Both the position numbers and the translations under genes were made by a program. The notes below the pieces were generated by a model. That model was given only the letters and a program-made list of their open reading frames with translations, did not search any database and had not been told where the DNA came from. A stretch of 64,000 nt of DNA from a virus. Of this stretch, positions 1 to 64,000 are shown piece after piece. Each line of letters opens with the position of its first letter. Within the stretch, counting starts at the first letter, position 1. The stretch lies in the IMG/VR virus record IMGVR_UViG_3300044971_003665, positions 62,001 to 126,000 of that record; one strand, written 5' to 3'.

Positions 1-2
1 CG

Positions 3-983
3 TCCGGTGTCGTGATGTATCTACACACGAAAGGTGTTAGTGCGCCGCACGATTCCTGCAAAGGCGCTTGGCGTCGCGTGATGATGCATTACATCGTTAC
101 CGGATGGCAGCACAACCTACAGCTTCTCCAATCGGCGGATATGGTCGGCGTGAACTGGCAGCACAATCCACAGCATCCGCACTACAGTGGTAATTTCTGG
201 ATGGCGAGAGCGGACTGGATTAACAGCCTTGATTCTGTGTCGAGTTACAGAGAGCGCGGAGGACCTCACATAGCCGGCAATCCATGGGCGCGCATGCACG
301 CAGAACTGTGGTTAGGTAGCAAGCCGTGGCATCACATGGTCAGTCTACTGTGTGAAAACGAAAATTTCTGGAGCGGTTCACGCGTGCACACGCATTGGAA
401 CAACATCAAAGGCGAGTTGGCACCTCATATCAAACAACCCGCAGACACCACCCTGCGCGTGACACTTCTGACCTTCTGTAGTCGTCCGCAGTTGCTACCT
501 TGCGTAGCTGCTTCAGTTACTAGCGCGCAGGTTCCGGACGGTGTGGATCTGCGGTGGCTGGTCAAAATGAACAGACCCGAGAGAATGCAGTTTTGCGACC
601 ACCTTCGTATATGGGACGACACACTCCGCAGCCTCAGTAAGACCTGGGTGCTGATACTGTCAGACGACAATCTGCTTCACCCGGAATTTGTGTCTAGCCT
701 CGTTGCTCACGTAAGAGAGAATCCCGTGGTCAAGATGATTCACTTTCGACAGGAAGTGAATCATGGTCACTTTCGCGCGGCTGGGTTAAGCCATCTTACA
801 GGAGGGCACGTCGACGGAGGACAAATTGCATTTGATGCGGACTACTACAATTCTTTCGGATGGTCCTACTCTGAGTTTGGTGAGGAGGGAAATCTTTTTC
901 GACGCATACACGATGCAGATCCGACAGTGTGCTCTTTTGTTGACAAGGCGCTCACGTATCATGATCGTATTAGGTGGTTGTGA
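3..983 (+). CDS. Glycosyltransferase-like protein (5' end outside window)
   Basis: The reading frame is open to the left edge, so the true start lies upstream; the internal GTG near position 12 is not a convincing start because the first residues (YLHTKGVS) are typical of the middle of glycosyltransferases. The first half continues with GVNW and HYSGNFWMA, motifs of large-GT families that modify surface glycans. From about residue 150 a second module starts with a beta strand LRVTLLTFCSRP followed by SLSKTWVLILSDDNLLHPEF, which looks like the GT-A fold with an Asp-rich metal site. Probably two transferase modules in tandem. Codon use is visibly less GC-rich than downstream genes, suggesting acquisition. 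The LpxA-like gene follows after 43 bp. Substrate unknown. Confidence 0.65.
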   Translation, partial: SGVVMYLHTKGVSAPHDSCKGAWRRVMMHYIVTGWQHNLQLLQSADMVGVNWQHNPQHPHYSGNFWMARADWINSLDSVSSYRERGGPHIAGNPWARMHAELWLGSKPWHHMVSLLCENENFWSGSRVHTHWNNIKGELAPHIKQPADTTLRVTLLTFCSRPQLLPCVAASVTSAQVPDGVDLRWLVKMNRPERMQFCDHLRIWDDTLRSLSKTWVLILSDDNLLHPEFVSSLVAHVRENPVVKMIHFRQEVNHGHFRAAGLSHLTGGHVDGGQIAFDADYYNSFGWSYSEFGEEGNLFRRIHDADPTVCSFVDKALTYHDRIRWL

Positions 984-1026
984 CTGCTCCTTTACCAATA
1001 ATGCGTAATATAAAGACCTGAACACG

Positions 1027-1635
1027 ATGGACAAAGCAAACTACATACACCCGACCGCTGTGATCGGCGATGGTGTGAAATTGGGTCACGGTAATTACGT
1101 TGGCGCTTTTTGTTATATCACCGGAGATACCTTGATTGGTCACAACAACAGATTTGAAGCCTTTTGTTCTGTCGGCACCGAGCCAGAACACAAGGCTTAT
1201 TTTGGCAAGCCCAACAAAGGGGTCATCATAGGAGATGACAACATCTTTAGAGAGTATGTGACTATAAACGCGGGTTGTGAAAAACCAACAAAGCTGATGG
1301 ATCACATACTCATGCTTAAAGCCAGCCACGTAGGGCATGACTCAACAATAATGAGTAATGCCATACTGTCGTGTAATGTCATAATAGCCGGGCACTCCAT
1401 GATCGGGCGTTACGTTAATATGGGAATTGGTAGCATGTGTCACCAATACTCAAGGATAGGCAGCGGGAGTATGATAGGAATGGGTACTGTCATCACCAAA
1501 AAGGTGAACCCAAAATGCTTCGGTTTGTATGTTGGGACACCGCCGCGATGCCTGAAGGAGAACACGCATTTGAAAAAGCAATTCACAGAAGAAGACATAA
1601 GAAGAATATGTGAGGAATTTGAAAGTTTAACATAA
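1027..1635 (+). CDS. LpxA-like left-handed beta-helix acyltransferase
   Basis: 202 residues built of isoleucine/valine-rich hexapeptide repeats (for example AVIGDG, YITGDT, GVIIGDDN) characteristic of the left-handed beta-helix acyltransferases. GVIIGDDNIFREYVTIN corresponds to the LpxA signature, and ASHVGHDS around residue 100-107 matches the LpxA catalytic region (HVAHDC) with the catalytic His. The family transfers an acyl or acetyl group to a nucleotide sugar, in LpxA the first step of lipid A synthesis. The protein is shorter than cellular LpxA (about 260 residues), missing most of the C-terminal helical domain. Lower GC than the rest of the window, like the preceding glycosyltransferase, so the two are probably one acquired surface-modification cassette. 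Confidence 0.8.
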   Translation: MDKANYIHPTAVIGDGVKLGHGNYVGAFCYITGDTLIGHNNRFEAFCSVGTEPEHKAYFGKPNKGVIIGDDNIFREYVTINAGCEKPTKLMDHILMLKASHVGHDSTIMSNAILSCNVIIAGHSMIGRYVNMGIGSMCHQYSRIGSGSMIGMGTVITKKVNPKCFGLYVGTPPRCLKENTHLKKQFTEEDIRRICEEFESLT

Positions 1636-1699
1636 AGAGCTCTAGTCGCTGGTCATAATCGTGCTTGCGTCGCTCCGCGCATCCGGTAAATCTTTCCCC

Positions 1700-2068
1700 A
1701 TGCTCACCATCGTCTTCATTCTGTTCCTCGTCGCCGGCTGGACCGCCGCCTGGCTCCACTGGTTCTTCAAGGGCGAGCTGCGTCACGCGCTGTTCGCCTA
1801 CGTGTTTCCGAAATCGTGGCGCGCGGACCGGACGCGCGAGGACATCCTGACGCTCAACACGGAGGACTTCGAGATGTTCCTGGCGGCCGAGTCCAACGCC
1901 CCCGGGTTCATTCGTGGCGTCCTCGGATGTCCAGGCTGCCTGTCCGCGCATGTCGCCGCGGTCGGGACGCTGTTCGGCGTCGCCGGTTTCTTCTTGCCAA
2001 TCTTTCTCGTGCCGCTGATATGGGCGACCGCAGCCTGGATCGGCCACCGCCTGTTCCACCACATCTAA
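1700..2068 (+). CDS. Small membrane protein with CPxC-type motif
   Basis: 122 residues starting at ATG 1700; an in-frame GTG at 1661 is less likely because it would add a polar segment before the first membrane helix. Hydrophobic segments lie at residues 2-22 (LTIVFILFLVAGWTAAWLHW) and about 93-113. Between them is a charged stretch and the motif GCPGCLSAHVAAVG, a CxxC pair on the edge of a helix as in the DUF1360 type of phage membrane proteins. No catalytic residues are recognised. It could have a lysis-related or envelope role, but nothing in the sequence proves it. Starts the GC-rich part of the genome. Confidence 0.6.
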   Translation: MLTIVFILFLVAGWTAAWLHWFFKGELRHALFAYVFPKSWRADRTREDILTLNTEDFEMFLAAESNAPGFIRGVLGCPGCLSAHVAAVGTLFGVAGFFLPIFLVPLIWATAAWIGHRLFHHI

Positions 2069-2073
2069 CACCC

Positions 2074-2451
2074 ATGCCAGCACCACGCAAACTGAGGATA
2101 TTCCGGATGAAGGGCGACCAGCGCGTGCCCTACACGATCGAGCTCGACGCGGAACTCACCGTCATCGCGGAGTATGCCGACATGACCGCGCTCGATCACG
2201 TCGCCGAAGGGCGCGCGACCCCCACGCAGGAGACGTCGCCTGAGCGCCGCAAGGCGCAGGTTGTCGGACGCTGGGTGACGGAACAAGTGGACGTCAATCC
2301 GATTCCTGGAAGCGAGGAACTTCGCGAGGAATTCTTCGCCGCGAAGCGGAAGCTCGTGTCGAGCTACGGCGGCGCACCCTGCCCCAGCTGCGAGGTCGGA
2401 AAGTTGATCCGCGCGTTCCGGGGGAAGCTCGAGGCGAAGGGCCTGCTGTGA
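2074..2451 (+). CDS. Hypothetical protein with C-terminal CPSC motif
   Basis: 125 residues, ATG 2074, five bases after the previous stop. The N-terminal half (about residues 8-35) reads as beta strands; the C-terminal half is helical with CPSCEVGKLIRAFRGKL near the end. This C-terminal pattern recurs in the next gene (CSKCAVRKVHERFRYML), so the two are paralogues. The stop overlaps the next GTG start (GTGA), indicating translational coupling. Function unknown; one CxxC is too little for a full zinc site unless it dimerises. Confidence 0.65.
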   Translation: MPAPRKLRIFRMKGDQRVPYTIELDAELTVIAEYADMTALDHVAEGRATPTQETSPERRKAQVVGRWVTEQVDVNPIPGSEELREEFFAAKRKLVSSYGGAPCPSCEVGKLIRAFRGKLEAKGLL

Positions 2452-2630
2452 GCGTTCCGGGTATCGCGCGCTACCCGGAACTTGAGAAACGCTACCACGC
2501 GGAGCTGCAGTCCGCCTTGCATTCCCGAGGAGGGGGATGCAGCAAGTGCGCCGTGCGCAAAGTGCATGAGCGATTTCGCTACATGCTGAGCGAGCGGCTC
2601 AAGCGTGACAAGCCGCAGCAAAGCGTATAG
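2448..2630 (+). CDS. Small CxxC protein, paralogue of upstream gene
   Basis: 60 residues from GTG 2448, overlapping the upstream stop by four bases. Essentially an isolated copy of the C-terminal domain of the preceding protein: a Glu/Lys-rich helix, a Gly-rich turn, then CSKCAVRKVHERFRYML. The pair may bind the same partner or form a shared metal site. Function unknown. Confidence 0.6.
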   Translation: MSVPGIARYPELEKRYHAELQSALHSRGGGCSKCAVRKVHERFRYMLSERLKRDKPQQSV

Positions 2631-2640
2631 ACTGATACCC

Positions 2641-3369
2641 GTGACTCCAGATATTCCAACGTCCCCGCTGCCGACTTCGTCAGAGGCGCTCTACGGCGCG
2701 TGGCGCAAGGATCCGACGCCGGACAACATGAACCGCGTGGTGCGCTCGCTCGACCCTACGATCAGCTTCAAGCTGTCCTCCATGGGCGTGAGCGTGAACC
2801 CGCAGATGCGGCACCAGGCGCGGCTGTATGCGGCGGACGCCGTTCGGAAATTCAGTCCGGGCGCTGGCGTCAACCTGCGCACATGGACGCAGAACCAGCT
2901 GCAGTCGCTGCAGCGCTACCGCCGCGAGAGTCAGGGGCCGGTGAAGGTTCCGGATCGCGCCGCGATCGATGCCTGGGCAATCGAACGCTCATCGAGGGAA
3001 CTGCAGGACGAGCTCGGGTTCGACCCGGACGTGAAGCAGCTGGCGGACCGCTCCGGGCTGTCCGTGAAGCGCATCGCCGCGGTGCGCAAGATCACCAGGC
3101 CGGTGGCGGCGTCCTCGCAGATGTATGACGAAGGGCACGACATGCCGGACTTCCTGGGTGAGGCTCTGGAGTATGTCTACGACACGTCCGACCGCGTCGA
3201 CCGCAAGATTATCGAGCACACGACTGGCTACGGCGGATCGCCGCTGCTGGCGAAGAATGTCATCGCCGCGCAGCTCGGGATCTCGCCGTCTCAGGTGACC
3301 CGCCGCTCGGACCGCATCGGCCTGAAGATGCAGGACATGGAAGGTCAAATCGAGGGCGCACACGCATGA
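2641..3369 (+). CDS. Sigma-70-like RNA polymerase sigma factor
   Basis: 242 residues from GTG 2641 (an earlier GTG at 2605 would overlap the previous gene). Region 2 is recognisable in YAADAVRKFSPGAGVNLRTW followed by a Gln-rich helix and PVKVPDRA, matching the sigma core-binding/-10 region layout (AV.KF...G..F.T, then VRVP). Region 3 is ELGFDPDVKQLADRSGLS with a helix KRIAAVRK. Region 4 near the C-terminus has LLAKNVIAAQLGISPSQVTRR, a helix-turn-helix for -35 contact. The family directs RNA polymerase to specific promoters. It sits at the head of the baseplate/tail genes and may switch on late transcription; the polymerase beta-like genes near 55-59 kb are a possible partner. The protein does not show the acidic region 1.1 of primary sigmas. 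Confidence 0.78.
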   Translation: MTPDIPTSPLPTSSEALYGAWRKDPTPDNMNRVVRSLDPTISFKLSSMGVSVNPQMRHQARLYAADAVRKFSPGAGVNLRTWTQNQLQSLQRYRRESQGPVKVPDRAAIDAWAIERSSRELQDELGFDPDVKQLADRSGLSVKRIAAVRKITRPVAASSQMYDEGHDMPDFLGEALEYVYDTSDRVDRKIIEHTTGYGGSPLLAKNVIAAQLGISPSQVTRRSDRIGLKMQDMEGQIEGAHA

Positions 3370-3692
3370 AAGGGCACGCGCTCGCAGATGAACGCGCACG
3401 CACGCGCGCATTCCAAGAGCACCGGCAGGAACTGCAGGGTCGCCTGCCAAGCGGTCCTTTCGAGTTCTCAGGCAGCGGCGGCGCGACGATGCAGGAGCGA
3501 CTCAGTTTCGCTGACGTGAAGCCGGCCGACGGCGACTCTTCGATGGTCCGGCGCTTCAAGCTGGCGGTCGCGCGGGACGCGCGCTACGCTGTGGCTTCCG
3601 CTCCTTACCTGCAGATTTTCGGCATGAGCCAATGCCTGAGATCCATCTACGACGGGGGCGGTCAGATCCAGGACGGCAACAACTACGCATGA
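3366..3692 (+). CDS. Hypothetical protein
   Basis: 108 residues from ATG 3366, overlapping the sigma-like gene by ATGA and itself overlapping the next gene start. Very basic N-terminus (KGHALADERARTRAFQEHR), then no recognisable domain. The tight coupling between a sigma factor and baseplate genes suggests a tail or regulatory role, which is inference only. Confidence 0.55.
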   Translation: MKGHALADERARTRAFQEHRQELQGRLPSGPFEFSGSGGATMQERLSFADVKPADGDSSMVRRFKLAVARDARYAVASAPYLQIFGMSQCLRSIYDGGGQIQDGNNYA

Positions 3693-4090
3693 GAGCACTC
3701 AAGATCAATTTCGGCGGAGCCAATAAAGTGGCGATCGACTGGGGCAGCTCAGTGGATGGGATGGCTGCGGTCGCGCAGCGCGTCAGCGTTTCGCTGCTGA
3801 CTCAGCTCGGGTCCGACAAGCTGCTGCCGGACCGAGGCACGGAAGTGGCGCGCACGCTTTTCAGCTACGGCGCGTTTGACATGCTGGGCCTGCAGCACAT
3901 CCTGAACTTCGGCGCGCTGAAGGCGCGCAGCGACATGCTGCTCTACGACGAACCTGCGCGCGCGGCGGCCGACAGCGTAGCCAGCATAAAAACCACGCTG
4001 ATCACCGTCAAAGACAACGTGGCGCAGGTGGGTATCACCGTGACCAATCGCGCTGGACAAACCACGCAGGAAATCAAATCCATCGAATGA
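3689..4090 (+). CDS. gp25/W-like baseplate wedge protein
   Basis: 133 residues from ATG 3689 (ATGA overlap). The sequence has the size, secondary-structure order and position of the small gp25-like baseplate wedge component: a strand-rich start (ALKINFGGANKVAIDW), a helix SVSLLTQLGSDKLLPDRGTE and a C-terminal pair of strands (TLITVKDNVAQVGITVTN). It directly precedes the J-like baseplate gene with a four-base overlap, the arrangement seen in contractile-tail phages. The assignment to gp25 rests mainly on context, since the classic EPR motif is only approximated. Confidence 0.55.
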   Translation: MRALKINFGGANKVAIDWGSSVDGMAAVAQRVSVSLLTQLGSDKLLPDRGTEVARTLFSYGAFDMLGLQHILNFGALKARSDMLLYDEPARAAADSVASIKTTLITVKDNVAQVGITVTNRAGQTTQEIKSIE

Positions 4091-5841
4091 ACCTGAGCTT
4101 CACCAAAGAGTATTACCCATCCGTGGCGGAACTGACGCCGGAGCAGATCGCTGCTGCGCGCGCGGAAGAGGTGGCCGAGTTGCGTCCCGCCATGCCCGAC
4201 GTGGACCTGGCGCCAGGTACGCCGACCGGCGATCTCGTCATCACCCCGCTGGCACTGCGCAGGGCAGCCACGAACGAAGCGCACAGCAGGTTCATGAGCG
4301 ACCTGGACCTGGGCAACGTCGCCGAAGGGCTGATCTACTCATGCGAGTTTGTGAAGGCCTACCTCGGGAATTTCGGGGTCTACGACGTGGAGAACCTGCG
4401 GGCGTTTGGTCTGGTGCGTCTGACCTTCTCGAGTCCAAACGCCGTCAGTTTGGATCGCACGATTCGCTTCCGCTTCGCCGCTGACGACGATTGGGTTCTG
4501 AAGGCGGTCAACCCGGACGCCACCTACGTCCAGATACTGGCCGCCGGCAGCACGCACACCGGGGCGGCTGACACCTACATTCTGGCGCAGACGACCGCCA
4601 ACACTTGGGCGGTGGACTTGCCGGTGGAAGGCACACTGAGCGCGCCAATCGAAATCGGCACGGAAGGCGCAGCCACTGAGATCGCGACGACGCTCGTCGG
4701 CATTGCGGCGGCCATCACTTTCACGTCGGGCGTGCCGTCAGCTACACTGTCTGACTTGGCGCGCACGGCGCGCAAGATCGCCTGCTCGCTGACGTCCGGG
4801 TCGCGCGCGTCCACGAAGGCGCTGGTGTATCGCAACTGGCCGGAGTCCAACATGGTCTCACCTATCGTCCCGAGCGACGCTGAGATGCAGCGAATCGCCG
4901 CAGGTTCGGCGCTCGCGCTGACGGCGCCCTCCGTCGACGTCTACTTCCGGTCGGCTCGGGACATGCAGCGCATCACGCAGAGCGTCCGCCTGGACTACGT
5001 GCAACCGTCGGTCGGGGACAAAGTGTTCCGCGGCCTGCTGCCGTTGCTTCACCGCGCGTCGCGGATCGTCAGCATCGAGTGGTCCGGCACCACGACCGAG
5101 TCGCTGGTGAGTTCTTATGCGGTGTTCAGCAAAACCGATCGCGCCGATCTCTACGGCAGCCTGCACTGCGGAACGCGGTTCGAGTCGCTCTACTTGTCGC
5201 TGGTGCCGATCGTGGACGGTTTGGACGTGCCGCTGATTCCGCTGAGCGAGGATGACGGCGATCAGTATGCCATTTTCACCATCACCTACGACGCTGATCC
5301 GCTGCTCGAAACGGTGTCGTCGTTGCTCGAGTCGCCGGAGTATCGACCGGCCGGCGTGGACGTGCTCGTGAAGTCCGGCCCGCTGCTTGTCCTCGATGAT
5401 CTCGAAATCACGTATGTGAAGAAGCAGGGAGTGAAGACGCTGCTCAGCGTGGCCAGGGACAAGATCGTGGAGTATCTCCGCACCGCTGGCCACCCGGATG
5501 ATTTTCGCGTGACGGAGATCTACGACATCATGCGCAACGCCGGAGCGGACAAAATCATCGCGGTGGGCGTCGCTGGGCGCATACTGGTCTCGGCAGCTTC
5601 ACGCTTGCTGCGCGTCGCGATCGCTGATCCTGGTGATGCGGACATCACGGCGGACTGGGCGACGGAATCGGACGCGCTCTACATCCCCACGTTTACGGAC
5701 ATCGCGACGGTCAACAATCCGTATGAGATCGTCGACGGGGAGATCTCACCGGGAGGACCTGCCGACGCCTGGGCAGCAACCAACCGCACCGTGCGTTACG
5801 CTGTCGATCCTGAGAACGTGAGCTTCGTCGAAACCGCCTGA
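4087..5841 (+). CDS. Baseplate J-like (gp6-type) protein
   Basis: 584 residues. The N-terminal PDVDLAPGTPTGDLVITPLA segment with following helix is the hallmark start of baseplate J/gp6 wedge proteins. The middle alternates beta-rich modules with repeats of GTEGAATEIATTLVGI type, and the C-terminus carries helices and strands (SVARDKIVEYLRTAG, FRVTEIYDIMRNAGADK) typical of the J-like C-terminal arm. In the virion these proteins form the ring around the tail tube end. Starts by ATGA overlap with the gp25-like gene and is followed after one base by the next tail gene. Confidence 0.75.
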   Translation: MNLSFTKEYYPSVAELTPEQIAAARAEEVAELRPAMPDVDLAPGTPTGDLVITPLALRRAATNEAHSRFMSDLDLGNVAEGLIYSCEFVKAYLGNFGVYDVENLRAFGLVRLTFSSPNAVSLDRTIRFRFAADDDWVLKAVNPDATYVQILAAGSTHTGAADTYILAQTTANTWAVDLPVEGTLSAPIEIGTEGAATEIATTLVGIAAAITFTSGVPSATLSDLARTARKIACSLTSGSRASTKALVYRNWPESNMVSPIVPSDAEMQRIAAGSALALTAPSVDVYFRSARDMQRITQSVRLDYVQPSVGDKVFRGLLPLLHRASRIVSIEWSGTTTESLVSSYAVFSKTDRADLYGSLHCGTRFESLYLSLVPIVDGLDVPLIPLSEDDGDQYAIFTITYDADPLLETVSSLLESPEYRPAGVDVLVKSGPLLVLDDLEITYVKKQGVKTLLSVARDKIVEYLRTAGHPDDFRVTEIYDIMRNAGADKIIAVGVAGRILVSAASRLLRVAIADPGDADITADWATESDALYIPTFTDIATVNNPYEIVDGEISPGGPADAWAATNRTVRYAVDPENVSFVETA

Positions 5842-5842
5842 C

Positions 5843-7228
5843 ATGAAAGCCGACTACGATCTGCGGCACAAATTATACGGCGGGCAGGGTTCGCTCTGGG
5901 AGAGCCAGGTCGACGGGCCCACCCGTCAGATCATCCGCGCCATCGTGAGCGCGGCAGGCGGCGCATCGCTGCTTGCCCAGCTGGATCAGGCGGCGGCCGC
6001 CGCGCTGAACAGCGAGCGCGTGCTCGTGGAGGATGTCTACTTCCAATTTACGGACGGCGAATTCGCAGTCATCGGCAAGAAGCAGCGGGAGTATAGCCAC
6101 CGGCGCGTCGTCATGCCGGACGGCACGCCGATCTACGCCGGCTACCGGTCCGGGGCTGGCGGCTACAGCGCCGATCCGTTGGCGACGAAACTTGCGCGCC
6201 TGTCGCTCGAGTTCGTCGCGAAGGTCGAGGAGGACCAGGACATGTTCCTGGCAGACCAGAGTCGTGACTGGTATCTGGTTCCCGTGCCGTCGCACATCCT
6301 GCCGATCGTTATTCAGGGTCTGAATGCAGGGGAGTATCTGGTGCAGGGTGTGGATTTCCTGGCCTTCGAAGGTTACATCGCCATGATCGATCTGCCGACT
6401 CTGGTGATGCCCAGGGGCGTGGTGAAGGTAAACTCCGCGTATGTGAAGACCGCGTCGGTCAACCGGTTCGTGCTGTCCGCGCCTGCGCAGCTGACGCGCA
6501 GCAAGTGGGTGGCCGATTACACCTACAAGACGCAGTCGCTGGAGGCTTACAAAAGGGCCGCGGCGGAGTATGCCGGTCTCTACGTCTTTCACTCAGCCGA
6601 CGTGGTGCTCTCAGCGCACGCGGTCAGTGGTGTCGACACCATGGTCTACGCCACCGCGTCCGCCGGGGCGATTGAGATCGCCTATCCGCACGTCCATCTC
6701 ACGCCGGGCCAAACCGTGGAGCCGGGCTACATCGTCTGCGATAAGTTCGAGCTGGTGAACACCAGGCACGCCAGCACCGAGGATCTTCGAAAGCAGATGT
6801 TTTCCGGATGGGACCATCCGATCACGCTCGACGGCATCCTGCCTGTAAACGGGCTGACCTGGGACGGCGTCAGCGAAGTCATGCTGACTGACGGCGGCAC
6901 CAACCCAGAACCCGGGCCCCACAATGGTAAGACGCATGCCCGCTTGATGTTCGACGGCGACACTGCGGTGCAGGAGCGCTACTGGGAATTCTCGGCCTTG
7001 CACGAGCGCGCGACCGGAGTCTTCCTGCATGAGGAACTGGGCGCTCCGTCGTTTCCACACAGCGTGAATTTCTGGGAGATGCTGCACACGTTCTACGGCA
7101 GCCGGCTTGCGCTGGCTGTGGCTGCCGATCACGGACCCCCAATCAACAGCCGGCTGTGGCGGTTTTTGTTCGAACACCGGCCGAAGTCGTGTAACATTCT
7201 CGTCAGCATCAAACCGCTGCCGCTATGA
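5843..7228 (+). CDS. Putative baseplate/tail structural protein
   Basis: 461 residues, ATG one base after the baseplate J-like stop. Mixed alpha/beta with many aromatic residues; no enzyme motifs. It ends in a helix-rich domain (SVNFWEMLHTFYGSRLALAVA). Immediate coupling to the baseplate gene and to the following small tail genes suggests a baseplate or tail-fibre attachment protein. Not recognised by family. Confidence 0.55.
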   Translation: MKADYDLRHKLYGGQGSLWESQVDGPTRQIIRAIVSAAGGASLLAQLDQAAAAALNSERVLVEDVYFQFTDGEFAVIGKKQREYSHRRVVMPDGTPIYAGYRSGAGGYSADPLATKLARLSLEFVAKVEEDQDMFLADQSRDWYLVPVPSHILPIVIQGLNAGEYLVQGVDFLAFEGYIAMIDLPTLVMPRGVVKVNSAYVKTASVNRFVLSAPAQLTRSKWVADYTYKTQSLEAYKRAAAEYAGLYVFHSADVVLSAHAVSGVDTMVYATASAGAIEIAYPHVHLTPGQTVEPGYIVCDKFELVNTRHASTEDLRKQMFSGWDHPITLDGILPVNGLTWDGVSEVMLTDGGTNPEPGPHNGKTHARLMFDGDTAVQERYWEFSALHERATGVFLHEELGAPSFPHSVNFWEMLHTFYGSRLALAVAADHGPPINSRLWRFLFEHRPKSCNILVSIKPLPL

Positions 7229-7419
7229 ATCTGCTGCTGACACCACCTGAAAACTCATTCGGAGCGCCGCTGTTGGATGAGCGCGGACAATACGTGAGAG
7301 CGTTGATATCCGACCCTGGCGCTGAGAATTTCACTTTTGCCGTCTCTCCCACCACGCCAGGCGGTCCGAACTACATCTTCACGATCTCCGGTCAGCCTCT
7401 TGCCGTCGCTGGCGACTAG
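7225..7419 (+). CDS. Small hypothetical tail-locus protein
   Basis: 64 residues from ATG 7225, ATGA-coupled to the upstream tail gene. Predicted beta-rich with no charged clusters (ENFTFAVSPTTPGGPNYIFT). Its place in the tail cluster suggests a small virion component. No family recognised. Confidence 0.5.
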   Translation: MNLLLTPPENSFGAPLLDERGQYVRALISDPGAENFTFAVSPTTPGGPNYIFTISGQPLAVAGD

Positions 7420-7439
7420 GACAGCAACCCACCCGCCAC

Positions 7440-7832
7440 ATGTTCAAACTGACGAGAGAAGAAATAAGCGACGAGGATGTGATCAACAACCGGCACTTGT
7501 GGCCGGTGCGCTACACCGCGCTCTACACATGGAACGACGAGCCTGCGTTCATCTTCGTGATGCAGGCATCGCCACAGCCGGACGTGTCCGCGGACAGCCT
7601 GTCCTGCATCGCCAGCGCCATCCAGATGACTGATCTGCCGGAGTCGGAGCCCGCGGAGGGAAGCCCGTATTACCGGGTGTCCACGGTGACGAAACTCTGC
7701 CGCAGCGCGAAGGCCGCGGAGGAGTTTGTGGAGAAGGTCGAGATGATGGTGCAAGATCTGGCCAACAATTTGCAGGCTGCGGAATCGCTTTCCATCACGG
7801 AGCAGATCATCATCGAACCCGAGGAGGCATGA
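7440..7832 (+). CDS. Hypothetical tail-locus protein
   Basis: 130 residues, acidic. N-terminus KLTREEISDEDVINNRH, a beta-strand core and a C-terminal helix EEFVEKVEMMVQDLANNLQ with heptad-like hydrophobics that could form a coiled coil. Stop overlaps the next ATG (ATGA). No family recognised. Confidence 0.55.
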   Translation: MFKLTREEISDEDVINNRHLWPVRYTALYTWNDEPAFIFVMQASPQPDVSADSLSCIASAIQMTDLPESEPAEGSPYYRVSTVTKLCRSAKAAEEFVEKVEMMVQDLANNLQAAESLSITEQIIIEPEEA

Positions 7833-8041
7833 ACGAGCATCTCGCCATCGAGGATCTGATGACCATCGACAGCCGGCGACAGGACGGATCTTTGGTCGCG
7901 CCTCCCATGCGGCGCGACTTCGCACTGAAGGGGCCGATGACGCTGACTGGCGGAACGCTGCTGACGAATCAGTTGGCGGTCGATGATGTGATCCTGAGCA
8001 TCAGCGGACTGCCGCTGGGCTTTACTATCGCGTCATCGTAG
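7829..8041 (+). CDS. Small hypothetical tail-locus protein
   Basis: 70 residues, coupled by ATGA to the preceding gene and two bases before the DUF1353-like gene. A Pro/Arg-rich N-terminal part is followed by a hydrophobic beta-rich end (VDDVILSISGLPLGFTIASS). No function can be assigned. Confidence 0.5.
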   Translation: MNEHLAIEDLMTIDSRRQDGSLVAPPMRRDFALKGPMTLTGGTLLTNQLAVDDVILSISGLPLGFTIASS

Positions 8042-8043
8042 CG

Positions 8044-8436
8044 ATGGATCCGAACACGCACATCACGTGGAAGACCCGCCCGGTGTTCAGCCTGGTGAAC
8101 GACGAATACTACCGAACTCTCGTCTGCACCGCAGCCGGGGAGGTGGAGTTGGGAGTCGGAGGTTGCATGCTGTCGTTCCCTGTCGGCTGGAGAACCGACA
8201 TCGCATCCGTGCCGTGGTTTCTGCAGTCGCTGCTGTCTCAGATCGGAGCGCACGCACCGGCTGCGCTGCTACATGACCGCATGCTGGACATGGGATTTCC
8301 GCGCGACGTCGCGCGCAAATGGATGCACACGCAGCTGAAGCAGTCACCGAGAGTCACACGGTGTCGGCGCTGGCTCATGCTGGCTGGGGTGTGGTGTTAC
8401 GACTGCTGGTGCGCAGTCACGACACCACAACAGTGA
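8044..8436 (+). CDS. DUF1353-like protein
   Basis: 130 residues. The central motif FPVGWRTDIASVPWFLQSL followed by AALLHDRMLDMG is the DUF1353 pattern (TDxASVP, then AAxxHDxxY). Members are usually found near the tail-lysis module of phages and have no settled biochemical role. The C-terminus is Cys/Trp-rich (WCYDCWC). The last 20 bases overlap the 3' end of the leftward gene that follows. Confidence 0.75.
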   Translation: MDPNTHITWKTRPVFSLVNDEYYRTLVCTAAGEVELGVGGCMLSFPVGWRTDIASVPWFLQSLLSQIGAHAPAALLHDRMLDMGFPRDVARKWMHTQLKQSPRVTRCRRWLMLAGVWCYDCWCAVTTPQQ

Positions 8437-10882
8437 CGTCCGGCTCCTGCCCGTAGTAGGTTGCGATGGCCGGCAGTAGCCGGACCGCGGACGATGCCAG
8501 CTGATCCTCGTTGATGGCGATGATGGTGCCCATGTCGCGCGCCTCCCGAAGAATACCGTCGTGGTCATGATCGAGTCCGCGGATGTCGATGCTGAGATCC
8601 TGTCCGTCGATGAGTGTGATGCGGCGTCCGGCCTCGGCATATGGTATCTGCGCGAGCAGCTTTTCCAGCGCGGTCGCTTCCAGGTGTGAGACAGTCCAAC
8701 CATTGAGTCCGCACACCTGCTCGATCAGCCAGCGGCCTTCGCGCAGCAGGGAGTGGTAATGGATCAACGCCGGCACCTCCTGGAACGCGTCGCCGCCGGT
8801 CGCCAGGCACCACTCCACCACCTTCTTCAGACAGAACTGCGCTGCGCGGCCCGCGGCGGCCGCCTGCTGCGGCTCGGTAGGAGTGGACATGCTGTATCCG
8901 CTGTCGGTCAGATGCAGGAACGGCGTCTGCGAATCTGCCAGGCCTGCGTTGCGGGCGCCCGCGGCCAGCAGCGGGTAACCGTAGATTCCCTCGATGCGGC
9001 TGCCCTCTCTGGCGTTGCTGTTCAGCGTATGAATTTCGTGCTGCCCCATCGCGGTGCTCAGGCGGTCCAGCAAGGTCATCGCAGCTGAGTTCTGCGCGAT
9101 CATGATCGGCTGCGTGATGCACCGGCGGAAATATCGGACACTGGATGCCACCATCATGGCGATGATGTCGTGGCAGGCAGAGTCCAGATTCGCCGGGCAG
9201 CTCTCGGACCAGCCCGCAAGCGGGATGGCCTTGTATCGGGACAGCACAGGCACGGACGGACAGAGAATCTGGCTGGCAGCTTCCGTCCCGTTCGCCGTCA
9301 CGACGAAGCCGGGGAACATGAACGACTTGCGGTTGTCGCTCCACCCGAGCATGTCGACGCCCCGGATCGGTTTGGCCTTGGCCGCCTGTGTGCGCAGATG
9401 CGGGACGACGAACTGCCTGAACTTGTTGATCTCGATGACTGTCGGCATTCTGCCGGCCTGAGTCACCATGTCTGCCACGGTGATCTGACGCTGCAGTTCT
9501 CCCTCCAGGCTTTGCACGCGGTCGTTGAGCAGCGTCTGCGGAAAGATGACGTCCACGACGGCCTTGCCGCAGCGCATCGTGGCCTGGCAGTAGCGGTCGG
9601 CCTTGTGGTTGCGGAACGTGACGTTCGAGGTGATGCGCAGGCTGAAGTTGGTCAGCAGGGCTGTGTCAGCCCCGCGAATGATGCGGTAGTCGTTTGCCGT
9701 CTCCTTTACGGTCATCGACCTGTCGCGCTGGATCACGCGTGTCATTGCCAGCATCTCCACGTCCTCCACCAGGCGCTGACGTCCCTGCTTGGCGTAACAG
9801 TCGATGAGTGCCGCTGCGTCCTCGGCCTTGGTGCCAGTCTGCTCGAAGATGCTGGCGGCGGCCGGCGGCATCTGCGCGACCGTCGACGGCACCATGCTGG
9901 CGATCATGGCGAAGCGCAGCGATGACCAAGCCACCGCTTGCTCGCGCGGACGCAGATTGATGACATGGTCGATCGGCAGACCTCGCACGCTACCCTCCGC
10001 GCCCGGGAAGTGGTCCATCGCGTTCTGTATCCGCACGATGTCGTTGGGTCCGAAAAACTTCGCGTTCGAACTCGTTGCGCAGTGACGTGGCACCGCCGTC
10101 AGCAGATGCTCCTGCACTTCCCATCGCGGGCACGGGTCTCCGCGGTGCAGGTCCAGGTGGATGCAGGCTACCTCCTCCGATTTGCCAACCGCGGTCAGAT
10201 CGTGCTGAAGCTTCAGCGCCGTCTCGATGTCGGCAGCCAGAAGGCGCGGCTGGTTCGGGCGCAACCCCAGCAGCGAACAGAACCCCGCGGCGTGCGAGTA
10301 CCAGATAATCTCCTCGGTGCGTCCGCTGTGGTGCATGATGATGATGCGGTCCACGGTGTGCGGGCGCGTCTGCACACAGAACGCTCGGACGACCGATGGT
10401 GGTGTTTTTTGCCACGCCTCGGGAACTTCCGCCCCGGTGGACATGGCCACGTCGACGAGCTGCTTGATCTGATTGGAGTCCAACACGATGGCGCCGAAAC
10501 GGCTGCTGCGTATGCCGTAACCACTGGCTTGCAGCCGGCCCGCTGCCTGCAGCGCTTCGTTCGTCGGCGGCGTGACGCAGAACCGCAACCACGTGTCCAG
10601 CACCAGGCGCTCCGCCTCGCGGCTTTTCGCCCTCTGAAAGTCCGGCTCGTGCTTATATTTTTGAGCCATGATTTGAGCGGCCTGCTCGTAGCTGCCGAAC
10701 TGATGCGCGAGCAGATCCTCCGCTGTCGCCGCCTGCGTTGTGCATGTGGGATTGTAGCACTGGAGGTAGTCCGAGACGGCCCAGGCATCCTCATGACACC
10801 ACGGACACACCAGCTGATGTGACCACGTGTCCAGTGGAGTGACTGGGATGCCCAGAAAGTCGATTGCCGTAATGATGCGCAC
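8417..10882 (-). CDS. Primase-like protein with CHC2-type zinc finger (lone leftward gene)
   Basis: 821 residues, the only leftward gene in the first 14 kb. Residues about 26-50 carry CPWC and CYNPTC, a zinc ribbon as at the N-terminus of phage primases. The region from about 180 to 280 (RIIIMHH, RLLAADIETALKLQH, CIHLDLHRGDPC) could be a degenerate toprim-like fold. Around residue 510 GVDMLGWSDNRKSFMFPGF resembles the DUF927 domain of primase-helicase proteins, but I see no Walker A in the C-terminal part. A second, clearly toprim-bearing primase is encoded at 37019-38488, so this one may serve another step or be inactive. Its 3' end overlaps the DUF1353-like gene, making the two convergent. 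Confidence 0.5.
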   Translation of the reverse strand: MRIITAIDFLGIPVTPLDTWSHQLVCPWCHEDAWAVSDYLQCYNPTCTTQAATAEDLLAHQFGSYEQAAQIMAQKYKHEPDFQRAKSREAERLVLDTWLRFCVTPPTNEALQAAGRLQASGYGIRSSRFGAIVLDSNQIKQLVDVAMSTGAEVPEAWQKTPPSVVRAFCVQTRPHTVDRIIIMHHSGRTEEIIWYSHAAGFCSLLGLRPNQPRLLAADIETALKLQHDLTAVGKSEEVACIHLDLHRGDPCPRWEVQEHLLTAVPRHCATSSNAKFFGPNDIVRIQNAMDHFPGAEGSVRGLPIDHVINLRPREQAVAWSSLRFAMIASMVPSTVAQMPPAAASIFEQTGTKAEDAAALIDCYAKQGRQRLVEDVEMLAMTRVIQRDRSMTVKETANDYRIIRGADTALLTNFSLRITSNVTFRNHKADRYCQATMRCGKAVVDVIFPQTLLNDRVQSLEGELQRQITVADMVTQAGRMPTVIEINKFRQFVVPHLRTQAAKAKPIRGVDMLGWSDNRKSFMFPGFVVTANGTEAASQILCPSVPVLSRYKAIPLAGWSESCPANLDSACHDIIAMMVASSVRYFRRCITQPIMIAQNSAAMTLLDRLSTAMGQHEIHTLNSNAREGSRIEGIYGYPLLAAGARNAGLADSQTPFLHLTDSGYSMSTPTEPQQAAAAGRAAQFCLKKVVEWCLATGGDAFQEVPALIHYHSLLREGRWLIEQVCGLNGWTVSHLEATALEKLLAQIPYAEAGRRITLIDGQDLSIDIRGLDHDHDGILREARDMGTIIAINEDQLASSAVRLLPAIATYYGQEPDVTVVVS

Positions 10883-11000
10883 AGGTGTTTGGCATTATCG
10901 CGATCCTCTGCCGGAAGTCCACGTCAGGATTTGCACTTCCACAGTTGCAAAAATTCGGCTATGCTGTCTCCATACCCACAGCCACCTCTACGACACGAAC

Positions 11001-12068
11001 ATGCAAGACTTCAACACCCTCAACAATCCCAAGTTTTTGTATCGGGCAGAGATGCATCATCCGTTTCCCGATTGGGTCGCGAGCGAACCCATGCCGGAGG
11101 CGGCGGAATTCGAGAAGAAAGCATCGGCAGCCTTCGCCGACACGAAGCGCCGGCTGCTGCCAATCTGCACAAAGTCTGCAGCCTTTCACTCAGCACTCAA
11201 CGTATTCGCGCATCTGGATAATTACGACGACGCCACGCTGGAACGCGTCAAGTCAGCGTGCGCCCACTATGGCATCGAGCAGGACATCCTGCCCTACGCT
11301 GAACTGTTCGCGGGCGAGTTCGAGAAGAGCGCCTCGCTCGACGAATTGACGGAGGGCCGCTACGCCATCAATGACGAATTCGGTGGCGAAGTTTTCAAGC
11401 TGCTGCCGCTGAACGACGCGGTCGACGTTCGCGATTCATCGTTCGAGCTGTCGAAGATGGCAGCGGAGAATCGCATCATGCTTCCGATGTTCGTGGCTGC
11501 GGCCAGAGAGATCGTGAAAGCCGCGCACGACCATAACGTGTCGCACGAACTGCCGGATCTCATCATGCGGCACGGCGTAGAGCGCTTCCCGGACGCAGAG
11601 GAGGCCGCACGAAGAATTCAGGGACGGTCGCAGTTTTGCAAGGACGCGACAATCCGGGAGCAGGTGGAGGCGGACTACCAGGCGGCCCTCGCCGACCTGG
11701 AGGCCGAGCCGGACGCTGCCATGGAAAAAATTGCGACCATCGATTTCGTCGCTGGCGTCTCCAACAGCTACCGTCACTCATCGCTGGTGCCGACGCCGTT
11801 CGACATCGTGTTCTGCGGCGCGCTCGCCTCTGATGCGGAAAAGGCGGCGAAGGAGCACGTCCTGGTTCGTGACGTTTTACTGCCGCTGCAAGAAGTCCGC
11901 TCGATCGATGCGATGGATGCGGAGTATCGGCTCAGCAAATCTGCTGCGGATACATTCAGACGTCTGCGGGACACCGGGGATGCGCGCGACCTCAGTCTCG
12001 CTGTCGAGCAGTGGCCGGAGAGCGACCAAAAAACTCTACTACGTTTGACCGTCGCTGCCGCCGCCTGA
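11001..12068 (+). CDS. Hypothetical protein
   Basis: 355 residues from ATG 11001; the frame is open back to 10827, but that part overlaps the start of the divergent primase-like gene and lacks coding character. Mostly alpha-helical and acidic, with a segment around residues 105-150 (FEKSASLDELTEGRYAI, then NDEFGGEVFKLLPLND) that resembles phage proteins of unknown role. No signal peptide or membrane segment. Upstream lies an AT-richer intergenic stretch with a weak promoter-like TTCCAC-17-TATGCT. Confidence 0.6.
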   Translation: MQDFNTLNNPKFLYRAEMHHPFPDWVASEPMPEAAEFEKKASAAFADTKRRLLPICTKSAAFHSALNVFAHLDNYDDATLERVKSACAHYGIEQDILPYAELFAGEFEKSASLDELTEGRYAINDEFGGEVFKLLPLNDAVDVRDSSFELSKMAAENRIMLPMFVAAAREIVKAAHDHNVSHELPDLIMRHGVERFPDAEEAARRIQGRSQFCKDATIREQVEADYQAALADLEAEPDAAMEKIATIDFVAGVSNSYRHSSLVPTPFDIVFCGALASDAEKAAKEHVLVRDVLLPLQEVRSIDAMDAEYRLSKSAADTFRRLRDTGDARDLSLAVEQWPESDQKTLLRLTVAAAA

Positions 12069-12087
12069 AACCAACACCTGACGCACT

Positions 12088-12717
12088 ATGAGCAGCTTGA
12101 TGACGGCATCTGTCAAACTGGACGAGGGCGAGATAAGGAAGGCCCTCGGAGATGCTGACACGTCTGGTATCGTCCTGTTTGTCATTGCGCTCCACGCCTT
12201 CGGCCCCGCGGTCATGGGGGATGCTGAGGCAGGCGTGGAGCAGATGGATCCATCTGAGATGTGGTCAGACCTGTTTACCCGGTATGGAACCTGGGTGACC
12301 GAGGAGGGGGAGAACAAACTCAACGCGATCATCACTGGGCTGACGAACGGACAATTCTGGTATGACGCGGATGTGTTCGTGGCGGTCGCTACCGCTTTGT
12401 TCGACGGTGACCTCGGCGACACGCTGATCTTCGATGACCTGGACGCTACGGAGATCATGTGGGCGGTGCTCGAAATGGGGATGGCGAGCGACTCCGTCGA
12501 TCCGCCGACATTCTCGAATGCGGTGCGGCGATACATCCAGGATGCGCTCGAATACGAGCAAGAGGATCAGGATCAGAATGCGACAGAGGTCGAGCGGGCA
12601 TACCTGATGGTGCTCGACCAGATGCGTGCGCTGGGAGTCCCGACCGACATGCTGCGCGCGATGGATGAGGAGTATGCAGCGGTCGCGGCCGAGTTCAAAG
12701 ACGACTCGGATGCTTGA
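12088..12717 (+). CDS. Acidic hypothetical protein
   Basis: 209 residues, strongly acidic, starting 19 bases after the previous stop. Helical throughout; no motif recognised. The stop codon lies inside the -35 element of the promoter for the structured RNA that follows (12717-12746), so this gene probably ends its transcription unit or reads into the RNA. Confidence 0.6.
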   Translation: MSSLMTASVKLDEGEIRKALGDADTSGIVLFVIALHAFGPAVMGDAEAGVEQMDPSEMWSDLFTRYGTWVTEEGENKLNAIITGLTNGQFWYDADVFVAVATALFDGDLGDTLIFDDLDATEIMWAVLEMGMASDSVDPPTFSNAVRRYIQDALEYEQEDQDQNATEVERAYLMVLDQMRALGVPTDMLRAMDEEYAAVAAEFKDDSDA

Positions 12718-12746
12718 CGCAATTTGGCGTCATCTTGCGTCATAAT
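12717..12746 (+). promoter_or_regulatory. Promoter for structured RNA (ACGCAA-18-CATAAT)
   Basis: -35-like ACGCAA at 12717-12722, 18-bp spacer ending GCGT, -10-like CATAAT at 12741-12746, so a start near 12753. The same layout (GCAA, 18 bp, GTGTCATAAT/G) recurs at 13086, 13556 and 47397. No open reading frame with good start follows within 300 bp, which supports a non-coding transcript. Confidence 0.6.
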
Positions 12747-12752
12747 ACTTTG

Positions 12753-13035
12753 CTGAGTGGTGTTCGCCGTCTAAACACATCACGCCTCGTCAGCCCGCGC
12801 ATCTGTTGTGAAGTTCATCCTGCGTCATGCGTGGGATCATCTACAGCAACAGATGCGCCGCTGGCTGACGGATACGGTGTCCGTTCTTTTTCGTTTCGCA
12901 CCCCGCTCGAAAAGCTGCAGGCGAGTCCTGCGCCTCTTCGAGCGGTTGGTGTTCATCAATCGCAGCGTCGTGCTGCGATACCGTATCGCCTCGATACACC
13001 GGGCGGGGCTGAGGTCCCGCCCGGTTCACTTTACG
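12753..13035 (+). ncRNA. Multi-hairpin structured RNA, about 280 nt
   Basis: This 405-bp gap between genes (12718-13122) is filled with back-to-back perfect stems: 12797-12808 with 12847-12858 (12 bp), extended by 12788-12795 with 12863-12870 (8 bp); 12868-12872 with 12880-12884 followed by a T run; 12903-12911 with 12937-12945 enclosing 12917-12921/12927-12931; 12959-12966 with 12972-12979 (8 bp, 5-nt loop); 12983-12988 with 12992-12997 (6 bp, 3-nt loop); and 12998-13007 with 13016-13025 (10 bp) followed by TCACTTTACG as a possible terminator. The promoter sits just upstream. A chance reading frame crosses the region but has no ribosome binding site. The stem at 12868-12884 plus T run competes with the outer part of the first stem, so an attenuator is possible. 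No known RNA family recognised. Confidence 0.6.
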
Positions 13036-13039
13036 AAAC

Positions 13040-13084
13040 AGCCGGCGCGGCCCACGAGGCCGCGCCGGCTCGTCTTCTTTACCT
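13040..13084 (+). terminator. Terminator with TTTACCT tail (1 of 6)
   Basis: Perfect 13-bp GC stem 13040-13052/13058-13070 with loop CACGA, then CGTCTTC and TTTACCT at 13078-13084. Follows the structured RNA and isolates the promoter of the next gene. Confidence 0.75.
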
Positions 13085-13085
13085 G

Positions 13086-13115
13086 CCGCAATTCGAGACC
13101 GCGCGGTGTCATAAG
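13086..13115 (+). promoter_or_regulatory. Promoter giving a leaderless transcript (CCGCAA-18-CATAAG)
   Basis: -35-like CCGCAA at 13086-13091, 18-bp spacer ending GTGT, -10-like CATAAG at 13110-13115. The ATG of the next gene is at 13123, eight bases after the -10, so the expected transcription start coincides with the start codon and no ribosome binding site exists. Confidence 0.65.
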
Positions 13116-13122
13116 ACTTTGT

Positions 13123-13491
13123 ATGGACACCACCAATACCATGATGCCGCCAAAAGCGGCTGAACTGTGTGAGCTGGTCAAACAGCTCGGAACCATGGCC
13201 AGTGATGACGCAGCCCGCAAGGGCTGGTCAGTTATCGCTGCGCTGGAGAAACACCGGAAGGAACTCCTCTCGGAGTTCACTTCCAAAAACCTCGCCGACG
13301 TTCTCTGGCTCGAAGCGTCGACCAAGCCCGACGACGATGACGGCGGGTGGCTGCCGGCGGTCCTTAGCGGACCAACGGACCTCGACTACGAGATCCCGTT
13401 CGTGGCTGGCGTCGCTGCCAGACTGCGGGAACTCGTCGAGCGCCTGCGCACCACCGGCAGCCTCCTTGCTGGCGCCGACCCCGCCCTGTAA
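13123..13491 (+). CDS. Hypothetical protein, probably leaderless
   Basis: 122 residues from ATG 13123. The frame is open to 12808 but the upstream part is the structured RNA and terminator; the promoter position fixes the start at 13123. Two helical regions (residues 12-50 and 90-115) flank an Asp-rich turn (KPDDDDGGW). Followed seven bases later by a terminator, so it is a monocistronic unit. No family recognised. Confidence 0.65.
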   Translation: MDTTNTMMPPKAAELCELVKQLGTMASDDAARKGWSVIAALEKHRKELLSEFTSKNLADVLWLEASTKPDDDDGGWLPAVLSGPTDLDYEIPFVAGVAARLRELVERLRTTGSLLAGADPAL

Positions 13492-13497
13492 CGCAAC

Positions 13498-13544
13498 GTG
13501 CCGCCGCGGCTCCTTCGGGGGCCGCGGCGGCACTTCCTTTACCT
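13498..13544 (+). terminator. Terminator with TTTACCT tail (2 of 6)
   Basis: 16-bp stem (one G.T pair) 13498-13513/13518-13533 capped by a TTCG tetraloop, then TTCC and TTTACCT at 13538-13544. Directly behind the 122-residue gene. Confidence 0.8.
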
Positions 13545-13555
13545 GGTTGGACCCC

Positions 13556-13585
13556 GTGCAATTCCAGACCCTTCCGTGTCATAAT
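13556..13585 (+). promoter_or_regulatory. Promoter for small RNA (GTGCAA-18-CATAAT)
   Basis: -35-like GTGCAA at 13556-13561, 18-bp spacer ending CCGTGT, -10 CATAAT at 13580-13585. Same family as 12717, 13086 and 47397. Confidence 0.65.
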
Positions 13586-13592
13586 ACTTTGT

Positions 13593-13700
13593 ATATACAT
13601 GGTTACCAGATTCGTCTGGTGGCTGTGTGTGTGCACGCCGACAGGCAATGACGACAAGACCCGGGCGCTGCTTCGAACGGCGCCCGGGTTCCCCACTTCC
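13593..13700 (+). ncRNA. Small structured transcript, about 100 nt
   Basis: From the expected start near 13593: a 6-bp stem with TTCG tetraloop (13605-13610/13615-13620), an unstructured stretch, then a 10-bp terminator stem 13659-13668/13680-13689 followed by TTCCCCACTTCC. An ATG at 13599 opens a 37-codon frame running through the terminator stem; there is no ribosome binding site, so a leader peptide is possible but a non-coding RNA is more likely. The remaining gap to 13787 holds only a short palindrome (GCTGAGTCAGC, near 13714) and the ribosome binding site of the next gene. Confidence 0.5.
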
Positions 13701-13787
13701 GGGGCGTCATGCTGAGTCAGCCTTCTGGACTTCCCCCGAGTCTGGACGCCAACGCCTGTTGAAGGACGGGCTAAGGGGGTTGTCGTT

Positions 13788-14270
13788 ATGAAAACCACTA
13801 TCACAAGTGACGGGCTGACTGTTGTGCGCGAAGGCCTCAATATCGTTAGCATCACACCCCCGCTGCCATACGGGGTGTGGTCCGGGGAGAGTCGTGCGCT
13901 AGTCGGCGACCGCTACGCGACGGAGGAAGAGGCGCAGATTGAAGTGGGCCGCCGCGAGGCGCTGGGCGAGTGGGTGTGTCTCTACACGCCGCCGCTCCCG
14001 AGCTTCTGCGAGTGCCGCTGCGGCTGCAGCTGCAGGAGCCACGCCTCCGGCACCTACTGCGGCCCGTGCGGCCGTGGGTGCTGCGGGGAAACCGCAAAGT
14101 CTGCGCGCGCTAACGATTGCATGCCCAGCGCAGCTGACATGATGGAGGCGTCGGCATACACACACGGCATGTGTCGTCCGATGGCGATCAAGAAAGTGCT
14201 GCCGACTGACGCCGCCCCACTGATGTCGGCGATGATCGCCGCCGAGGCGGCAGAACGAAAAAACATCTAA
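13788..14270 (+). CDS. Cys-rich hypothetical protein
   Basis: 160 residues, ATG 13788 preceded by a good ribosome binding site (AAGGGGG). The middle has an extreme Cys cluster: CECRCGCSCRS followed by YCGPCGRGCCG, ten Cys within about 28 residues, spaced as in metal-cluster or disulfide-rich domains. No signal peptide is seen, so metal binding in the cytoplasm is the simpler guess. Followed by a terminator. No family recognised. Confidence 0.6.
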   Translation: MKTTITSDGLTVVREGLNIVSITPPLPYGVWSGESRALVGDRYATEEEAQIEVGRREALGEWVCLYTPPLPSFCECRCGCSCRSHASGTYCGPCGRGCCGETAKSARANDCMPSAADMMEASAYTHGMCRPMAIKKVLPTDAAPLMSAMIAAEAAERKNI

Positions 14271-14283
14271 GTCGTCTGCGCAT

Positions 14284-14325
14284 GGCGCGGCCCCAGGTGG
14301 GGCCGCGCCGGCGTCTTCTTTACCT
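14284..14325 (+). terminator. Terminator with TTTACCT tail (3 of 6)
   Basis: Perfect 11-bp stem 14284-14294/14299-14309 with loop AGGT, tail GGCGTCTTC then TTTACCT at 14319-14325. Separates the Cys-rich gene from the convergent terminase fragment. Confidence 0.75.
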
Positions 14326-14335
14326 ACTACAGAAA

Positions 14336-16216
14336 TTACCCGCCCACGTAGCCGCCCTCGAACATGTCGCCCATCCGCGACGCCAGATCGGTCGGGATGG
14401 ACAGACCGAACAACGTCCGCAGCTCGTCCATGATCTGCTTGTTCGGGATGAGCGATTCGTTGCGCACGATGCGCTTCATCATGCACGCGTAGTTGGTAGA
14501 CTGCAGGAAGTCATCCGACCGCGCCCCAGCCTTGATGTAGCGCATGATGGTGCGACCGGACGGCGCTTCGGCTATGTTTCTCCGGATGTTCAGGCAGTCC
14601 AACACGAATGGGCTGGACTCGTCCCAGCGTGGCCATGAGATGTTCTGGTCCTTGATGTCGGCAAGCAGAGCCGAGAGGGAGTCCGACCGGTGCAGCGACA
14701 TGATGTGCGCCTCCGGGTGCTTGATGCGGTCCAGCATCAGCTTGGTGTCGGTATACTGAAAGTGAATGATCGATTCCGTCCGGATGCGTCCGCAGTCCCG
14801 CATGTAGGCGTTGTAGTAAGCGCCGCCGCCGTTGTCGGTGCCCATCGCGAAGCTCTTATACTTGTTGTGCTGCTCGACGATGTTCTGTGCGATCTCGCGG
14901 TAGTTCATGCCGGAGTAGCGGAAGGCGTAGACTAGGTCCATCTTCCCGTCGCCGCGCATCCCGTAAATCGTATGCACCGTGTAGGAGAGTTTGCTGCGAT
15001 ACGCCGGCTCCCAGTCCGAGCCGCCCCAGTCCACGCCGGAGAACAGATACATGTAGCGCGAACGTCCGGCGAGGCAGTCCTCCTGCGTCTGCGCGAACGT
15101 CTTGGTGGTGCAGCACCGCTTCAAATCTTCCTCGTTGAGTTCGGTCAGCCCGGACTCGACTGCGATACCCCAGACCTCCTGCAGGAACTTCTTGAGAGGA
15201 TACTTTTTGTAGTCCTTCCAGATGTCCATGAAGCCCTTTCCGAGGGCATACTCCGGCACGATCACCTGCGGCAGATGGAAGCTGGGCATGTTGACGCGCA
15301 GCCGAGACCGGTCTTCGTGGACGAACTCCCCCATCAGGGGGTTGAGCTTGATGTGCTTGTTGTCCGGGCAGCGCAGGCCTTCCACGGAGGCCATCATTTT
15401 CGGCACGAGCTCTGCGTCGCCAAGCGAGTGGAACTTCTTCGGACACGGACAATACACGTGCCACACGCCGCGACTGCCCAGGTTGTATTGAGCCTCCAGG
15501 CAGGTATCGAGATGCTTCGACGTGCCGGCGAACACGGTCAGACGATCGTCGGGAAAGGCTTTTTGAACCTGCTCGATTTCCGGCAGATGCTCGGCGTCGA
15601 AATCCTGGCTCTCATCGATGATGATGGTGGGCACGCTTTCGCCGCGGATCTTTGTCGGGTCCGTCAGGATGTGCATCAGCTTCAGCGAGCCTCCCTGTGG
15701 CGACTCCTTGTAATACATGTTGTTGCGGTAGCCGCGGGAGGTGAAATACGCCGGGGGACAGATCGAGCCGCGCTGCATGTTGAGCAGCTTGTCCGCCATC
15801 GTCTTGCTCTGCTCCCTCAGCGGGGTCAGGTAGATGGAGCGGTAATTTGGAACCACGCTGAGCTTGAACAGCTCAGCGGCCCCGAGGCCCGTGGAATTGT
15901 GGCTGGCAATCCCGGAGGTGAAGTATGCGTGATCCTCGCCCTCCACACGGAGGTCGAACATCTCGCGTTCCTCACCCACCGGCGCACATGCAGTGACGGG
16001 CTGCCAGCCGTCTTGAGTCAGTATGAAGTCACCGGGCAGGCATTGATCCACCTGCCCATATCCACTGAGTCTCCTTACCAAATGCTTGCCGGCGCACTCC
16101 AACGCGAAATCTCGCGTCAGGATTCGCCACACCGGCATCGGCACGGTTCGGCAGACGTGGGTGACACGCACAAAAGCACCACCCGGAGCAGCGACTTTTA
16201 AGTCGAGATGCTCCAC
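14336..16216 (-). CDS. terL: Terminase large subunit, C-terminal part with C-intein
   Basis: 626 residues from GTG 16216, chosen because GAGGAAAG lies five bases upstream; the frame is open to a TTG at 16282. Residues 1-107 are a C-intein: a block B-like stretch (DFALECAGKHLVRR, then LPGDFILTQDGW), block F (EMFDLRVEGEDHAYF) and the terminal ASHN. The next residue is Ser, followed by TGLGAAELF, the continuation of the P-loop whose first half (GRQVGK) is encoded at 17362-17796. The extein then has Walker B (TIIIDESQDFD), the coupling motif VFAGTS and nuclease acidic residues in FSGVDWGGSD and MGTDNGGG. Trans-splicing would rebuild a terminase of about 630 residues that cuts and packages DNA. 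Confidence 0.85.
   Translation of the reverse strand: MEHLDLKVAAPGGAFVRVTHVCRTVPMPVWRILTRDFALECAGKHLVRRLSGYGQVDQCLPGDFILTQDGWQPVTACAPVGEEREMFDLRVEGEDHAYFTSGIASHNSTGLGAAELFKLSVVPNYRSIYLTPLREQSKTMADKLLNMQRGSICPPAYFTSRGYRNNMYYKESPQGGSLKLMHILTDPTKIRGESVPTIIIDESQDFDAEHLPEIEQVQKAFPDDRLTVFAGTSKHLDTCLEAQYNLGSRGVWHVYCPCPKKFHSLGDAELVPKMMASVEGLRCPDNKHIKLNPLMGEFVHEDRSRLRVNMPSFHLPQVIVPEYALGKGFMDIWKDYKKYPLKKFLQEVWGIAVESGLTELNEEDLKRCCTTKTFAQTQEDCLAGRSRYMYLFSGVDWGGSDWEPAYRSKLSYTVHTIYGMRGDGKMDLVYAFRYSGMNYREIAQNIVEQHNKYKSFAMGTDNGGGAYYNAYMRDCGRIRTESIIHFQYTDTKLMLDRIKHPEAHIMSLHRSDSLSALLADIKDQNISWPRWDESSPFVLDCLNIRRNIAEAPSGRTIMRYIKAGARSDDFLQSTNYACMMKRIVRNESLIPNKQIMDELRTLFGLSIPTDLASRMGDMFEGGYVGG
15896..16216 (-). 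other. C-intein of atypically split TerL intein
   Basis: About 107 residues (codons 16216 down to 15896), ending in Asn before Ser+1. Unlike ordinary split inteins, block B (with CAGKH in place of TPxxH) lies on this half rather than on the N-half. No homing endonuclease domain is present. The size resembles the described AceL-TerL type (about 25-residue N-part, about 104-residue C-part). Confidence 0.8.
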
Positions 16217-16301
16217 GGATCTTTCCTCAGCTATTTCGGTTTCCAACAGCACGCGATGTTTGGCATCGTAGGCGCATCGCAAATAGCGTCAAGATGAAGA
16301 T

Positions 16302-16324
16302 CCCCGCAAGCGCAAGCGGCGGGG
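16302..16324 (-). terminator. Possible leftward terminator between small gene and TerL-C
   Basis: Short stem CCCCGC/GCGGGG (16302-16307/16319-16324) followed on the minus strand by ATCTTCATCTTG. It would end the small leftward gene and make the terminase C-fragment a separate transcript. Downstream, minus-strand TTGACG-16-TACGAT is a possible promoter for it. Weak stem, moderate confidence. Confidence 0.4.
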
Positions 16325-16326
16325 GC

Positions 16327-16479
16327 TCACCTGAACAGGCGCAGGAACACGGTCGGCACGGAACGACCGCGCGCATTATTCCCCATTACGGACGAAGGGG
16401 CAGCGAAGACATCCACGGACTTGCCGTCCGCCGTCTCCACGCTGTATGGTCGTCCACAACTCAACCATTTGAACACCAC
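16327..16479 (-). CDS. Small hypothetical protein between the TerL halves
   Basis: 50 residues from GTG 16479 (or GTG 16476). The composition looks coding (GRPYSVETADGKSVDVFAAP, then NNARGRSVPTVFLRLFR): alternating strands with a conserved-looking GRSVP end. It is antisense to the very beginning of the rightward frame that starts before 16480, so that gene probably begins later. No family recognised; it carries no intein or nuclease motif. Confidence 0.45.
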   Translation of the reverse strand: MVFKWLSCGRPYSVETADGKSVDVFAAPSSVMGNNARGRSVPTVFLRLFR

Positions 16480-17383
16480 TCAGAAACTACCAAAAAAGCA
16501 GCAATGGACTCCGCGTCCATCCCCGTTCCTCGCAGGACTCGTCAGCGTCCAGGCCGCCAGCAACGACCCGGGCAGGCCGGACATCACCATCTACCGAATC
16601 GACGTCGAAGACGCCGAAATATGGATGCGCAAGGCAGCGAGGAAAGACGAGAGCGATGCGTTCTTCCTGCGTCGCGACGAGCGGATCGTCGAGATGTATG
16701 ACGCAGCCGGAAAGCTGAGCAAGAAGTTGCCGAAGCCGGAATACCCATATACGGGCCCGGACGCAACGGCGCTGCAGATTGACCGTAGCATCCTGCTGCA
16801 GCAGATGCGGACCGCGCTGCGTCAACCGCAGCTGTCGCTGCTGGCGTGCGCGGAGGATCACGCCGGAGCCAGCGCCGCGGATCATTCCAACTTCGGCATG
16901 CTCTGCCGCCGCATGATCATGGAATCGGGCAAGGCGGACCTTGATCAGTTCTACGTCGGCGAGCACAAGATGTGGACCTGCGGAGTGTCCTGCCTCTACG
17001 CCGACGTGAGCGCCCTGTCCCCGAGCATGCAGGACATCTACCTCGAGCGCCACAAGTGGCTGAAGAAAAGCTGGCCGCTGAGCGCCAGACACCACTTCGA
17101 GACGCTGGCGGATCGTTTCGCGCGCATCCGGGAAAACTACATCACCGATCTGCTGCGGGATTGCGGATTCGCAGCCGGGATGTCCGGCGAGATGATCCTC
17201 ACGCTGCAGTCGAAGTGGATGCTCGCTTCGCCCGGCGTCCGCTACCGGTTCTCGCAGCACCTGATCGACAAGCTGAAGGACGGGCTGATCTACACGCCTG
17301 CGGAGGCGGAAGTGTTCGACCCGTCATACGTCGAGATCCACGGAGCAGAAGCCATTCGCAGCTATCGCACGATGCTGGCCTGA
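16469..17383 (+). CDS. Hypothetical protein inserted between the TerL halves
   Basis: 304 residues if started at TTG 16469; no strong start or ribosome binding site is visible (TTG 16421 or ATG 16625 are alternatives). Reads opposite to both terminase fragments and its 3' end overlaps the end of the N-fragment by 22 bp. Alpha/beta start (DITIYRIDVEDAEIW), then helical with QLSLLACAEDHAG and a C-terminal helical half. In described fractured genes the gene between intein halves is often a free-standing homing endonuclease; I do not see GIY-YIG, HNH, LAGLIDADG or Vsr-like motifs here, so its role is open. Confidence 0.55.
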   Translation: MNTTQKLPKKQQWTPRPSPFLAGLVSVQAASNDPGRPDITIYRIDVEDAEIWMRKAARKDESDAFFLRRDERIVEMYDAAGKLSKKLPKPEYPYTGPDATALQIDRSILLQQMRTALRQPQLSLLACAEDHAGASAADHSNFGMLCRRMIMESGKADLDQFYVGEHKMWTCGVSCLYADVSALSPSMQDIYLERHKWLKKSWPLSARHHFETLADRFARIRENYITDLLRDCGFAAGMSGEMILTLQSKWMLASPGVRYRFSQHLIDKLKDGLIYTPAEAEVFDPSYVEIHGAEAIRSYRTMLA

Positions 17384-17796
17384 ACTGGGATCCCCTCCGC
17401 GAAGATGTCGTGCAACGTGGCGACGCCGCGGTCGGTGACGACCGTGGTGTCGCCGTCGGCGCATTTCCCGACCTGACGTCCAGCCTTTAGGGTGACGACG
17501 CTGCCCGGCGCCAGCGCGGTCATGGCATACATGAACGGGCGCGCGCTCAGGTCGAGCGGCTTCTCGAATGGGTAACGCGGGAAGAATCGAGGAATGAGAA
17601 GGCCGAAGTTGAAACCGCACAGCGGGACGATCTCAGCCTCGATCTTGGCGATGTCGCTGCGTGTGGCCTTGCCATCCGCCACGGCCGCCGTTACCGTGTC
17701 CATGCGCTGCAGAGCGGCGGACACCTTTGCCGCCCGCTGAGGGTCTCTCCTCAAGGCGTTCATCAAATCATAAATAAATTCACCTTGCGCTAACAT
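17362..17796 (-). CDS. terL: Terminase large subunit, N-terminal part with N-intein
   Basis: 144 residues from ATG 17796. Residues 1-111 are the N-terminal region of a large terminase ending exactly in the P-loop start VVTLKAGRQVGK. Residue 112 is Cys and begins a 33-residue N-intein (CADGDTTVVTDRG, block A), after which the frame stops. Joined to the C-fragment the P-loop becomes GRQVGKST, a standard terminase Walker A, so neither fragment can hydrolyse ATP before trans-splicing. The start codon shares two bases with the divergent ATG at 17795 (CATG). No ribosome binding site is evident; an in-frame ATG at 17763 is an alternative start. Confidence 0.85.
   Translation of the reverse strand: MLAQGEFIYDLMNALRRDPQRAAKVSAALQRMDTVTAAVADGKATRSDIAKIEAEIVPLCGFNFGLLIPRFFPRYPFEKPLDLSARPFMYAMTALAPGSVVTLKAGRQVGKCADGDTTVVTDRGVATLHDIFAEGIPVQASIVR
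17365..17463 (-). other. N-intein of atypically split TerL intein
   Basis: 33 residues starting with catalytic Cys (codon 17463-17461) directly after the P-loop Lys. Only block A is present (CADGDTTVVTDRG followed by ATLHDIFAEG). Such a short N-half is characteristic of atypically split inteins of the AceL-TerL kind. Confidence 0.8.
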
Positions 17797-17989
17797 GGCT
17801 CAATCAAAATCGACGGTGTTGTTGGAAAACGAACGTGCGGACAGGTTCGGAAAAGCACGCACGTCACTCTATTTGATCTGGACGCGTGAGCAAGGCGAGA
17901 AACTACGCGATATTCAAAATGAGCAATCACCACCCACCGAACCAGTCGAAAGCGAAGCAGAAGAAATCCGGGCGAAATTCAACGCCTGA
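17795..17989 (+). CDS. Small hypothetical protein
   Basis: 64 residues from ATG 17795, start codon overlapping that of the divergent terminase N-fragment. Basic N-terminus, acidic C-terminus (TEPVESEAEEIRAKF). No ribosome binding site; AT-rich CATAAATAAATT lies about 25 bp upstream and could serve promoters in either direction. Overlaps the next gene by 71 bp. Function unknown. Confidence 0.5.
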   Translation: MAQSKSTVLLENERADRFGKARTSLYLIWTREQGEKLRDIQNEQSPPTEPVESEAEEIRAKFNA

Positions 17990-18527
17990 CGCGCCGTCCG
18001 TCGATGTCTTGGCCGCACTGCAGAGCGCGGTCAAGGCCATCCAGGAGGCCAACGAACTCAACGCCAGGCTGCTGGACCGCGAACGTCCGCTGATCGATTT
18101 CCACTCGGGCGTCGTCGGGGTCAACGACAGCGACATCCGCATCTACTGGGACATCCGCATTGTGCGCGGGGCCGACCAGCCGTTCACGCAGGTCACTGGC
18201 ACATCATCCATGCCCGGTATGCTGAGCGACAAGATGCGACCGCATGCTCAAGCGCAGATTCAGCAGGAGGTGGCGGACAAGATGGCCGGCCCTCTCATCG
18301 CTGCGTTCATGGAAGAAGCGGAACATCAGAACGTCGGCTCTCTGAAGCGAATTGCCAGCCGGCGCCTGATCACGGCGGTCGAGACCACCGCACCCGCCGT
18401 GCCGAAATTACCACAAGGAGAGGACGCGAACGGCAGCGTTCTGGACGCGGCGCAGCAGCACGAAAAGGAGACGGCCGGAAACGTGAGGACTCCAGAAGCG
18501 GACGACGATGACTCACCACAACCGTGA
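17919..18527 (+). CDS. Hypothetical protein
   Basis: 202 residues from ATG 17919 (a GTG at 17886 is in frame). Basic low-complexity N-terminus, a short helical segment (LAALQSAVKAIQEANELNAR), a conserved-looking central domain with strands (DIRIYWDIRIVRG), and an acidic disordered tail ending in DDDDSPQP. Overlaps the RNase H-like gene by 20 bp. No family recognised. Confidence 0.55.
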   Translation: MSNHHPPNQSKAKQKKSGRNSTPDAPSVDVLAALQSAVKAIQEANELNARLLDRERPLIDFHSGVVGVNDSDIRIYWDIRIVRGADQPFTQVTGTSSMPGMLSDKMRPHAQAQIQQEVADKMAGPLIAAFMEEAEHQNVGSLKRIASRRLITAVETTAPAVPKLPQGEDANGSVLDAAQQHEKETAGNVRTPEADDDDSPQP

Positions 18528-19275
18528 CACCTGGAACAAACACAAGTGGCGAAAAGAGACGTCCTGGTGGGATAACCTGACCGTCGACGGTGAGCTGATC
18601 AAGGAGCGCTACGCCGACGTGTTCGAGTGGCTCGAAGATGTCGCCCCGGATCCTTACGAGCACGACTGCGTCCTCTACACCGACGGCTCCGGCTGCACCG
18701 AGGGATGGGGCGGCTACGCGGCCGTCTGGGAGCGTATCGATCTGATCGGCGAGGTCAGGGCGCCGGTGTCGCGCGGTTGCTACGTCGCTGGCACCTATGG
18801 GTCCACGGTCAGCCGATCGGAGTTCAGCGCCCTGCTGGATGGCGTGCACTCCATCCTGACAGAGCGCGGGCGGGAGCTTCAGGAGCAGACGACTGACTCC
18901 GCGGAGCTTTACAAAATCGGCACCGAGGGAATCCTGAACCAATTCACGGGACCTGACCGGGTCTCGATTCTCTGGTACACCGATCGCAGCAGTCTCGCCC
19001 ACGCGTTCCTCTACAACGAGGATGGCGACCCGCTGATGTCCCGGCTGAAGGAGCGTGATCTGTGGATGCGTTGGTCGTTCATGGCCAAGCACGTTTGCAT
19101 CACGCCCATGTGCCGCCCGCGTAATGTCGTGGACGGGCAGGCGATTTGTGATGCACTCGCAGGCGCGGCGCGCGCTCTCCTCAAGGGGGCTCGCGAAGAA
19201 TTGGCTGAAGCGGCTTCCAAAATTTACCCTACTGAAAAATGGCAAAAAATGCGACCCCAAACAGCGATCTTCTGA
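18508..19275 (+). CDS. RNase H-fold nuclease-like protein
   Basis: 255 residues. The four acidic positions of RNase HI can be placed in order: VLYTDGSGCTEGWGGYA (first Asp, with the following glycine-rich strands), SRSEFSALLDG (Glu), LWYTDRSSLAHAF (second Asp) and NVVDGQAICDAL (last Asp). RNase H cleaves the RNA strand of RNA-DNA hybrids, useful for removing primers during phage replication. It is longer than bacterial RNase HI (about 155) with an N-terminal extension of about 50 residues and a loop after the first strands. It lies just before the SbcD/SbcC-like nuclease genes and overlaps the next gene by 37 bp. The missing His after the third Asp means activity is not assured. Confidence 0.7.
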   Translation: MTHHNRDTWNKHKWRKETSWWDNLTVDGELIKERYADVFEWLEDVAPDPYEHDCVLYTDGSGCTEGWGGYAAVWERIDLIGEVRAPVSRGCYVAGTYGSTVSRSEFSALLDGVHSILTERGRELQEQTTDSAELYKIGTEGILNQFTGPDRVSILWYTDRSSLAHAFLYNEDGDPLMSRLKERDLWMRWSFMAKHVCITPMCRPRNVVDGQAICDALAGAARALLKGAREELAEAASKIYPTEKWQKMRPQTAIF

Positions 19276-20447
19276 TCGCACTTATCGGTGACACCCACCT
19301 GCGAGACTCACAATACGCGGCTGCCCGTCGGGGCCAGGACTTCTACGACGGCTTCCGTAATGCAGTCGAGGCGGCGCTGAAGCACGCGGACATCATCTGC
19401 ATCACCGGCGACATCTTCGACCGCCCGCGGCCGAGCCCGCAGGTAATCGGGCAGCTGATGCACATCGACCAGATGATCCGGAGCGCCGGGAAGGTGGCAT
19501 TCACCATCACCGGCAACCACGACTGGAGCACGCCCACGTGGCTGCAGACGCTGTTTCCGGGGCGCGCGTTAAATCTGACGGACGACGACACCGAGACGCT
19601 ATTTGAAGGTGAGACAGGCATCGTGCCGTTGGACGACTCCAGCGTCGTCTTCCGTGGCTACCGCATCGTGGGGCTCACGCCGCACACCGCAGCCAGCTTC
19701 CGCGGCGACTTGGCGAACATCACCGTGCGGGCGCGGCAGGCAGATGTCGTGCTGTTCCACGGACTCATCGACGGAGTGGTGAAGTTTCCGATTCACACAC
19801 CGGACCCGCTGCACGTATCCGAGCTGCCAATCTCGAAGCACAACAAGGCCTGGCTGCTCGGCGACATCCACCTGCAGGGGTTCCAGCAGCTGGACCGTCC
19901 CGGCGGAGGCAAGTGCCTGATCGGTTACCCGGGGTCGACCGAGATGTGCAACGCCGGCGAGCCGATCGGCAAGTCTGTGCCGATCATCCGGCTGACCGCC
20001 GAGGGCGCTGTCCTGAAGGAGACGATTCCGATTCACACCCGTCCGTTCATCAACGCGGAGGTGCGCACCGCCGAGGACCTCGACGCGCTCATGCTGCGTA
20101 TCGAGCCGGTGGCCGCGCAGCATCCTGTGGCGGTCGTGCAGTTCGACCGGCAGTTTCCGCAGACGATCAACCGGCTGCACTCGATGCTGGACGCCCAGCG
20201 CGCGGTCATACGGTGCTACCCGCTGCCCAACACGCAGGCGCATCCGGCGAGAGTCAAAGATTCACCGGACTCCGAGAAGGAGTTCACGATGGAATACTTC
20301 GTGAGTCAGCGATTCAAGGACCGGGAAGACCTGCAGAAGACGGCGCTGGATCTCCTGCACCGGGGCGAGAGCGACGCCAGCAATATCGTGGCAGATCTGA
20401 TCGAGGCTCGCCTAGTCGCAGCAGACGTCAGGGAAAATGAAGAATAG
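19239..20447 (+). CDS. SbcD/Mre11-like (gp47) nuclease subunit
   Basis: 402 residues. Calcineurin-type phosphoesterase motifs in order: GDTHLRD (residues 17-23), GDIFDRP (about 57), TGNHDW (about 90), a later FHG and GDIHLQG (about 206). These ligate two metal ions in Mre11/SbcD/T4 gp47, the nuclease half of the end-processing complex. The C-terminal part after residue 300 is the capping/partner-binding region. Its partner, SbcC-like, is encoded two genes later, with an HNH gene between them. Initiates in the end of the RNase H-like gene (37-bp overlap). Confidence 0.88.
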   Translation: MAKNATPNSDLLIALIGDTHLRDSQYAAARRGQDFYDGFRNAVEAALKHADIICITGDIFDRPRPSPQVIGQLMHIDQMIRSAGKVAFTITGNHDWSTPTWLQTLFPGRALNLTDDDTETLFEGETGIVPLDDSSVVFRGYRIVGLTPHTAASFRGDLANITVRARQADVVLFHGLIDGVVKFPIHTPDPLHVSELPISKHNKAWLLGDIHLQGFQQLDRPGGGKCLIGYPGSTEMCNAGEPIGKSVPIIRLTAEGAVLKETIPIHTRPFINAEVRTAEDLDALMLRIEPVAAQHPVAVVQFDRQFPQTINRLHSMLDAQRAVIRCYPLPNTQAHPARVKDSPDSEKEFTMEYFVSQRFKDREDLQKTALDLLHRGESDASNIVADLIEARLVAADVRENEE

Positions 20448-20453
20448 GCTGAC

Positions 20454-21014
20454 ATGCCGAAACCCAGCGCAGCTCTGCTTGCCGAAGGATTCTTCGAGTT
20501 CAAGGGGAATTCCGGCGACGGACTGTGCTGGGTAAAAGGCTGCCGGCGCGCGTCGCGGGACGATCGGTGTCTGTGTCACATGCACGAGATGCGGCGTTGG
20601 CGTGCGCAGCAGAAGAAAACCGCGGACTACTGCACGCTGCGTGACCACGCGGCCGAGCGGAAAATACCGTTCAGGATCACGCTGGACTACTGGCGAGGGT
20701 TGGTGGACGCCTTCGGTCTGTATTCCAAAAAAGAGGGCGACGATTCGGTGCTGACGATCGACCGCGTGAATCCGACGCTCGGCTACGAGGAGGGCAACAT
20801 GCGCGTGGTGACGGTGGAGCTGAACTCATGGAAATCGCATCAGGAGCGCTACCTGCCAGAGCACGTGCAGCACATGCTGGAACGCAAACGCGACGACATC
20901 CAGGAGAGGAATGCGAAATACCTGGCGATGGACAACCGAGAGGAGTCCGACGTCTTAGATGAAAAGGACAGCGGCGAATACACCATCCCGGACGACCCAA
21001 ATTGTCCTTTCTAG
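20454..21014 (+). CDS. HNH-type endonuclease
   Basis: 186 residues. An N-terminal Cys/His zinc site (LCWVKGCRRAS, then RCLCHMHEMRRW) is followed by an HNH-like core: LTIDRVNPTLGYEEGNMRVV and NSWKSH, where D-R and the N-x-x-x-x-H positions match phage HNH nucleases of the group recognised by GY..GN. It splits the otherwise contiguous sbcD-sbcC pair, the usual position of a free-standing homing endonuclease, and has an acidic C-terminal tail. Could also be a resident nuclease of the phage. Confidence 0.7.
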   Translation: MPKPSAALLAEGFFEFKGNSGDGLCWVKGCRRASRDDRCLCHMHEMRRWRAQQKKTADYCTLRDHAAERKIPFRITLDYWRGLVDAFGLYSKKEGDDSVLTIDRVNPTLGYEEGNMRVVTVELNSWKSHQERYLPEHVQHMLERKRDDIQERNAKYLAMDNREESDVLDEKDSGEYTIPDDPNCPF

Positions 21015-21027
21015 CCATACTCATTAC

Positions 21028-23550
21028 ATGATCAAAATCACATCCATCGAGATCACCGACTTCGGTCGGCATCACTCGATCAAAAGCAAACTGCAGGGCT
21101 GCGTCGTCGGCTTGGCCGGCCCCAACGGGCGCGGCAAATCGACTGTGCTGCAGGCCATTCAATTCGGACTCACCGGCACCATCGACCACCCGGACCCGCT
21201 GCGCGCATTCATCCGCCGGTCGAGCGGCGAAAATCCGCCGGCCGCGGCCGAGGTGACGCTGGAGTTCGTGGCGGACGGCAAGGTAGGCAAGATCCAGCGG
21301 CGCATCACGCGCACGACAGTGACCAGGAAGCTGTGGTGGGACGGGGCCGAGAAGCCCATCACGTCCGACGCAGAGGTCAGCAGCATCATGTTCGACATCC
21401 TCGGCGTCGACAAAAAGGCCATCAACTCCACGGTGTTCATCCGGCAGGGCGAGATGGCCAACATGTTCGGGCTCGAGACTGACCGCCGGGAGTTCTACAC
21501 CAAACTGCTCATGCTGGGGCACCTCGCGAAGATTGCCAACGTGATCGAGACGCATCGGGAAACCGTCGCGAGCAGCGTCCAGGATCTCGGCGCGGTGCGC
21601 GACGCCGCCCAGGCGACCTACGAAGAGGCCCGCCGTTTCTTCGAGACCTGCGAGTCGGAGATGAAAGGGTTGCCTTCGCCTGCCGAGTATCTGGCGCTGG
21701 TCCGCAATGTTTCGTCCCAACACAGCGCGGTTGCGGCGGCGGAGGATGCCGCGACAGCGGCCAAGACGCAACTGCAGCAGCACGTCCCAGCGGGCGAGGA
21801 CGCTGCCCTGTGGCTCGTCAACGCGCGCCAGCAGCAACAAGAGTGGCAGAAGAAGCTGACCAGTTTGACGCAGCGCAAGCAGGCGAATCTGCAAGCCAGC
21901 GCAGACCAGTCCAAGACGGACCTGGCTCTGCTCAGCGCGCGCGGGCTCAAGCAACAGTTCGCGGAACTCGCAGACGCGGAAGCAAAGCTGAAAGAGGCCG
22001 GAGAGCTGGGCGACAGTCCCGAGTCGTCCGTCAAACGCGCCGAGGCGATGCTGAAGAAGTTCGACGACCTGGACACGCTGACGACATCCATCCCCGGCGC
22101 GACTGCGAGCGAGAGAGAGGCAGAGGAGAAGGTGACCGCGGGCACAGAAGTCGTCACGGCCTTGCAGACTGCGTATGACGCCAACCGGGAGTCATACGTT
22201 CTGATTCGCAATGCTCTGCAGATGCGGCGTGATCTTCTGCGTGGACTCGAAGTCGGCGGGGGACACGCGGATCACTGTCCGCTTTGTGGCGGCACGACGC
22301 CTCCTGACCCAGAGCATCTGCGCAAGGAAATCACAGACCTCGAGGGGCAGTTGAAAAAGGCCGAGGACAAGGGGGTGGTCAGCGGCGACGCTCTTCGCGC
22401 GAAGCAGAAGGATGCGGGCGCGTTGCAACGCGCGCACGCGACGCTGGCTGACGCGCTGGCAAAGCACCTGAACGACCGGAGGCGGCTGCAGATTGAAACG
22501 TCGCTGACTACCAGGGAGACGACACAGCAGGGGCTGAATGAAGCGACGGCAAAGCTGCAGGCGTGGCACGCCAAGGCGCACGAGCACGCGCGTCTCACGC
22601 AGGTCGTGGACCGCTACAGGGTCGCTGTCAAAGGCAAGACGGAGCCGACGCAGCACGAGATCGACAATCTGGTCGCGCAAGAGGCGAGCCAGGCGCAAGC
22701 GCTGAAAGACGCGCCGTGGCGCGCGCTGATCGACGGTGCAATGCTTCACGACGCCGCCGAGAAAGCCAAGAGCACCAGCGACGCAGTGGAGACTGTACAG
22801 AAGCAGATCGCGGAAGTCGACGCCGCGCAGCGCAGCATGGAAGCCGCGCACGACAGCCTGCACAAATTGCTTGCTGATGTGCCGCTGGGATTCTTCCCGA
22901 GCGACGGTGCCCCGGTGCTGACGCAGCAGATGGTGCAGAGCAAACTGACCGAACTCGAGAAGGCGCAGCAGACCCTCGACGAGGCCCGCGGACGGCACGA
23001 CGCCGCCAACGAGTCGATGAAGGCGGCGAGCCGCAAGATCGACGAGCTCGACCTTCGGACCGCGGAACAGAAGACGCGCCTGGCGCTCGCCAAGGATCTG
23101 GAGATGCTGCGCGACACGTTCCGACCGAACGGCGCCAGCCTCGAATTCCTGAACTACAAGTTCGGGCAGATCGCACAACTGGCCGGGGATTATCTGGCGG
23201 AGAGCGGCGCGGACTTCATGGTCTCGGCGAGCGAGGAGCTGCCGCTGTCCTATGACTTCCTCCGCACTGACCGCGCGGACGAGGCCTGGATGCCGCAAAG
23301 CCGCATGTCAGGCGGCCAGAAGGTGCGCCTGGCCGTGGCTACGCTGCGCGCGCTGCACGCGATGATCATGCCAAACGTGGGACTCCTGTCGCTGGACGAG
23401 CCGACCACGCATCTGGACGAAGAAGCCAAACGCGCTATGGCGGACATGCTCCGGAAGATCGGCGAAGAGGGCACGCTGCAGATGATCGTCTGCGACCACT
23501 CCCCGACGCTCATCGACGCCTTCAGTGACCTGATCGAGATCCCAGAATGA
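21028..23550 (+). CDS. SbcC/Rad50-like (gp46) ATPase subunit
   Basis: 840 residues from ATG 21028 (the frame is open to 20959 inside the HNH gene). Walker A GPNGRGKST at about residue 34, long coiled-coil arms rich in Ala/Glu/Lys/Gln, a zinc hook CPLCGG at about residue 416 at the turn of the coil, ABC signature MSGGQKVRLA at about 760 and Walker B LLSLDEPTTHLDE at about 786. Together with the SbcD-like protein it forms the end-resection/DNA repair complex (T4 gp46/47), probably used in recombination-dependent replication. Length is typical of phage members. Confidence 0.92.
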   Translation: MIKITSIEITDFGRHHSIKSKLQGCVVGLAGPNGRGKSTVLQAIQFGLTGTIDHPDPLRAFIRRSSGENPPAAAEVTLEFVADGKVGKIQRRITRTTVTRKLWWDGAEKPITSDAEVSSIMFDILGVDKKAINSTVFIRQGEMANMFGLETDRREFYTKLLMLGHLAKIANVIETHRETVASSVQDLGAVRDAAQATYEEARRFFETCESEMKGLPSPAEYLALVRNVSSQHSAVAAAEDAATAAKTQLQQHVPAGEDAALWLVNARQQQQEWQKKLTSLTQRKQANLQASADQSKTDLALLSARGLKQQFAELADAEAKLKEAGELGDSPESSVKRAEAMLKKFDDLDTLTTSIPGATASEREAEEKVTAGTEVVTALQTAYDANRESYVLIRNALQMRRDLLRGLEVGGGHADHCPLCGGTTPPDPEHLRKEITDLEGQLKKAEDKGVVSGDALRAKQKDAGALQRAHATLADALAKHLNDRRRLQIETSLTTRETTQQGLNEATAKLQAWHAKAHEHARLTQVVDRYRVAVKGKTEPTQHEIDNLVAQEASQAQALKDAPWRALIDGAMLHDAAEKAKSTSDAVETVQKQIAEVDAAQRSMEAAHDSLHKLLADVPLGFFPSDGAPVLTQQMVQSKLTELEKAQQTLDEARGRHDAANESMKAASRKIDELDLRTAEQKTRLALAKDLEMLRDTFRPNGASLEFLNYKFGQIAQLAGDYLAESGADFMVSASEELPLSYDFLRTDRADEAWMPQSRMSGGQKVRLAVATLRALHAMIMPNVGLLSLDEPTTHLDEEAKRAMADMLRKIGEEGTLQMIVCDHSPTLIDAFSDLIEIPE

Positions 23551-23563
23551 CGGGCACAGTAAC

Positions 23564-23848
23564 ATGAATGTCCGCGACAGGAATGTCAGACAAACCGTGA
23601 GCGTGGCCGATTCGCGCTGCCTCAAATGCCCGTGCTACTGGCCTCGCCCTGATCCTGGAGTATTCACGCAGGGGCAGGGGTATCGCAGCAGCAAAGGAAA
23701 GCAGGAATGGCTTTGCGGCACTCGTGAGATCAGCGGATGCCCGACACGGGCGATATGCTGTAACAGGGCACACGCCGCCTACGAAACCAAATGCCGGAAA
23801 TGCGGCAAATCTTTGGAGCCATCGCCGAGAGGAGGCGCCCATGTCTGA
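23564..23848 (+). CDS. Cys-rich putative zinc-binding protein
   Basis: 94 residues with three Cys clusters: RCLKCPCYW, CGTREISGCPTRAICC and CRKCG. These could form two zinc sites. Overlaps the next gene by 8 bp. No family recognised. Confidence 0.55.
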   Translation: MNVRDRNVRQTVSVADSRCLKCPCYWPRPDPGVFTQGQGYRSSKGKQEWLCGTREISGCPTRAICCNRAHAAYETKCRKCGKSLEPSPRGGAHV

Positions 23849-24458
23849 CCCCGCTTCCAAGGAAATTCCCAATCTGGCGACGGCGTTCTTGGATGCGCGC
23901 GGCGAAACCGTGGAAGACTGGGACGGCCTATGCGGTGAGCTGGCCGATGCGATCACCGAACCCGGCGACGCCATCATCCACGCGGAGGGAGAAGATTGGG
24001 ACTACCCTTGGCGCTACCACATGGTCCCGTTGATCGCCGGGTTGATCCATGACGCCTGGTGCGAGGGTCCGGCGCTGCCCCTTGCAGAGTGGCTGACCAA
24101 GATGTTCGCCGACGCGACGGTGACGGTGGCTCTACACGGGGACGACATCTACGCCGGCCCTGCAGATGCGTTCTGCAGGGCCGGCGCGCGCGGAGAAGAA
24201 ACAACCTTTATGAACACTGAAAACGACAAACAACCTGAGACCGCCGTTCGCTGCACTAGCGTGGTGGGCGACGACGAGAAGCGCCGGGCGAACAAGGAGT
24301 GGGAGGAGGGGCCGGAATGGGCGTTCCTGCAATGGTGCGACAAGCGCGGAGTGTGGCCCCGACTAACTCACCAAGAGGTATTCTTGGCGGGGTGGGAAGC
24401 TGCGCGTCGCTCGCACGAAGGAAGTTCGCCCACCGCAAAGCTCACAGACGCGCCGTGA
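23841..24458 (+). CDS. Hypothetical protein, possibly two genes fused in frame
   Basis: 205 residues from ATG 23841 with a strong ribosome binding site (GAGGAGG). Residues 1-105 form one acidic domain (ATAFLDARGETVEDWDGL). Then comes a perfect 15-bp hairpin in the DNA (24152-24186), a GGAGAAGAA sequence and an in-frame ATG at 24210 that opens a second domain with WAFLQWCDKRGVWPRL and VFLAGWEAARRS, a pattern common in small phage proteins. The second part may therefore be made separately from ATG 24210, or two genes have fused by loss of a stop. Function unknown. Confidence 0.55.
   Translation: MSDPASKEIPNLATAFLDARGETVEDWDGLCGELADAITEPGDAIIHAEGEDWDYPWRYHMVPLIAGLIHDAWCEGPALPLAEWLTKMFADATVTVALHGDDIYAGPADAFCRAGARGEETTFMNTENDKQPETAVRCTSVVGDDEKRRANKEWEEGPEWAFLQWCDKRGVWPRLTHQEVFLAGWEAARRSHEGSSPTAKLTDAP
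24152..24186 (+). repeat. Perfect 15-bp hairpin inside coding sequence
   Basis: Stem 24152-24166/24172-24186, loop TGCGT. No T run follows. It stands between two apparent domains of the gene at 23841-24458 and just upstream of a second possible start, so it may control translation or mark an old gene boundary. Confidence 0.6.
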
Positions 24459-24485
24459 TAGCGCATCGAAAACACTGAAAACTCT

Positions 24486-24806
24486 ATGAAAACCGAAACC
24501 GAAAATAGCACACAGGAGGCGCGTTCTAGCGCAGCGCCGGGTTCTGCGCCGGGGCTTCGCGTGGAAATGAAAGACCTTCGGAGAGTGATGGCATACCTCG
24601 CAACCGTGGAAAGTGTGCCGCTCGAAAAAGTGACGTGGATAGAAGACGGCGAGCCAATCCCGGTCACAAAGGAAGAACTCGCGGAGTGGAAATTCACCGG
24701 ACTCAATAACCGGGATTTCGCGCTGATACTGCTCGAAGGCAGGAAGGCGCAGAACTACGACCTCGACGACGCAGCCGACGCCGGAGGGGGTGTTGGACGA
24801 CGATGA
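24486..24806 (+). CDS. Hypothetical protein
   Basis: 106 residues, ATG 24486 followed by an AAACCGAAACCGAAAA run. Acidic with a central helix-strand part (LRRVMAYLATVESVPLEKVTW). C-terminus Gly/Arg. No family recognised; lies among small genes between the repair and helicase modules. Confidence 0.5.
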   Translation: MKTETENSTQEARSSAAPGSAPGLRVEMKDLRRVMAYLATVESVPLEKVTWIEDGEPIPVTKEELAEWKFTGLNNRDFALILLEGRKAQNYDLDDAADAGGGVGRR

Positions 24807-24845
24807 GCAGGAAAAATTCGACGCGGCGAACGGCGAAGGAGACGT

Positions 24846-25298
24846 ATGCCCATCCTGAATTATAATACACAGATTGCTGCGGAGAAAACGGTGACGGAGA
24901 TCCAGGCTATGCTCGCGAAGGCCAAGGCGCAGGCTGTGATGACCGAGTATACCGACGGCGTGCTGGTCGCTCTGAGCTTCCGGATTCAGACGGCGGCGGG
25001 ACTGATGAGTTTTCGTTTGCCATCAAACGTGCCGAGGATATATCAGGTGCTTGTGCGGCAGAACGTCACTCCCAAACTGAAGACACACGAGCAGGCCGCG
25101 CGCGTTGCGTGGCGCATCGTGAAAGACTGGCTCGCCGCGCAGTTGGCGCTGGTGAGCGCCGGGCTGGCGGAACTCGAGCAGGTCTTCTTGCCGTATGCGC
25201 AGGATGCGTCGGGAGCGACGCTCTACGAGACGCTGAAGGAACGCGGATTTGCCGGGCTCGCGCTTCCGACATCTTCCACCACGAAGGCGCTGCCATGA
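24846..25298 (+). CDS. Conserved phage protein of unknown function
   Basis: 150 residues. Start MPILNYNTQIAAEKTVTEIQ and the central QAARVAWRIVKDWLAAQLALV with later LEQVFLPY are a combination I recognise from many tailed-phage genomes without a known role. Preceded by a fair purine-rich ribosome binding site (AAGGAGA). ATGA-coupled to the next gene. Confidence 0.7.
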   Translation: MPILNYNTQIAAEKTVTEIQAMLAKAKAQAVMTEYTDGVLVALSFRIQTAAGLMSFRLPSNVPRIYQVLVRQNVTPKLKTHEQAARVAWRIVKDWLAAQLALVSAGLAELEQVFLPYAQDASGATLYETLKERGFAGLALPTSSTTKALP

Positions 25299-25603
25299 CA
25301 GGGACATTCACCACGAGCCCCGGGCCTGACTTTGGTGGCGCGCTCGCCGCGATGCTTGCGGCTGAGCGTCCCGCGGTATCGCCGGTCGGGATAGCGATCA
25401 GCCCGCAGGCGGAAGACATTCTGAGGTTGGAGCACGACCTGCTGTCGCGCGCCGACATGTTCTTCAATGCTCTGTGTGGTCTGCCATTCATAGTGGACCC
25501 GCGTTTGTCCGTCGACATGATCGATGTCTATTACGACCGCGTCGCGTGGGACAAGCGTTGCGCTCAGCAGCGGATGCGGGACGCAGAACGAATTCCGAAC
25601 TAG
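25295..25603 (+). CDS. Hypothetical protein
   Basis: 102 residues from ATG 25295, coupled by ATGA. Gly/Ala/Pro-rich N-terminus then a helical half (AEDILRLEHDLLSRADMFF). Ends three bases before a terminator stem, closing this transcription unit. No family recognised. Confidence 0.55.
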   Translation: MTGTFTTSPGPDFGGALAAMLAAERPAVSPVGIAISPQAEDILRLEHDLLSRADMFFNALCGLPFIVDPRLSVDMIDVYYDRVAWDKRCAQQRMRDAERIPN

Positions 25604-25605
25604 CC

Positions 25606-25648
25606 AGCGGCGGCTCCGAAAGGGGCCGCCGCTTCTCGTTGTTTACCT
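25606..25648 (+). terminator. Terminator with TTTACCT tail (4 of 6)
   Basis: 12-bp stem with one G.T pair, 25606-25617/25622-25633, GAAA tetraloop, tail TCTCGTTG then TTTACCT at 25642-25648. Confidence 0.78.
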
Positions 25649-25651
25649 AGC

Positions 25652-25713
25652 ACGCCTACAGGACGCCTACAAAGTCCAGGCGGTTAAAATGTTACGCCCA
25701 CAGAACGCCTACA
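25652..25713 (+). repeat. Four ACGCCYACA repeats flanking a -10-like box (operator-like)
   Basis: ACGCCTACA at 25652-25660, 25663-25671 and 25705-25713 and ACGCCCACA at 25694-25702. Start-to-start spacing is 11, 31 and 11 bp, so all four lie on one face of the helix. Between the pairs is TTAAAAT (25684-25690), a possible -10. The layout fits binding of a regulator over a promoter for the helicase operon starting at 25756. Confidence 0.55.
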
Positions 25714-25755
25714 TGGGCCTTGCCAGATTGCGCCAGTTGCTCAACGATTGCCACC

Positions 25756-26355
25756 ATGCTGATTAACCGACGTCTTCGTCTCCTCACTCCGCTGCTCGCG
25801 GCGAAACACAACAACGACCGCAAAGACCCGAAGCGGGTGTTCAACCGCGTGCTGAAGCCTCCGCAGGGGTGCGATCCAGATCGCTGCTACATCTACATGG
25901 ACATGCCGCGATGGGAGTGGGCGTTCCTGGAGGCCCGCGACGCGCTGCACCTGAGTGACGTGGCTGTGAGTGCCATCATCCCCTGCCGCTGGTATTCGGT
26001 GAAGCGCACGTCGGCCTACAACCGAAAGTTCAAGCGCGCGGGACAGATGCTGACGGAAAAGTTCGAGTCGCTGTCCACCGGGCAGACGCTCGACGTGCAG
26101 TTCACCCTGTCCAAGCACATCCCTCCGAACACCGACGGCGGAGGACGATTCACCCGGGCGCCAGATGAGCAAGAGTTCGACGAGATGCTGCTGCATATCG
26201 GCGCGCATCTTGGGATATCCGAGTGGGGACACGCGCGTGATTACGGACGGTTCGAGCTGCGCTCTGTGGACGAAAAAGAACCCAGCGGCGATCTGCCGCT
26301 GGAGTCGCCGGCGCAGGCCGATGAACAATTTGCAAACCTAAGTGAAGAAGAATGA
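25756..26355 (+). CDS. Hypothetical protein preceding the SF2 helicase
   Basis: 199 residues from ATG 25756; no clear ribosome binding site, TTG/ATG starts slightly upstream (25720) are possible. Basic N-terminus, central mixed region with DVAVSAIIPCRWYSVKR, acidic C-terminus. Overlaps the helicase gene by 14 bp and may work with it. No family recognised. Confidence 0.55.
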   Translation: MLINRRLRLLTPLLAAKHNNDRKDPKRVFNRVLKPPQGCDPDRCYIYMDMPRWEWAFLEARDALHLSDVAVSAIIPCRWYSVKRTSAYNRKFKRAGQMLTEKFESLSTGQTLDVQFTLSKHIPPNTDGGGRFTRAPDEQEFDEMLLHIGAHLGISEWGHARDYGRFELRSVDEKEPSGDLPLESPAQADEQFANLSEEE

Positions 26356-27844
26356 ATCTACCCATTTCGTCATAGCCAGGGACGAAGGCGGCCTGACTGT
26401 GCTGCCAGACCATCCGCTCGTGCGGGAATTCCTGACCCTGCAATACCGCGAGATGATTTTCGATCGCGGTCGCACGAGGTTCGAGACAATCACGGAGCCG
26501 ATGTTCAACATGACCTCCGTGGATGGGCGGGCGGCGCTGCTCAGCCATCAGGGCTTCTGGAAAGTTTTACGGCAGCATCTCGTCGAGCTGGGACACACGG
26601 TGGTCGTGCAGGATGTGCGCCCAAAGGTGCTGGACCATCCGAACTTCCTGACAGCCCTGCCAGGGCTGCGCGGGTTCCAGAAGCGCTGGATCATGGACGC
26701 TCTGATGTGCGGCGACTCCGGCTTGATCGGCGCTCCAACCAGATTTGGGAAGAGTTTTGGAATGTCCGCCATCTGCAAAGCGTTCCCGAAGGCGATGACG
26801 GTGATCACCGCCCCCGGCGTGGACTTGTGCAAGCAGCTCTTCGCGCACTTCAAGGATGCCATTCCTGGGCGCGAGATCAAAGGAGTCTACACCGGCAGCC
26901 GCAACTCCAAGCAGTCGGACGACATCACGATCTGCTCCGTCGACTCGCTGGACAAGATGGATCCGGACGCGACCGAGCTGCTGATCATCGACGAGCCGCA
27001 CGCAGTGGTGTCGGATGAGCGCATGCCCAAGGTGACCGCGTTCGTCCGTGCCCGGAAGTATGGGTTCGGCGCCACGCTGAAAGGCCGGTTCGACAAGAAG
27101 GACCGTCTGATCGAGGGGATCATCGGGCCGGTGATATCGAACGTCACCTACCGCGAGGCCGTCGCCTGGGGCGCCATTGCGCCGCTGAAGGTCATCTTCG
27201 TGAAGATCCCGTTCAGCAAGGACACGGTGCCGGGGCGCATGGTGGACCGCGCGGTGGTGTATCAGCGGCTGCTGACTGAATCCTCCCGCACCGCGGCGCT
27301 GGTGAAGAAGATCGTGGACGAGGTGATTCCGCAGGACTGGCAGACCATGGCGTTCATCCGCGACGAGAAGCAAGCCGAGTTCTACCTTGAGCACGCCATG
27401 CCGCCGTGGGGCACCATCGCCATGGCCAAACGCATGACGGACAAAGAGCGCGACAGCGTCACACGCAGGATTGCCGACGGCTCGATCATCCGCGTGCTCG
27501 CGAGCAACATCTACGTGCAGGGGCTGACTTTTCCGGACCTGAAGGTGGTGGTGAATCTGGCCGGCGGCGGGGCGAACACGACGGCGATTCAGAAGCCGGG
27601 CCGGCTGCTGCAGTGCCGCCCCGGCAAGAATTACGGCGTGATGGTCGACTTCATGTTCGAGTGCCGCGACGCGGAGCAGGAGACGCGCAGCAACCCTCCG
27701 TACTCCGGCATCATCGGGGAGTGCTGGGCGCGGCACAAAGCATACGAGGAGATCGGCTACGACATCGAGTTCGTGGCGACGTCTGAACGCGCGCGAGAAA
27801 TCGTGCTGGGGGCTTACGAGCAAACAGCGGTTACAACCATTTAA
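26342..27844 (+). CDS. SF2 DNA helicase, UvsW-like
   Basis: 500 residues from GTG 26342. Motif I APTRFGKSF (about residue 131), DEPH box in LLIIDEPHAVV (about 217), GFGATLKGR as motif III, and motifs V-VI in YVQGLTFPDLKVVV and AIQKPGRLLQC. The order and length match the UvsW/RecG-like annealing and branch-migration helicases used by large phages to process recombination intermediates. N-terminal 110 residues hold a separate DNA-binding-like domain. Surrounded by recombination genes. Confidence 0.82.
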   Translation: MKKNESTHFVIARDEGGLTVLPDHPLVREFLTLQYREMIFDRGRTRFETITEPMFNMTSVDGRAALLSHQGFWKVLRQHLVELGHTVVVQDVRPKVLDHPNFLTALPGLRGFQKRWIMDALMCGDSGLIGAPTRFGKSFGMSAICKAFPKAMTVITAPGVDLCKQLFAHFKDAIPGREIKGVYTGSRNSKQSDDITICSVDSLDKMDPDATELLIIDEPHAVVSDERMPKVTAFVRARKYGFGATLKGRFDKKDRLIEGIIGPVISNVTYREAVAWGAIAPLKVIFVKIPFSKDTVPGRMVDRAVVYQRLLTESSRTAALVKKIVDEVIPQDWQTMAFIRDEKQAEFYLEHAMPPWGTIAMAKRMTDKERDSVTRRIADGSIIRVLASNIYVQGLTFPDLKVVVNLAGGGANTTAIQKPGRLLQCRPGKNYGVMVDFMFECRDAEQETRSNPPYSGIIGECWARHKAYEEIGYDIEFVATSERAREIVLGAYEQTAVTTI

Positions 27845-27855
27845 TCACACAACAC

Positions 27856-28071
27856 ATGAAACCACATCAACAGAGAGTCGTGACAGAAAAACAAGATCTG
27901 GATGAAAAGCTCGAAAAGCTGAATGCGTTCGGACGTGGAGACGTCTTTCCGACGCTGCCAGCGGAAGAACAGGAACGCCTCATACGGCAGTCGAAGATCA
28001 TGGACCAGTATTCGGTCGTGCTCGGTGAGCGCATTGCAGCGTTCACGCAGGAGGAGGCGCCCCGTGGCTAA
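27856..28071 (+). CDS. Small conserved helical phage protein
   Basis: 71 residues, three helices. The pattern LDEKLEKLNAF, then LPAEEQERLIRQSKIMDQYS and LGERIAAF, is seen in small proteins of many phages, role unknown. Overlaps the nuclease gene by 8 bp; its end carries the ribosome binding site (GGAGGAGG) of that gene. Confidence 0.65.
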   Translation: MKPHQQRVVTEKQDLDEKLEKLNAFGRGDVFPTLPAEEQERLIRQSKIMDQYSVVLGERIAAFTQEEAPRG

Positions 28072-28873
28072 GCCTGCGGCTCCCAAGAAAAGCCTGTTCG
28101 AAAAGGCGGCGGAGCTGCTGTGGAGGTCCGACGCGCGGTTCCACTACGAACTGGACACACTCCGCTGCGGCCACCTGACGTTCGTTGCCTACGGGGACGA
28201 CGTCATCCAGAGCAGTTTACCATCCGGGTTGCTGCTCGAAGCCGAGGCCGACGTCGGCGATGTGCTGCAGTTCATCCACGACACCGTCGCCTCGCGTGAC
28301 CCATACTCGCCGCCGCGCCACCTGGGCGGGAACGGCAAGGAGCTGGAGGAGCTGCTGATGAACGAGGCCAAGCGGCTCGAGAAGGACGGCAGCCTGACGA
28401 TGGGTCGCTACGGCACGATGGTCAGCATGGTGGACGACGCCTGGCTGCCGGTGCCGAGCCTGCCGGACTTCGAAGGCGTGCGCTCCAGCGGACGGCAGTT
28501 CATCATCGAGGCCAAGGTCTGCAGCCAGCCGTCCTTCCGCATCCAGAACGACAAGATCAAGCAGAAGCAGTTGCGACACATGCTCAAGCGCAGCCGGTTC
28601 AACGTGGACTGCTACGTGCTGATTCACTTCAACGCGCGCCTGGGTCGCACGTTCTACGAGCCTGCGTTCACGGTGGCCATGCCGATACTTGATGGCGCTG
28701 ACGGATGGGCCGCGGGATGGGCGCAGTTCGCTGAATGCAAGGAGAAGGACACCGAATTCCCCGGGTTGACCAGGCAGCTGGCGCAGGAGCTGGGAATTCC
28801 AGTCAAGTGGCACATTCCGCCGAGGGCCAACAAACTCCGACCGGACCTGCTGGGTCTGGTCGGCGCAGCATGA
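28064..28873 (+). CDS. PD-(D/E)XK nuclease, RecU-like
   Basis: 269 residues from GTG 28064, strong ribosome binding site GGAGGAGG. The nuclease core is SLPDFEGVRSSGRQFIIEAKV at about residues 138-160 (Pro-Asp, then Glu-x-Lys), followed by a conserved Gln helix (KIKQKQLRHMLKRS) and strand CYVLIHFN, the topology of RecU-type Holliday junction resolvases and related phage nucleases. An upstream acidic helix could supply a further metal ligand. Fits a role in resolving recombination branches together with the UvsW-like helicase. Confidence 0.7.
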   Translation: MAKPAAPKKSLFEKAAELLWRSDARFHYELDTLRCGHLTFVAYGDDVIQSSLPSGLLLEAEADVGDVLQFIHDTVASRDPYSPPRHLGGNGKELEELLMNEAKRLEKDGSLTMGRYGTMVSMVDDAWLPVPSLPDFEGVRSSGRQFIIEAKVCSQPSFRIQNDKIKQKQLRHMLKRSRFNVDCYVLIHFNARLGRTFYEPAFTVAMPILDGADGWAAGWAQFAECKEKDTEFPGLTRQLAQELGIPVKWHIPPRANKLRPDLLGLVGAA

Positions 28874-29091
28874 GCAACAGGACTTACGACCGGCTCGTGG
28901 GTCGACAGTGACACCGTGAAGAGGTTGCCTGTTGCGAGTGCGGCTTTCATCGCAGCGGGGCGCATCATCCGAAGATCCGGTGCCCACAGACTGGACGCTG
29001 CGGTGACTGCGGAAATGTCTGGCCGTGCCTTGAGCACGCACCCGAAGCTGAGCGTCGACGCGGTAAATCAACATCCACGACACCACCATGA
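28870..29091 (+). pseudogene. Zinc-ribbon gene interrupted by an in-frame TGA
   Basis: An ATG at 28870 overlaps the upstream stop (ATGA) and the frame ends at 29089-29091 overlapping the next ATG (ATGA), exactly as real genes do here, but codon 14 (28909-28911) is TGA. After it come CCECGF, CPQTGRCGDCG and CLEH, six or more Cys/His spaced as in zinc ribbons. No alternative start exists behind the TGA. Either a nonsense mutation or a sequencing error inactivates it. Readthrough is unlikely as TGA is used as stop elsewhere. Confidence 0.65.
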
Positions 29092-29297
29092 AAGAAGACC
29101 CACAAAAAGACTGCAGGACCATCGAACGGACATTGGACAGAATTCGTGAAACTTTCGACGATCCAGAGTGGCGCATCGAGCGCTTCGAAGTCCACGGAGT
29201 GTTTCCGAACGGCGCCAAACGTCGCATAAAGTTCGACCGCGCAAACATTGGACAAGTCACCAGGTCCAAACAGAAGACCAAGAATGCCGGACATTGA
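29088..29297 (+). CDS. Small hypothetical protein
   Basis: 69 residues, charged. Helix (IERTLDRIRETFDD) followed by strands (ERFEVHGVFPNG) and a basic end. Overlaps the next gene by 14 bp. No family recognised. Confidence 0.55.
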   Translation: MKEDPQKDCRTIERTLDRIRETFDDPEWRIERFEVHGVFPNGAKRRIKFDRANIGQVTRSKQKTKNAGH

Positions 29298-29901
29298 CCC
29301 AACCCTCGTCACGCGGCTCCTCGACAACTACATCTACCAGAAGGCCAAGCTGCTCGAGGACGCCGGGCATCACGGCAAGCTGGACGAACGGCGCCTACGC
29401 TCGCTGATGCTGCCTCGTATCGAGAAGATGGCGAGCGTCGTGCACGACTGGGACGTGCAGCCGGACATCCTGATGGAGGCGATATTCGACTGGGCGAAGT
29501 TCAACAAGCATCCGGACGGCCCCATGCCGAACATGCTGTTCTCGTCGAAGTATCTCACCAAGGCGCTCAGCAACTACCTGCAGGTGCCCTACGAGGTCGT
29601 GGTGGACAAGCGCAGCGCCAAGCTGTTCCTGGAGCGTCGCGACTTCGAGTTCACCCGGATGCGGCAGGAGCTGGAGCGGGCCGGCGTGACCGACGTCACC
29701 ACCGCCACGTCCTACCCGGTCGAGGTGCGCTACCTCATCGCGGTTCACCGGATGGACATGGAGTCGATGTTCTACATGGCACAGGAACTCCTGGCGATGA
29801 TGTCGGCCGACCGCCGCGTGACCAAGTGGCTGGCGCACCGCGGGGTGCTCTACGAACGTGTGGCTGCACAATTCAACAAACGAAAGAACCAACCCAAATG
29901 A
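29284..29901 (+). CDS. Hypothetical protein, possible helicase-loader partner
   Basis: 205 residues from ATG 29284. All-helical, no P-loop. Location two genes before the DnaB-like helicase and its size fit a helicase-loading or primosome accessory protein, but no loader family is recognised in sequence. Overlaps the next gene by ATGA. Confidence 0.5.
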   Translation: MPDIDPTLVTRLLDNYIYQKAKLLEDAGHHGKLDERRLRSLMLPRIEKMASVVHDWDVQPDILMEAIFDWAKFNKHPDGPMPNMLFSSKYLTKALSNYLQVPYEVVVDKRSAKLFLERRDFEFTRMRQELERAGVTDVTTATSYPVEVRYLIAVHRMDMESMFYMAQELLAMMSADRRVTKWLAHRGVLYERVAAQFNKRKNQPK

Positions 29902-30098
29902 AGAGGCTCACCTACGAGCGGGACAGAACCTACGAAGCGGAGCAGTGTCCCGTCACGAAGAAATGGTCGAACACCAAAGTCGTGCTGCTCAAAACCTACA
30001 CGGTGTATGAGACCGTCGGCTCGCCAGCGTATCAAACGCCCGTCCTCTGCGGAGTGAGTGAGAAGATGGCCTCGGACTACATCAAGGAGGCTGCGTAA
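29898..30098 (+). CDS. Small hypothetical protein
   Basis: 66 residues from ATG 29898, basic, beta-rich (KVVLLKTYTVYETVG). Three bases before the helicase start. No family recognised. Confidence 0.5.
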   Translation: MKRLTYERDRTYEAEQCPVTKKWSNTKVVLLKTYTVYETVGSPAYQTPVLCGVSEKMASDYIKEAA

Positions 30099-30100
30099 AC

Positions 30101-32572
30101 ATGGCCCAGATCACAGATGAGATGAAGCAGTGGCTCGCGGACAACCGCGACACCTACGCGTTCTACCTGCTGCACGCGATGATGCACGATCCGCTGATGC
30201 GCGCAGCGATGCTCAGCGTCCCGGTGACGGATGATGACTTCGAGCGGGAAGAGCACTCGCTGATCGTGGCGGCCCTGACCAGCGCCGTGAAGATCATGCA
30301 CGTCATCGGGCACCAGGTGCCGTGCCCGCCGACCTACGAGTTCCTGCGCACCTACCTGGAGGTCGCCGCGAAGACGGAAAGCTCCGATGACGAGATCGTC
30401 GCGATCGCTGTGAAGTTAATCAAGGAACTGCAGGACCCATCGTTCTGCGAGCAGCACTACTGCATCCGGCCCTACTTCGAGGCCTGGTATGGCAGCATCC
30501 GCGCGAAGAAAGCCGCGTTGGTGCTCCGGCGGGACGTGATTCCCGATGTACCCGGGCAGATCGTCGAGATGCAGCGGTCCCTCTCCGCCGCGGCCCAGGC
30601 GGTCGCAGAAGGCGCGGAGGACCCCATGCAGGCGTTCGCCGGCAGTCAGATCCTCGAACGCACGCTGAGGCGCCCCACAGGCATCACAGGGCTGGACGAG
30701 TGCCTGAACGGCGGATGGGGCCCCAACGAGTGCTACCTGCTCTTCGGGGGCACAGGCGGCGGCAAGTGCTACAGCAAGGGGACTCGAATACTGATGTATG
30801 ACGGTATTACTAAGGCAGTCGAAGATGTCGTCGTAGGCGACCTGCTCATGGGACCCGACTCGACCCCGAGAAAAGTCACCGAGCTTGTCCGCGGAAGAGA
30901 AGAGATGTTCCGGATCACCCCTCTGCGGTCGGCCGAACCTGTCGTTGTCAACCGCAGCCACACGCTGACTCTGGCTGTCACCAACATAGGAAAGAGGACG
31001 GTGAGGTCCTCTCGCGGCGTAGCTGCGCGCAGTGGAACACTGATTGATGTCCCGCTGGACGACTATCTGGCGAGCAGCAAAAAGTTTCGGCATGTCACCA
31101 AGTGGGTGCAAGCCGGGATCGTGGTGTTTCCGCAGCAGGCGTCTCCGTTGGAAATCCCACCTTACCTGCTGGGATTTTGGTTAGGCGACGGGTGCAAGTG
31201 GCACCCAGAAATCAGCAAGCCAGGATGCGAGCGGATGCTTCGGGAAATAGTCGAATCCGCCGGGTGGACATGCGTGCGCCGTCCGGACGACCCGGATCGT
31301 TGCGAAAAGATTTCCATCACTGGCGGTTTCAAGGCGGCTCTGCGCAAATTGGGACTGATCCGTAATAAGCATGTTCCGGCTCATTTTCTGGTCGCCTCCA
31401 TCGACGAGAGGGCAGCACTGCTGGCTGGGTTGCTTGATTCCGACGGGTGCGTCGCGAAGTCCGGCTGGGAGTTTTCAAACACGCAGGAAGACCTAGTGAA
31501 CGCTGTGGCGTTTCTGGGTCGTTCGCTGGGATACTCGGTCACGGTGTCCAGTCCTCGCGTAACGCGTGGGTTTGATGTCGACTGCACCAGCTGGCGCGCG
31601 CTCATACAGCCTTACGGCGACGTGGTGTTGCCTGTAAAAAGGGTGACGCCGCCGACCAGGCGGCAGATCAAAAATCCGCTGACCAATGGGTTCTCCGTGG
31701 AAAGTCTAGGGGAAGGTGACTACTACGGTTTCAGCGTGGAAGGACCGGATCGTCGCTACCTGCTGGGTGATTTCTCCATTACGCACAACTCGATCGCCGC
31801 GGGGCAGTGCGCCTGGTGGGAGGCCAGCCACAACCACGGCTGGCCGTTGATTGTGACCACGGAGCTGCACCCGCGTGAGTATGCCGTGCGCACGGTGTCC
31901 AACGCGGCCGGTATCCCGATCAACGTCGTGCAGGACTGCGAGAACGTCGCGCAGATACGGCAGGCGGTCATGAGCAACCCCGCGTCCATGTATCGCATCA
32001 AGAAGGTGGACGAGGTGCTGGCAAAGTTCCTCGAGCGCACGCGCATCCACAAGGTCTCCCCGGATGACGGGATGAACCTGCAGATGCTGCTGGAGCGGGA
32101 GTGCATGATCTACAAGTCCAAGATGGGACACGACCCGACCTGGGTGTGTCTGGACTGGCTGGGCTCGGTGGCGGACGCCGCGCCGGGCGGCAAGCACGGC
32201 GGCACCTCGGAGCGGGCAATGCTCTGGGAGCAGTCAGCCAACAGCGGCGTGAAGTTTGCGGACCGCTCCGGAATCCCGACGCTGCTCCTGGCCCAGGCGG
32301 TCAACGATGCACAGCTCAAGCGCATACTGACGATCAACGACATAGGCATCAGCAAGGGGCTCGGCAAGAACATGGTCGCCGTGATCGGCGTCACCAACAC
32401 GATCGACAAGGCCGGCATCGTGGCGGCAGAGCGCGGCAAGGCGGACATGCCTCGCAGCATGTTCCTCGATGACCAGCTGTTCTGCCTGTGCAAGGCCAGA
32501 AAGGGCGAGGGAAACAACATTCAAGTGCGCCGGGAGTTCCGGTTCCAGCGATTCACAGCAAAGACAGCATGA
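30101..32572 (+). CDS. DnaB-like replicative helicase containing an intein
   Basis: 823 residues, of which 223-563 are an intein; the spliced protein has 482 residues, normal for DnaB/gp41. The N-terminal domain is helical; the RecA-like domain begins with TGITGLDECLNGGWGPNECY and the Walker A is GGTGGGK joined to SIAAGQ after splicing. Walker B is WVCLDWLGSV and the C-terminal part has SGIPTLLLAQAVND (Gln switch region). It unwinds the replication fork as a hexameric ring. The next gene overlaps its stop by ATGA. Because the intein breaks the P-loop, the helicase is inactive until splicing. Confidence 0.88.
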   Translation: MAQITDEMKQWLADNRDTYAFYLLHAMMHDPLMRAAMLSVPVTDDDFEREEHSLIVAALTSAVKIMHVIGHQVPCPPTYEFLRTYLEVAAKTESSDDEIVAIAVKLIKELQDPSFCEQHYCIRPYFEAWYGSIRAKKAALVLRRDVIPDVPGQIVEMQRSLSAAAQAVAEGAEDPMQAFAGSQILERTLRRPTGITGLDECLNGGWGPNECYLLFGGTGGGKCYSKGTRILMYDGITKAVEDVVVGDLLMGPDSTPRKVTELVRGREEMFRITPLRSAEPVVVNRSHTLTLAVTNIGKRTVRSSRGVAARSGTLIDVPLDDYLASSKKFRHVTKWVQAGIVVFPQQASPLEIPPYLLGFWLGDGCKWHPEISKPGCERMLREIVESAGWTCVRRPDDPDRCEKISITGGFKAALRKLGLIRNKHVPAHFLVASIDERAALLAGLLDSDGCVAKSGWEFSNTQEDLVNAVAFLGRSLGYSVTVSSPRVTRGFDVDCTSWRALIQPYGDVVLPVKRVTPPTRRQIKNPLTNGFSVESLGEGDYYGFSVEGPDRRYLLGDFSITHNSIAAGQCAWWEASHNHGWPLIVTTELHPREYAVRTVSNAAGIPINVVQDCENVAQIRQAVMSNPASMYRIKKVDEVLAKFLERTRIHKVSPDDGMNLQMLLERECMIYKSKMGHDPTWVCLDWLGSVADAAPGGKHGGTSERAMLWEQSANSGVKFADRSGIPTLLLAQAVNDAQLKRILTINDIGISKGLGKNMVAVIGVTNTIDKAGIVAAERGKADMPRSMFLDDQLFCLCKARKGEGNNIQVRREFRFQRFTAKTA
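30767..31789 (+). mobile_element. LAGLIDADG intein in the DnaB P-loop
   Basis: 341 residues from Cys (30767) to Asn (31787-31789), followed by Ser. Block A CYSKGTRILMYDG, block B with NRSHTLTLA, two LAGLIDADG endonuclease motifs (YLLGFWLGDG and LLAGLLDSDG), block F DYYGFSVEGPDRRYLLGDF and block G SITHN. All splicing residues are present and both endonuclease motifs keep their acidic residue, so it looks like an active homing intein. Codon use is more relaxed than in the flanking exteins. Confidence 0.9.
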
Positions 32573-32976
32573 GCAAACCAAAAACCAATCCCTTCGCAGT
32601 TCGGCGAGGCAAGTCAGGTAGCGTGTGGCGACTCGACAACGAAGAAGGCGTCTCTGCCTCGAGCGCGATCGCCGTCACTGCGATGCTTGCGCTCGGAATG
32701 GATCCGGACGACTGGCGCACCCGGGACAAGCTGATCTTGGCAATCCTGCCGCAGGTGGACGGGATGCTGGATTACGTGCAGACCGCTGAACGTGAGGGCG
32801 ATGTCGCGCTCGACGAACTCAACCGGCAGCTCTCTGTCGCGCTCAAAGGCAAGCGCCCTTACTCATCGAAGTTCGCGGAGCGCGACGAGATACGGAGGAA
32901 GTTGCACTTACACGAAGTGCACGCAGACCGGGATAGAAGGCTAGCAGGGGACGGAATCTGGGGAGGAAGCAAATAA
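32569..32976 (+). CDS. Hypothetical protein
   Basis: 135 residues from ATG 32569, overlapping the helicase stop. Basic start, a central helical domain (ALGMDPDDWRTRDKLILAIL), then a basic C-terminus. Last gene before a strong bidirectional terminator. No family recognised. Confidence 0.55.
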   Translation: MSKPKTNPFAVRRGKSGSVWRLDNEEGVSASSAIAVTAMLALGMDPDDWRTRDKLILAILPQVDGMLDYVQTAEREGDVALDELNRQLSVALKGKRPYSSKFAERDEIRRKLHLHEVHADRDRRLAGDGIWGGSK

Positions 32977-33013
32977 CGAGCCCCGATCGGTTGACACTAT
33001 CGCGTAGAAACAA

Positions 33014-33045
33014 AAGGCGCCGGTCTCGCGAGAGACCGGCGCCTT
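33014..33045. terminator. Bidirectional terminator
   Basis: Perfect 14-bp stem 33014-33027/33032-33045 with GCGA tetraloop. The leftward side ends in TTTTGTTTC, a proper T run; the rightward tail is GAATGTTTC. It separates the rightward replication operon from the convergent structural gene. Confidence 0.82.
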
Positions 33046-33065
33046 GAATGTTTCAGCCTGCTGGA

Positions 33066-34208
33066 CTAGATGACGCTGTATTCGATGTCCACGTCCTTCA
33101 CGTCCGTGGTCGCAGTGGATCCGCCGCGGATGGACAGGATGAGCGAGTTGCCGCCGGTGATGACCTCTGCGTCGGAGCGAAGGGTGAGGTTCTGAATGAG
33201 TCCGTCCTCGTCGGTGTCCGCGAGGTTGGTGCTGTCGACCATCTCGTTGACGAGGATGCCATCCAGACCGCCAGCGAGTGTCGCCACGCTCCAGGTCAGG
33301 GTGGACGAGGTGTCCGACACGGTGAGACCGTTGCCGCCTGCGCCGGTGTATGCACCCACGCTGGCCACGAACAGCTGCGTGGTGTCCGAGTTGGTCGTCG
33401 CCGTGAACTGCGTGTGGGCCGCCGCAGCGAAGTAGAGGGTGCCGTGGCCGGCGTCCTTGTTGACCGCGGCCTTGAGGTTGTCGAGGCAGGTGGCAGCAGA
33501 GACGCCGATCTTCACTTCGCCCTCGACGGTCGGGTCGGTGCCGCCGGCGAGCGTGGCCGCGCCGAAGGACGTATGCGTGCCCGCCTCCGTGGTGACGAGA
33601 GCGTTACCAGCGGTGCCAGCGTCCAGAGCCACGAATAGCTGGGTCGTGTTCGTGTTCGTGGTGGCCTCGACTTGCGTGTGGGCCGCCGCGCACTTGTAGT
33701 CCGTGTCAGGAGTCCCGGTGTGGTTGACGGCCGCCTTGAGATTGTCCAGGGCCACCGCAGCGGAGACGCCGATCAACACCTGGCCTTCCGTGGGCGTCAG
33801 GGTCGTCTTGAACGTGTAGGTCTTGTTCCCGATGGTGACAGTGTCACCGTCCGAAGGGGCCGTGCCGTCCGACGTCAGCGTCCCGGATGCTTTCACGAAA
33901 TCCTTCAGGGTGTAGGTCTTGTTGCCCAGCGTGACCGTCTCGCCGTTCGTCGGCGCGGTAGCGTTGCTGGTCAGCGTGACTTGCGCGTCCGTGTCGACGC
34001 TGGTGGTCGCTTCGTTCGCCACCACGGTCGCGCCGTTGGTCAGCACTGAGACCGTCTTGGAGATGATCGAGATGGATTTGATGCGGTAGCGCTTCCCGAC
34101 TTTGGGAAACGTAACGACAAGGTCATCTGCCGTCTTAAAGTCGACGTCGCGGAAGCCTGCGCGGCCGTCGTTGCCGCTGAGATTGGTAGTGGGAACTCGG
34201 ACAGTCAT
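33066..34208 (-). CDS. Repeat-containing virion protein (decoration/fibre-like)
   Basis: 380 residues rich in Thr, Val, Ala and Gly, almost no Cys. A module of about 100 residues recurs: GDTVTIGNKTYTFKTTLTP, then LIGVSAAVALDNLKAAVN and THTQVEATTNTNTTQLFVA; a second, shorter copy has KIGVSAATCLDNLKAAVN and TQFTATTNSDTTQLFVA. This beta module is common in phage head-decoration and tail-fibre proteins. N-terminal FKTADDLVVTFPKVGKRYRI and the C-terminal DVKDVDIEYSVI look like capping strands. The gene is the only leftward structural gene in the region and has its own promoter and terminator, so it is probably expressed late and at high level. Confidence 0.65.
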   Translation of the reverse strand: MTVRVPTTNLSGNDGRAGFRDVDFKTADDLVVTFPKVGKRYRIKSISIISKTVSVLTNGATVVANEATTSVDTDAQVTLTSNATAPTNGETVTLGNKTYTLKDFVKASGTLTSDGTAPSDGDTVTIGNKTYTFKTTLTPTEGQVLIGVSAAVALDNLKAAVNHTGTPDTDYKCAAAHTQVEATTNTNTTQLFVALDAGTAGNALVTTEAGTHTSFGAATLAGGTDPTVEGEVKIGVSAATCLDNLKAAVNKDAGHGTLYFAAAAHTQFTATTNSDTTQLFVASVGAYTGAGGNGLTVSDTSSTLTWSVATLAGGLDGILVNEMVDSTNLADTDEDGLIQNLTLRSDAEVITGGNSLILSIRGGSTATTDVKDVDIEYSVI

Positions 34209-34257
34209 GGTAGTGGGTAGTTGATGGTTTTTGTTGCGTGGGATTTACAGAGGATCA

Positions 34258-34286
34258 AATGTAGGCGAAAACTCTCCGGGGTGCAA
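34258..34286 (-). promoter_or_regulatory. Leftward promoter of the virion repeat protein
   Basis: On the minus strand TTGCAC (34286-34281), 17-bp spacer, TACATT (34263-34258); the start would be near 34251, giving a leader of about 43 nt before ATG 34208. Confidence 0.5.
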
Positions 34287-34312
34287 GACTCATCTCTGTC
34301 GCACAAAACGAA

Positions 34313-34338
34313 AACGCCGGCCCGTGAGGGCCGGCGTT
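34313..34338 (-). terminator. Leftward terminator upstream of virion repeat gene
   Basis: Perfect 11-bp stem 34313-34323/34328-34338. On the minus strand it is followed by TTCGTTTTGTG. It would stop leftward transcripts coming out of the inverted-repeat region before they reach the structural gene promoter, implying leftward transcription from about 34.4-35 kb. Confidence 0.65.
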
Positions 34339-34423
34339 ACGCTGGCTGTTGAGATACAATGCGACGAGCATCTCGACGCGGGAAAAATATCGCAACAGCG
34401 CACAGTGTCAAACACAATCACCT

Positions 34424-34726
34424 ATGATACAGAAAACACCACAGCATGACGCACTCAAATCGAGGAGACTGAAAACCAGACCGGCGTCTGGTTTTCAGCT
34501 GCTGCTCCGAGCGTTGAAAAGCCTCTACTACCGAATCTTCAAACGATACCGACGACTCGAGCTGAGACTCTGCACCTACGAGGAAGCGGACGCGTTGCTG
34601 CGTGCACAAGGCATCCCCGGGAATCCCGACGAGGGGTGGCGCATCGCAATCGAGGAAGGCGGCAGCTACGTCATCGGCGTCGTGTACATGGAACGGCGTG
34701 AGCGAATCTTGATGCGGCTGCCGTAA
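34424..34726 (+). CDS. Small conserved phage protein
   Basis: 100 residues from ATG 34424. Basic N-terminal half with an amphipathic helix, then EEADALLRAQGIPGN and the end VIGVVYMERRERILMRL, a pattern found in small phage proteins with no assigned role. Antisense part of its upstream region overlaps no gene. Lies immediately left of the putative origin region. Confidence 0.55.
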   Translation: MIQKTPQHDALKSRRLKTRPASGFQLLLRALKSLYYRIFKRYRRLELRLCTYEEADALLRAQGIPGNPDEGWRIAIEEGGSYVIGVVYMERRERILMRLP

Positions 34727-34734
34727 TCGTCGAG

Positions 34735-34762
34735 TTGTCCCGATAGTCTAGTCTGCTAAAAT
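34735..34762 (+). promoter_or_regulatory. Promoter reading into the inverted-repeat region
   Basis: TTGTCC (34735-34740), 16-bp spacer, TAAAAT (34757-34762), expected start near 34769. No gene follows for 450 bp; the transcript would enter the large inverted repeat, as expected for an origin primer or activating transcript. Confidence 0.5.
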
Positions 34763-34807
34763 AGCACATCTGGAAAAACCGGGCAGAATACAAAGCCAAT
34801 CTCGAAA

Positions 34808-35067
34808 ACAAAGCCAAAGCCAATCTCGAGATTGCTAGTGCTTTGTACGTGCTTTGATTTGATTAAACAAACAACATCAGGCACTTACGTCAAATCCAAT
34901 CTGGAAAAGACGCTTCTTATATAAGAGGTCCGGAATAAAACGCGCGCGCGTTATATAGAAAAGGCCTTTTCCAGATTGGATTTGACGTAAGTCGTTGACA
35001 CCCGGGTGATTATCAAATCAAAGCACGTACAAAGCACTAGCAATCTCGAGATTGGCTTTGGCTTTGT
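34808..35067. repeat. 260-bp inverted-repeat region, putative replication origin
   Basis: Outer arms 34808-34863 and 35012-35067 are perfect 56-bp inverted copies; inner arms 34883-34909 and 34966-34992 are perfect 27-bp inverted copies. Between outer and inner arms lie 19-bp spacers of unrelated sequence on the two sides. The 56-bp centre contains CTTATATAAG, AACGCGCGCGCGTT and TTATATAG. The arms themselves contain the palindrome CAATCTCGAGATTG and direct GTGCTTTG repeats; extra copies of CAAAGCCAATCTCGA (left, near 34791) and CTTTGTACGTGCT (right, near 35062) extend beyond. Markedly AT-richer than the genome. The 497-bp gap 34727-35223 has no gene. Followed by replication genes including the primase, so an origin is the first guess; a telomere-resolution or recombination site is an alternative. 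Confidence 0.7.
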
Positions 35068-35223
35068 ACGTGCTGCAGCGTTGCGCACACTTCCCGGTCA
35101 ATAAAAATTCGTTCAAGACTTTGAAATAAGCAGTTGACGAGCTTCCGCGGAGAGTCTAACCATACAACGTCGCCCCCGGCTTGGCTGCTGCGGGGCGATC
35201 ACGAATCAACACAATGCGACACT

Positions 35224-37008
35224 ATGCAATCCACCACTGAACCCCGGGCTTCCATGCTCGCAGAGCTGCTGCTCTACCATGCGACGTTGGGGCGCGGCTA
35301 CAGCTCGCCATTTCCGCTGACCCGGGGAATGGTGTTCACGTCAGCGCTGCCCAGCATGGCGCTGGTCAACCTGGCGAACGCGGAGGTCATGTTCAAGCGC
35401 TTCCACGACGACGCCACAGCCGCAGACCGGCGCGCAGTCGAGGCAGCAGAACAGCAGCCGGAACAACTCGCGAGTGCGACCGGCATGAACAAGGCAAAGC
35501 TCAAGGAGCTGAAGGACAAAATTGCGATGCGAGCGCACATCGCGTGGAAGGAGGATCAGACTCAGAAGTCCACGATCATCGAGCTGCTCAAGACGCACTA
35601 CTACGGAGCGTTCACTTACGTCGATCCAGTCGGCGCCCGGCTCGGCGCGCATCTCAGCAATCCGCGGAATCTGGCCGGTGACCTCGGATGGACGACGCTG
35701 ATGGAAGGCACGACCGACGAGACATTCATCCGGGCCGGCGCGACTGGTGGCGCGCTCATCCACTCGCTGACCGGCGTCTGTCCGGCGTTCAACTTCTTCT
35801 GCAGCTGCAAGGAGCAGCATCTGACGACATTGCTGGAGCGGGTGAAGACCACCGCATCCGGACAGGTTGGTATCGGCACGACCATCGTCATTCCCGGACG
35901 CCCCGGCGTCTTCAGCGGCACCAGCGCGGACGTGCTGTATTCGCTGGCACGTCGGGTGTTCGCGCTCGGCGACAAGCCGGAGGAGAAGCGGGTGAAGGTT
36001 CGCTTCGCGGCCGACGCTGCTGCGGGCTGGCGCAAGTTTCTCAACTGGCAGCTGTCGCATCTGCTGGACGTTCCCGAGGTGCCGGCGTGGCAGGTGAAGC
36101 TGGCGGAAACTTCGCCGACGTCGCCGGAGAACGCCATCCTGTTCGCCGCGCGCGCGGCCATGGTCAATTCATTCCTGGAGGCCGCACAGACCAACCGGGA
36201 CGGTCCGTTGCGCGATGTGGAGCTGGACGCGAAGTCGCTGGAGTTTGCGCAGGGGATGGCTCGCTACATTTACCGTATGGCCAGCGGGCAGGCAGGGTTC
36301 GAGAAGCGGATTCTCAACCTCAGGCATCCGCGGGACATCTTCGTGACAGCGCCCCGGCTCACCGTGGCCAAGCGGGCGATGGAGGAAGCGATTGAGAAAT
36401 CCACGCACAGGCGCGTACCGCGCACACAGGTCCGCAGGGACATCCCCGGCGTCACGCTGGCGCTGCTGGACGAGCTGGTGGCGCGCGGCGACCTGGCGGA
36501 GCTGTGCGGCACCGAGGAATGCCAGATGGGCAGGACGACGCGGGCCTACACGTTGCCGAACCGGGCGCCGGCGATCGATCTGCAGGACGCGCTCGACGAG
36601 TTCGAGGAGGCCCGGGCTGACTTCGCGGAGCACCCCGAGGCGTTCCACGACAGCGAAGCCTTGCAGATGATGGTTACGCTGGGGCACAAGGCGGACGCGA
36701 TTTACGCGGTGCATTTCCTGCCAGTCGTGTCGCTCACCCGCATGTCGAAGCTGGAGCGCAGGGTGCTGCCGAAGCTGCTCGACATGTTTCCAGACTCGCT
36801 CCTGCTGCGCGGCGGGGCGGTGGGCATTCCCGAGCCGCCGATTATTGCCGATGACGATGATGCTCCGATCGATAAGGACGGCATCAATCTGTGGGTCAAG
36901 CACAAGCCGAACGGCGAGGATTTCTGCGACTGGAACAGGGCCGGCAAGCTGAAGCTCGCCGCCTACTGGGGACACCTACAAGACGTGCCGGCCGTCGTGC
37001 CGGCGTGA
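35224..37008 (+). CDS. Large hypothetical protein next to the putative origin
   Basis: 594 residues from ATG 35224; the frame is open to 35134 but that part is AT-rich leader with a hairpin (TCGCCCC/GGGGCGA near 35170-35197) and TTGACG near 35132. N-terminal helical region (residues 55-110, charged, coiled-coil-like), a Cys motif FNFFCSCKEQHLTTLLERV near 200, then LNWQLSHLLDVPEVPAWQV and a C-terminal domain with two Asp-rich turns. The helix-rich part around residue 430 (RTQVRRDIPGVTLALLDELV) resembles a winged helix. Its position between the origin-like repeat and the primase suggests an initiator or replication protein, but no initiator family is recognised. Confidence 0.6.
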   Translation: MQSTTEPRASMLAELLLYHATLGRGYSSPFPLTRGMVFTSALPSMALVNLANAEVMFKRFHDDATAADRRAVEAAEQQPEQLASATGMNKAKLKELKDKIAMRAHIAWKEDQTQKSTIIELLKTHYYGAFTYVDPVGARLGAHLSNPRNLAGDLGWTTLMEGTTDETFIRAGATGGALIHSLTGVCPAFNFFCSCKEQHLTTLLERVKTTASGQVGIGTTIVIPGRPGVFSGTSADVLYSLARRVFALGDKPEEKRVKVRFAADAAAGWRKFLNWQLSHLLDVPEVPAWQVKLAETSPTSPENAILFAARAAMVNSFLEAAQTNRDGPLRDVELDAKSLEFAQGMARYIYRMASGQAGFEKRILNLRHPRDIFVTAPRLTVAKRAMEEAIEKSTHRRVPRTQVRRDIPGVTLALLDELVARGDLAELCGTEECQMGRTTRAYTLPNRAPAIDLQDALDEFEEARADFAEHPEAFHDSEALQMMVTLGHKADAIYAVHFLPVVSLTRMSKLERRVLPKLLDMFPDSLLLRGGAVGIPEPPIIADDDDAPIDKDGINLWVKHKPNGEDFCDWNRAGKLKLAAYWGHLQDVPAVVPA

Positions 37009-37018
37009 TAACCACAAC

Positions 37019-38488
37019 ATGAGTAGCGAAATTCACACGAACGACAGCGCGGCGCACGCGCCGGAGGAGGTTCGAAAATGGGCGCAGAGGATCACGGAGT
37101 TGCAAGGGTGCCCCACGGTACTTGCGCGCGAAGTCAGCGGCTACCACCTCTACATCCCGTGTCCGAAGTGCCTGGAGGACCACGGACGGCGCGAGCTGGA
37201 CGATCCGAAATATGCGATCAACCTGAGCGTGCTCGCCGGCCTTGGCGACTTCCGGGACACCACCGCCGGGCAAGCCTGGCGCCCCAGGATGTTCGAGGAA
37301 CGCGAGGAACTGCGGAAGAAGCAGGAATACGGCGCCGGCATCTGCATGCGCACGCGGTCATCGCGGCAACCGCACATGATCCCGCTGGATGACCTGCTGA
37401 ACATGGGAACCGTTTCCGAACGATTCCCCGACATCGCCACGCGCGCAGACATGCGCGGCGGGGCCGTCGCGGACGATATCAAGGAGATGTGGGAGAAGGA
37501 TCCGAAGAGCGGCGAACTGGCCCCTCCGCCGCCCGGCGAGGTGGTGGGGTTGGACACGCTGCCTGCTGAGCATCCGGCAGTCCGGTATCTGGTCAACCGG
37601 CGCTACGACATCAAGGCGCTCGTGCAGCAGTTCGACGTTGGGTTTTGCGTGAAGGAATATCCCTACGGCGAGAAGCAGATATTCTACCGGAAGATGCCAG
37701 GCGGCTGGAAGGACACGCCGCAGCACCGCATCATCTTCAAGGCGACGGTGGACGGCATACCCTTGGGCTGGCAGGCGCGTGTCATCGAGCGGGAGTCCGA
37801 GGATGGCCTCAACCGCTACATGCTGCATCCATACGGCGGCGGCTTCTACCGCGGGTTCGACTTATCGACGATCGCCAGATCGCACAGGGCATCGTTCAAG
37901 TCGGGCGGGCCGGGAGACCAGATGCGGATGGTGCGAGACGAGCAGCGCGGCGGCTACTGGCTGTGCGTCTGGAGCCACACGCACACTCGCGCGAACCCCA
38001 GCGCGGCGTGGCAGCCGATGCCGCCATACGACGAAATCAAGGACGGCACGCTCAAGTTCCGACCGTCGAAGTATCGCACCGCGAAATACTCACAGCGGCA
38101 GCTGATGGGGTGGGACGCGGCGATCGCGCGCGCGAAGAGCGATCCGGACGATCTCAAGTGGGCGGTGCTCACCGAAGGACCACTGGACGGCGGGCGCGGA
38201 GGCCCCGGTGTCCTCCCCGTCACCGGCTCGTCCATCAGCCTGGAGAACGCCGCAAAGGTGGTAAGACACTTTCACCTGGTGTTCTTGGCGTTCGACGACG
38301 ACGTCGCTGGCCGCGAGGCGACGGAGAAGATTGCCAAGCTGTTGCGGTCCACGCAGCACAAGGAGCAGATCATGCTGGCGCTCGCCAAACTGGAACTCCC
38401 AGCAGGGAAGGACCTGGGCGACCTGACGCCAGAAGAATACCAGAGGATCTTTAACCGAGCGCTCAAGCGCTTAAAACGCAGCCTTTAA
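37019..38488 (+). CDS. Toprim DNA primase
   Basis: 489 residues. N-terminal zinc-ribbon half-site (IPCPKCLEDHGRRELD, near residue 50), a linker domain, and a toprim domain with VLTEGPLDGGRGG (catalytic Glu, about residue 384) and LAFDDDVAGREATEKI (DxD-type metal site, about 425). A GW-Q-R segment (IPLGWQARVIE) resembles the catalytic core of DnaG-type phage primases. It makes RNA primers for the family A polymerase. Translationally joined to the next gene by TAATG. Confidence 0.82.
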   Translation: MSSEIHTNDSAAHAPEEVRKWAQRITELQGCPTVLAREVSGYHLYIPCPKCLEDHGRRELDDPKYAINLSVLAGLGDFRDTTAGQAWRPRMFEEREELRKKQEYGAGICMRTRSSRQPHMIPLDDLLNMGTVSERFPDIATRADMRGGAVADDIKEMWEKDPKSGELAPPPPGEVVGLDTLPAEHPAVRYLVNRRYDIKALVQQFDVGFCVKEYPYGEKQIFYRKMPGGWKDTPQHRIIFKATVDGIPLGWQARVIERESEDGLNRYMLHPYGGGFYRGFDLSTIARSHRASFKSGGPGDQMRMVRDEQRGGYWLCVWSHTHTRANPSAAWQPMPPYDEIKDGTLKFRPSKYRTAKYSQRQLMGWDAAIARAKSDPDDLKWAVLTEGPLDGGRGGPGVLPVTGSSISLENAAKVVRHFHLVFLAFDDDVAGREATEKIAKLLRSTQHKEQIMLALAKLELPAGKDLGDLTPEEYQRIFNRALKRLKRSL

Positions 38489-39276
38489 TGTCTACCTACT
38501 CACCATTCAATAAACTCAAGCCTCCGTATCCTGAAGAGCGTCGCACGCTCTTCTTCGGTATCGGCAACGCAAAAATCGAAGGCACTGCCACCTTCTCACT
38601 GCCGGCCGGCTACACATGCCCAGGCGCCGAGAAGTGTCTGGCGTGGTTCGACCGCAAGGAAAAACGACTCGTCGACGGACCGAAGTCAGAGCATCGCTGC
38701 TTCGCCGCCTCGATGGAGGCTTACACACCGACGCTGCGCGCGTCTGTGGATCGCAATCTGGCCATCCTACAGGAGGCGCGCACCACGGAACGGATGACGA
38801 ACATCATCGACCTGTCCCTGCCCGCGGCATGGCTGCACAACGTGCGGGTGCACGTGGACGGGGATTTCTACCACCAGGATTATTTTCTGGCCTGGATGGC
38901 GGCGGCGCGCAGCAACCCGAACCGGTGGTTCTATGCCTACACCAAAAGCCTTCCGATCTGGATCGCCCACCGCAAGAAGGTACCGAAGAACTTCGTGCTG
39001 ACTGCTTCATGGGGAGGAAAGTGGGACAGCCTGATCGAACCGAACAAGCTGCGCAGCGCCCGGATAGTCTTCCACCCGGATGAGGCCGAGCGGCTCGGGC
39101 TGGAGATTGACCACGACGACAGTCACGCGAGGGCGGACGACGGACATGACTTCGCGTTACTTCTTCACGGCGCGCAGAAAGCTGGCTCGACAGGCTCGGA
39201 CGCGATCAAACGGCTCAAGCGGGAGAACGTCCAGTTCTCCTACAACAAGAACAAATCCACTACACTCAAACGATGA
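38488..39276 (+). CDS. GP88-family phage protein
   Basis: 262 residues, start overlapping the primase stop. The motif NAKIEGTATFSLPAGYTCPG near residue 28, then C-rich EKCLAWFDRKEKR and RCFAASMEAY, followed by VRVHVDGDFYHQDYFLAW, is the signature of the Gene product 88 family found in many phages and mobile elements. The biochemical role is not settled. It sits between primase and nucleotide metabolism genes. Confidence 0.8.
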   Translation: MSTYSPFNKLKPPYPEERRTLFFGIGNAKIEGTATFSLPAGYTCPGAEKCLAWFDRKEKRLVDGPKSEHRCFAASMEAYTPTLRASVDRNLAILQEARTTERMTNIIDLSLPAAWLHNVRVHVDGDFYHQDYFLAWMAAARSNPNRWFYAYTKSLPIWIAHRKKVPKNFVLTASWGGKWDSLIEPNKLRSARIVFHPDEAERLGLEIDHDDSHARADDGHDFALLLHGAQKAGSTGSDAIKRLKRENVQFSYNKNKSTTLKR

Positions 39277-39935
39277 ACCCACTCACTATTCCACCCGCAC
39301 ACCTCGACCTGATCGCGCGCCTCTTCAAGGGCGGCGATCAGATCATCACGGGGATCACCGCAGACGCACTCTCGATGCTGCACGCCGCCGTAGGCATCGC
39401 CACCGAAGCGGCGGAACTTGAAAAAGCGGCGATCGGAGTCAGAATGTCCGGCTTCAAGTTGTCGTCGATCTTGCATCCGAAGTTGGATGCCGAAAACATT
39501 ATCGAGGAGCTGGGCGACCATCTGTTCTACGAGGGCGCGTTGCGAATCGCCGCGGGTTTTGTGCAGCTAGGCGATGCCGAGTTGTCAATGCCGGCGTCGT
39601 GGGCGATGCCGTGGGGTCCGCCTTCGTGCCCGTATCCGGATGACGCTCTCTGCAACCTCATCAGCATGCACTCCGTATTGGCGGGCCACATCCTGGACGT
39701 CATCAAGAAGCACGTGTTCTATCGCAAAGATTTGGACCGGGACAAACTCAGGGATCTGCTGCTGCAGGATTGCTGGGTCGTGCGTGAGATGGCGGGGCTG
39801 CTGGAAATCGACGAAGACCGCTTGCGCGAACTCAACATCGTGAAGCTTGAGCGAGGACCGAACGCCCGCTACAAGGATGGGACGTATTCCGACGCCGCAG
39901 CGCAGGCGCGCGCCGACAAAAAGGAGGGCGAGTAA
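39273..39935 (+). CDS. MazG-like nucleotide pyrophosphohydrolase
   Basis: 220 residues, ATGA-coupled. The all-alpha NTP-PPase motifs are GIATEAAELEKAA (ExxE, residues about 43-46) and IIEELGDHLFYEG (ExxD), with a basic end NARYKDGTYSDAAAQ. Such enzymes remove pyrophosphate from (d)NTPs and are used by phages for pool control or host signalling interference. A long insertion of about 60 residues separates the two halves of the helical bundle. A MazZ-type role in base-modified genomes would require purZ elsewhere; none is seen here. Confidence 0.78.
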   Translation: MNPLTIPPAHLDLIARLFKGGDQIITGITADALSMLHAAVGIATEAAELEKAAIGVRMSGFKLSSILHPKLDAENIIEELGDHLFYEGALRIAAGFVQLGDAELSMPASWAMPWGPPSCPYPDDALCNLISMHSVLAGHILDVIKKHVFYRKDLDRDKLRDLLLQDCWVVREMAGLLEIDEDRLRELNIVKLERGPNARYKDGTYSDAAAQARADKKEGE

Positions 39936-41657
39936 ATGGACCTGAGCCTATTCCTGAAACAGACGGCGGAAGACCCGTTCGCCGAGGCGCCGAATCGTCG
40001 CAAACGCATCGAGCGCGCCGAACTCGCAGCCCGGTTGAAATACTACGAGAAGAACACTCCGGGGTTCGAGGGCACGGAAGAACATCTGGATGCTCTCGTG
40101 TCCATCTTCACCGAGCACCGGCACGTTCTGATCACCGGAGGTGCTGGCGTCGGCAAGACGACGTTCGTGAAGGCTGTGGTGATGCCGGAGCTGGATTATC
40201 GCAACATGCATTGGTCAGTCACAGCTACGACCGGCATCGCCGGCAGCCATCTGGACGGCAAGACCATGCACTCGTTCTTCGGGATTGGCCTGGGGCCGGA
40301 CTGGCCGCCGTGCTACCCGAAGAAAATGTGCGAGTTCCTGGCGGACGTGCGGCCAGGCGCCGATGTGCCGCGGGCGGCGGACATGAGCAAGGAGGAGTTG
40401 GACGCGTGGTATGAGATGTTCTACGAGCGCTGGATGACTGATCCGAAGATCAAGCCGTTCATGCGCCACGGCGTGCTGGCGCGGCTGCGCGCTCACGAGG
40501 TGCTGCTGCTCGACGAAGTCTCCATGCTCTCCGGCGCTGCCATGCTCGGCTACCTGGACTTCATGCTGAAGCGTATCCGCGGCAACGAGCAGCCGTTCGG
40601 CGGGCTGCAGATGGTATTCATCGGCGACTTCGCGCAGCTGCCTCCGGTCGAGGAGGGTATGAACGATGAGCGTCCCGACTGGGCATTCCTGGCGCGCGCA
40701 TGGGACGACGCACGCGTGAAACCGATCGCGCTGACGAAGGTGTTTCGGCAGGGCGATCATCGGTTCGTCGAGTTCCTTAATAACATTCGCGTGGGCATCA
40801 CGACGCAGGACGACCGGGCGTATGCGCGAAGGTTTGTGCGCAAGGACATGACGCTGGAGGAGACGCGGTTCTACACGTTTCTGGTGCCGACCAACAAACA
40901 GGCGAAAGCGATCAACGCGCAGGCGCTGGAACACTATCCGGCCCCCACGCAACCACTCGACGCAGAGTTCTGCATCGTGCCCGGGGTGCAACAGATGAAG
41001 GACTGGGAGACCAAGAACGTCGAAGGCGTGAAGGATGAATTGACTAAAGCGTTGCAGCGACGCCTGCTGGACAAGCGGACGTTCGTGCGCATCGGGTATC
41101 CTGTGATGTTCACAGTCAACGACCCCGACGGCAGATTCGTGAACGGCACGCGCGGCTTCGTGCGCGAGATCAACATTTTGCCGCGCGACAGTGAGAGCTA
41201 CGACGAGGACAACATCGTCATCGGTGTCCCAGGGCGCAAGCCGGAGGACGAGGAACGGCTTGTGGCATTATATCGTCACAACTACACGCGAACACGCGAG
41301 CAGGACCCGAGGGAACTAATCGTCGTTCCGCCTTCATGGCGCATGAACATCGACAACCCGAAGCTGCCGCCGGAGATTAGCCTGTATCCGACGGTGCGGC
41401 AGTTCCCGCTCATCCCGGCTACCTCGATCACAATCCACAAATCGCAAGGCCTTTCGATGGACAGCGCGATCCTGGCGCTTTCCCGCGCGTTTGCATCCGG
41501 GCACGTCTACGTAGGACTGTCCCGCTTGCGGTCGCCGGAGGGCTTGATACTCGCCGAGGACGACTTCGTGGCGAAGGTGGACCCGCACGTCATGCGGTAT
41601 TACCGCAGCATCCGCGAGGGCAATGCTGACGCCGAACCGCCGAACATCGTACCGTGA
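39936..41657 (+). CDS. Pif1/Dda-like SF1 helicase
   Basis: 573 residues, starting directly after the previous stop. Motif I LITGGAGVGKTTF (about residue 68), motif II VLLLDEVSML (about 190), motif III GDFAQLPPV, motif V TIHKSQGLSMDSAI and motif VI YVGLSRLRS match the Pif1/RecD2/Dda group, 5'-3' helicases used at forks and in recombination. The insertion of about 50 acidic residues between motifs Ia and II is unusual. Ends before a small spacer with direct TGATCGA repeats. Confidence 0.88.
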   Translation: MDLSLFLKQTAEDPFAEAPNRRKRIERAELAARLKYYEKNTPGFEGTEEHLDALVSIFTEHRHVLITGGAGVGKTTFVKAVVMPELDYRNMHWSVTATTGIAGSHLDGKTMHSFFGIGLGPDWPPCYPKKMCEFLADVRPGADVPRAADMSKEELDAWYEMFYERWMTDPKIKPFMRHGVLARLRAHEVLLLDEVSMLSGAAMLGYLDFMLKRIRGNEQPFGGLQMVFIGDFAQLPPVEEGMNDERPDWAFLARAWDDARVKPIALTKVFRQGDHRFVEFLNNIRVGITTQDDRAYARRFVRKDMTLEETRFYTFLVPTNKQAKAINAQALEHYPAPTQPLDAEFCIVPGVQQMKDWETKNVEGVKDELTKALQRRLLDKRTFVRIGYPVMFTVNDPDGRFVNGTRGFVREINILPRDSESYDEDNIVIGVPGRKPEDEERLVALYRHNYTRTREQDPRELIVVPPSWRMNIDNPKLPPEISLYPTVRQFPLIPATSITIHKSQGLSMDSAILALSRAFASGHVYVGLSRLRSPEGLILAEDDFVAKVDPHVMRYYRSIREGNADAEPPNIVP

Positions 41658-41700
41658 CGCATGATCGATAACAAACTGATCGAATAACAACAAACACACT

Positions 41701-41961
41701 ATGAGCACATCTATACACGCCGCTGTCGAAAGAGCGGCAAACGAAGGACTGCGAATCGACAAGATGGATATGCGCGGGCGGACCAAGCTCGCGGATATTC
41801 TAATTAACAATGCATCGAGCGTAGACCCTTCTGCGCTGGGTAACTCTATACGTGCGCTGGCCTTGGCGGTCGGCGGACGCAAAGCAGCGGCGCACGTGCA
41901 CAAGCACGCTGCTTCGCTGACGATCGAAGTCTTCAGCGCGCCGGCTGTCTCCGGCCAATAA
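41701..41961 (+). CDS. Small hypothetical protein
   Basis: 86 residues, helical, moderately basic (ERAANEGLRIDKMDMRGRTK). No family recognised. Followed five bases later by the remnant at 41966. Confidence 0.5.
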   Translation: MSTSIHAAVERAANEGLRIDKMDMRGRTKLADILINNASSVDPSALGNSIRALALAVGGRKAAAHVHKHAASLTIEVFSAPAVSGQ

Positions 41962-41965
41962 TCAC

Positions 41966-42055
41966 ATGAACTCAGACTACAAATACACAATCCTCGGCTA
42001 CGACCGGAGCTCGATGAGTTAGGAATCCCCTACGAATAACAACGACTGAAACCAT
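41966..42055 (+). pseudogene. Chimeric gene remnant duplicating the start of the gene at 42319
   Basis: The first 43 bases (41966-42008) are identical to 42319-42361 except for one base, giving the same N-terminus NSDxKYTILGYDR, but the frame stops at 42020-42022. In another frame the following bases read ELDELGIPYE and a stop, like the C-terminus of an unrelated gene. It looks like a deletion joining the 5' end of one gene copy to the 3' end of another. Confidence 0.55.
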
Positions 42056-42322
42056 ATGAACCTCAATAGCATACAAGAAGCCGCCAACAAAGGCAGTCAG
42101 CTTATCATCATCAGCAACGACCGCGAGTTCGTGAAAGTTGCGCAAATCGACATGCACCTGCCGGATGACATCGACGAAGGGAAGATCGTCGCGCTGCTGC
42201 ACACCGCCGCAGAATTGTTGGGTGTCAAAGATCCGATTTACGTCGCCTGCGGTGCCGACTCGGCGATGTCATCATTCCGGATCATCCGCCGAAGAGTCCC
42301 GACGCCACGCGAAATCGTATGA
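42056..42322 (+). CDS. Small hypothetical protein
   Basis: 88 residues, alpha/beta (SQLIIISNDREFVKVAQID, then IVALLHTAAELLG). ATGA-coupled to the next gene. No family recognised. Confidence 0.55.
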   Translation: MNLNSIQEAANKGSQLIIISNDREFVKVAQIDMHLPDDIDEGKIVALLHTAAELLGVKDPIYVACGADSAMSSFRIIRRRVPTPREIV

Positions 42323-42807
42323 ACTCAGACTCCAAATACACAATCCTCGGCTACGACCGGATGGCCGTCGAGAAATGCAGAGGCAAGACGTGGCACATTA
42401 CCGGATGGTCGGCGGACCGGCGCGCGAACAATTTGCCGGAGGCCAAGCAGCAGGCGAAGCACGTCCTGAGTGAGCTCTTCCGCGTCGCCGGCGAGATGAG
42501 CGAGCGGCTGGTGTATGCCAGCGTGCATCTCGGCGGGGAGGACGGAGAGTGCATCCACGACGAGTGGAATCTTGACTACCGGCTGTCGAGCGAGGAGGAG
42601 TTCGCTTATGAGGCCGCGCTGATGAAATTGGTGCGGACGATCGAGAACAGCGGCGGCGTCATCGAAGACCGCGACGGGCAGGTGCAGGGTTGCGCCGCCG
42701 ACGAGGACTGGCTGGACTTGGCGCACGCATACGTGGATGCCTGCGAGGCGCTGGGCCGGATGCCGATGATCGCCGAATTGCCCGCAACCGGAATGCAGGA
42801 GGGTTGA
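42319..42807 (+). CDS. Hypothetical protein
   Basis: 162 residues, acidic, starting with NSDSKYTILGYDRMAVEK whose coding sequence is duplicated at 41966. Helical with Trp-rich segment (GKTWHITGWSADRRA). No family recognised. Confidence 0.55.
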   Translation: MNSDSKYTILGYDRMAVEKCRGKTWHITGWSADRRANNLPEAKQQAKHVLSELFRVAGEMSERLVYASVHLGGEDGECIHDEWNLDYRLSSEEEFAYEAALMKLVRTIENSGGVIEDRDGQVQGCAADEDWLDLAHAYVDACEALGRMPMIAELPATGMQEG

Positions 42808-42810
42808 GTC

Positions 42811-43005
42811 ATGGCCTACGTGATACGACAACACTGTGACGTCTGCGCGGAATACACGACGTTCACCAACAACAAGTGCAACAACTGCCGCGCGCGCGAA
42901 CAGCGCGAAGCGCTGGCTGCGTGGATGGCGAAGACCACCGAGGAGAAGCTGATCGACATCCACCGGCGGCTGCTGCGGCTCGAAGCCGGACCGCCAACAT
43001 ACTGA
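42811..43005 (+). CDS. Small zinc-finger protein
   Basis: 64 residues with HCDVC and CNNC (residues 8-12 and 23-26), enough for one zinc ribbon, followed by a charged helix. Lies nine bases before the DNA polymerase gene and could be an accessory DNA-binding protein. Confidence 0.6.
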   Translation: MAYVIRQHCDVCAEYTTFTNNKCNNCRAREQREALAAWMAKTTEEKLIDIHRRLLRLEAGPPTY

Positions 43006-43014
43006 ACCGAAACC

Positions 43015-46000
43015 ATGAGCGAAACACCATCCCGCCGCGGGCGGACACTGGAGGAGCTGCAACCTCCCTACGACGAGGCTGCGAAGTGCCCCAGGACGCT
43101 GACCAAGACCCGACACATCGACGGCGTGCTCTACGTCGCAGGCCGGGCCCTGGTGGACAAGCAGGAGGAATACGACATCATGTTCGTCACGTCCTCCCTT
43201 GAGGAGGACGAGGCGGCGACTGCGGCCACCTCGGTGTTCGGCATGCGAATCCCGCAGCCGGCCGAGTATCTGAAAGGGTCCACGGGCATCATCAAGGACG
43301 TGGCGCTGCGGGCCGGAATCGACATGGAGCGGTGCTACTACACCGCGTGCTGCAAGTGGCTGCTGCCGCGCGCGCAGCGGTCGAAGCCGGCGAAGAAGAT
43401 CATGAAGTGGGGGATGCCGATCCTCGAGGACGAGATCGCCCGCGTGAAACCGAAGATCATCGTCTGCCTGGGCAAGCACGTGTTCGACATGCTCAGCCCG
43501 CAGAAGATCAGCTTCGATGACGCCCACGGCTGCTGGTTCTGGTCAGAGGATCACCAGGCGCACCTCTACGTGATGTATGCGCCGTCGCTTCTGGTCGGCA
43601 AGCCGGAGTATTACGAGATGTTCCGCATCGACTTCAAGGAGGCGGCCCGGCGCAAGGAGATCCTGGACAACGGCGGTAACATCGTCGGCCAGACCTTCAC
43701 GCATCAGGTGATTCGCAACATGGACGAACTGGAGGACTGGCTTAGCCACCTGGAGACGCTTGTCGAGGAGGACCGCTGGCCGGGACTCAAGGACGAGCAC
43801 GGCAACCCGCTCGTGTCGGTGGACGGCGAGTGGCACGGCAGGACGCACATCGACGGAAAGTTTCGGACGATTCAGTTCGCGTGGTCGGAGACTGACGCCG
43901 TGGTGATCGAGTTTCGGGACGAGAAGGGTGAGTGGAGTTTCGAGATGCCAACACCGAACCCAGCAGAAAGCAGGGAAGCCTACGTGCACTTCATAGTCGA
44001 GGCCAACCGGCTGGCGGCGCTGCAAAAGGAGAAGACGTGTCCGGAAGTCGTCGACAGGTTCCGCTACGCAACCATCGGCAGACCGATCGCGAGCACCTTC
44101 GCACGCCTCGGCGTCCGCTACATCGGCCACCACTTCCCGGCGGACGCCCCGTGGATGCAGCACTGGCTCGGGATGGAGACCTACGGGAAGCTGGAAATGG
44201 ACACGGAGTTTGCGCAGCAGGTTTCCGACGAAAGCTCGGACCTCGGGTTGGAGCGCATCGCAATGCAATACACGAGCCTGGGTCGATACGACCAAGAGCT
44301 CGTCATGTGGAAGCGCGAGAATAAGGATCTCTGCAAGGGCGGCTACGGCTTCATCCCGAGCGCCATCCTGCATCCCTACGCTGCGGCTGACGTCATCACG
44401 CCGTATCGTGCCTACCCGCTGATCAAGCGGCAGCTGGAGGCGCAGCGGCTGTGGGCCTACTACCGCGACATGTTCGGTCCGTTCTCATCGGACGTGTTCG
44501 TCGAGTTCTGCATGACCGGGCTGCCGATGGACATCTCGATGATGGACGACCTGCGTCACCTGTTCACCTTCGCGAAGCTGCGTCTGGACAAGACGTTCAA
44601 GCGACGGGTGGCTGCGGAGGCGGAGTCGAAGCTCAGGTCGAAGCTCATCAAGGCGTTCGGTGTCGCGGCGACTAAGCTGTGCCTGCCGGCGATCGTGGCG
44701 CATGACGGCGAGCTGCTGCGCACGCAGGTGAAGCAGATGCTGCTCGACGCCGGCAAGCTCGCGGAGGTGCCGAAGTGGAACAAGTGGATCGCCCATTGGG
44801 AGGATTCCCCGGCGTTCAACATCCGGTCTCCTGACCAGATGGTGCGCTGGTTGTTCGACTTCGAGGAGCTCGTCCCGATCAAGTCCACCAACCAGAAGGC
44901 CAAGGGCCTGCCGTCCATGGCGTGGGAGAAAGTGCTGGAGCTGCCTGAGGACCGCCAGTCGCTTTACAAGCCCGCGGTGGACAAGCAGACGCTCGCGATT
45001 CTCTCGGAGCAGCTGCCCGCCATCGACGAGCTTCTGAACCTGAACGCCGTCGGCAACTTGTCGAAGGCGTTCCTGAAGGAGCCGACGATCGAGATCGACG
45101 AGGACACCGGCGAGGAAGTCATCGAGGAGAACGGCTTGCACCTGTGGCTGCAGAGCGACGGCCGCATCCACCCGCAGACGTCATCGACGGAGACGGGCCG
45201 GCCGCGGACGTTCTTCCCAAACGTGCTCAACTGGCCGAGCTTCGTGAACAGGCGCATCTCGGCGTCTGTGGCGCGCTGCGTGAAGGAAGCCCACGAGGAA
45301 GGCGACCTGCCGGAGAATCTGCTGCGATGGGTCGACAGGGACGCAGACGACTTGCCGTCGATACGGTCGTGCGTGCAGGCTCCGGAAGGCTACGTGCTGG
45401 TCGAGAGCGATTACGTCACGGCTGAGATGGTCGCGCTGGCGATGATCTCCGGGGACAAGGATCTGATGCGCATTCTGTTTGATCCGGACCCCGAGTGGGC
45501 GAGACTGAAGAGTAAGATGTATGGCGCGACCGTGGTGAGGGTGGCGTTCACTGACGCGAAGACATCTGGCATCCCGGAGAATGCGCAAAACCCGAAATTC
45601 CTGATGCACGTATGGGCGGATGGTGTGTGTCTTGGTAAGGTCGAGGAGAGCGATTTGCTGCGGGACGAGTCCGGCGCCGTGGTACACACTCGCTACGACA
45701 TTCACTGGTCGCTGGTGGAGAGCACATACGGTAAGTATCGCGAGATGATGAAGGCCAAGAAGGATAGAGCGGCCGGGAAGGTACTCAACTTTTCTAGCGC
45801 CTATGGCGCCTCTGAAAATTCGCTAGAGCGACAGATCGAAGCTGTCACCGGCGTCAAGCCGGAGGAGGGTACCGGCGAGCGTGGGCTGGAAGCTATACGC
45901 GAACGTCAACCGCGCGCGACAGAGTTCCTGGAGGAGATGGCCAGGACGCCGAAGGAGCGTGGTATGTATCGCGCAGCGTCCGGACGCATTCGTCACTGCC

Positions 46001-46512
46001 TGACGCACTCGGCCGGTAGCGGCGTGAGCTGGCGCACGCGCAACTCGATCGACAGCGCCCTGGGTCGCGAGATGAAGAATTACGCCATGCAGGAATCAGT
46101 TGCAAGCACCTCAGCGCGAGCGTGTAACTGGTTGCTGATGGCGTATCGTAGACTGGGAATGAAAGCGCGTCCGATGATCTGTTTATATGACTCCGTCGTG
46201 ACGCTGGCTCCGCTAGAGGAGCGATTCCTCGTCGCGCGGTTACACACGCTCTGCATGTCTGAGTTGAACACCTGGGACTACAACGATGAGCGCGGAGCTA
46301 GAACGCTGCGCTACTCTATCGAGAACGAGTTCAACTACCGGTGGTCTACACGACCGAACGATGAGGATCAGCGGACGTTGGATGATCGAGAGTTTCACGC
46401 ACCTTCCAGCAAGTTGAAGTTTTTAGAGCAGCACCCCAATCTGCTTATGCTCGCGGGTTTGGGGCACCTACAGAAGCCTGTTGACGTCAAGACTGCGTAT
46501 GGTGTAAGTTGA
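43015..46512 (+). CDS. Family A DNA polymerase with UDG-like N-terminal domain
   Basis: 1165 residues. Residues about 50-215 resemble a family 4-type uracil-DNA glycosylase fold (GSTGIIKDVALRAGID, then KPKIIVCLGKHVFDML and YAPSLLVGKPEYYEMF), but the catalytic GExPG-like and HPxxLL motifs are altered, so this domain is probably non-catalytic. The 3'-5' exonuclease has Exo I VDGEW (about 268), Exo II GHHFPADAPWM and Exo III YAAADV. Polymerase motif A is VESDYVTAEMV (about 800), motif B KVLNFSSAYGAS (about 922) and motif C ICLYDSVVT (about 1057), where the usual second acidic residue is Ser. About 100 residues lie between motifs A and B. Main replicase of the phage. The last third uses visibly less GC-biased codons than the first two. 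Confidence 0.88.
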   Translation: MSETPSRRGRTLEELQPPYDEAAKCPRTLTKTRHIDGVLYVAGRALVDKQEEYDIMFVTSSLEEDEAATAATSVFGMRIPQPAEYLKGSTGIIKDVALRAGIDMERCYYTACCKWLLPRAQRSKPAKKIMKWGMPILEDEIARVKPKIIVCLGKHVFDMLSPQKISFDDAHGCWFWSEDHQAHLYVMYAPSLLVGKPEYYEMFRIDFKEAARRKEILDNGGNIVGQTFTHQVIRNMDELEDWLSHLETLVEEDRWPGLKDEHGNPLVSVDGEWHGRTHIDGKFRTIQFAWSETDAVVIEFRDEKGEWSFEMPTPNPAESREAYVHFIVEANRLAALQKEKTCPEVVDRFRYATIGRPIASTFARLGVRYIGHHFPADAPWMQHWLGMETYGKLEMDTEFAQQVSDESSDLGLERIAMQYTSLGRYDQELVMWKRENKDLCKGGYGFIPSAILHPYAAADVITPYRAYPLIKRQLEAQRLWAYYRDMFGPFSSDVFVEFCMTGLPMDISMMDDLRHLFTFAKLRLDKTFKRRVAAEAESKLRSKLIKAFGVAATKLCLPAIVAHDGELLRTQVKQMLLDAGKLAEVPKWNKWIAHWEDSPAFNIRSPDQMVRWLFDFEELVPIKSTNQKAKGLPSMAWEKVLELPEDRQSLYKPAVDKQTLAILSEQLPAIDELLNLNAVGNLSKAFLKEPTIEIDEDTGEEVIEENGLHLWLQSDGRIHPQTSSTETGRPRTFFPNVLNWPSFVNRRISASVARCVKEAHEEGDLPENLLRWVDRDADDLPSIRSCVQAPEGYVLVESDYVTAEMVALAMISGDKDLMRILFDPDPEWARLKSKMYGATVVRVAFTDAKTSGIPENAQNPKFLMHVWADGVCLGKVEESDLLRDESGAVVHTRYDIHWSLVESTYGKYREMMKAKKDRAAGKVLNFSSAYGASENSLERQIEAVTGVKPEEGTGERGLEAIRERQPRATEFLEEMARTPKERGMYRAASGRIRHCLTHSAGSGVSWRTRNSIDSALGREMKNYAMQESVASTSARACNWLLMAYRRLGMKARPMICLYDSVVTLAPLEERFLVARLHTLCMSELNTWDYNDERGARTLRYSIENEFNYRWSTRPNDEDQRTLDDREFHAPSSKLKFLEQHPNLLMLAGLGHLQKPVDVKTAYGVS

Positions 46513-46517
46513 TCGCC

Positions 46518-47234
46518 ATGAACGATCCTATATGCCCGCACTGCGACACAGGAGCGCCGATACACTATTCCGGTGGCAAATCCAAAGGGAGGTGTCTGGC
46601 GTGCGTCCGCAGCTACAACAAAGAGGAAATCGCGAAAAAGCGGCGAGATAAAAAGCTGGCACTCCTAGCCGCGCCGGACGACGCGTCTGGGCGGCGTGTC
46701 TGTGTGAAATGTTTTCGACATAAGCTTCTCAGCGAGTTCTCACCGAGAAAGAATCGACGATGCCAGGAAAAGTTGAACAAGATATGCGACACTTGTCTGA
46801 CGCGCGTCTACAACTCGGACTCTCGCCGGTCTTCTGGTTTTGACGAGGCATGGTGGCGCAAGAAAGCATACACGTGTAACACCGCCGGCCGACAAGCGTT
46901 GGCCAAACGACGCGGCGTGAAGGTGAGCAAAGTGGCGCTGAAGGATTTGGACTACGTCTGCAAACCGCAAGACCTGCTGCAGATATTCGAGCGACAACGA
47001 GGTGAGTGCTACTACTGCACTGATCCACTACGCCCGGAAGCAACTTCAGTCGATCACGCTACCCCGTGCGATCGAGGAGGCGCACACCACACGGCGAACT
47101 TCCGCATCGCCTGCTACGACTGCAACACGTTGAAGTGGACCAGGACGGAGGACGAATTCTTCGAGTTTCTACGCGCCTACGTTCTGCGTTTGCAGCGGGC
47201 GCTCGCCGGACTACCCCAGCCAAAACACCAATGA
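46518..47234 (+). CDS. HNH endonuclease (probably free-standing homing type)
   Basis: 238 residues from ATG 46518 (TTG 46509 overlaps the polymerase stop). N-terminal zinc ribbons (CPHC, CLAC, CVKC, CDTC), then an HNH core: GECYYCTDPL, TSVDHATPCDRGG and NFRIACYDCNTLKWT. Such genes often sit next to a conserved target gene, here the polymerase. The codon use resembles the 3' third of the polymerase rather than the rest of the window. Confidence 0.82.
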   Translation: MNDPICPHCDTGAPIHYSGGKSKGRCLACVRSYNKEEIAKKRRDKKLALLAAPDDASGRRVCVKCFRHKLLSEFSPRKNRRCQEKLNKICDTCLTRVYNSDSRRSSGFDEAWWRKKAYTCNTAGRQALAKRRGVKVSKVALKDLDYVCKPQDLLQIFERQRGECYYCTDPLRPEATSVDHATPCDRGGAHHTANFRIACYDCNTLKWTRTEDEFFEFLRAYVLRLQRALAGLPQPKHQ

Positions 47235-47383
47235 CGAAAACAATGATCGAGCTCGGCAACATCATGCTGCGCGAGGCAGGCGCCGAGGCGTGCCAGAGCG
47301 GCTACGGCACCACGGACCCATATTTCGTGGGCGTGTATGCCCTCCAGTTCGGCGACATCCGCGGCGACGGCACGCTTAACTGA
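47231..47383 (+). CDS. Small hypothetical protein
   Basis: 50 residues from ATG 47231, overlapping the HNH stop by ATGA. Contains an alpha helix (KTMIELGNIMLREAGAEA) and DPYFVGVYALQFG. Ends just before the promoter at 47397. No family recognised. Confidence 0.5.
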   Translation: MTKTMIELGNIMLREAGAEACQSGYGTTDPYFVGVYALQFGDIRGDGTLN

Positions 47384-47396
47384 CGCGTCGCGCTCC

Positions 47397-47426
47397 TTGC
47401 AAAAGCGCAGCCTGGCGTGTCATAAT
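47397..47426 (+). promoter_or_regulatory. Promoter for small membrane protein (TTGCAA-18-CATAAT)
   Basis: TTGCAA at 47397-47402, 18-bp spacer ending GCGTGT, CATAAT at 47421-47426. The ATG is at 47436, ten bases after the -10, so the leader is at most two or three bases. Confidence 0.68.
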
Positions 47427-47435
47427 GTATTGCAC

Positions 47436-47642
47436 ATGAATGACCTCATCAAAATGATCATAGGTGCTCTGGGTGCTGCCGCTTGCGCGGTGGCGATCCT
47501 GGCAGGCATAGGCTTCTCAGCTGCCGCCGTCGTGGCGGTGCTGAAAGGTCTTGGTAACGGTATCGTCTTGTCGATACCGGCACTCGCCTGCTTGGGAGGC
47601 GCGGCTTATGCCGCCTCCCGCATAGGATACGGCAAAGGGTAA
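47436..47642 (+). CDS. Small two-helix membrane protein
   Basis: 68 residues from ATG 47436, fixed by the promoter. Two hydrophobic segments (residues 4-35 and 45-62) with small residues, short charged ends. Size and topology would allow a holin-like role, but there is no neighbouring lysin. Monocistronic, bounded by promoter and terminator. Confidence 0.6.
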   Translation: MNDLIKMIIGALGAAACAVAILAGIGFSAAAVVAVLKGLGNGIVLSIPALACLGGAAYAASRIGYGKG

Positions 47643-47684
47643 CACCTGAGCCGCAGGGCATAAGCGTGGAATGACTTCGCGTGG

Positions 47685-47728
47685 GAAGAGCCGGGGACAT
47701 GGTCCCCGGCTCTTCATCTTCTTTACCT
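47685..47728 (+). terminator. Terminator with TTTACCT tail (5 of 6)
   Basis: Perfect 14-bp stem 47685-47698/47702-47715 with a 3-nt loop, tail ATCTTC then TTTACCT at 47722-47728. Confidence 0.8.
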
Positions 47729-47744
47729 GGCTGACGAAATTCCG

Positions 47745-48326
47745 ATGGACTGCATCGGCGTGTGCTGCTCGACTGCCGCCATGACTGACCAGCCTGATGA
47801 TTTCAAGCTCACGCCCGCGATGCTGGAGATGCTGCGAGGCGTCTCGACTCAGTCGGCATCAGATCTGAAGCTGACGCGCTACGAGCCGTGCCTCTGCGGC
47901 AAGCTGCTGGACGTGATCGCGTGGGAAGTGAAGTGGCACAGCGGACGGTTCTGCAAGGGCGTGATGATCGCGCCCGGCATCAACTACACGGACCTGCTGT
48001 GTGAGGATTGCCGGAAGGAGTTCAAGAACTGGCCACGCATCGTCTGTCTGGGATGCCGGTCGCTGATGGGGTTCTACAAGCCTGGCAAGCAGGCGACGGG
48101 TTTCGTGTTTGAGAACGGGCGGCACTACCACATCGCGTCCTGCCCGAAGTGCAAGCCGGCATCCTTCAGCACGCCGGTGATCGAGCACGAGCAGTTCTGC
48201 CAGCAGCACCGGATTCAGACGACGACCAATCCGGACTTGCTTCAAGAGATTGAACAAAAAACCTTGCAGGCGGAGAACGAGGCGGCTAAATTGCGCGCGG
48301 AGTATGAACGCTCCGCTAAAACATGA
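47745..48326 (+). CDS. Multi zinc-ribbon protein
   Basis: 193 residues from ATG 47745 (ATG 47781 is an alternative; neither has a clear ribosome binding site). Cys pairs CLCG, CEDC, CLGC and CPKC plus a C-terminal CQQH define about two to three zinc-binding knuckles; the C-terminus is a charged helix (LLQEIEQKTLQAENEAAKLR). Overlaps the next ATG by ATGA. Could be a DNA- or RNA-binding regulator. Confidence 0.6.
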   Translation: MDCIGVCCSTAAMTDQPDDFKLTPAMLEMLRGVSTQSASDLKLTRYEPCLCGKLLDVIAWEVKWHSGRFCKGVMIAPGINYTDLLCEDCRKEFKNWPRIVCLGCRSLMGFYKPGKQATGFVFENGRHYHIASCPKCKPASFSTPVIEHEQFCQQHRIQTTTNPDLLQEIEQKTLQAENEAAKLRAEYERSAKT

Positions 48327-48970
48327 AAATCAAATCACGCGCAACCGCCACCAGAACCATCGCCAAACGGATCACCGCACCTGAGACGCGGCTCGACCCG
48401 AACACAGGGAAGAACATCGTCCTTCTCTCCTACATTGACGGCAGCAGCTACCAGCAGCACAGCCCGACCACGAAAGCACTGTTCCTCTACGCAGCAGGCA
48501 CCAACGAAGTTGGCGAGGTCCCGGATGGACTGGACAGACTGCAGAACCACCAGTTCATCGTGCACACCAACGACGCCGGCAAGGCAGTCGGGCTCGACAT
48601 CATCCCGAACCGGCTCTACCGGTCGGGAGTCGTGCCCAAGTCGCAGGACGGCGTCACCACCATGATCGTGCAATACGATCTGGACGGAGTGGTCGCCCGG
48701 GTGACCCAGCGTCCGTTCAACGTGCGCTTCGAGCAGTCGGCCGCGATCATCCTCGAGCTGGACAGGCTGTTCGCGTCTGGCAAGCCGGTTGAGACATCGA
48801 CGCGGCTTGGCAATCTCGGGCGGGTCGTCAACACGACGGAAAACTCAGTCGAGATCAAGCTGAACGCGGCGAGCCGCCGCGAAGCGACGAAGCCGTCCGA
48901 CAGCAAGATGGACCCCGACGCCATTGATGAGGAAGGCGAAGAGGAAGCGACCGAAGTTCAGAGCGCTTAA
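48323..48970 (+). CDS. Hypothetical protein with acidic tail
   Basis: 215 residues, ATGA-coupled. Basic N-terminus, a beta-rich middle (VGLDIIPNRLYRSGVVP), and a very acidic C-terminus (DAIDEEGEEEATEVQS). An acidic tail after a beta-rich domain is typical of single-stranded DNA-binding proteins and it lies just upstream of the recombinase cluster, but no OB-fold signature can be claimed. Confidence 0.55.
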   Translation: MKIKSRATATRTIAKRITAPETRLDPNTGKNIVLLSYIDGSSYQQHSPTTKALFLYAAGTNEVGEVPDGLDRLQNHQFIVHTNDAGKAVGLDIIPNRLYRSGVVPKSQDGVTTMIVQYDLDGVVARVTQRPFNVRFEQSAAIILELDRLFASGKPVETSTRLGNLGRVVNTTENSVEIKLNAASRREATKPSDSKMDPDAIDEEGEEEATEVQSA

Positions 48971-48999
48971 CTCACCGACACACACGAGGATCAATCACT

Positions 49000-49029
49000 G
49001 CAAAGGCGGACCATTCGGTCCGCCTTTGC
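49000..49029 (+). terminator. Intergenic hairpin, possible terminator
   Basis: Perfect 13-bp stem 49000-49012/49017-49029, ATTC loop, no T run after it (GCACTCAG). Lies between the acidic-tail protein and the next gene; may act in 3' processing rather than termination. Confidence 0.45.
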
Positions 49030-49062
49030 GCACTCAGAAACTACGCAGAAACCAAAATACCT

Positions 49063-50805
49063 ATGTCCAAGAAATTCACACCTGTTGTCGATGCCGATGC
49101 CGCTTACGGAGAGGGCGATTGGCGCCCACTGCTGGGCGCCACGCCGCGCGGCGGGGACGCATTCAAGCTCTACATGATCGGCAAGCAGTCGATCGACGCC
49201 AAACTCCGCGGCTTCCTGCTGCCGTCCTACGACTGGACGCTCTCCTTCGACGACAAGGCGTTCGCCGCCTCGGTCGCAGCATGCTGGAGCGACACACCCG
49301 ACAAGCGTCTGCCGCGGCACTTCACGCCGAACGCGTTCGCGCTGCCGCTGACGTGCTACCCGTTCCTCGGCGAGAAGAAGGAGCACTGGCTCTCACCGTC
49401 GAATCGTCGCAACATGATCGGAGGCGAGACCCTCAGCAACGATGATGTCGCGGACGCGTTCGATGACCTCAATCGCTGGATTCGCCGGAACAAGGCGTTC
49501 AGCGATTCCAAGAAGGACTTCTATCTGAAGGCCCCGTCCATGAAGGAAAACGCCCTGGTGCCCGGACGCTCGCTGCGTTTCTTTGCGCTGGCGCGCTGCA
49601 TCACCAAGGAGCACAGCTGGCACAACGGCGTCCTTGCCATCACGCAGGCGGCGTATTCCTACTGCATCGAGCAGATGCGCTGGGCGCACCGCTCGGATGA
49701 CGGGCCGGCGCGCGATCCCAACTGGCCGCACTACCTGCTGGGCGATCCGACCGACCCGACCAGCGCGCTGGAATGGCACATTGACAAGGTCAACCTGGAC
49801 CCGAAGGACCCGTATGACACCAACGTGATCTGCTTCACGGACCGGGCCGAGATCCTCGACGAAAAGCCGAAGATCCACAAGATCAGCGCGGAGGTGCTGG
49901 CCAGCCGCTTCCTGCTGCCGGACCCGGCGAATTGGAACATCCCCACCTACGAGGAGCAGGTGGATCACATGATCAAGACCTACGACGCGGCCGTCACGAT
50001 GGAAATGATTCGCGGCGCCTGCGCGCAGCGCTACAGCGGGGAACTGCCCGCAGACCGTCCTGAATATGTCCGCCTCACAGCGGGAGCCGCCTCGCGCACG
50101 CCGGACGGAGAGTCGCCAGATAACGCGGAGACTCGCACGTCGCGCGCGAGCCGTACGTCGCGCGAAGCCGCGCCGGACGACGGCGATCCAGTCGCCGCTG
50201 TGACCGGCGGAGGCCCTGCTGCTTCGCGTCTCGCTCCGACCAACGCGAAGCCGCCGATGCCAGAACGCACGTCCCCTCCGAAGGAGCGCGCGCCTGCTGA
50301 CGCACCGATCGCGAAGGCGGGCGACCTCGCCTCGCCGTTCTGGGCGGGCGCGTCAGGCGTGAAACCGGCGAAGAAAACGCTGGCGGAACTCCAGGCGATG
50401 ACAGACGCCGGACAGATCGAAGGCGTCAAAGTCATGATCAGGCCGAACACGTGGGTCAGCCTGGAGGAGTCCGGGCTGGTCACTCTGCCGGCAGGTGATG
50501 ACGCACCACCCATGGTGCCAGCCGACGAAGAACCACCCATGGTGCCAGCCGACGAAGAACCACCCATGGTGCCGGATGACGAGGAACCGCCCACGGTGCC
50601 CGCTGGTTCAGCAGCAGGCGAGGTGACACTGGAGGGCATGCATACGCGGCTGTTTCCTGACGCCGGCAGCTTCCAGCGGCTCGCCGCCGACAAGCAGAAG
50701 AAGGCCAAAGTCTTGGTCGAACGCGCGTGGAACGCCACCGACAAAGGCCGCAGCACGGAACTGCCGGATGACGTGGTCTCCGGCTTGATGGAACTGCTCG
50801 ACTAA
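49063..50805 (+). CDS. Large hypothetical protein with Pro-rich repeats
   Basis: 580 residues. Residues 1-340 form a folded domain with aromatic motifs (SYDWTLSFDDKAFAAS, RNMIGGETLSNDDVADAF), followed by a disordered Pro/Ala-rich linker with TRTSRASRTSRE and a run of near-identical decapeptides (EEPPMVPADE repeated, about residues 480-515), ending in a helical tail. The gene stands alone between a hairpin and a strong terminator, suggesting high expression. Position before the recombinase suggests a recombination or ssDNA-related role, unproven. Confidence 0.55.
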   Translation: MSKKFTPVVDADAAYGEGDWRPLLGATPRGGDAFKLYMIGKQSIDAKLRGFLLPSYDWTLSFDDKAFAASVAACWSDTPDKRLPRHFTPNAFALPLTCYPFLGEKKEHWLSPSNRRNMIGGETLSNDDVADAFDDLNRWIRRNKAFSDSKKDFYLKAPSMKENALVPGRSLRFFALARCITKEHSWHNGVLAITQAAYSYCIEQMRWAHRSDDGPARDPNWPHYLLGDPTDPTSALEWHIDKVNLDPKDPYDTNVICFTDRAEILDEKPKIHKISAEVLASRFLLPDPANWNIPTYEEQVDHMIKTYDAAVTMEMIRGACAQRYSGELPADRPEYVRLTAGAASRTPDGESPDNAETRTSRASRTSREAAPDDGDPVAAVTGGGPAASRLAPTNAKPPMPERTSPPKERAPADAPIAKAGDLASPFWAGASGVKPAKKTLAELQAMTDAGQIEGVKVMIRPNTWVSLEESGLVTLPAGDDAPPMVPADEEPPMVPADEEPPMVPDDEEPPTVPAGSAAGEVTLEGMHTRLFPDAGSFQRLAADKQKKAKVLVERAWNATDKGRSTELPDDVVSGLMELLD

Positions 50806-50833
50806 ACGACACCCACACCAACAGTAACTTGAG

Positions 50834-50876
50834 CACCGGGGAGGCCGTCCTCCCCGGTGTCTCTGTTCCTTTACCT
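50834..50876 (+). terminator. Terminator with TTTACCT tail (6 of 6)
   Basis: Perfect 11-bp stem 50834-50844/50849-50859 with CCGT loop, tail TCTCTGTTCC then TTTACCT at 50870-50876. The next gene starts only six bases further on. Confidence 0.8.
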
Positions 50877-50881
50877 ATCAT

Positions 50882-52321
50882 ATGCCAGCTAAAAAACGCA
50901 CACCCAAGAAGCAGCCCGTTGTGCCGGCTGCAAAACCCGCCCCCAAGAAAGTCGCGCGGAGACCAACCAAAACGCCCGCCGAGCTCCAGATCGAAGACCC
51001 GGACAAGTTCCAGCCGCTGCTGCTCAAGCCGCGGGTCGACGCCGGTAACAGGGTGAAGGTCCTCAGCAAGATGACCGAGAACATCCGCAAGAGCATCGAC
51101 GTCTTGCATGAGCGATCGAAGCAGCGGCCCATCCGCCTGTTCACCCCGGCCATGCTGCGCAGGAACATGATTCCATACGACGAACTGCAGTTCCAGAACA
51201 TGCTGGGCTCGATCGGTTTCCGCTACCCATTGGCCATCGAGATCATCGCGCAGGAGGGCGTCGGCAGCACGACGTTCGTGTTCGACTGGATCAGCCGGCT
51301 GCTGGATATGGGCTGTTACGCCATCTACTGCGAGTGCGAGGGCAAGCAGATGTCCGACAAGCGCATCAAGCGCATCATGGACCGCGACCCGAAGCTGGCG
51401 GTCATCAAGGTCAACTCGATCGAATACACTGAAGCCAGGTCGCTGCCGCAGTTCGACGACACGCTCCGGAAGACGGTCGAAGATCTGCGCAAGAGGTGCG
51501 ACAGCGATCCCGAAACGAAAGGCAATCCGATCTTCTTCTTCGCTGATCCGTGGAGCGGGTTGATGTCAAAGAGCGAGGCCGTAGGCAATACGGACTGGGG
51601 TCTGGCCGCCAACGCGAAGAAGGAAGCGCCCAAGGACACGGTGGACGGATCCAACTTCGGACACTCGAAGCATGCGCAGGGAATGGCGCGCTGGTTGCCG
51701 GCGTTCATGGAGAAGAACAACACCACGGTGGTGTTCATCAACAAGCAGAACGACAAGGTCGACATGGCCGCCAAGCCCTTGCCGTCCTATATGGCGCCGA
51801 GCCCGCTGAAGAACGACACGCGTGTCGGCGGTCGGGCGATGAAGCGCCTGTGCGCCTATCGGATGACCATGATGTCGACGACGGACATTCGCGCGAAGGA
51901 CGGCAACAAGGAGGTCTACGGGCATGTCCTGCGTGTGATGCTGCTGAAAAACTCCTATGGACCAAGGGGCAGGACATGCGACATGACGCTGTTCTTCGAC
52001 CGCCATGAGGACACTGAGGATTATCAGGCACCCGCGTTCACCTACGCAGACCGGACCGCTACCTGGATGGTGACCAACAAGTTCCTCGGTACGACTGTCG
52101 AGAAGGACCTCTACACCTGCGATGCGCTGGGCTGCGTGGCTGTGAAGCCCGAGGAGCTGATGCGCGCGCTGCATACGCACCCTGAGCACATCGAGTATAT
52201 CGGCGGTCAGCTGGACATCGAAGGGTATGCGCGGGCGATCAAACATATCGTGCCCGCCGAGAACGACGTCGCTGATGACGAGGACGAGGATGACGGCGCC
52301 GAGCCGGAGGTGGTGCCGTGA
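50882..52321 (+). CDS. RecA/UvsX-like recombinase with altered P-loop
   Basis: 479 residues. Basic Pro/Lys-rich N-terminus, then a RecA-type core: EIIAQEGVGSTTFVFDWI at the Walker A position (about residues 119-136), YCECEGKQMSDKRI, Walker B IFFFADPWSG, the Asn/Gln loop FINKQNDKVDMAA and GGRAMKRLCAYRM matching the RecA L2/GG.A region. The invariant Walker A Lys is Ser here (GVGSTT), which should impair ATP hydrolysis unless compensated. Strand-exchange protein for recombination-dependent replication; C-terminus very acidic (DDEDEDDGAEPE). GTGA-coupled to the next gene. The start follows directly after a terminator, with no clear ribosome binding site. Confidence 0.72.
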   Translation: MPAKKRTPKKQPVVPAAKPAPKKVARRPTKTPAELQIEDPDKFQPLLLKPRVDAGNRVKVLSKMTENIRKSIDVLHERSKQRPIRLFTPAMLRRNMIPYDELQFQNMLGSIGFRYPLAIEIIAQEGVGSTTFVFDWISRLLDMGCYAIYCECEGKQMSDKRIKRIMDRDPKLAVIKVNSIEYTEARSLPQFDDTLRKTVEDLRKRCDSDPETKGNPIFFFADPWSGLMSKSEAVGNTDWGLAANAKKEAPKDTVDGSNFGHSKHAQGMARWLPAFMEKNNTTVVFINKQNDKVDMAAKPLPSYMAPSPLKNDTRVGGRAMKRLCAYRMTMMSTTDIRAKDGNKEVYGHVLRVMLLKNSYGPRGRTCDMTLFFDRHEDTEDYQAPAFTYADRTATWMVTNKFLGTTVEKDLYTCDALGCVAVKPEELMRALHTHPEHIEYIGGQLDIEGYARAIKHIVPAENDVADDEDEDDGAEPEVVP

Positions 52322-52767
52322 AGCGTCACGCACCGTCGCCGGTGAAGGCATCGGACTCGGTCGTCAGCCGCATGCTGGCGAAGCTGCTGGGAGTGCCGGC
52401 GTCTGACGCTCTCGACGATGTCAAGACCGCGGCAGTGGACAGCCTGCCGGCCGACTCACCCCTGCGGCTGTTGATCGTCGCCACCCACGGGTTGTATCCG
52501 TGGGTGGCGGCTGTCGCGACGGACATCATGAACGAGGAGTCGACGCCGCTTGCGGAACATCTGCTGTCGACGCCGGGGTCGATGTATGTGGTGAAGGACA
52601 CGACCGCATCCGGCCCGGAGTCGTTATGGCTGGCTGTCGCCGATCCGTGGGCGGACATGCTGGCGGCGCTGCAACGCATGAGATGTCGAGGTTTATTCCA
52701 CACATTCAAAGTCGGCGATGACCTCTCCATGATCATCGCCGTGCAACTATCATCATGTCGACTCTGA
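52318..52767 (+). CDS. Hypothetical protein between recombinase and RecQ-like helicase
   Basis: 149 residues from GTG 52318, coupled on both sides (4-bp and 13-bp overlaps). Helical (SVVSRMLAKLLGVPAS), hydrophobic centre (LRLLIVATHGLYPWVAAVA). No family recognised. Confidence 0.55.
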   Translation: MKRHAPSPVKASDSVVSRMLAKLLGVPASDALDDVKTAAVDSLPADSPLRLLIVATHGLYPWVAAVATDIMNEESTPLAEHLLSTPGSMYVVKDTTASGPESLWLAVADPWADMLAALQRMRCRGLFHTFKVGDDLSMIIAVQLSSCRL

Positions 52768-55403
52768 CCAAACCGAAACCCGAAGAATCCGAAACTGAAA
52801 GTCCTCCGATCGAAGCGCGGAAAGCCGTAACAACCACCGCCGAAATACAGGCGCTGATGCAGGGAATGAAGAAGATGCCGGCGGTCCTGAACAGCCTGCG
52901 GTTCAGCACGCTCCGGGAGGGGCAGGACCGATCGGTGAAGTCCATCATGGCGCAGCGGGACACGATCACGATCCTGCCAACCGGGTCTGGGAAAAGTGCA
53001 TGCTTCGTTGTGCCGACGCTGTGCATGGGCTGGCGCACCATCGTCATCTACCCGCTGATCGCGCTCATGCGTGACCAGGCCACGTCCATGCAGCGCAAGG
53101 GGCTTGCTGCGGCGTCCATCTCCAGCCAGGAGACGGACGGACACAACGCCTCGGTGCTGCGGGACTGGGCGTCGGGCACGCTGCAGTTCATGCTGGTCAG
53201 CCCGGAGCGCTTCTCGAATCCGGAGTGGTCGAACGTGGTGTCGCAGTTCCCGCCTGATTTTGTGGCGATGGACGAGTGCTTTGCGCCTGACGTTGAGATT
53301 CTCACGGGTCGTGGATTCGTGAGATTCGATGCACTGGACGATGCAGATCAGGTGGCTCAGGTGGATCCGGACACGCACGAGATGACGCTGGTCGTTCCGT
53401 CGCGCGTCATACGTAGGCGGCACAAAGGAGAGATGATCCACATCGAATCGACCAGCGGCATAGACATCTCGGTAACTCCGAATCACGATCTGCTGGTTTA
53501 CAGGGCTGACGGCAGCTGGCGAAAGCGAACTGCCGCGGACGCCAAGTTCAGCTACATGTGGCGTATGAGAGCCGCAGCCGGCGCCGGCACTGGACGCTCC
53601 GCATTGACACCTTGGGAGCGTCTTCAGACTGCTTTTCAGGCGGACGGAAACGCCCACAGCAAATCGTCTGCTGCGTTTTCGTTCGTGAAGCAGCGAAAGA
53701 TCAAGCGATTCCTGCAGATCATGAAAGACGGCGGTTATGCCTTCAACGAGGTAAAAGACCGATCAGATGGTAGCCGTCGAAGGTTCATCGTGACGGGGGT
53801 GCCCGGGCTTTCCAAGATCATGCGCGAGGTGCTTGATTACAACGATCTGTCGGCTGATGCCTGTCGCGCGCTGGTCGACGAATGCATCGCCTGGGATGGT
53901 AGCGACGTCAGCGATTCGCTGGGTTACTACAGCAGCACGGTGGAGGACAACACAGACTACTTCCAGGAAGTCTGCATACGCGCTGGACTGCGCGCCCGAA
54001 AAACATTGCAGGTGGATCACAGGTCGGACGCATTCAGCGATGTACACCGGTTGTTCATTCGCCTGGGCGAGCCAACCGTAGACACGCAGGAATTCAGGAA
54101 GCGCGTGACGGACTACGACGGAATGGTCTACTGCGTGACTGTACCCACCGGGTGCATCGTGGTTCGACGCAGCGGAAAAGTTGTCGTGATAGGAAACTGT
54201 CACACGTTCCATGACTGGGCGGACACCTTCCGTCCCGGCTACAAGTTCGCCGGGGAGTTCATCCAGAAGGTGCAGCCGAAAGTGGTGGCGGCGTTCTCTG
54301 CGACGCTGTCCGAGGAGGCTGAGGCGGAGGTGCGGAGCGGTCTGGGCATCCTCAAGGCCAAGCTGATCTACCACTACCCGCGCCGCACGAATCTGCATCT
54401 GGCGTCCCTGTTCCTGGACCGCATGTCGGAGGCCGCACCCTGGGTGGCTGCGAACTGCGAGGGGCCGACCATCGTCTACGCTTCCACGCGTAAGAGGGTG
54501 GAGGAATACGCGGCGGCCATCAGCCGCTACACCAACCGCCCGGTCTACTTCTACCACGGCGGAATGCTGCAGCCGGATCGTCGGTTCAACCAGGACAAGT
54601 TCATGGCGGACCCCGAGGCAGTCATCGTGGCCACGAACGCGTTCGGCATGGGCGTGGACAAAAGCAATATCAGACACGTGGTGCACTTCGACATCCCGGG
54701 CACTCTGGTGGCTTTGGCGCAAGAAGCGGGTCGCGCAGGCAGAGACGGTCTCGACTCCTACTGCACGATCATCCCGACTCCTGAGGGCATTCGCACGCGG
54801 AAGCACTTCATCCGCTGCGGCAATCCAACGCCGGAGGACATCAAGGCGTTCTTCAAGGCGGCAAGTCAGATGCGTGAGGGCGCCAACGGGGCGATCACGG
54901 CGTCGCGCGATGAGATATGCAAGCGGGCTTCGATCGATCCGTTCGCGACCCAGGCCATCATGTCGTTCTGCCTGGGTGAGCGAATCTTCGCGCACGACGC
55001 GGACGCCGCGCGGCAGCATCGCATCCGGTTTGAGGAAGTCATTCCGACCATGACGAAGAAGGAATCGGAAACGCGCGACGCGATCTTCGACGTCGGCGTG
55101 GAGAAGGACGGCTGGTGGCAGTTCGACGTGGATGCGCTGGCGGAGCAGTGCGGCGCCGAGCCGGTCACGGTGATGTCGCGCATGCGAAAGATGCACGACA
55201 AGAACATCCTGGAATGGGTGCGGTCCACCACGCGCAAGCCGCTGCAGATCTTGCGTCGTCCTGACGAAATTCCGAAGGAGTCGTTTGACCGACTGCACGA
55301 GAAGTCTGCGCGCGCGAATGCGGACCTGGAGCTGGTGCTGGACTACACGAACGAGGCGGACGATGCGAAGCACGACTTCCTGGAGAAACACCTGAACCGA
55401 TAA
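52755..55403 (+). CDS. RecQ-like helicase containing an intein
   Basis: 882 residues, of which 175-481 are an intein; the spliced protein has 575. Motif I ILPTGSGKSACFV, motif Ib SPERFSN, motif II split as VAMDE^CHTFHDW (DECH after splicing), motif III VAAFSATL, motif V TNAFGMGVDKSNIRHVVHFD and motif VI AQEAGRAGRDGLD are those of RecQ. The C-terminal 150 residues contain winged-helix-like segments; I do not see the four-Cys zinc site of cellular RecQ. 3'-5' helicase for recombination and fork repair, in a cluster with the UvsX-like gene. Confidence 0.87.
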   Translation: MSTLTKPKPEESETESPPIEARKAVTTTAEIQALMQGMKKMPAVLNSLRFSTLREGQDRSVKSIMAQRDTITILPTGSGKSACFVVPTLCMGWRTIVIYPLIALMRDQATSMQRKGLAAASISSQETDGHNASVLRDWASGTLQFMLVSPERFSNPEWSNVVSQFPPDFVAMDECFAPDVEILTGRGFVRFDALDDADQVAQVDPDTHEMTLVVPSRVIRRRHKGEMIHIESTSGIDISVTPNHDLLVYRADGSWRKRTAADAKFSYMWRMRAAAGAGTGRSALTPWERLQTAFQADGNAHSKSSAAFSFVKQRKIKRFLQIMKDGGYAFNEVKDRSDGSRRRFIVTGVPGLSKIMREVLDYNDLSADACRALVDECIAWDGSDVSDSLGYYSSTVEDNTDYFQEVCIRAGLRARKTLQVDHRSDAFSDVHRLFIRLGEPTVDTQEFRKRVTDYDGMVYCVTVPTGCIVVRRSGKVVVIGNCHTFHDWADTFRPGYKFAGEFIQKVQPKVVAAFSATLSEEAEAEVRSGLGILKAKLIYHYPRRTNLHLASLFLDRMSEAAPWVAANCEGPTIVYASTRKRVEEYAAAISRYTNRPVYFYHGGMLQPDRRFNQDKFMADPEAVIVATNAFGMGVDKSNIRHVVHFDIPGTLVALAQEAGRAGRDGLDSYCTIIPTPEGIRTRKHFIRCGNPTPEDIKAFFKAASQMREGANGAITASRDEICKRASIDPFATQAIMSFCLGERIFAHDADAARQHRIRFEEVIPTMTKKESETRDAIFDVGVEKDGWWQFDVDALAEQCGAEPVTVMSRMRKMHDKNILEWVRSTTRKPLQILRRPDEIPKESFDRLHEKSARANADLELVLDYTNEADDAKHDFLEKHLNR
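53277..54197 (+). mobile_element. LAGLIDADG-like intein in the RecQ DECH box
   Basis: 307 residues from Cys (53277-53279) to Asn (54195-54197), followed by Cys. Block A CFAPDVEILTGRGFVRFD, block B VTPNHDLLVYRA, block F DYDGMVYCVTVPTGCIVV and block G VVVIGN. The penultimate residue is Gly instead of His. Two degenerate LAGLIDADG-type motifs can be placed at ERLQTAFQADGN and LVDECIAWDGSDVS. Codon use is more relaxed than the flanking exteins. Confidence 0.85.
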
Positions 55404-55412
55404 TGTAACGGA

Positions 55413-55441
55413 TTGCAACGAGTGACAGACTGCGGTAAAAG
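55413..55441 (+). promoter_or_regulatory. Promoter giving a leaderless mRNA for the RNAP beta-like gene
   Basis: TTGCAA at 55413-55418, 17-bp spacer, TAAAAG at 55436-55441. GTG 55448 starts seven bases after the -10 and no Shine-Dalgarno sequence is present, so transcription is expected to begin on the start codon. Confidence 0.6.
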
Positions 55442-55447
55442 CTGTAC

Positions 55448-56935
55448 GTGCCGAATCCATCCTCCGACATCCCTGAGCCGCCAGAAGGCGTCACGCTGCG
55501 CGACCCGGAAGATTCCGACGCCACGCGGGAGGCGATCGATACCTCTGTGATGCAGTCCATGCAGCGCTACGTCAACGGCTACGCCTACGGCGGAGTCCGG
55601 CTGGAGCTGAAAGACATGAAGCATGTCGGTCCGGCGAGGTTCACCAAAGCCGAGCAACGCGAGGCGCTGCTGGACGACAAGTCGCTCGTGCGCCGGCTGC
55701 GCGGAACGATGCGGCTCGTGGACGACGTGACCAACGAGGTGCTCGACGAGCGCAAGAATGTGACGCTGGCCCGAGTGCCTTACCTGACGGAGCGCGGGAC
55801 GTTCATCGAGAACGGATCCGAGTATGCCCCAGCCATGCAGTCGCGCCTGCTGCCTGGGGCCTACACGCGACGCCGGGACAATGGCGAGCTCGAGACGCAT
55901 CTGAACGTGCGCCCCGGCACCGGCTCGGCCCTGCGGGTGTCGTTCGACCCGCGCACGGCGCAGTATCGTCTCAAGGTGGGATCGTCGGACCTGCACGCCT
56001 ACTCGGTGTTCAAGGACCTCGGGGTGACGGACGAGGAGCTCGCGCGTCGGTGGGGGCCGGAGATTCTCGAAGCCAACCGGGCGAAGTATTCGAGGCATAC
56101 ACTGGACCGCGTGTACAACAAGGTGATCCCAAAGTGGGAGCGCGACCCCGCGCGTGCGCCAGAGGACCGCGTGAAGGACATCCGGGCGGCGCTGGACCGC
56201 GCCCAGGTGGCGGAGTCGATTCTCAAGCAGAACCTGCCGAACCTCTACAGCCACGAGAAGGCGGCAAGCTGGAGGATGGCGGGGACCGCGATCGACGCAG
56301 CCGACCGCATGACCAAGGCGGCAGCCGTCCCGTTCGATCCTGACTTCACGCCCGAACAGATCTGGGGACAGTGGGAATCGTTCGACGTGCCGCTGACCAA
56401 GCGCGCAGCGTTCTCCCCGGACTTCACGCCGGACGAACTCAAGGAGTCCTACAACGCGATCTACGGCGGCAAAGGTCCGCGCCTTGCGTCCATGCGCGCG
56501 TGGCCGGAGCACTGGCTGGACGACACCGACAAGCAGGGCTGGCTGCAGTGGTATGAGAACTACCACACCGGTCGCCGCGGCGAGACAGACGAGAAGCAGA
56601 TCGCCAGGTGGAAAAGTTTCAAGGCTCGGACCGGCGCGCAGTTCGAGGCCAAGCCGACACCACGCCGCGCGTTCGCCCTGGTCAACTGGGGCATCGACCC
56701 GCTGAAGCTGCTGCCCGCTAAGCAGCGGGAAGACTTCAAGGAGGGGATGGAAGGCTACCGGCGCAAGGAGTATGTCCGCCACTACATGCAGCGGCACGAC
56801 TTCGACGACTCCGAGCGCGAACGCCTGGCTAAGCTGGCGCGCGGTCGCGGCGCTGACGCGGTCGGCACCCCTGGACCTGGGGAGCTGATGACGCTGGCGC
56901 TGGAGGGCTACATCAAACCGGAGGATCTGTCGTGA
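55448..56935 (+). CDS. RNA polymerase beta-like protein, N-terminal piece
   Basis: 495 residues from GTG 55448. Residues about 110-130 read VPYLTERGTFIENGSEYAPA and continue with MQSRLLPGAYTRR, aligning with the RpoB protrusion signature (P.MT..GTFI.NG.ERV..Q..R.PG.Y); flanking strands (TLARVPYL upstream, GSALRVSFDPRTAQYRL downstream) also match that domain order. The rest is helical and hard to align (SYNAIYGGKGPRLASMRAWP). The continuation of beta is not in this gene but at 57475. RNA polymerase beta builds one half of the catalytic cleft. Ends by overlap with a small GTG-start gene (GTGA). Confidence 0.65.
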   Translation: MPNPSSDIPEPPEGVTLRDPEDSDATREAIDTSVMQSMQRYVNGYAYGGVRLELKDMKHVGPARFTKAEQREALLDDKSLVRRLRGTMRLVDDVTNEVLDERKNVTLARVPYLTERGTFIENGSEYAPAMQSRLLPGAYTRRRDNGELETHLNVRPGTGSALRVSFDPRTAQYRLKVGSSDLHAYSVFKDLGVTDEELARRWGPEILEANRAKYSRHTLDRVYNKVIPKWERDPARAPEDRVKDIRAALDRAQVAESILKQNLPNLYSHEKAASWRMAGTAIDAADRMTKAAAVPFDPDFTPEQIWGQWESFDVPLTKRAAFSPDFTPDELKESYNAIYGGKGPRLASMRAWPEHWLDDTDKQGWLQWYENYHTGRRGETDEKQIARWKSFKARTGAQFEAKPTPRRAFALVNWGIDPLKLLPAKQREDFKEGMEGYRRKEYVRHYMQRHDFDDSERERLAKLARGRGADAVGTPGPGELMTLALEGYIKPEDLS

Positions 56936-57159
56936 CGACAACCACGCACAAATTCGAGGTGGAAATTACGACGGAGTCTGCTGCCCCGCCTACCAGGGAT
57001 CAGGAAGAAGATGTGATCAATTTGCTCACGTGCGGGCTTAGGCAACCTCGGGATGATGTAAGATTCCAGGTGCGTCATTACCGAGTGCAGATACCTGGCA
57101 CGGAGCGCGTGTCTGAGTGCTCACTTGGGGGATACAGCAAACCGGAGGATCTACAATAA
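56932..57159 (+). CDS. Small hypothetical protein between the beta-like pieces
   Basis: 75 residues from GTG 56932, overlapping the upstream stop. Ends in GYSKPEDLQ, echoing the GYIKPEDLS end of the preceding protein; in DNA both ends carry AAACCGGAGGATCT, which supplies the ribosome binding site of the gene that follows each. No family recognised. Confidence 0.5.
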   Translation: MTTTTHKFEVEITTESAAPPTRDQEEDVINLLTCGLRQPRDDVRFQVRHYRVQIPGTERVSECSLGGYSKPEDLQ

Positions 57160-57160
57160 A

Positions 57161-57478
57161 ATGACACAATCACAAATGACACAAGCACAACATGGAGGCT
57201 ATGAGGCGCTGGGAGTTTTCGCTCTGCCTTTCGAGATACGCAAGGCGGCGGACGAAGACATGTGGTTCATGGTAATCTCTCTGCCCGGCGACGGGACTCT
57301 GACGCAAGAATTGTCAGACACGTGCGATGCTCAAATCAAGGCGGTGACTGATCTCATGCGCGGAACGCTTGAATACGTCACTACTCATCGCCCTCCTTTG
57401 GGCATGAGCGGGATCGAGCACAGGGTGGAGGCAGTCTGGATACGCAGCATGCCGCAACCAACCTGCGCGACGTTATGA
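57161..57478 (+). CDS. Small hypothetical protein between the beta-like pieces
   Basis: 105 residues from ATG 57161, two bases after the previous stop. Gln/Thr-rich start, then an alpha/beta domain (DEDMWFMVISLPGDGTLTQE). ATGA-coupled to the second beta-like piece. No family recognised. Confidence 0.55.
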   Translation: MTQSQMTQAQHGGYEALGVFALPFEIRKAADEDMWFMVISLPGDGTLTQELSDTCDAQIKAVTDLMRGTLEYVTTHRPPLGMSGIEHRVEAVWIRSMPQPTCATL

Positions 57479-59286
57479 AACTCCTGTCCTACATCCCCGA
57501 AGAAACGCTGGACTCCGTCCGTGAGCACGGGCTGCTGTCCGGCGACATCCTTGCGCGCCCGGAGAACCGGCACCTGCTGGAACTCGCGCGCCCCGGCAAG
57601 GCGGCCGACGAGTGGCTGGCATTCCGGGAGAAGAAGCTGAAGGAGGAACCGTGGAAGGCGTCGTTCGCCGGCCCGTCCGCATTCTTCGGCCAGCCCGACA
57701 CGGACCGCATCAAGGGCGACGCGACGCACCCGATGAACCAGCGGAAGTCTGTGCCGCTGCGGATCGATCTCGAAGCCCTGCTGCGGGACGCGCCAGACAC
57801 GCGCCTGCACGGCGTCGAGCTGGCCCCAGGGAAGTCGCTGTGGGGACATCTGAGCGACGAGGAGTGGGACGCCATGTCGGACGAAGAGAAGGAGCCGATC
57901 CTTGCCGCGCGGCATCACGACCTGAAGATCGATGAGATCAAGCAGCTCATCGAGCGCGCGAAGAATCCGAAGGAACTGTGGAAGCACTTCGAGCCCGGGC
58001 ACGGCCGGTATGCCGGCGACGTGCCGCACGTCCAGATCATCCATCCGACGGGGAAGATTGATCCGAAGTATCTGGAGTTTCCGATGGAAAAGATGGCGAA
58101 GACTTTCCGGCTGTCCGGCGACAAGCTGCAGGGCGTGGGGCTGCGGAAGAACTGGCACGCGATCCTCAAGGAGCTGCAAGCTTCGGGCCTGGCCGTGAAT
58201 GACGCCCACACCGGGGATGTGCACGCATCGGTGGAGGACAAGCACGCTGATGTCGCACTGGAGAAATTGCGCGCCTACCTCGTCGCGCAGGGGCTGGAAC
58301 ATCCCGAGATCGAGCCAGAGGAGGATGAGCCGCTGCATCGGGTGGAGATGGTGGATGATGACGTCATGACGTTCAACACCCGGCAGGGCTTCATCAGGAA
58401 TTTCGACAAGACGCCTGACGATCGTCGGAAGTGGGTGGCGGATCGGTTCAACCTGACCCATCGGGATAACGCGCTGCACGGCAATGTGACGGCGCGCGCC
58501 CTTCGGCAATTGATGGGTGAGGTGCCCATTTACGAGGACCAGCTTGCCAATCCGCAGGATTATGGCCCGACTGCGTTTGCGAAGGCGGCATCGACCTACG
58601 TCCCGATCGGTGTCCCGAAGCCGATGCCGAAAGCGCCGATGAAGTCGCCCATGGCGCATCACCGCTACCTGGCGGACGACGACGAGCACGAGAAGTATGC
58701 ACCGGTGGGCATCGACGGCCTGCTGGCTGCCACCGAGAAGCTGCTGGCCGTGAACCGCGGCCTGGCTGAGACGGACGACCGCGACAGCCTGCCGAACGAC
58801 CGCGTCCACACGGTGGACCGCCTGATGGCCGAGCGCATCAAGCTCGACCACGGACATGCCCTGCGCGCGATGATGGGACGGCTGAGCCGCATGCGCACCC
58901 TGGACCCTGTGGGCCCGGACGCGTTCGGCGGATACACGATGGGCTACCTCAAGTCCAATCCGCTGGTCACAGCGCTGGAGGAGATCAACCCGATGCACAT
59001 CCTCGAGCAGAAGCGTCGCATCACCAAGATGGGACCCGGCGGCATCGGCGACCCGAATGCCATCACGGACGACATGACGGCAGTCAGCGCCACGCAGTTC
59101 GGCTTCGTGGATCCGATCGCGGGGCCGGAGTCTGAAAAAGCCGGCATCGACGTCCGACTGGCGCACGGCGCACGTGTCGGATCTGACGGTCGAATTTATC
59201 AGTTGCTCGTCAACCGGCGCACGGGTAAGAAGGAGTGGGTCAGCCCCAGCAACCTGCGGGGGAAGACCCTCAAACTACCCGACTAA
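57475..59286 (+). CDS. RNA polymerase beta-like protein, central (Rif-region) piece
   Basis: 603 residues, ATGA-coupled. Residues about 434-530 align with the centre of RpoB: DDRDSLPNDRVHTVDRLMAE corresponds to DDIDHLGNRRVRSVGELL, then NPLVTALEEINPMHILEQKRR and ITKMGPGGIGDPNAI to the LSHKRRLSALGPGGL Rif region, and VSATQFGFVDPIAGPESEKA to the THYGRICPIETPEGPNIG segment. The polypeptide ends soon after, before the beta DPBB catalytic part. The first 120 residues (MKLLSYIPEETLDSVREHG, then AFFGQP) look like a different domain, reminiscent of ADP-ribosyltransferase-like folds, uncertain. Together with the piece at 55448 this is a split beta subunit; no beta-prime (NADFDGD) is in the window. Confidence 0.7.
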   Translation: MKLLSYIPEETLDSVREHGLLSGDILARPENRHLLELARPGKAADEWLAFREKKLKEEPWKASFAGPSAFFGQPDTDRIKGDATHPMNQRKSVPLRIDLEALLRDAPDTRLHGVELAPGKSLWGHLSDEEWDAMSDEEKEPILAARHHDLKIDEIKQLIERAKNPKELWKHFEPGHGRYAGDVPHVQIIHPTGKIDPKYLEFPMEKMAKTFRLSGDKLQGVGLRKNWHAILKELQASGLAVNDAHTGDVHASVEDKHADVALEKLRAYLVAQGLEHPEIEPEEDEPLHRVEMVDDDVMTFNTRQGFIRNFDKTPDDRRKWVADRFNLTHRDNALHGNVTARALRQLMGEVPIYEDQLANPQDYGPTAFAKAASTYVPIGVPKPMPKAPMKSPMAHHRYLADDDEHEKYAPVGIDGLLAATEKLLAVNRGLAETDDRDSLPNDRVHTVDRLMAERIKLDHGHALRAMMGRLSRMRTLDPVGPDAFGGYTMGYLKSNPLVTALEEINPMHILEQKRRITKMGPGGIGDPNAITDDMTAVSATQFGFVDPIAGPESEKAGIDVRLAHGARVGSDGRIYQLLVNRRTGKKEWVSPSNLRGKTLKLPD

Positions 59287-59290
59287 TTCC

Positions 59291-59473
59291 ATGAGCCAAT
59301 CCCAACCCACACAAGAGCAGATCCGCAACGCCCGCCACCAAGGTTACGGCAACAGCACAGCGATCATTGCGGAGCCCCGCCGCAGCGCGCTGAATGCGAG
59401 TTATGTGAAGCAGGACACGCGGCGCGAGCGCAACGTGTCCGGATTCTTCAAGACTATCATGGGCTCGAAGTAA
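59291..59473 (+). CDS. Small basic hypothetical protein
   Basis: 60 residues from ATG 59291, Arg/Gln-rich (RNARHQGYGNSTAIIAEPRR) and probably disordered. Zero-gap to the next gene (ATG one base after TAA). No family recognised. Confidence 0.5.
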   Translation: MSQSQPTQEQIRNARHQGYGNSTAIIAEPRRSALNASYVKQDTRRERNVSGFFKTIMGSK

Positions 59474-60190
59474 ATGTCAGCGGGACCGGCCGGTGGTGTC
59501 ATCGGCAGGGCGGAGAACCGTCTGCTGCCAGCGGAGTCGACTCCGCTGCTGATGCAATACCTGTCCTCGTATGCCGACGGCTTCCCGAACCGCTGCGCTG
59601 CGGTTGCGAAGCTGCTGAACTGCTCGCAGATTACTGCCAAGCGGCTGCTTTCCAAAAGCAAGCCGTATCGCGGACGGATGCGAACCGGGCGGGCTGCGCG
59701 CATCTGCGACGTCGTCGGCCAGCCGCTGAGCAGCGTGGCACCCGCGCGGGTGACGCGCACCTGCGTGGAGGCCATGGTGGGATGGGCGTCGGCGGCAACT
59801 TTCTCGGAAGCGATGCAGCTGGCCACCGATTGCGCGCTGTCGATCTGCGTTCTCGCGTTCAACGCGTTCGGGCTACGCGGCTGGTTCACGCTGCGCTACG
59901 ACGCCGGCTGGCCGACGAGCGTGGACGTCTCCCTGACGCAGCACCCGGAGCTGATACCGCTGGCTGACAAATTCGCACCGCACCGAATCGTCGCGACGAT
60001 GGAACGGGGCGCAGATGGACAGCGCCGTATGTTCGTCAGCCGGCACCACAAAATAGACGGCAGAATCGACAAGCAACCCATGACCTACGACCTAGTCGAA
60101 CGTCACATTACCAGAATCAATGCACTCACAACCCACCATGCCGCCGGACTCGAGCGCGAAGTCCGGATCCAGACCCCCGAACCCAGGTGA
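59474..60190 (+). CDS. Hypothetical protein with possible helix-turn-helix
   Basis: 238 residues. Residues 28-65 (FPNRCAAVAKLLNCSQITAK, then RLLSKSKPYRGR) fit a helix-turn-helix with basic recognition helix. The remainder is alpha/beta (LATDCALSICVLAFNAFG). 71-bp overlap with the following frame. May be a DNA-binding regulator or a packaging-related protein given the portal gene nearby. Confidence 0.5.
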   Translation: MSAGPAGGVIGRAENRLLPAESTPLLMQYLSSYADGFPNRCAAVAKLLNCSQITAKRLLSKSKPYRGRMRTGRAARICDVVGQPLSSVAPARVTRTCVEAMVGWASAATFSEAMQLATDCALSICVLAFNAFGLRGWFTLRYDAGWPTSVDVSLTQHPELIPLADKFAPHRIVATMERGADGQRRMFVSRHHKIDGRIDKQPMTYDLVERHITRINALTTHHAAGLEREVRIQTPEPR

Positions 60191-60926
60191 CGCCACCGAC
60201 GCGCTGGTGGCGAGAATGCGCAGCGGAGACCTGAGCGAGGTCATCGAAGCGGACGAAATCGAGCAGGCCACAATTCGCATTCCTGCGGTCCCGACGCCGG
60301 AGTATGACATTCCGGACTCGCCCATTGTCACGGTTCGCGAAGCGGGAATACGCATACCACCGGTGCTTGTGCAACTGCTCGGCACCGAGGCAGAGAGCGA
60401 GTTGCTGGCCGTGGCCAAGTGCCTGAGCGATCGCACCAGGAAGAAACTCACGCTGGTGTTCCACACGCCGATTGGCGACGTCAAATCACCAGTCGCGTGG
60501 AGCAGCGCCGAGCCGATGCATCTGCATCGCGTCAAGCACCTGCTGCTGATCATGGTGAGATCTTCGGAGTCGATGTTCGCGCCGCACCCGGGATCTGAAC
60601 TGGAGATCAGCTTTCTGGAGCACCGCGATTCCCCGCGCGTGCGCGTGCTGTGCCTGGCGCCGCCGATGCAGCTTTATCCGGGGGTTGGGATTGACTTGCT
60701 CTGCTTTTTGCCTCAGTCTGCCAGCGTGGAAAAACAAGGCGTATTACATGACGGAGTTCCTTCGGTCGTTTCCGGACGACCGAGCGATCGCGTTGACGAC
60801 GAAACCGGCGAGCCCATTGCGGAGGGCGAGAAGAGCGCCAGCGCGCGGTTCCCGGAGGTCGGCAAATCCGTCGCTAATGTCGCCGGGGCAGCCAGGCTGG
60901 ACTTCGATCGTCCGCGCGCAAACTGA
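60120..60926 (+). CDS. Hypothetical protein upstream of portal
   Basis: 268 residues from ATG 60120 (ATG 60138 would reduce the overlap with the previous gene). Acidic N-terminal region with repeated-looking PAVPTPEYDIPDSP, a central beta-rich domain (KKLTLVFHTPIGDVKSP), and a hydrophilic C-terminus. Adjacent to the portal gene; no terminase small-subunit motif is recognisable. Function unknown. Confidence 0.55.
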   Translation: MHSQPTMPPDSSAKSGSRPPNPGDATDALVARMRSGDLSEVIEADEIEQATIRIPAVPTPEYDIPDSPIVTVREAGIRIPPVLVQLLGTEAESELLAVAKCLSDRTRKKLTLVFHTPIGDVKSPVAWSSAEPMHLHRVKHLLLIMVRSSESMFAPHPGSELEISFLEHRDSPRVRVLCLAPPMQLYPGVGIDLLCFLPQSASVEKQGVLHDGVPSVVSGRPSDRVDDETGEPIAEGEKSASARFPEVGKSVANVAGAARLDFDRPRAN

Positions 60927-60939
60927 CACGCTTTAACCG

Positions 60940-62811
60940 ATGGCCGTCATCTCCAACTCCTTTCTGAACGGTTCCAAAAAGTTTGGAGATCCATTCCTGC
61001 TTCCGTCGACAGATTCATTCCCGAGCGACATCAAGTCCACGTTCGACTTGTGTCTCTATCTCTACCGGACCAACCGTCTGTACGGAGCAGTATGCAACCG
61101 GGTAATTTCCTATTTCATCACCGGGATCGAATTCGTCGACGCGGGCGACAAGGACGAACAGAAGAAGCTGGAGCGGCTGCTGACGGAAACGCTGCGCATC
61201 TTCTCGAAGATGCAGAAGGCCGGCACAGAGTGGGCCATCTACGGCCAGGCGTTCGTCCGCTGCGTCGAGCCGTTCGATCGCTGGCTCGTCGACAACCGCG
61301 ACGGACTCCAGCGCGCCATTTCGTTGGACATATTTCCGGAACATTTGGTGAAGTATCACTGGTCCGATATGGTTTACGAGGTGCCGGACATGGCAGCGGC
61401 GGCGAAGCTGCCGAAACAAAAGCGCAAGATGGCCGATCTGCCGACTGTGAGGTTGGAATTCCGCGACAAGCCGTCTGCTGCGCCTGACCGCTTCTCCATC
61501 ATCTTCCTGGACCCGCGCTACGTGGATCTGGACTCGCCGCACCACGCGGACACGACGGAATACATCTACCGGATTCCTCCGGACATGGAGGCCAGGGTCA
61601 AGCACAACAAGCTGCACGAGATCAACAACACGCCGCGCGGTCTGCTGGAGGCGATCTCGAAGAACAAGGACTATCGATTCCGCAAGGGCGAGGTGCATCA
61701 TTTTCGATCGCCGACGCCGTGCGGAGTCTCCGATTCCGGATGGGCAGTGCCGGAAGTGCTGATGCACTACGATGCGCTCTACCAACTGGCGATTTACCGG
61801 AAGGCGGACTTCGCCGTCGCGCAGGAATTCCTGCATCCGACGAGAGTGCTGAGTCCGAACTTCGGTGGAAACATCGGCGACGCCGTGCTCACCACACTGA
61901 TGTCGCGCTGGCGCTCGGAGATGCAGAACATGATCGCCGCGCGCCGGAGGGACGCCACATCGATCCACGCGGTGCCGTTCCCGATCGAGATGCAGACCTT
62001 CGACGGCGGAGGCAAGGCCATGGTGCTGTATGACGTCGTGGAGGCATACACCAACCAGCTGTTCGACGGGCTTGGATTCCCGCGTGAATTATTCCGTGGC
62101 ACGCTGAATCCGGAGCAGCTGCCGAATGCCATTCGCATGTTCGAGCGGCAGTATGAGTGGCTCTACGCAGAACTCGACGGGCTGCTCAAATTTATCGCGC
62201 GCACGGTGCAGCGAGCCTTCGAATCGAAGGAGATGGAGGTGCGACTCAAGCGTCCGGTCGTGGCATACAACGCCGAGTGGATGCAGCTGCGCATGCAGCT
62301 CGCCGCAAACCGCGAGATCCCCCGAAAGGATGTCTACCCGGACATCGGAGTCACCGACCCGGAGGCCGCGAACATTCGGGCCATCGAGGAGGATCAGGAG
62401 ATTCAGCGCGGAGCCGAAGAGCTTGCGAAGAATTACGAGAAGGAACGCACGCAGGGTTCCATGGCCGATCTCGCAATGGCAGCGGCCGAGCAGTCCATGC
62501 AGCAGACCGCTCAGGGCGGGGCTGGTGCGGCGGCCGGCGCAGGCGGCGCCCCCGCTTCTCCGTTGGATTACGCCGTCGATACAAATGCTGACCCGACCAT
62601 GGTGCAGCAGCGCGCCCAGGAGATCGCCCAGCAGTGGATCCAGATGCACACGCAGCAGCCGAATTCGCACCGCAAGGAGATGCAGCGGGCCGAGGCAATC
62701 AATCCGACGCTTTACGCCGCGGCGAAAGACGCCATGGAAAAGATGCGCGCGCAGGCTGGTTCGCAAGGTCGCGCCCAAGTCGGGCAAATGCTTGCCGGAC
62801 AGCAGCAATAA
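60940..62811 (+). CDS. Portal protein
   Basis: 623 residues. The order of features is that of a large-phage portal: LYGAVCNRVISYFITGIEF (residues 47-65), GTEWAIYGQAFVRCVEPF, a wing region with DIFPEHLVKYHWSDMVYEVP, a stem/crown segment FDGLGFPRELFRGTLNPEQ and the long helix IRMFERQYEWLYAELDGLL. The C-terminus is Ala/Gln-rich (crown barrel). Twelve copies form the DNA entry channel at the capsid vertex and dock the terminase. It lies far from the split terminase gene (14-17.8 kb), which is unusual. No intein is present. Confidence 0.78.
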   Translation: MAVISNSFLNGSKKFGDPFLLPSTDSFPSDIKSTFDLCLYLYRTNRLYGAVCNRVISYFITGIEFVDAGDKDEQKKLERLLTETLRIFSKMQKAGTEWAIYGQAFVRCVEPFDRWLVDNRDGLQRAISLDIFPEHLVKYHWSDMVYEVPDMAAAAKLPKQKRKMADLPTVRLEFRDKPSAAPDRFSIIFLDPRYVDLDSPHHADTTEYIYRIPPDMEARVKHNKLHEINNTPRGLLEAISKNKDYRFRKGEVHHFRSPTPCGVSDSGWAVPEVLMHYDALYQLAIYRKADFAVAQEFLHPTRVLSPNFGGNIGDAVLTTLMSRWRSEMQNMIAARRRDATSIHAVPFPIEMQTFDGGGKAMVLYDVVEAYTNQLFDGLGFPRELFRGTLNPEQLPNAIRMFERQYEWLYAELDGLLKFIARTVQRAFESKEMEVRLKRPVVAYNAEWMQLRMQLAANREIPRKDVYPDIGVTDPEAANIRAIEEDQEIQRGAEELAKNYEKERTQGSMADLAMAAAEQSMQQTAQGGAGAAAGAGGAPASPLDYAVDTNADPTMVQQRAQEIAQQWIQMHTQQPNSHRKEMQRAEAINPTLYAAAKDAMEKMRAQAGSQGRAQVGQMLAGQQQ

Positions 62812-62829
62812 TCGTATAGTCTCGATGCG

Positions 62830-63069
62830 ATGTCTCACCAGAAATCCCAATACCCACGAAAACTCCGCGAGGCGGCGGTGCAGGAAGTTGCCGCAGCCGC
62901 GTCCAAGAAGTTGACGGAAGGCGAACTGAGTTTCGACCACGATCACGCGGCGACTCCGCGTGGAAGTGCGACAGACGCAGCGGACCGGTTTGACTCGGAG
63001 AACTGGGTGGCAAAGTATCCAGGACAGAACTCCCCGCACGTCGGGAACGGAAGTGGAGGACGGCGATGA
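62830..63069 (+). CDS. Small hypothetical protein after portal
   Basis: 79 residues from ATG 62830. Charged, with a helix KLREAAVQEVAAAASKKLTE followed by a disordered Gly/His-rich end. Its position behind the portal would suit a head-associated or scaffold-like protein. ATGA-coupled to the next gene. Confidence 0.55.
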   Translation: MSHQKSQYPRKLREAAVQEVAAAASKKLTEGELSFDHDHAATPRGSATDAADRFDSENWVAKYPGQNSPHVGNGSGGRR

Positions 63070-63929
63070 GCGAGGAGATCGTGCATCCGCTCATACCGCA
63101 CGGCGCGGTTCCGAAGTCCATTCCGCACCACCTGCAGGGCGAGGTGTGGGATTTTCGGAACGAACCTGACGGTAAAATTTCGTTCCAACATCCGAAGGCT
63201 TCCATTGGGCTCTCGCCAGACGACTCCCGGGTGTATATGACTCCCGACGAGTACAAGCTGAGTTTCGATCCGGCCTACCGGATGATGCATCTGCAAGAAG
63301 CGGCCAACAACGGGTATGCGCCGCTGCAGCGCATTCCGAAAACCCCCGCGCGGCAGTGGAACGATTCGATTGCCAGCGGCATCGGCAAGGCGCTTGACTG
63401 GGGGAGTTCGTCGCAGGGCAAGGCCGTCGGAACGGCCGGGCTGCTGTCGGCGCTGGCCGGCGGAGTGGGTGGCTATCTGTGGGGACCCAGCAAGCGGGAG
63501 GGTGGGAGTCCGATCAAGCGCGCGCTCATGGCTGCGCTGCTTGCCGGCGGCGTTGGCGCGGCCGGCACTGCATGGGCGCAGAGCAAGCACAACCGCCGCG
63601 AGGCGTGGCTCTCAAAGCAGGCAGCGACGGACTGGTTGCCTCTCGTCATTCAACTGTTGAACAGCGATCCGTCGATCAACTCCGGACAGCGCGCGCTGAT
63701 CCTGCGCGCTCTTGCGAGTGCCAGATCTTCCGATCAGGAGGACCTCTATCGCCTACTCCGCACTGCGACTGGTGCCGGCATTGGCGCGCTGGCCGTGCGT
63801 TTTCTGGGCTCCAAAGGCTTGCTACCAATGATTGCGGGTGGTATGCTGGGCGGCGCGATGGGGTATGGCTACGACGCCGGTCCGAGCCGCAACATTCTGG
63901 GACAAGTTTCAATCACCGACTATCTGTAA
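63066..63929 (+). CDS. Virion-associated protein with Gly-zipper segments
   Basis: 287 residues. Polar N-terminal 100 residues, then two hydrophobic Gly/Ala-rich segments (GTAGLLSALAGGVGGYLWG and LMAALLAGGVGAAGTAWA) and a third near the C-terminus (GLLPMIAGGMLGGAMGYG). Such Gly-zippers are found in phage proteins that insert into the host membrane during DNA ejection or in head-internal proteins. Function not proven. Confidence 0.55.
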   Translation: MSEEIVHPLIPHGAVPKSIPHHLQGEVWDFRNEPDGKISFQHPKASIGLSPDDSRVYMTPDEYKLSFDPAYRMMHLQEAANNGYAPLQRIPKTPARQWNDSIASGIGKALDWGSSSQGKAVGTAGLLSALAGGVGGYLWGPSKREGGSPIKRALMAALLAGGVGAAGTAWAQSKHNRREAWLSKQAATDWLPLVIQLLNSDPSINSGQRALILRALASARSSDQEDLYRLLRTATGAGIGALAVRFLGSKGLLPMIAGGMLGGAMGYGYDAGPSRNILGQVSITDYL

Positions 63930-63934
63930 CATTT

Positions 63935-64000
63935 ATGAATGCAACCGCTGTAGGATTCGCGTTTGGACAAGGACTGGCCGCTTCCGCGTTCGGAATCGGA
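63935..64000 (+). CDS. Start of next gene, cut by window end
   Basis: ATG 63935 five bases after the previous stop; the visible 22 codons (NATAVGFAFGQGLAASAFG...) are hydrophobic and Gly/Ala-rich, like the preceding protein. Nothing more can be said. Confidence 0.5.
   Translation, partial: MNATAVGFAFGQGLAASAFGIG

Follow-up and report, generated by a model that had tools for sequence, protein, structure and literature searches.

How could a phage make a whole large terminase subunit, TerL, from a terL gene that lies in two pieces with another gene between them? In the window, by which we mean the whole 64,000-nucleotide stretch of viral DNA analysed here, terL is present as two separate leftward ORFs, an N-part (17362-17796) and a C-part (14336-16252), and a 304-residue rightward gene sits between them. 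A first-pass annotation had proposed that TerL is fractured by an atypically split intein, and this is still the best reading, given the splicing residues, the P-loop restored on joining, the uninterrupted homologues and the intein-like model of the C-terminal intein half (IntC). We propose a class-1 intein in the TerL P-loop, fractured at the gene level in an ancestor, whose halves would be trans-spliced, with an opposite-strand partner gene that is slightly more likely than not to derive from, or still be, a mobile element; the probability of this explanation as a whole is about 0.82.

Table. Features of the split terL locus (window coordinates)
Feature	Position	Strand	Basis
TerL N-extein, 111 aa, ends ...LKAGRQVGK	17464..17796	-	alignment to L007 and L008; its end also aligns to intact Arash TerL
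IntN, 33 aa and stop, starts CADGDT	17362..17463	-	sequence; conserved between lineages
Overlap (22 bp) between the 3' ends of IntN and the partner gene	17362..17383	.	ORF coordinates
Opposite-strand partner gene, 304 aa from TTG (start codon uncertain)	16469..17383	+	ORF, relatives; no family match
CGTCCGTAATGGGG, a conserved DNA element in the gap from partner gene to C-part	16381..16394	-	identical in L007, partly in L008
G+C-rich hairpin directly upstream of promoter-like site	16302..16324	-	present in four lineages
Promoter-like site TTGACG-16-TACGAT before C-part	16265..16292	-	TTGAC(G/A) in four lineages
IntC, most likely 119 aa from GTG, ends GIASHN	15896..16252	-	conservation, fold model
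TerL C-extein, 519 aa and stop, starts STGLG; holds the rest of the ATPase and the nuclease	14336..15895	-	phrog_675, Arash TerL

The two parts, the 33-residue N-terminal intein half (IntN) and its Cys directly after GRQVGK can all be read in the sequence as the annotation had them, and the junctions are GRQVGK/C... in the N-part and ...GIASHN/STGLG in the C-part. Joining the exteins yields the full P-loop that had been claimed, GRQVGKST, within a restored Walker A (AGRQVGKST), and a predicted spliced TerL of 111 + 519 = 630 aa, matching the ~630 residues first estimated; a Walker B motif, IIIDESQD, is also present. The C-part matches phrog_675 (E 1.6e-11), and the spliced form matches the TerL of phage Arash (E 3.2e-29 in a two-sequence database), aligning across the junction with the intact ...FKAGRQIGK/SVSLG of that protein. 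Walker A, Walker B and this family similarity together mark the predicted spliced product as a TerL. Compared alone with phages, the N-extein gave 31 records with a best E of 2, a chance level, and the N-part gave a single chance match in NCBIfam (E 0.015). An intact terL elsewhere in the genome, which by the annotation's account would tell against its reading, was not found: a C-part profile matched once in every one of the 7 records searched, which include the window's own 184,016-base record and may be incomplete; the TerL Pfam model PF03354 matched nowhere in the record and is thus uninformative on a second terL.

The same intein site occurs in four TerL lineages, with C-parts 55-77% identical to that of the window. 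The opposite-strand gene is found in 4/4 split lineages, and IntN in all three with sequence there; since the layout is conserved in four lineages, a chance arrangement is excluded. On the TerL tree, the split-terL carriers form one side of a 100/100 branch, and the P-loop is uninterrupted in all 30 distant homologue loci examined (35 loci in all), so that the predicted extein junction is a clean one at a site that homologues leave uninterrupted.

In three lineages the IntN/IntC lengths are 33/119, 32/119 and 37/118 aa. C1 is kept in the three lineages with IntN, and CAxxH, SHN and S+1 in all four, while the block-B Thr is replaced by Ala, as in VidaL. A short IntN on one polypeptide and the rest of the intein on another, together with these splicing residues, point to a naturally split intein with an atypical N-terminal split, and the three IntN lengths fall within the range of 15-37 aa given for natural atypical split inteins in PMC13014065. 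The first-pass annotation had the end of the C-intein right (ASHN, then STGLG) and its length too short: instead of ~107 residues, IntC most likely has 119 aa with a start at 16252, because the 12 codons upstream of the shorter start are conserved as protein (window and L008 83% identical, pN 0.12, pS 1.07) and L030 carries an ATG exactly at that position. All pieces of the split TerL are under protein-level constraint, as judged by pN/pS. IntN is the least conserved of them (42-53% identity between lineages, pN/pS 0.37-0.54), and the pN/pS of IntN and IntC is close to that of the N-extein.

The fold evidence comes from the IntC model, whose pLDDT is 63.8 overall and below 50 at residues 1-27 and 106-119. 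In Foldseek its top rows are inteins, with VidaL (PDB 6vgv) first (E 1.5e-4, TMq 0.70), and in VIA VidaL reaches Z 10.2 at 3.0 A over 102 residues, with other inteins tied; on this IntC model, a Hint fold is predicted. By sequence, detection of the intein is weak (VidaL, E 0.036 and 0.013; TIGR01443, matched in L008 alone at 15.2 bits, under its cut-off of 15.6), and a profile search with PF14890 left it undetected (0/3 records with a match). IntN was identified from its position, its block-A look and its conservation, and no outside match covers it.

Among known inteins, the atypically split VidaL is thus the top match to the window's IntC by both sequence and fold, and it shares a short IntN and a CAxxH block B; the identity is only about 20%, and the VidaL IntN has 16 aa (PMC13014065) against 33 aa here. 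AceL-TerL, GOS-TerL and the consensus Cat, described in PMC13014065 and PMC11766414, have IntN of 25, 37 and 30 aa, respectively, split after the first helix. This group has a TerL host, as here; GOS-TerL is reported to combine Ser and Cys nucleophiles, and the window intein has Cys1 and Ser+1. Cat appears in the fold list of IntC (Foldseek E 4e-3, VIA Z 8.4), and its sequence similarity through CatC is not significant (E 1.5, last 25 C-terminal residues only). TerL is a repeated target, by the Mic1 and TaPaz inteins and, according to PMC10448857, by an intron in ICP1; these are contiguous inteins or RNA introns and not split inteins as here. Vibrio phage D69 has a group I intron within this same TerL P-loop, which therefore looks like a target for different intervening elements.

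The locus has the features of a fractured gene, namely a conserved gene broken by a split intein and a free-standing gene between the halves. Dassa et al. 2009 are said to have described fractured genes with split inteins and an endonuclease gene between the halves. In PMC6892783, MIJ3 PolB is split by an intein with an HNH ORF between its halves. In these systems, as here, an essential phage gene is in two via a split intein with a gene between, whereas the between-gene of our locus has no endonuclease family match and lies on the opposite strand in four lineages. The earlier claim that the arrangement appears different may hold for the strand and the lack of an endonuclease family match, and not for the presence of a gene between the halves, which is the known fractured-gene layout. 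We class the window intein among natural inteins with an atypical split, placed at the P-loop of a fractured terL; its distinctive features are the conserved opposite-strand partner of no known family, whose end overlaps IntN, and the conserved hairpin and promoter-like site. Among the open-access matches listed, no paper described a TerL P-loop split intein with an opposite-strand gene between the halves, and we do not claim its absence from print. While four phage lineages diverged, a split intein stayed in the ATP-binding loop of this essential motor, along with the same opposite-strand gene. The locus is therefore a clean natural setting in which to study how genes come to be fractured and whether phages retain split inteins as switches; for protein ligation, a short IntN from a P-loop site offers new material.

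The partner gene, in which the annotation saw no recognisable endonuclease motif, indeed matched no endonuclease family in Pfam, PHROGs, NCBIfam or PDB sequences, and nothing significant emerged from these sources, PADLOC or phage tblastn. A GTDB genome scan gave 62 pattern matches with 0 confirmed, and three viral scans gave 3, 6 and 6 loci, all already known split-terL carriers; one of these scans did not return L030, which was itself in the alignment, so members can escape scans of this kind. The fold search (Foldseek against PDB and BFVD, and VIA) returned weak rows alone, from a poor model (mean pLDDT 54) that excludes no fold. The L008 gene has a PHROG 'RNase H' match (E 0.15, residues 41-63) in a region that we took as suggestive of an RNase H hybrid-binding domain. 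PF01693, however, matched in 0/4 records, and by profile the partner is not related to a nearby RNase H-like gene (E 0.58). Evolution of the partner is rapid, with identities of 52% and 31% and pN/pS of 0.56-0.74; these ratios leave out the window-L004 comparison, which was out of frame. Its overlap with IntN is 20 bp in L007 and 41 bp in L008.

In the proposed mechanism, a class-1 intein, with Cys1, a block-B His, His-Asn and Ser+1, between the Lys and Ser of the P-loop would have been broken near its N-terminus, in the ancestor of these phages, by an inserted gene that is now on the opposite strand. Each TerL piece would be synthesised on its own, and a near-leaderless promoter directly 5' of the start codon probably serves the C-part. 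Once IntC (118-119 aa) had bound IntN (32-37 aa) and the Hint fold was restored, trans-splicing would yield a terminase of 630 aa in the window's phage. Because neither piece has a whole Walker A, ATPase activity and packaging should depend on splicing. Very improbably, the locus could instead be dead or decaying, with an intein that no longer splices and packaging left to another terminase or to the C-part alone. The silence of PF14890, the low conservation of IntN and the possible incompleteness of the records would suit such decay, yet the splicing residues are unchanged between lineages, all frames are open, IntN and IntC are constrained nearly as the N-extein is, no other TerL occurs in the 7 records, and the C-part alone lacks Walker A. 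Joining at the RNA level by a trans-splicing intron has precedent of a kind in the terL introns of ICP1 and D69, the latter at the same P-loop, but it is scarcely credible here: the intein blocks on either side are translated and evolve under constraint, and no Rfam intron appears in 12000-20000 of the window even at E <= 1 (two sub-threshold matches, neither an intron).

As for the partner under the split-intein reading, the balance tips slightly towards a remnant of the mobile element that fractured the intein, or that element still, such as a very diverged or undescribed homing-type nuclease. An almost evenly placed view is that the intein works and the partner is an accessory or regulatory protein rather than a nuclease, kept because it or its transcription affects the timing of TerL completion. 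Its detection in 4/4 split lineages and nowhere else, its lack of a nuclease family match, the persistence in three lineages of its antisense placement with a 3' end overlapping IntN, and the hairpin and promoter-like site kept in four all favour that role, while in fractured genes already described (MIJ3 PolB and, reportedly, those of Dassa et al. 2009) it is an endonuclease gene that lies between the halves, and the fast evolution of the partner is frequent among mobile-element genes. A stronger version, an obligate partner of the split intein that would be either an undescribed antisense family of gene-fracturing homing endonucleases or a regulator whose transcription, running towards IntN and away from the C-part, times completion of the packaging motor, seems rather doubtful.

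The 'small leftward gene' of the annotation does not survive comparison: the 50-aa leftward ORF 16327-16479 exists (its DUF7209 match has E 0.11 and 12.6 bits, below the cut-off of 27) and has no equivalent in L007 or L008, and the stretch carries conserved DNA elements instead. Element CGTCCGTAATGGGG was not seen in L030. One stem pair of the hairpin is C-G, A-T or T-A among the four lineages. TTGAC(G/A) stands 36-40 nt before the C-part start codon in all four, with a weak -10 (3-4 of 6). One promoter-like site was found in 13500-19500 against 1.6 expected, so it is conservation alone that argues for it; among 55 predicted gene starts, 3 have a TTGAC at 30-45 nt upstream, that of the C-part being one of them. 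No tRNAs were found in the window. Separate transcription of the halves, which the annotation had considered necessary, is one possibility, and a single long leftward transcript, antisense through the inserted gene, may serve both.

The large terminase subunit (TerL) is encoded in two leftward ORFs, an N-part and a C-part, as the first-pass annotation held. The intein piece of the C-part (IntC) closes with GIASHN and the extein continues with STGLG; joining the exteins in silico gives AGRQVGKSTGLG, and the GRQVGKST P-loop proposed earlier is indeed restored as a complete Walker A motif within a predicted spliced product of 630 aa. Residues 314-601 of the C-part match phrog_675, a terminase large subunit family (E 1.6e-11). 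No second, intact terL came to light, a C-part profile search giving one TerL per record in 7/7 records. The virus record totals 184,016 bases, the window being its bases 62001-126000, and TerL is oriented against its neighbours: of the 55 genes predicted in the window, 6 point leftward, and the TerL parts make up two of these.

Coordinates of the split terL locus and other features (window positions unless a locus handle is given)
Feature	Position	Strand	Remarks
TerL N-part	17362-17796	leftward	111 extein residues to GRQVGK, then 33-residue IntN (N-terminal intein piece) from CADGDT, stop
Opposite-strand gene	16469-17383	rightward	304 aa
IntC, most likely start	16252	leftward	119 aa
RNase H-like gene	18508-19275	+	YTDGSG...GWGGYAAV
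DEAD/DEAH helicase ORF	52755-55403	+	DEAD 3.9e-16, Helicase_C 3.7e-18
1044-aa ORF	L022:751-3885		same virus record, 177500-184016, beyond the window
Vibrio phage D69, apparent interruption of the terL P-loop	L023:6338-6709, L020:1-1506		terL annotated only from MQVGKS

Relatives gathered by IMG/VR scans with the TerL C-part fall into four split lineages: the group to which the window belongs (L004-L006, at 99-100% identity), L007, L008 with L009 (99.99% the same), and L030. Across IntC and the C-extein, identity to the window is 77% for L007, 64% for L008 and 55% for L030. The entire arrangement of N-part with IntN, opposite-strand gene and C-part with IntC is kept in L007 and L008. L030, a 5,745-base contig, bears IntC and the C-extein and begins within the opposite-strand gene (minus-strand match, E 8.6e-14), which excludes the IntN stretch; the opposite-strand gene is thus seen in 4/4 lineages and IntN in 3/4, those with that stretch sequenced. 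The window's RNase H-like gene, whose Pfam RNase_H match reaches only E 0.065, lies close to the N-part, and L007 and L008 have it near theirs as well.

That an intein interrupts TerL, as first proposed, is upheld by the splicing residues and the IntC model, and sequence tools detect it weakly. Cys1 is present in all three lineages with IntN, and CAxxH, SHN and Ser+1 in all four. The IntC model (pLDDT 63.8, with low values at either terminus) matches inteins by Foldseek, with VidaL first (E 1.5e-4, TMq 0.70, 1.7 A); by VIA, too, VidaL leads, sharing its rank with other inteins (Z 10.2, 3.0 A, 102 residues). The sequence match of IntC to VidaL is weak (E 0.036 and 0.013), TIGR01443 appears just below cut-off in L008 only, and a PF14890 search missed the intein in 3/3 records. 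No outside sequence matches the putative IntN itself, and its identity rests on position, appearance and conservation. When the lineages are compared with one another, pN/pS comes to 0.31-0.51 in the N-extein, 0.37-0.54 in IntN, 0.35-0.51 in IntC (the 12 leading codons left aside) and 0.25-0.39 in the C-extein; most of these comparisons have nearly saturated synonymous sites.

IntC was initially put at ~107 aa, but the 12 codons upstream of that start are conserved as protein, with 92% identity between window and L007 (pN 0.04, pS 0.22) and 83% between window and L008 (pN 0.12, pS 1.07). Because of this conservation, and because L030 carries ATG where the window, L007 and L008 carry GTG, the longer form in the table is most likely. 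The small leftward gene once placed between the halves is not borne out, as no conserved protein shows up between the opposite-strand gene and IntC. All four lineages have a hairpin there, followed by TTGAC(G/A) 36-40 nt ahead of the start codon; one stem pair is C-G in the window, A-T in L007 and T-A in L008. The best -10 matches reach only 3-4 of 6 positions, and a scan for promoter-like sites gave no excess. A putative C-part promoter here, if real, would start transcription near the start codon. An SD-like motif precedes 10 of 55 heuristically predicted window genes (1-64000), a count made on uncurated starts.

The opposite-strand gene is a true gene: in three lineages its reading frame is uninterrupted and both other sense frames contain stops, and most variation falls at third codon positions. 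Its pN/pS is 0.56-0.74, and identity to the window's gene is 52% in L007 and 31% in L008. Its stop overlaps the IntN end by 22 bp in the window, 20 bp in L007 and 41 bp in L008. The gene is single-copy in each of 7 records and was not found beyond split-terL loci in the IMG/VR, GTDB genome and GenBank phage searches. No library searched named a family for it, and its structure model is too poor for use. We lean slightly toward a diverged homing-type nuclease, because published fractured genes house genes of this kind; an accessory or regulatory role has much the same likelihood.

The arrangement had been thought to differ from known systems, and this holds in part. Dassa et al. in 2009 reportedly described the fractured-gene layout, in which the two parts of a split-intein gene flank another gene. 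MIJ3 PolB has an HNH ORF between its split-intein halves (PMC6892783), and the window's TerL likewise has a gene between its halves. The IntN pieces of these phages, at 32-37 aa, lie inside the 15-37 aa range published for natural atypical split inteins (PMC13014065), among them AceL-TerL at 25, GOS-TerL at 37 and VidaL at 16 aa (PMC13014065, PMC11766414). Since both IntN length range and layout are already described, we rate the locus as a variation on a known plan, the new part being a split intein at the TerL P-loop with a conserved opposite-strand partner.

The C-part scan of IMG/VR hit 42 loci, of which 6 belong to records already known, one is L030 and 35 are distant. The match reaches the P-loop region in 30 of the 35 (the other 5 begin further in), and in all 30, many of them near-copies, the frame runs uninterrupted through the P-loop, mostly as AGRQIGK/SVSLG. 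Eighteen rows went into a TerL tree: 5 split ones, D69, and 12 intact ones, namely Arash and 11 picked from the 30. The split rows form one side of a 100/100 branch, which is long (3.6). A single acquisition of the split intein is the simplest reading, not proven given the unrooted tree and long branch.

Shortly upstream of the annotated D69 terL, a stretch matches the Arash TerL N-terminus and ends ...KAGR (E 2e-9). An Rfam group I intron begins where this ends (92.9 bits, E 1.5e-23), directly preceded by an annotated homing endonuclease. D69 terL thus appears to be interrupted within the P-loop by a group I intron, so that the same ATP-binding loop would have been entered by an RNA intron and a split intein in different phages. 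The window's helicase ORF holds a contiguous intein at a DE/CH motif (Intein_splicing E 6.3e-7, below its cut-off), with a middle that is LAGLIDADG-like by eye. The 1044-aa ORF also matches Intein_splicing (E 6.5e-7) and contains an NADFDGD stretch, which we take to be typical of RNA polymerase beta'.
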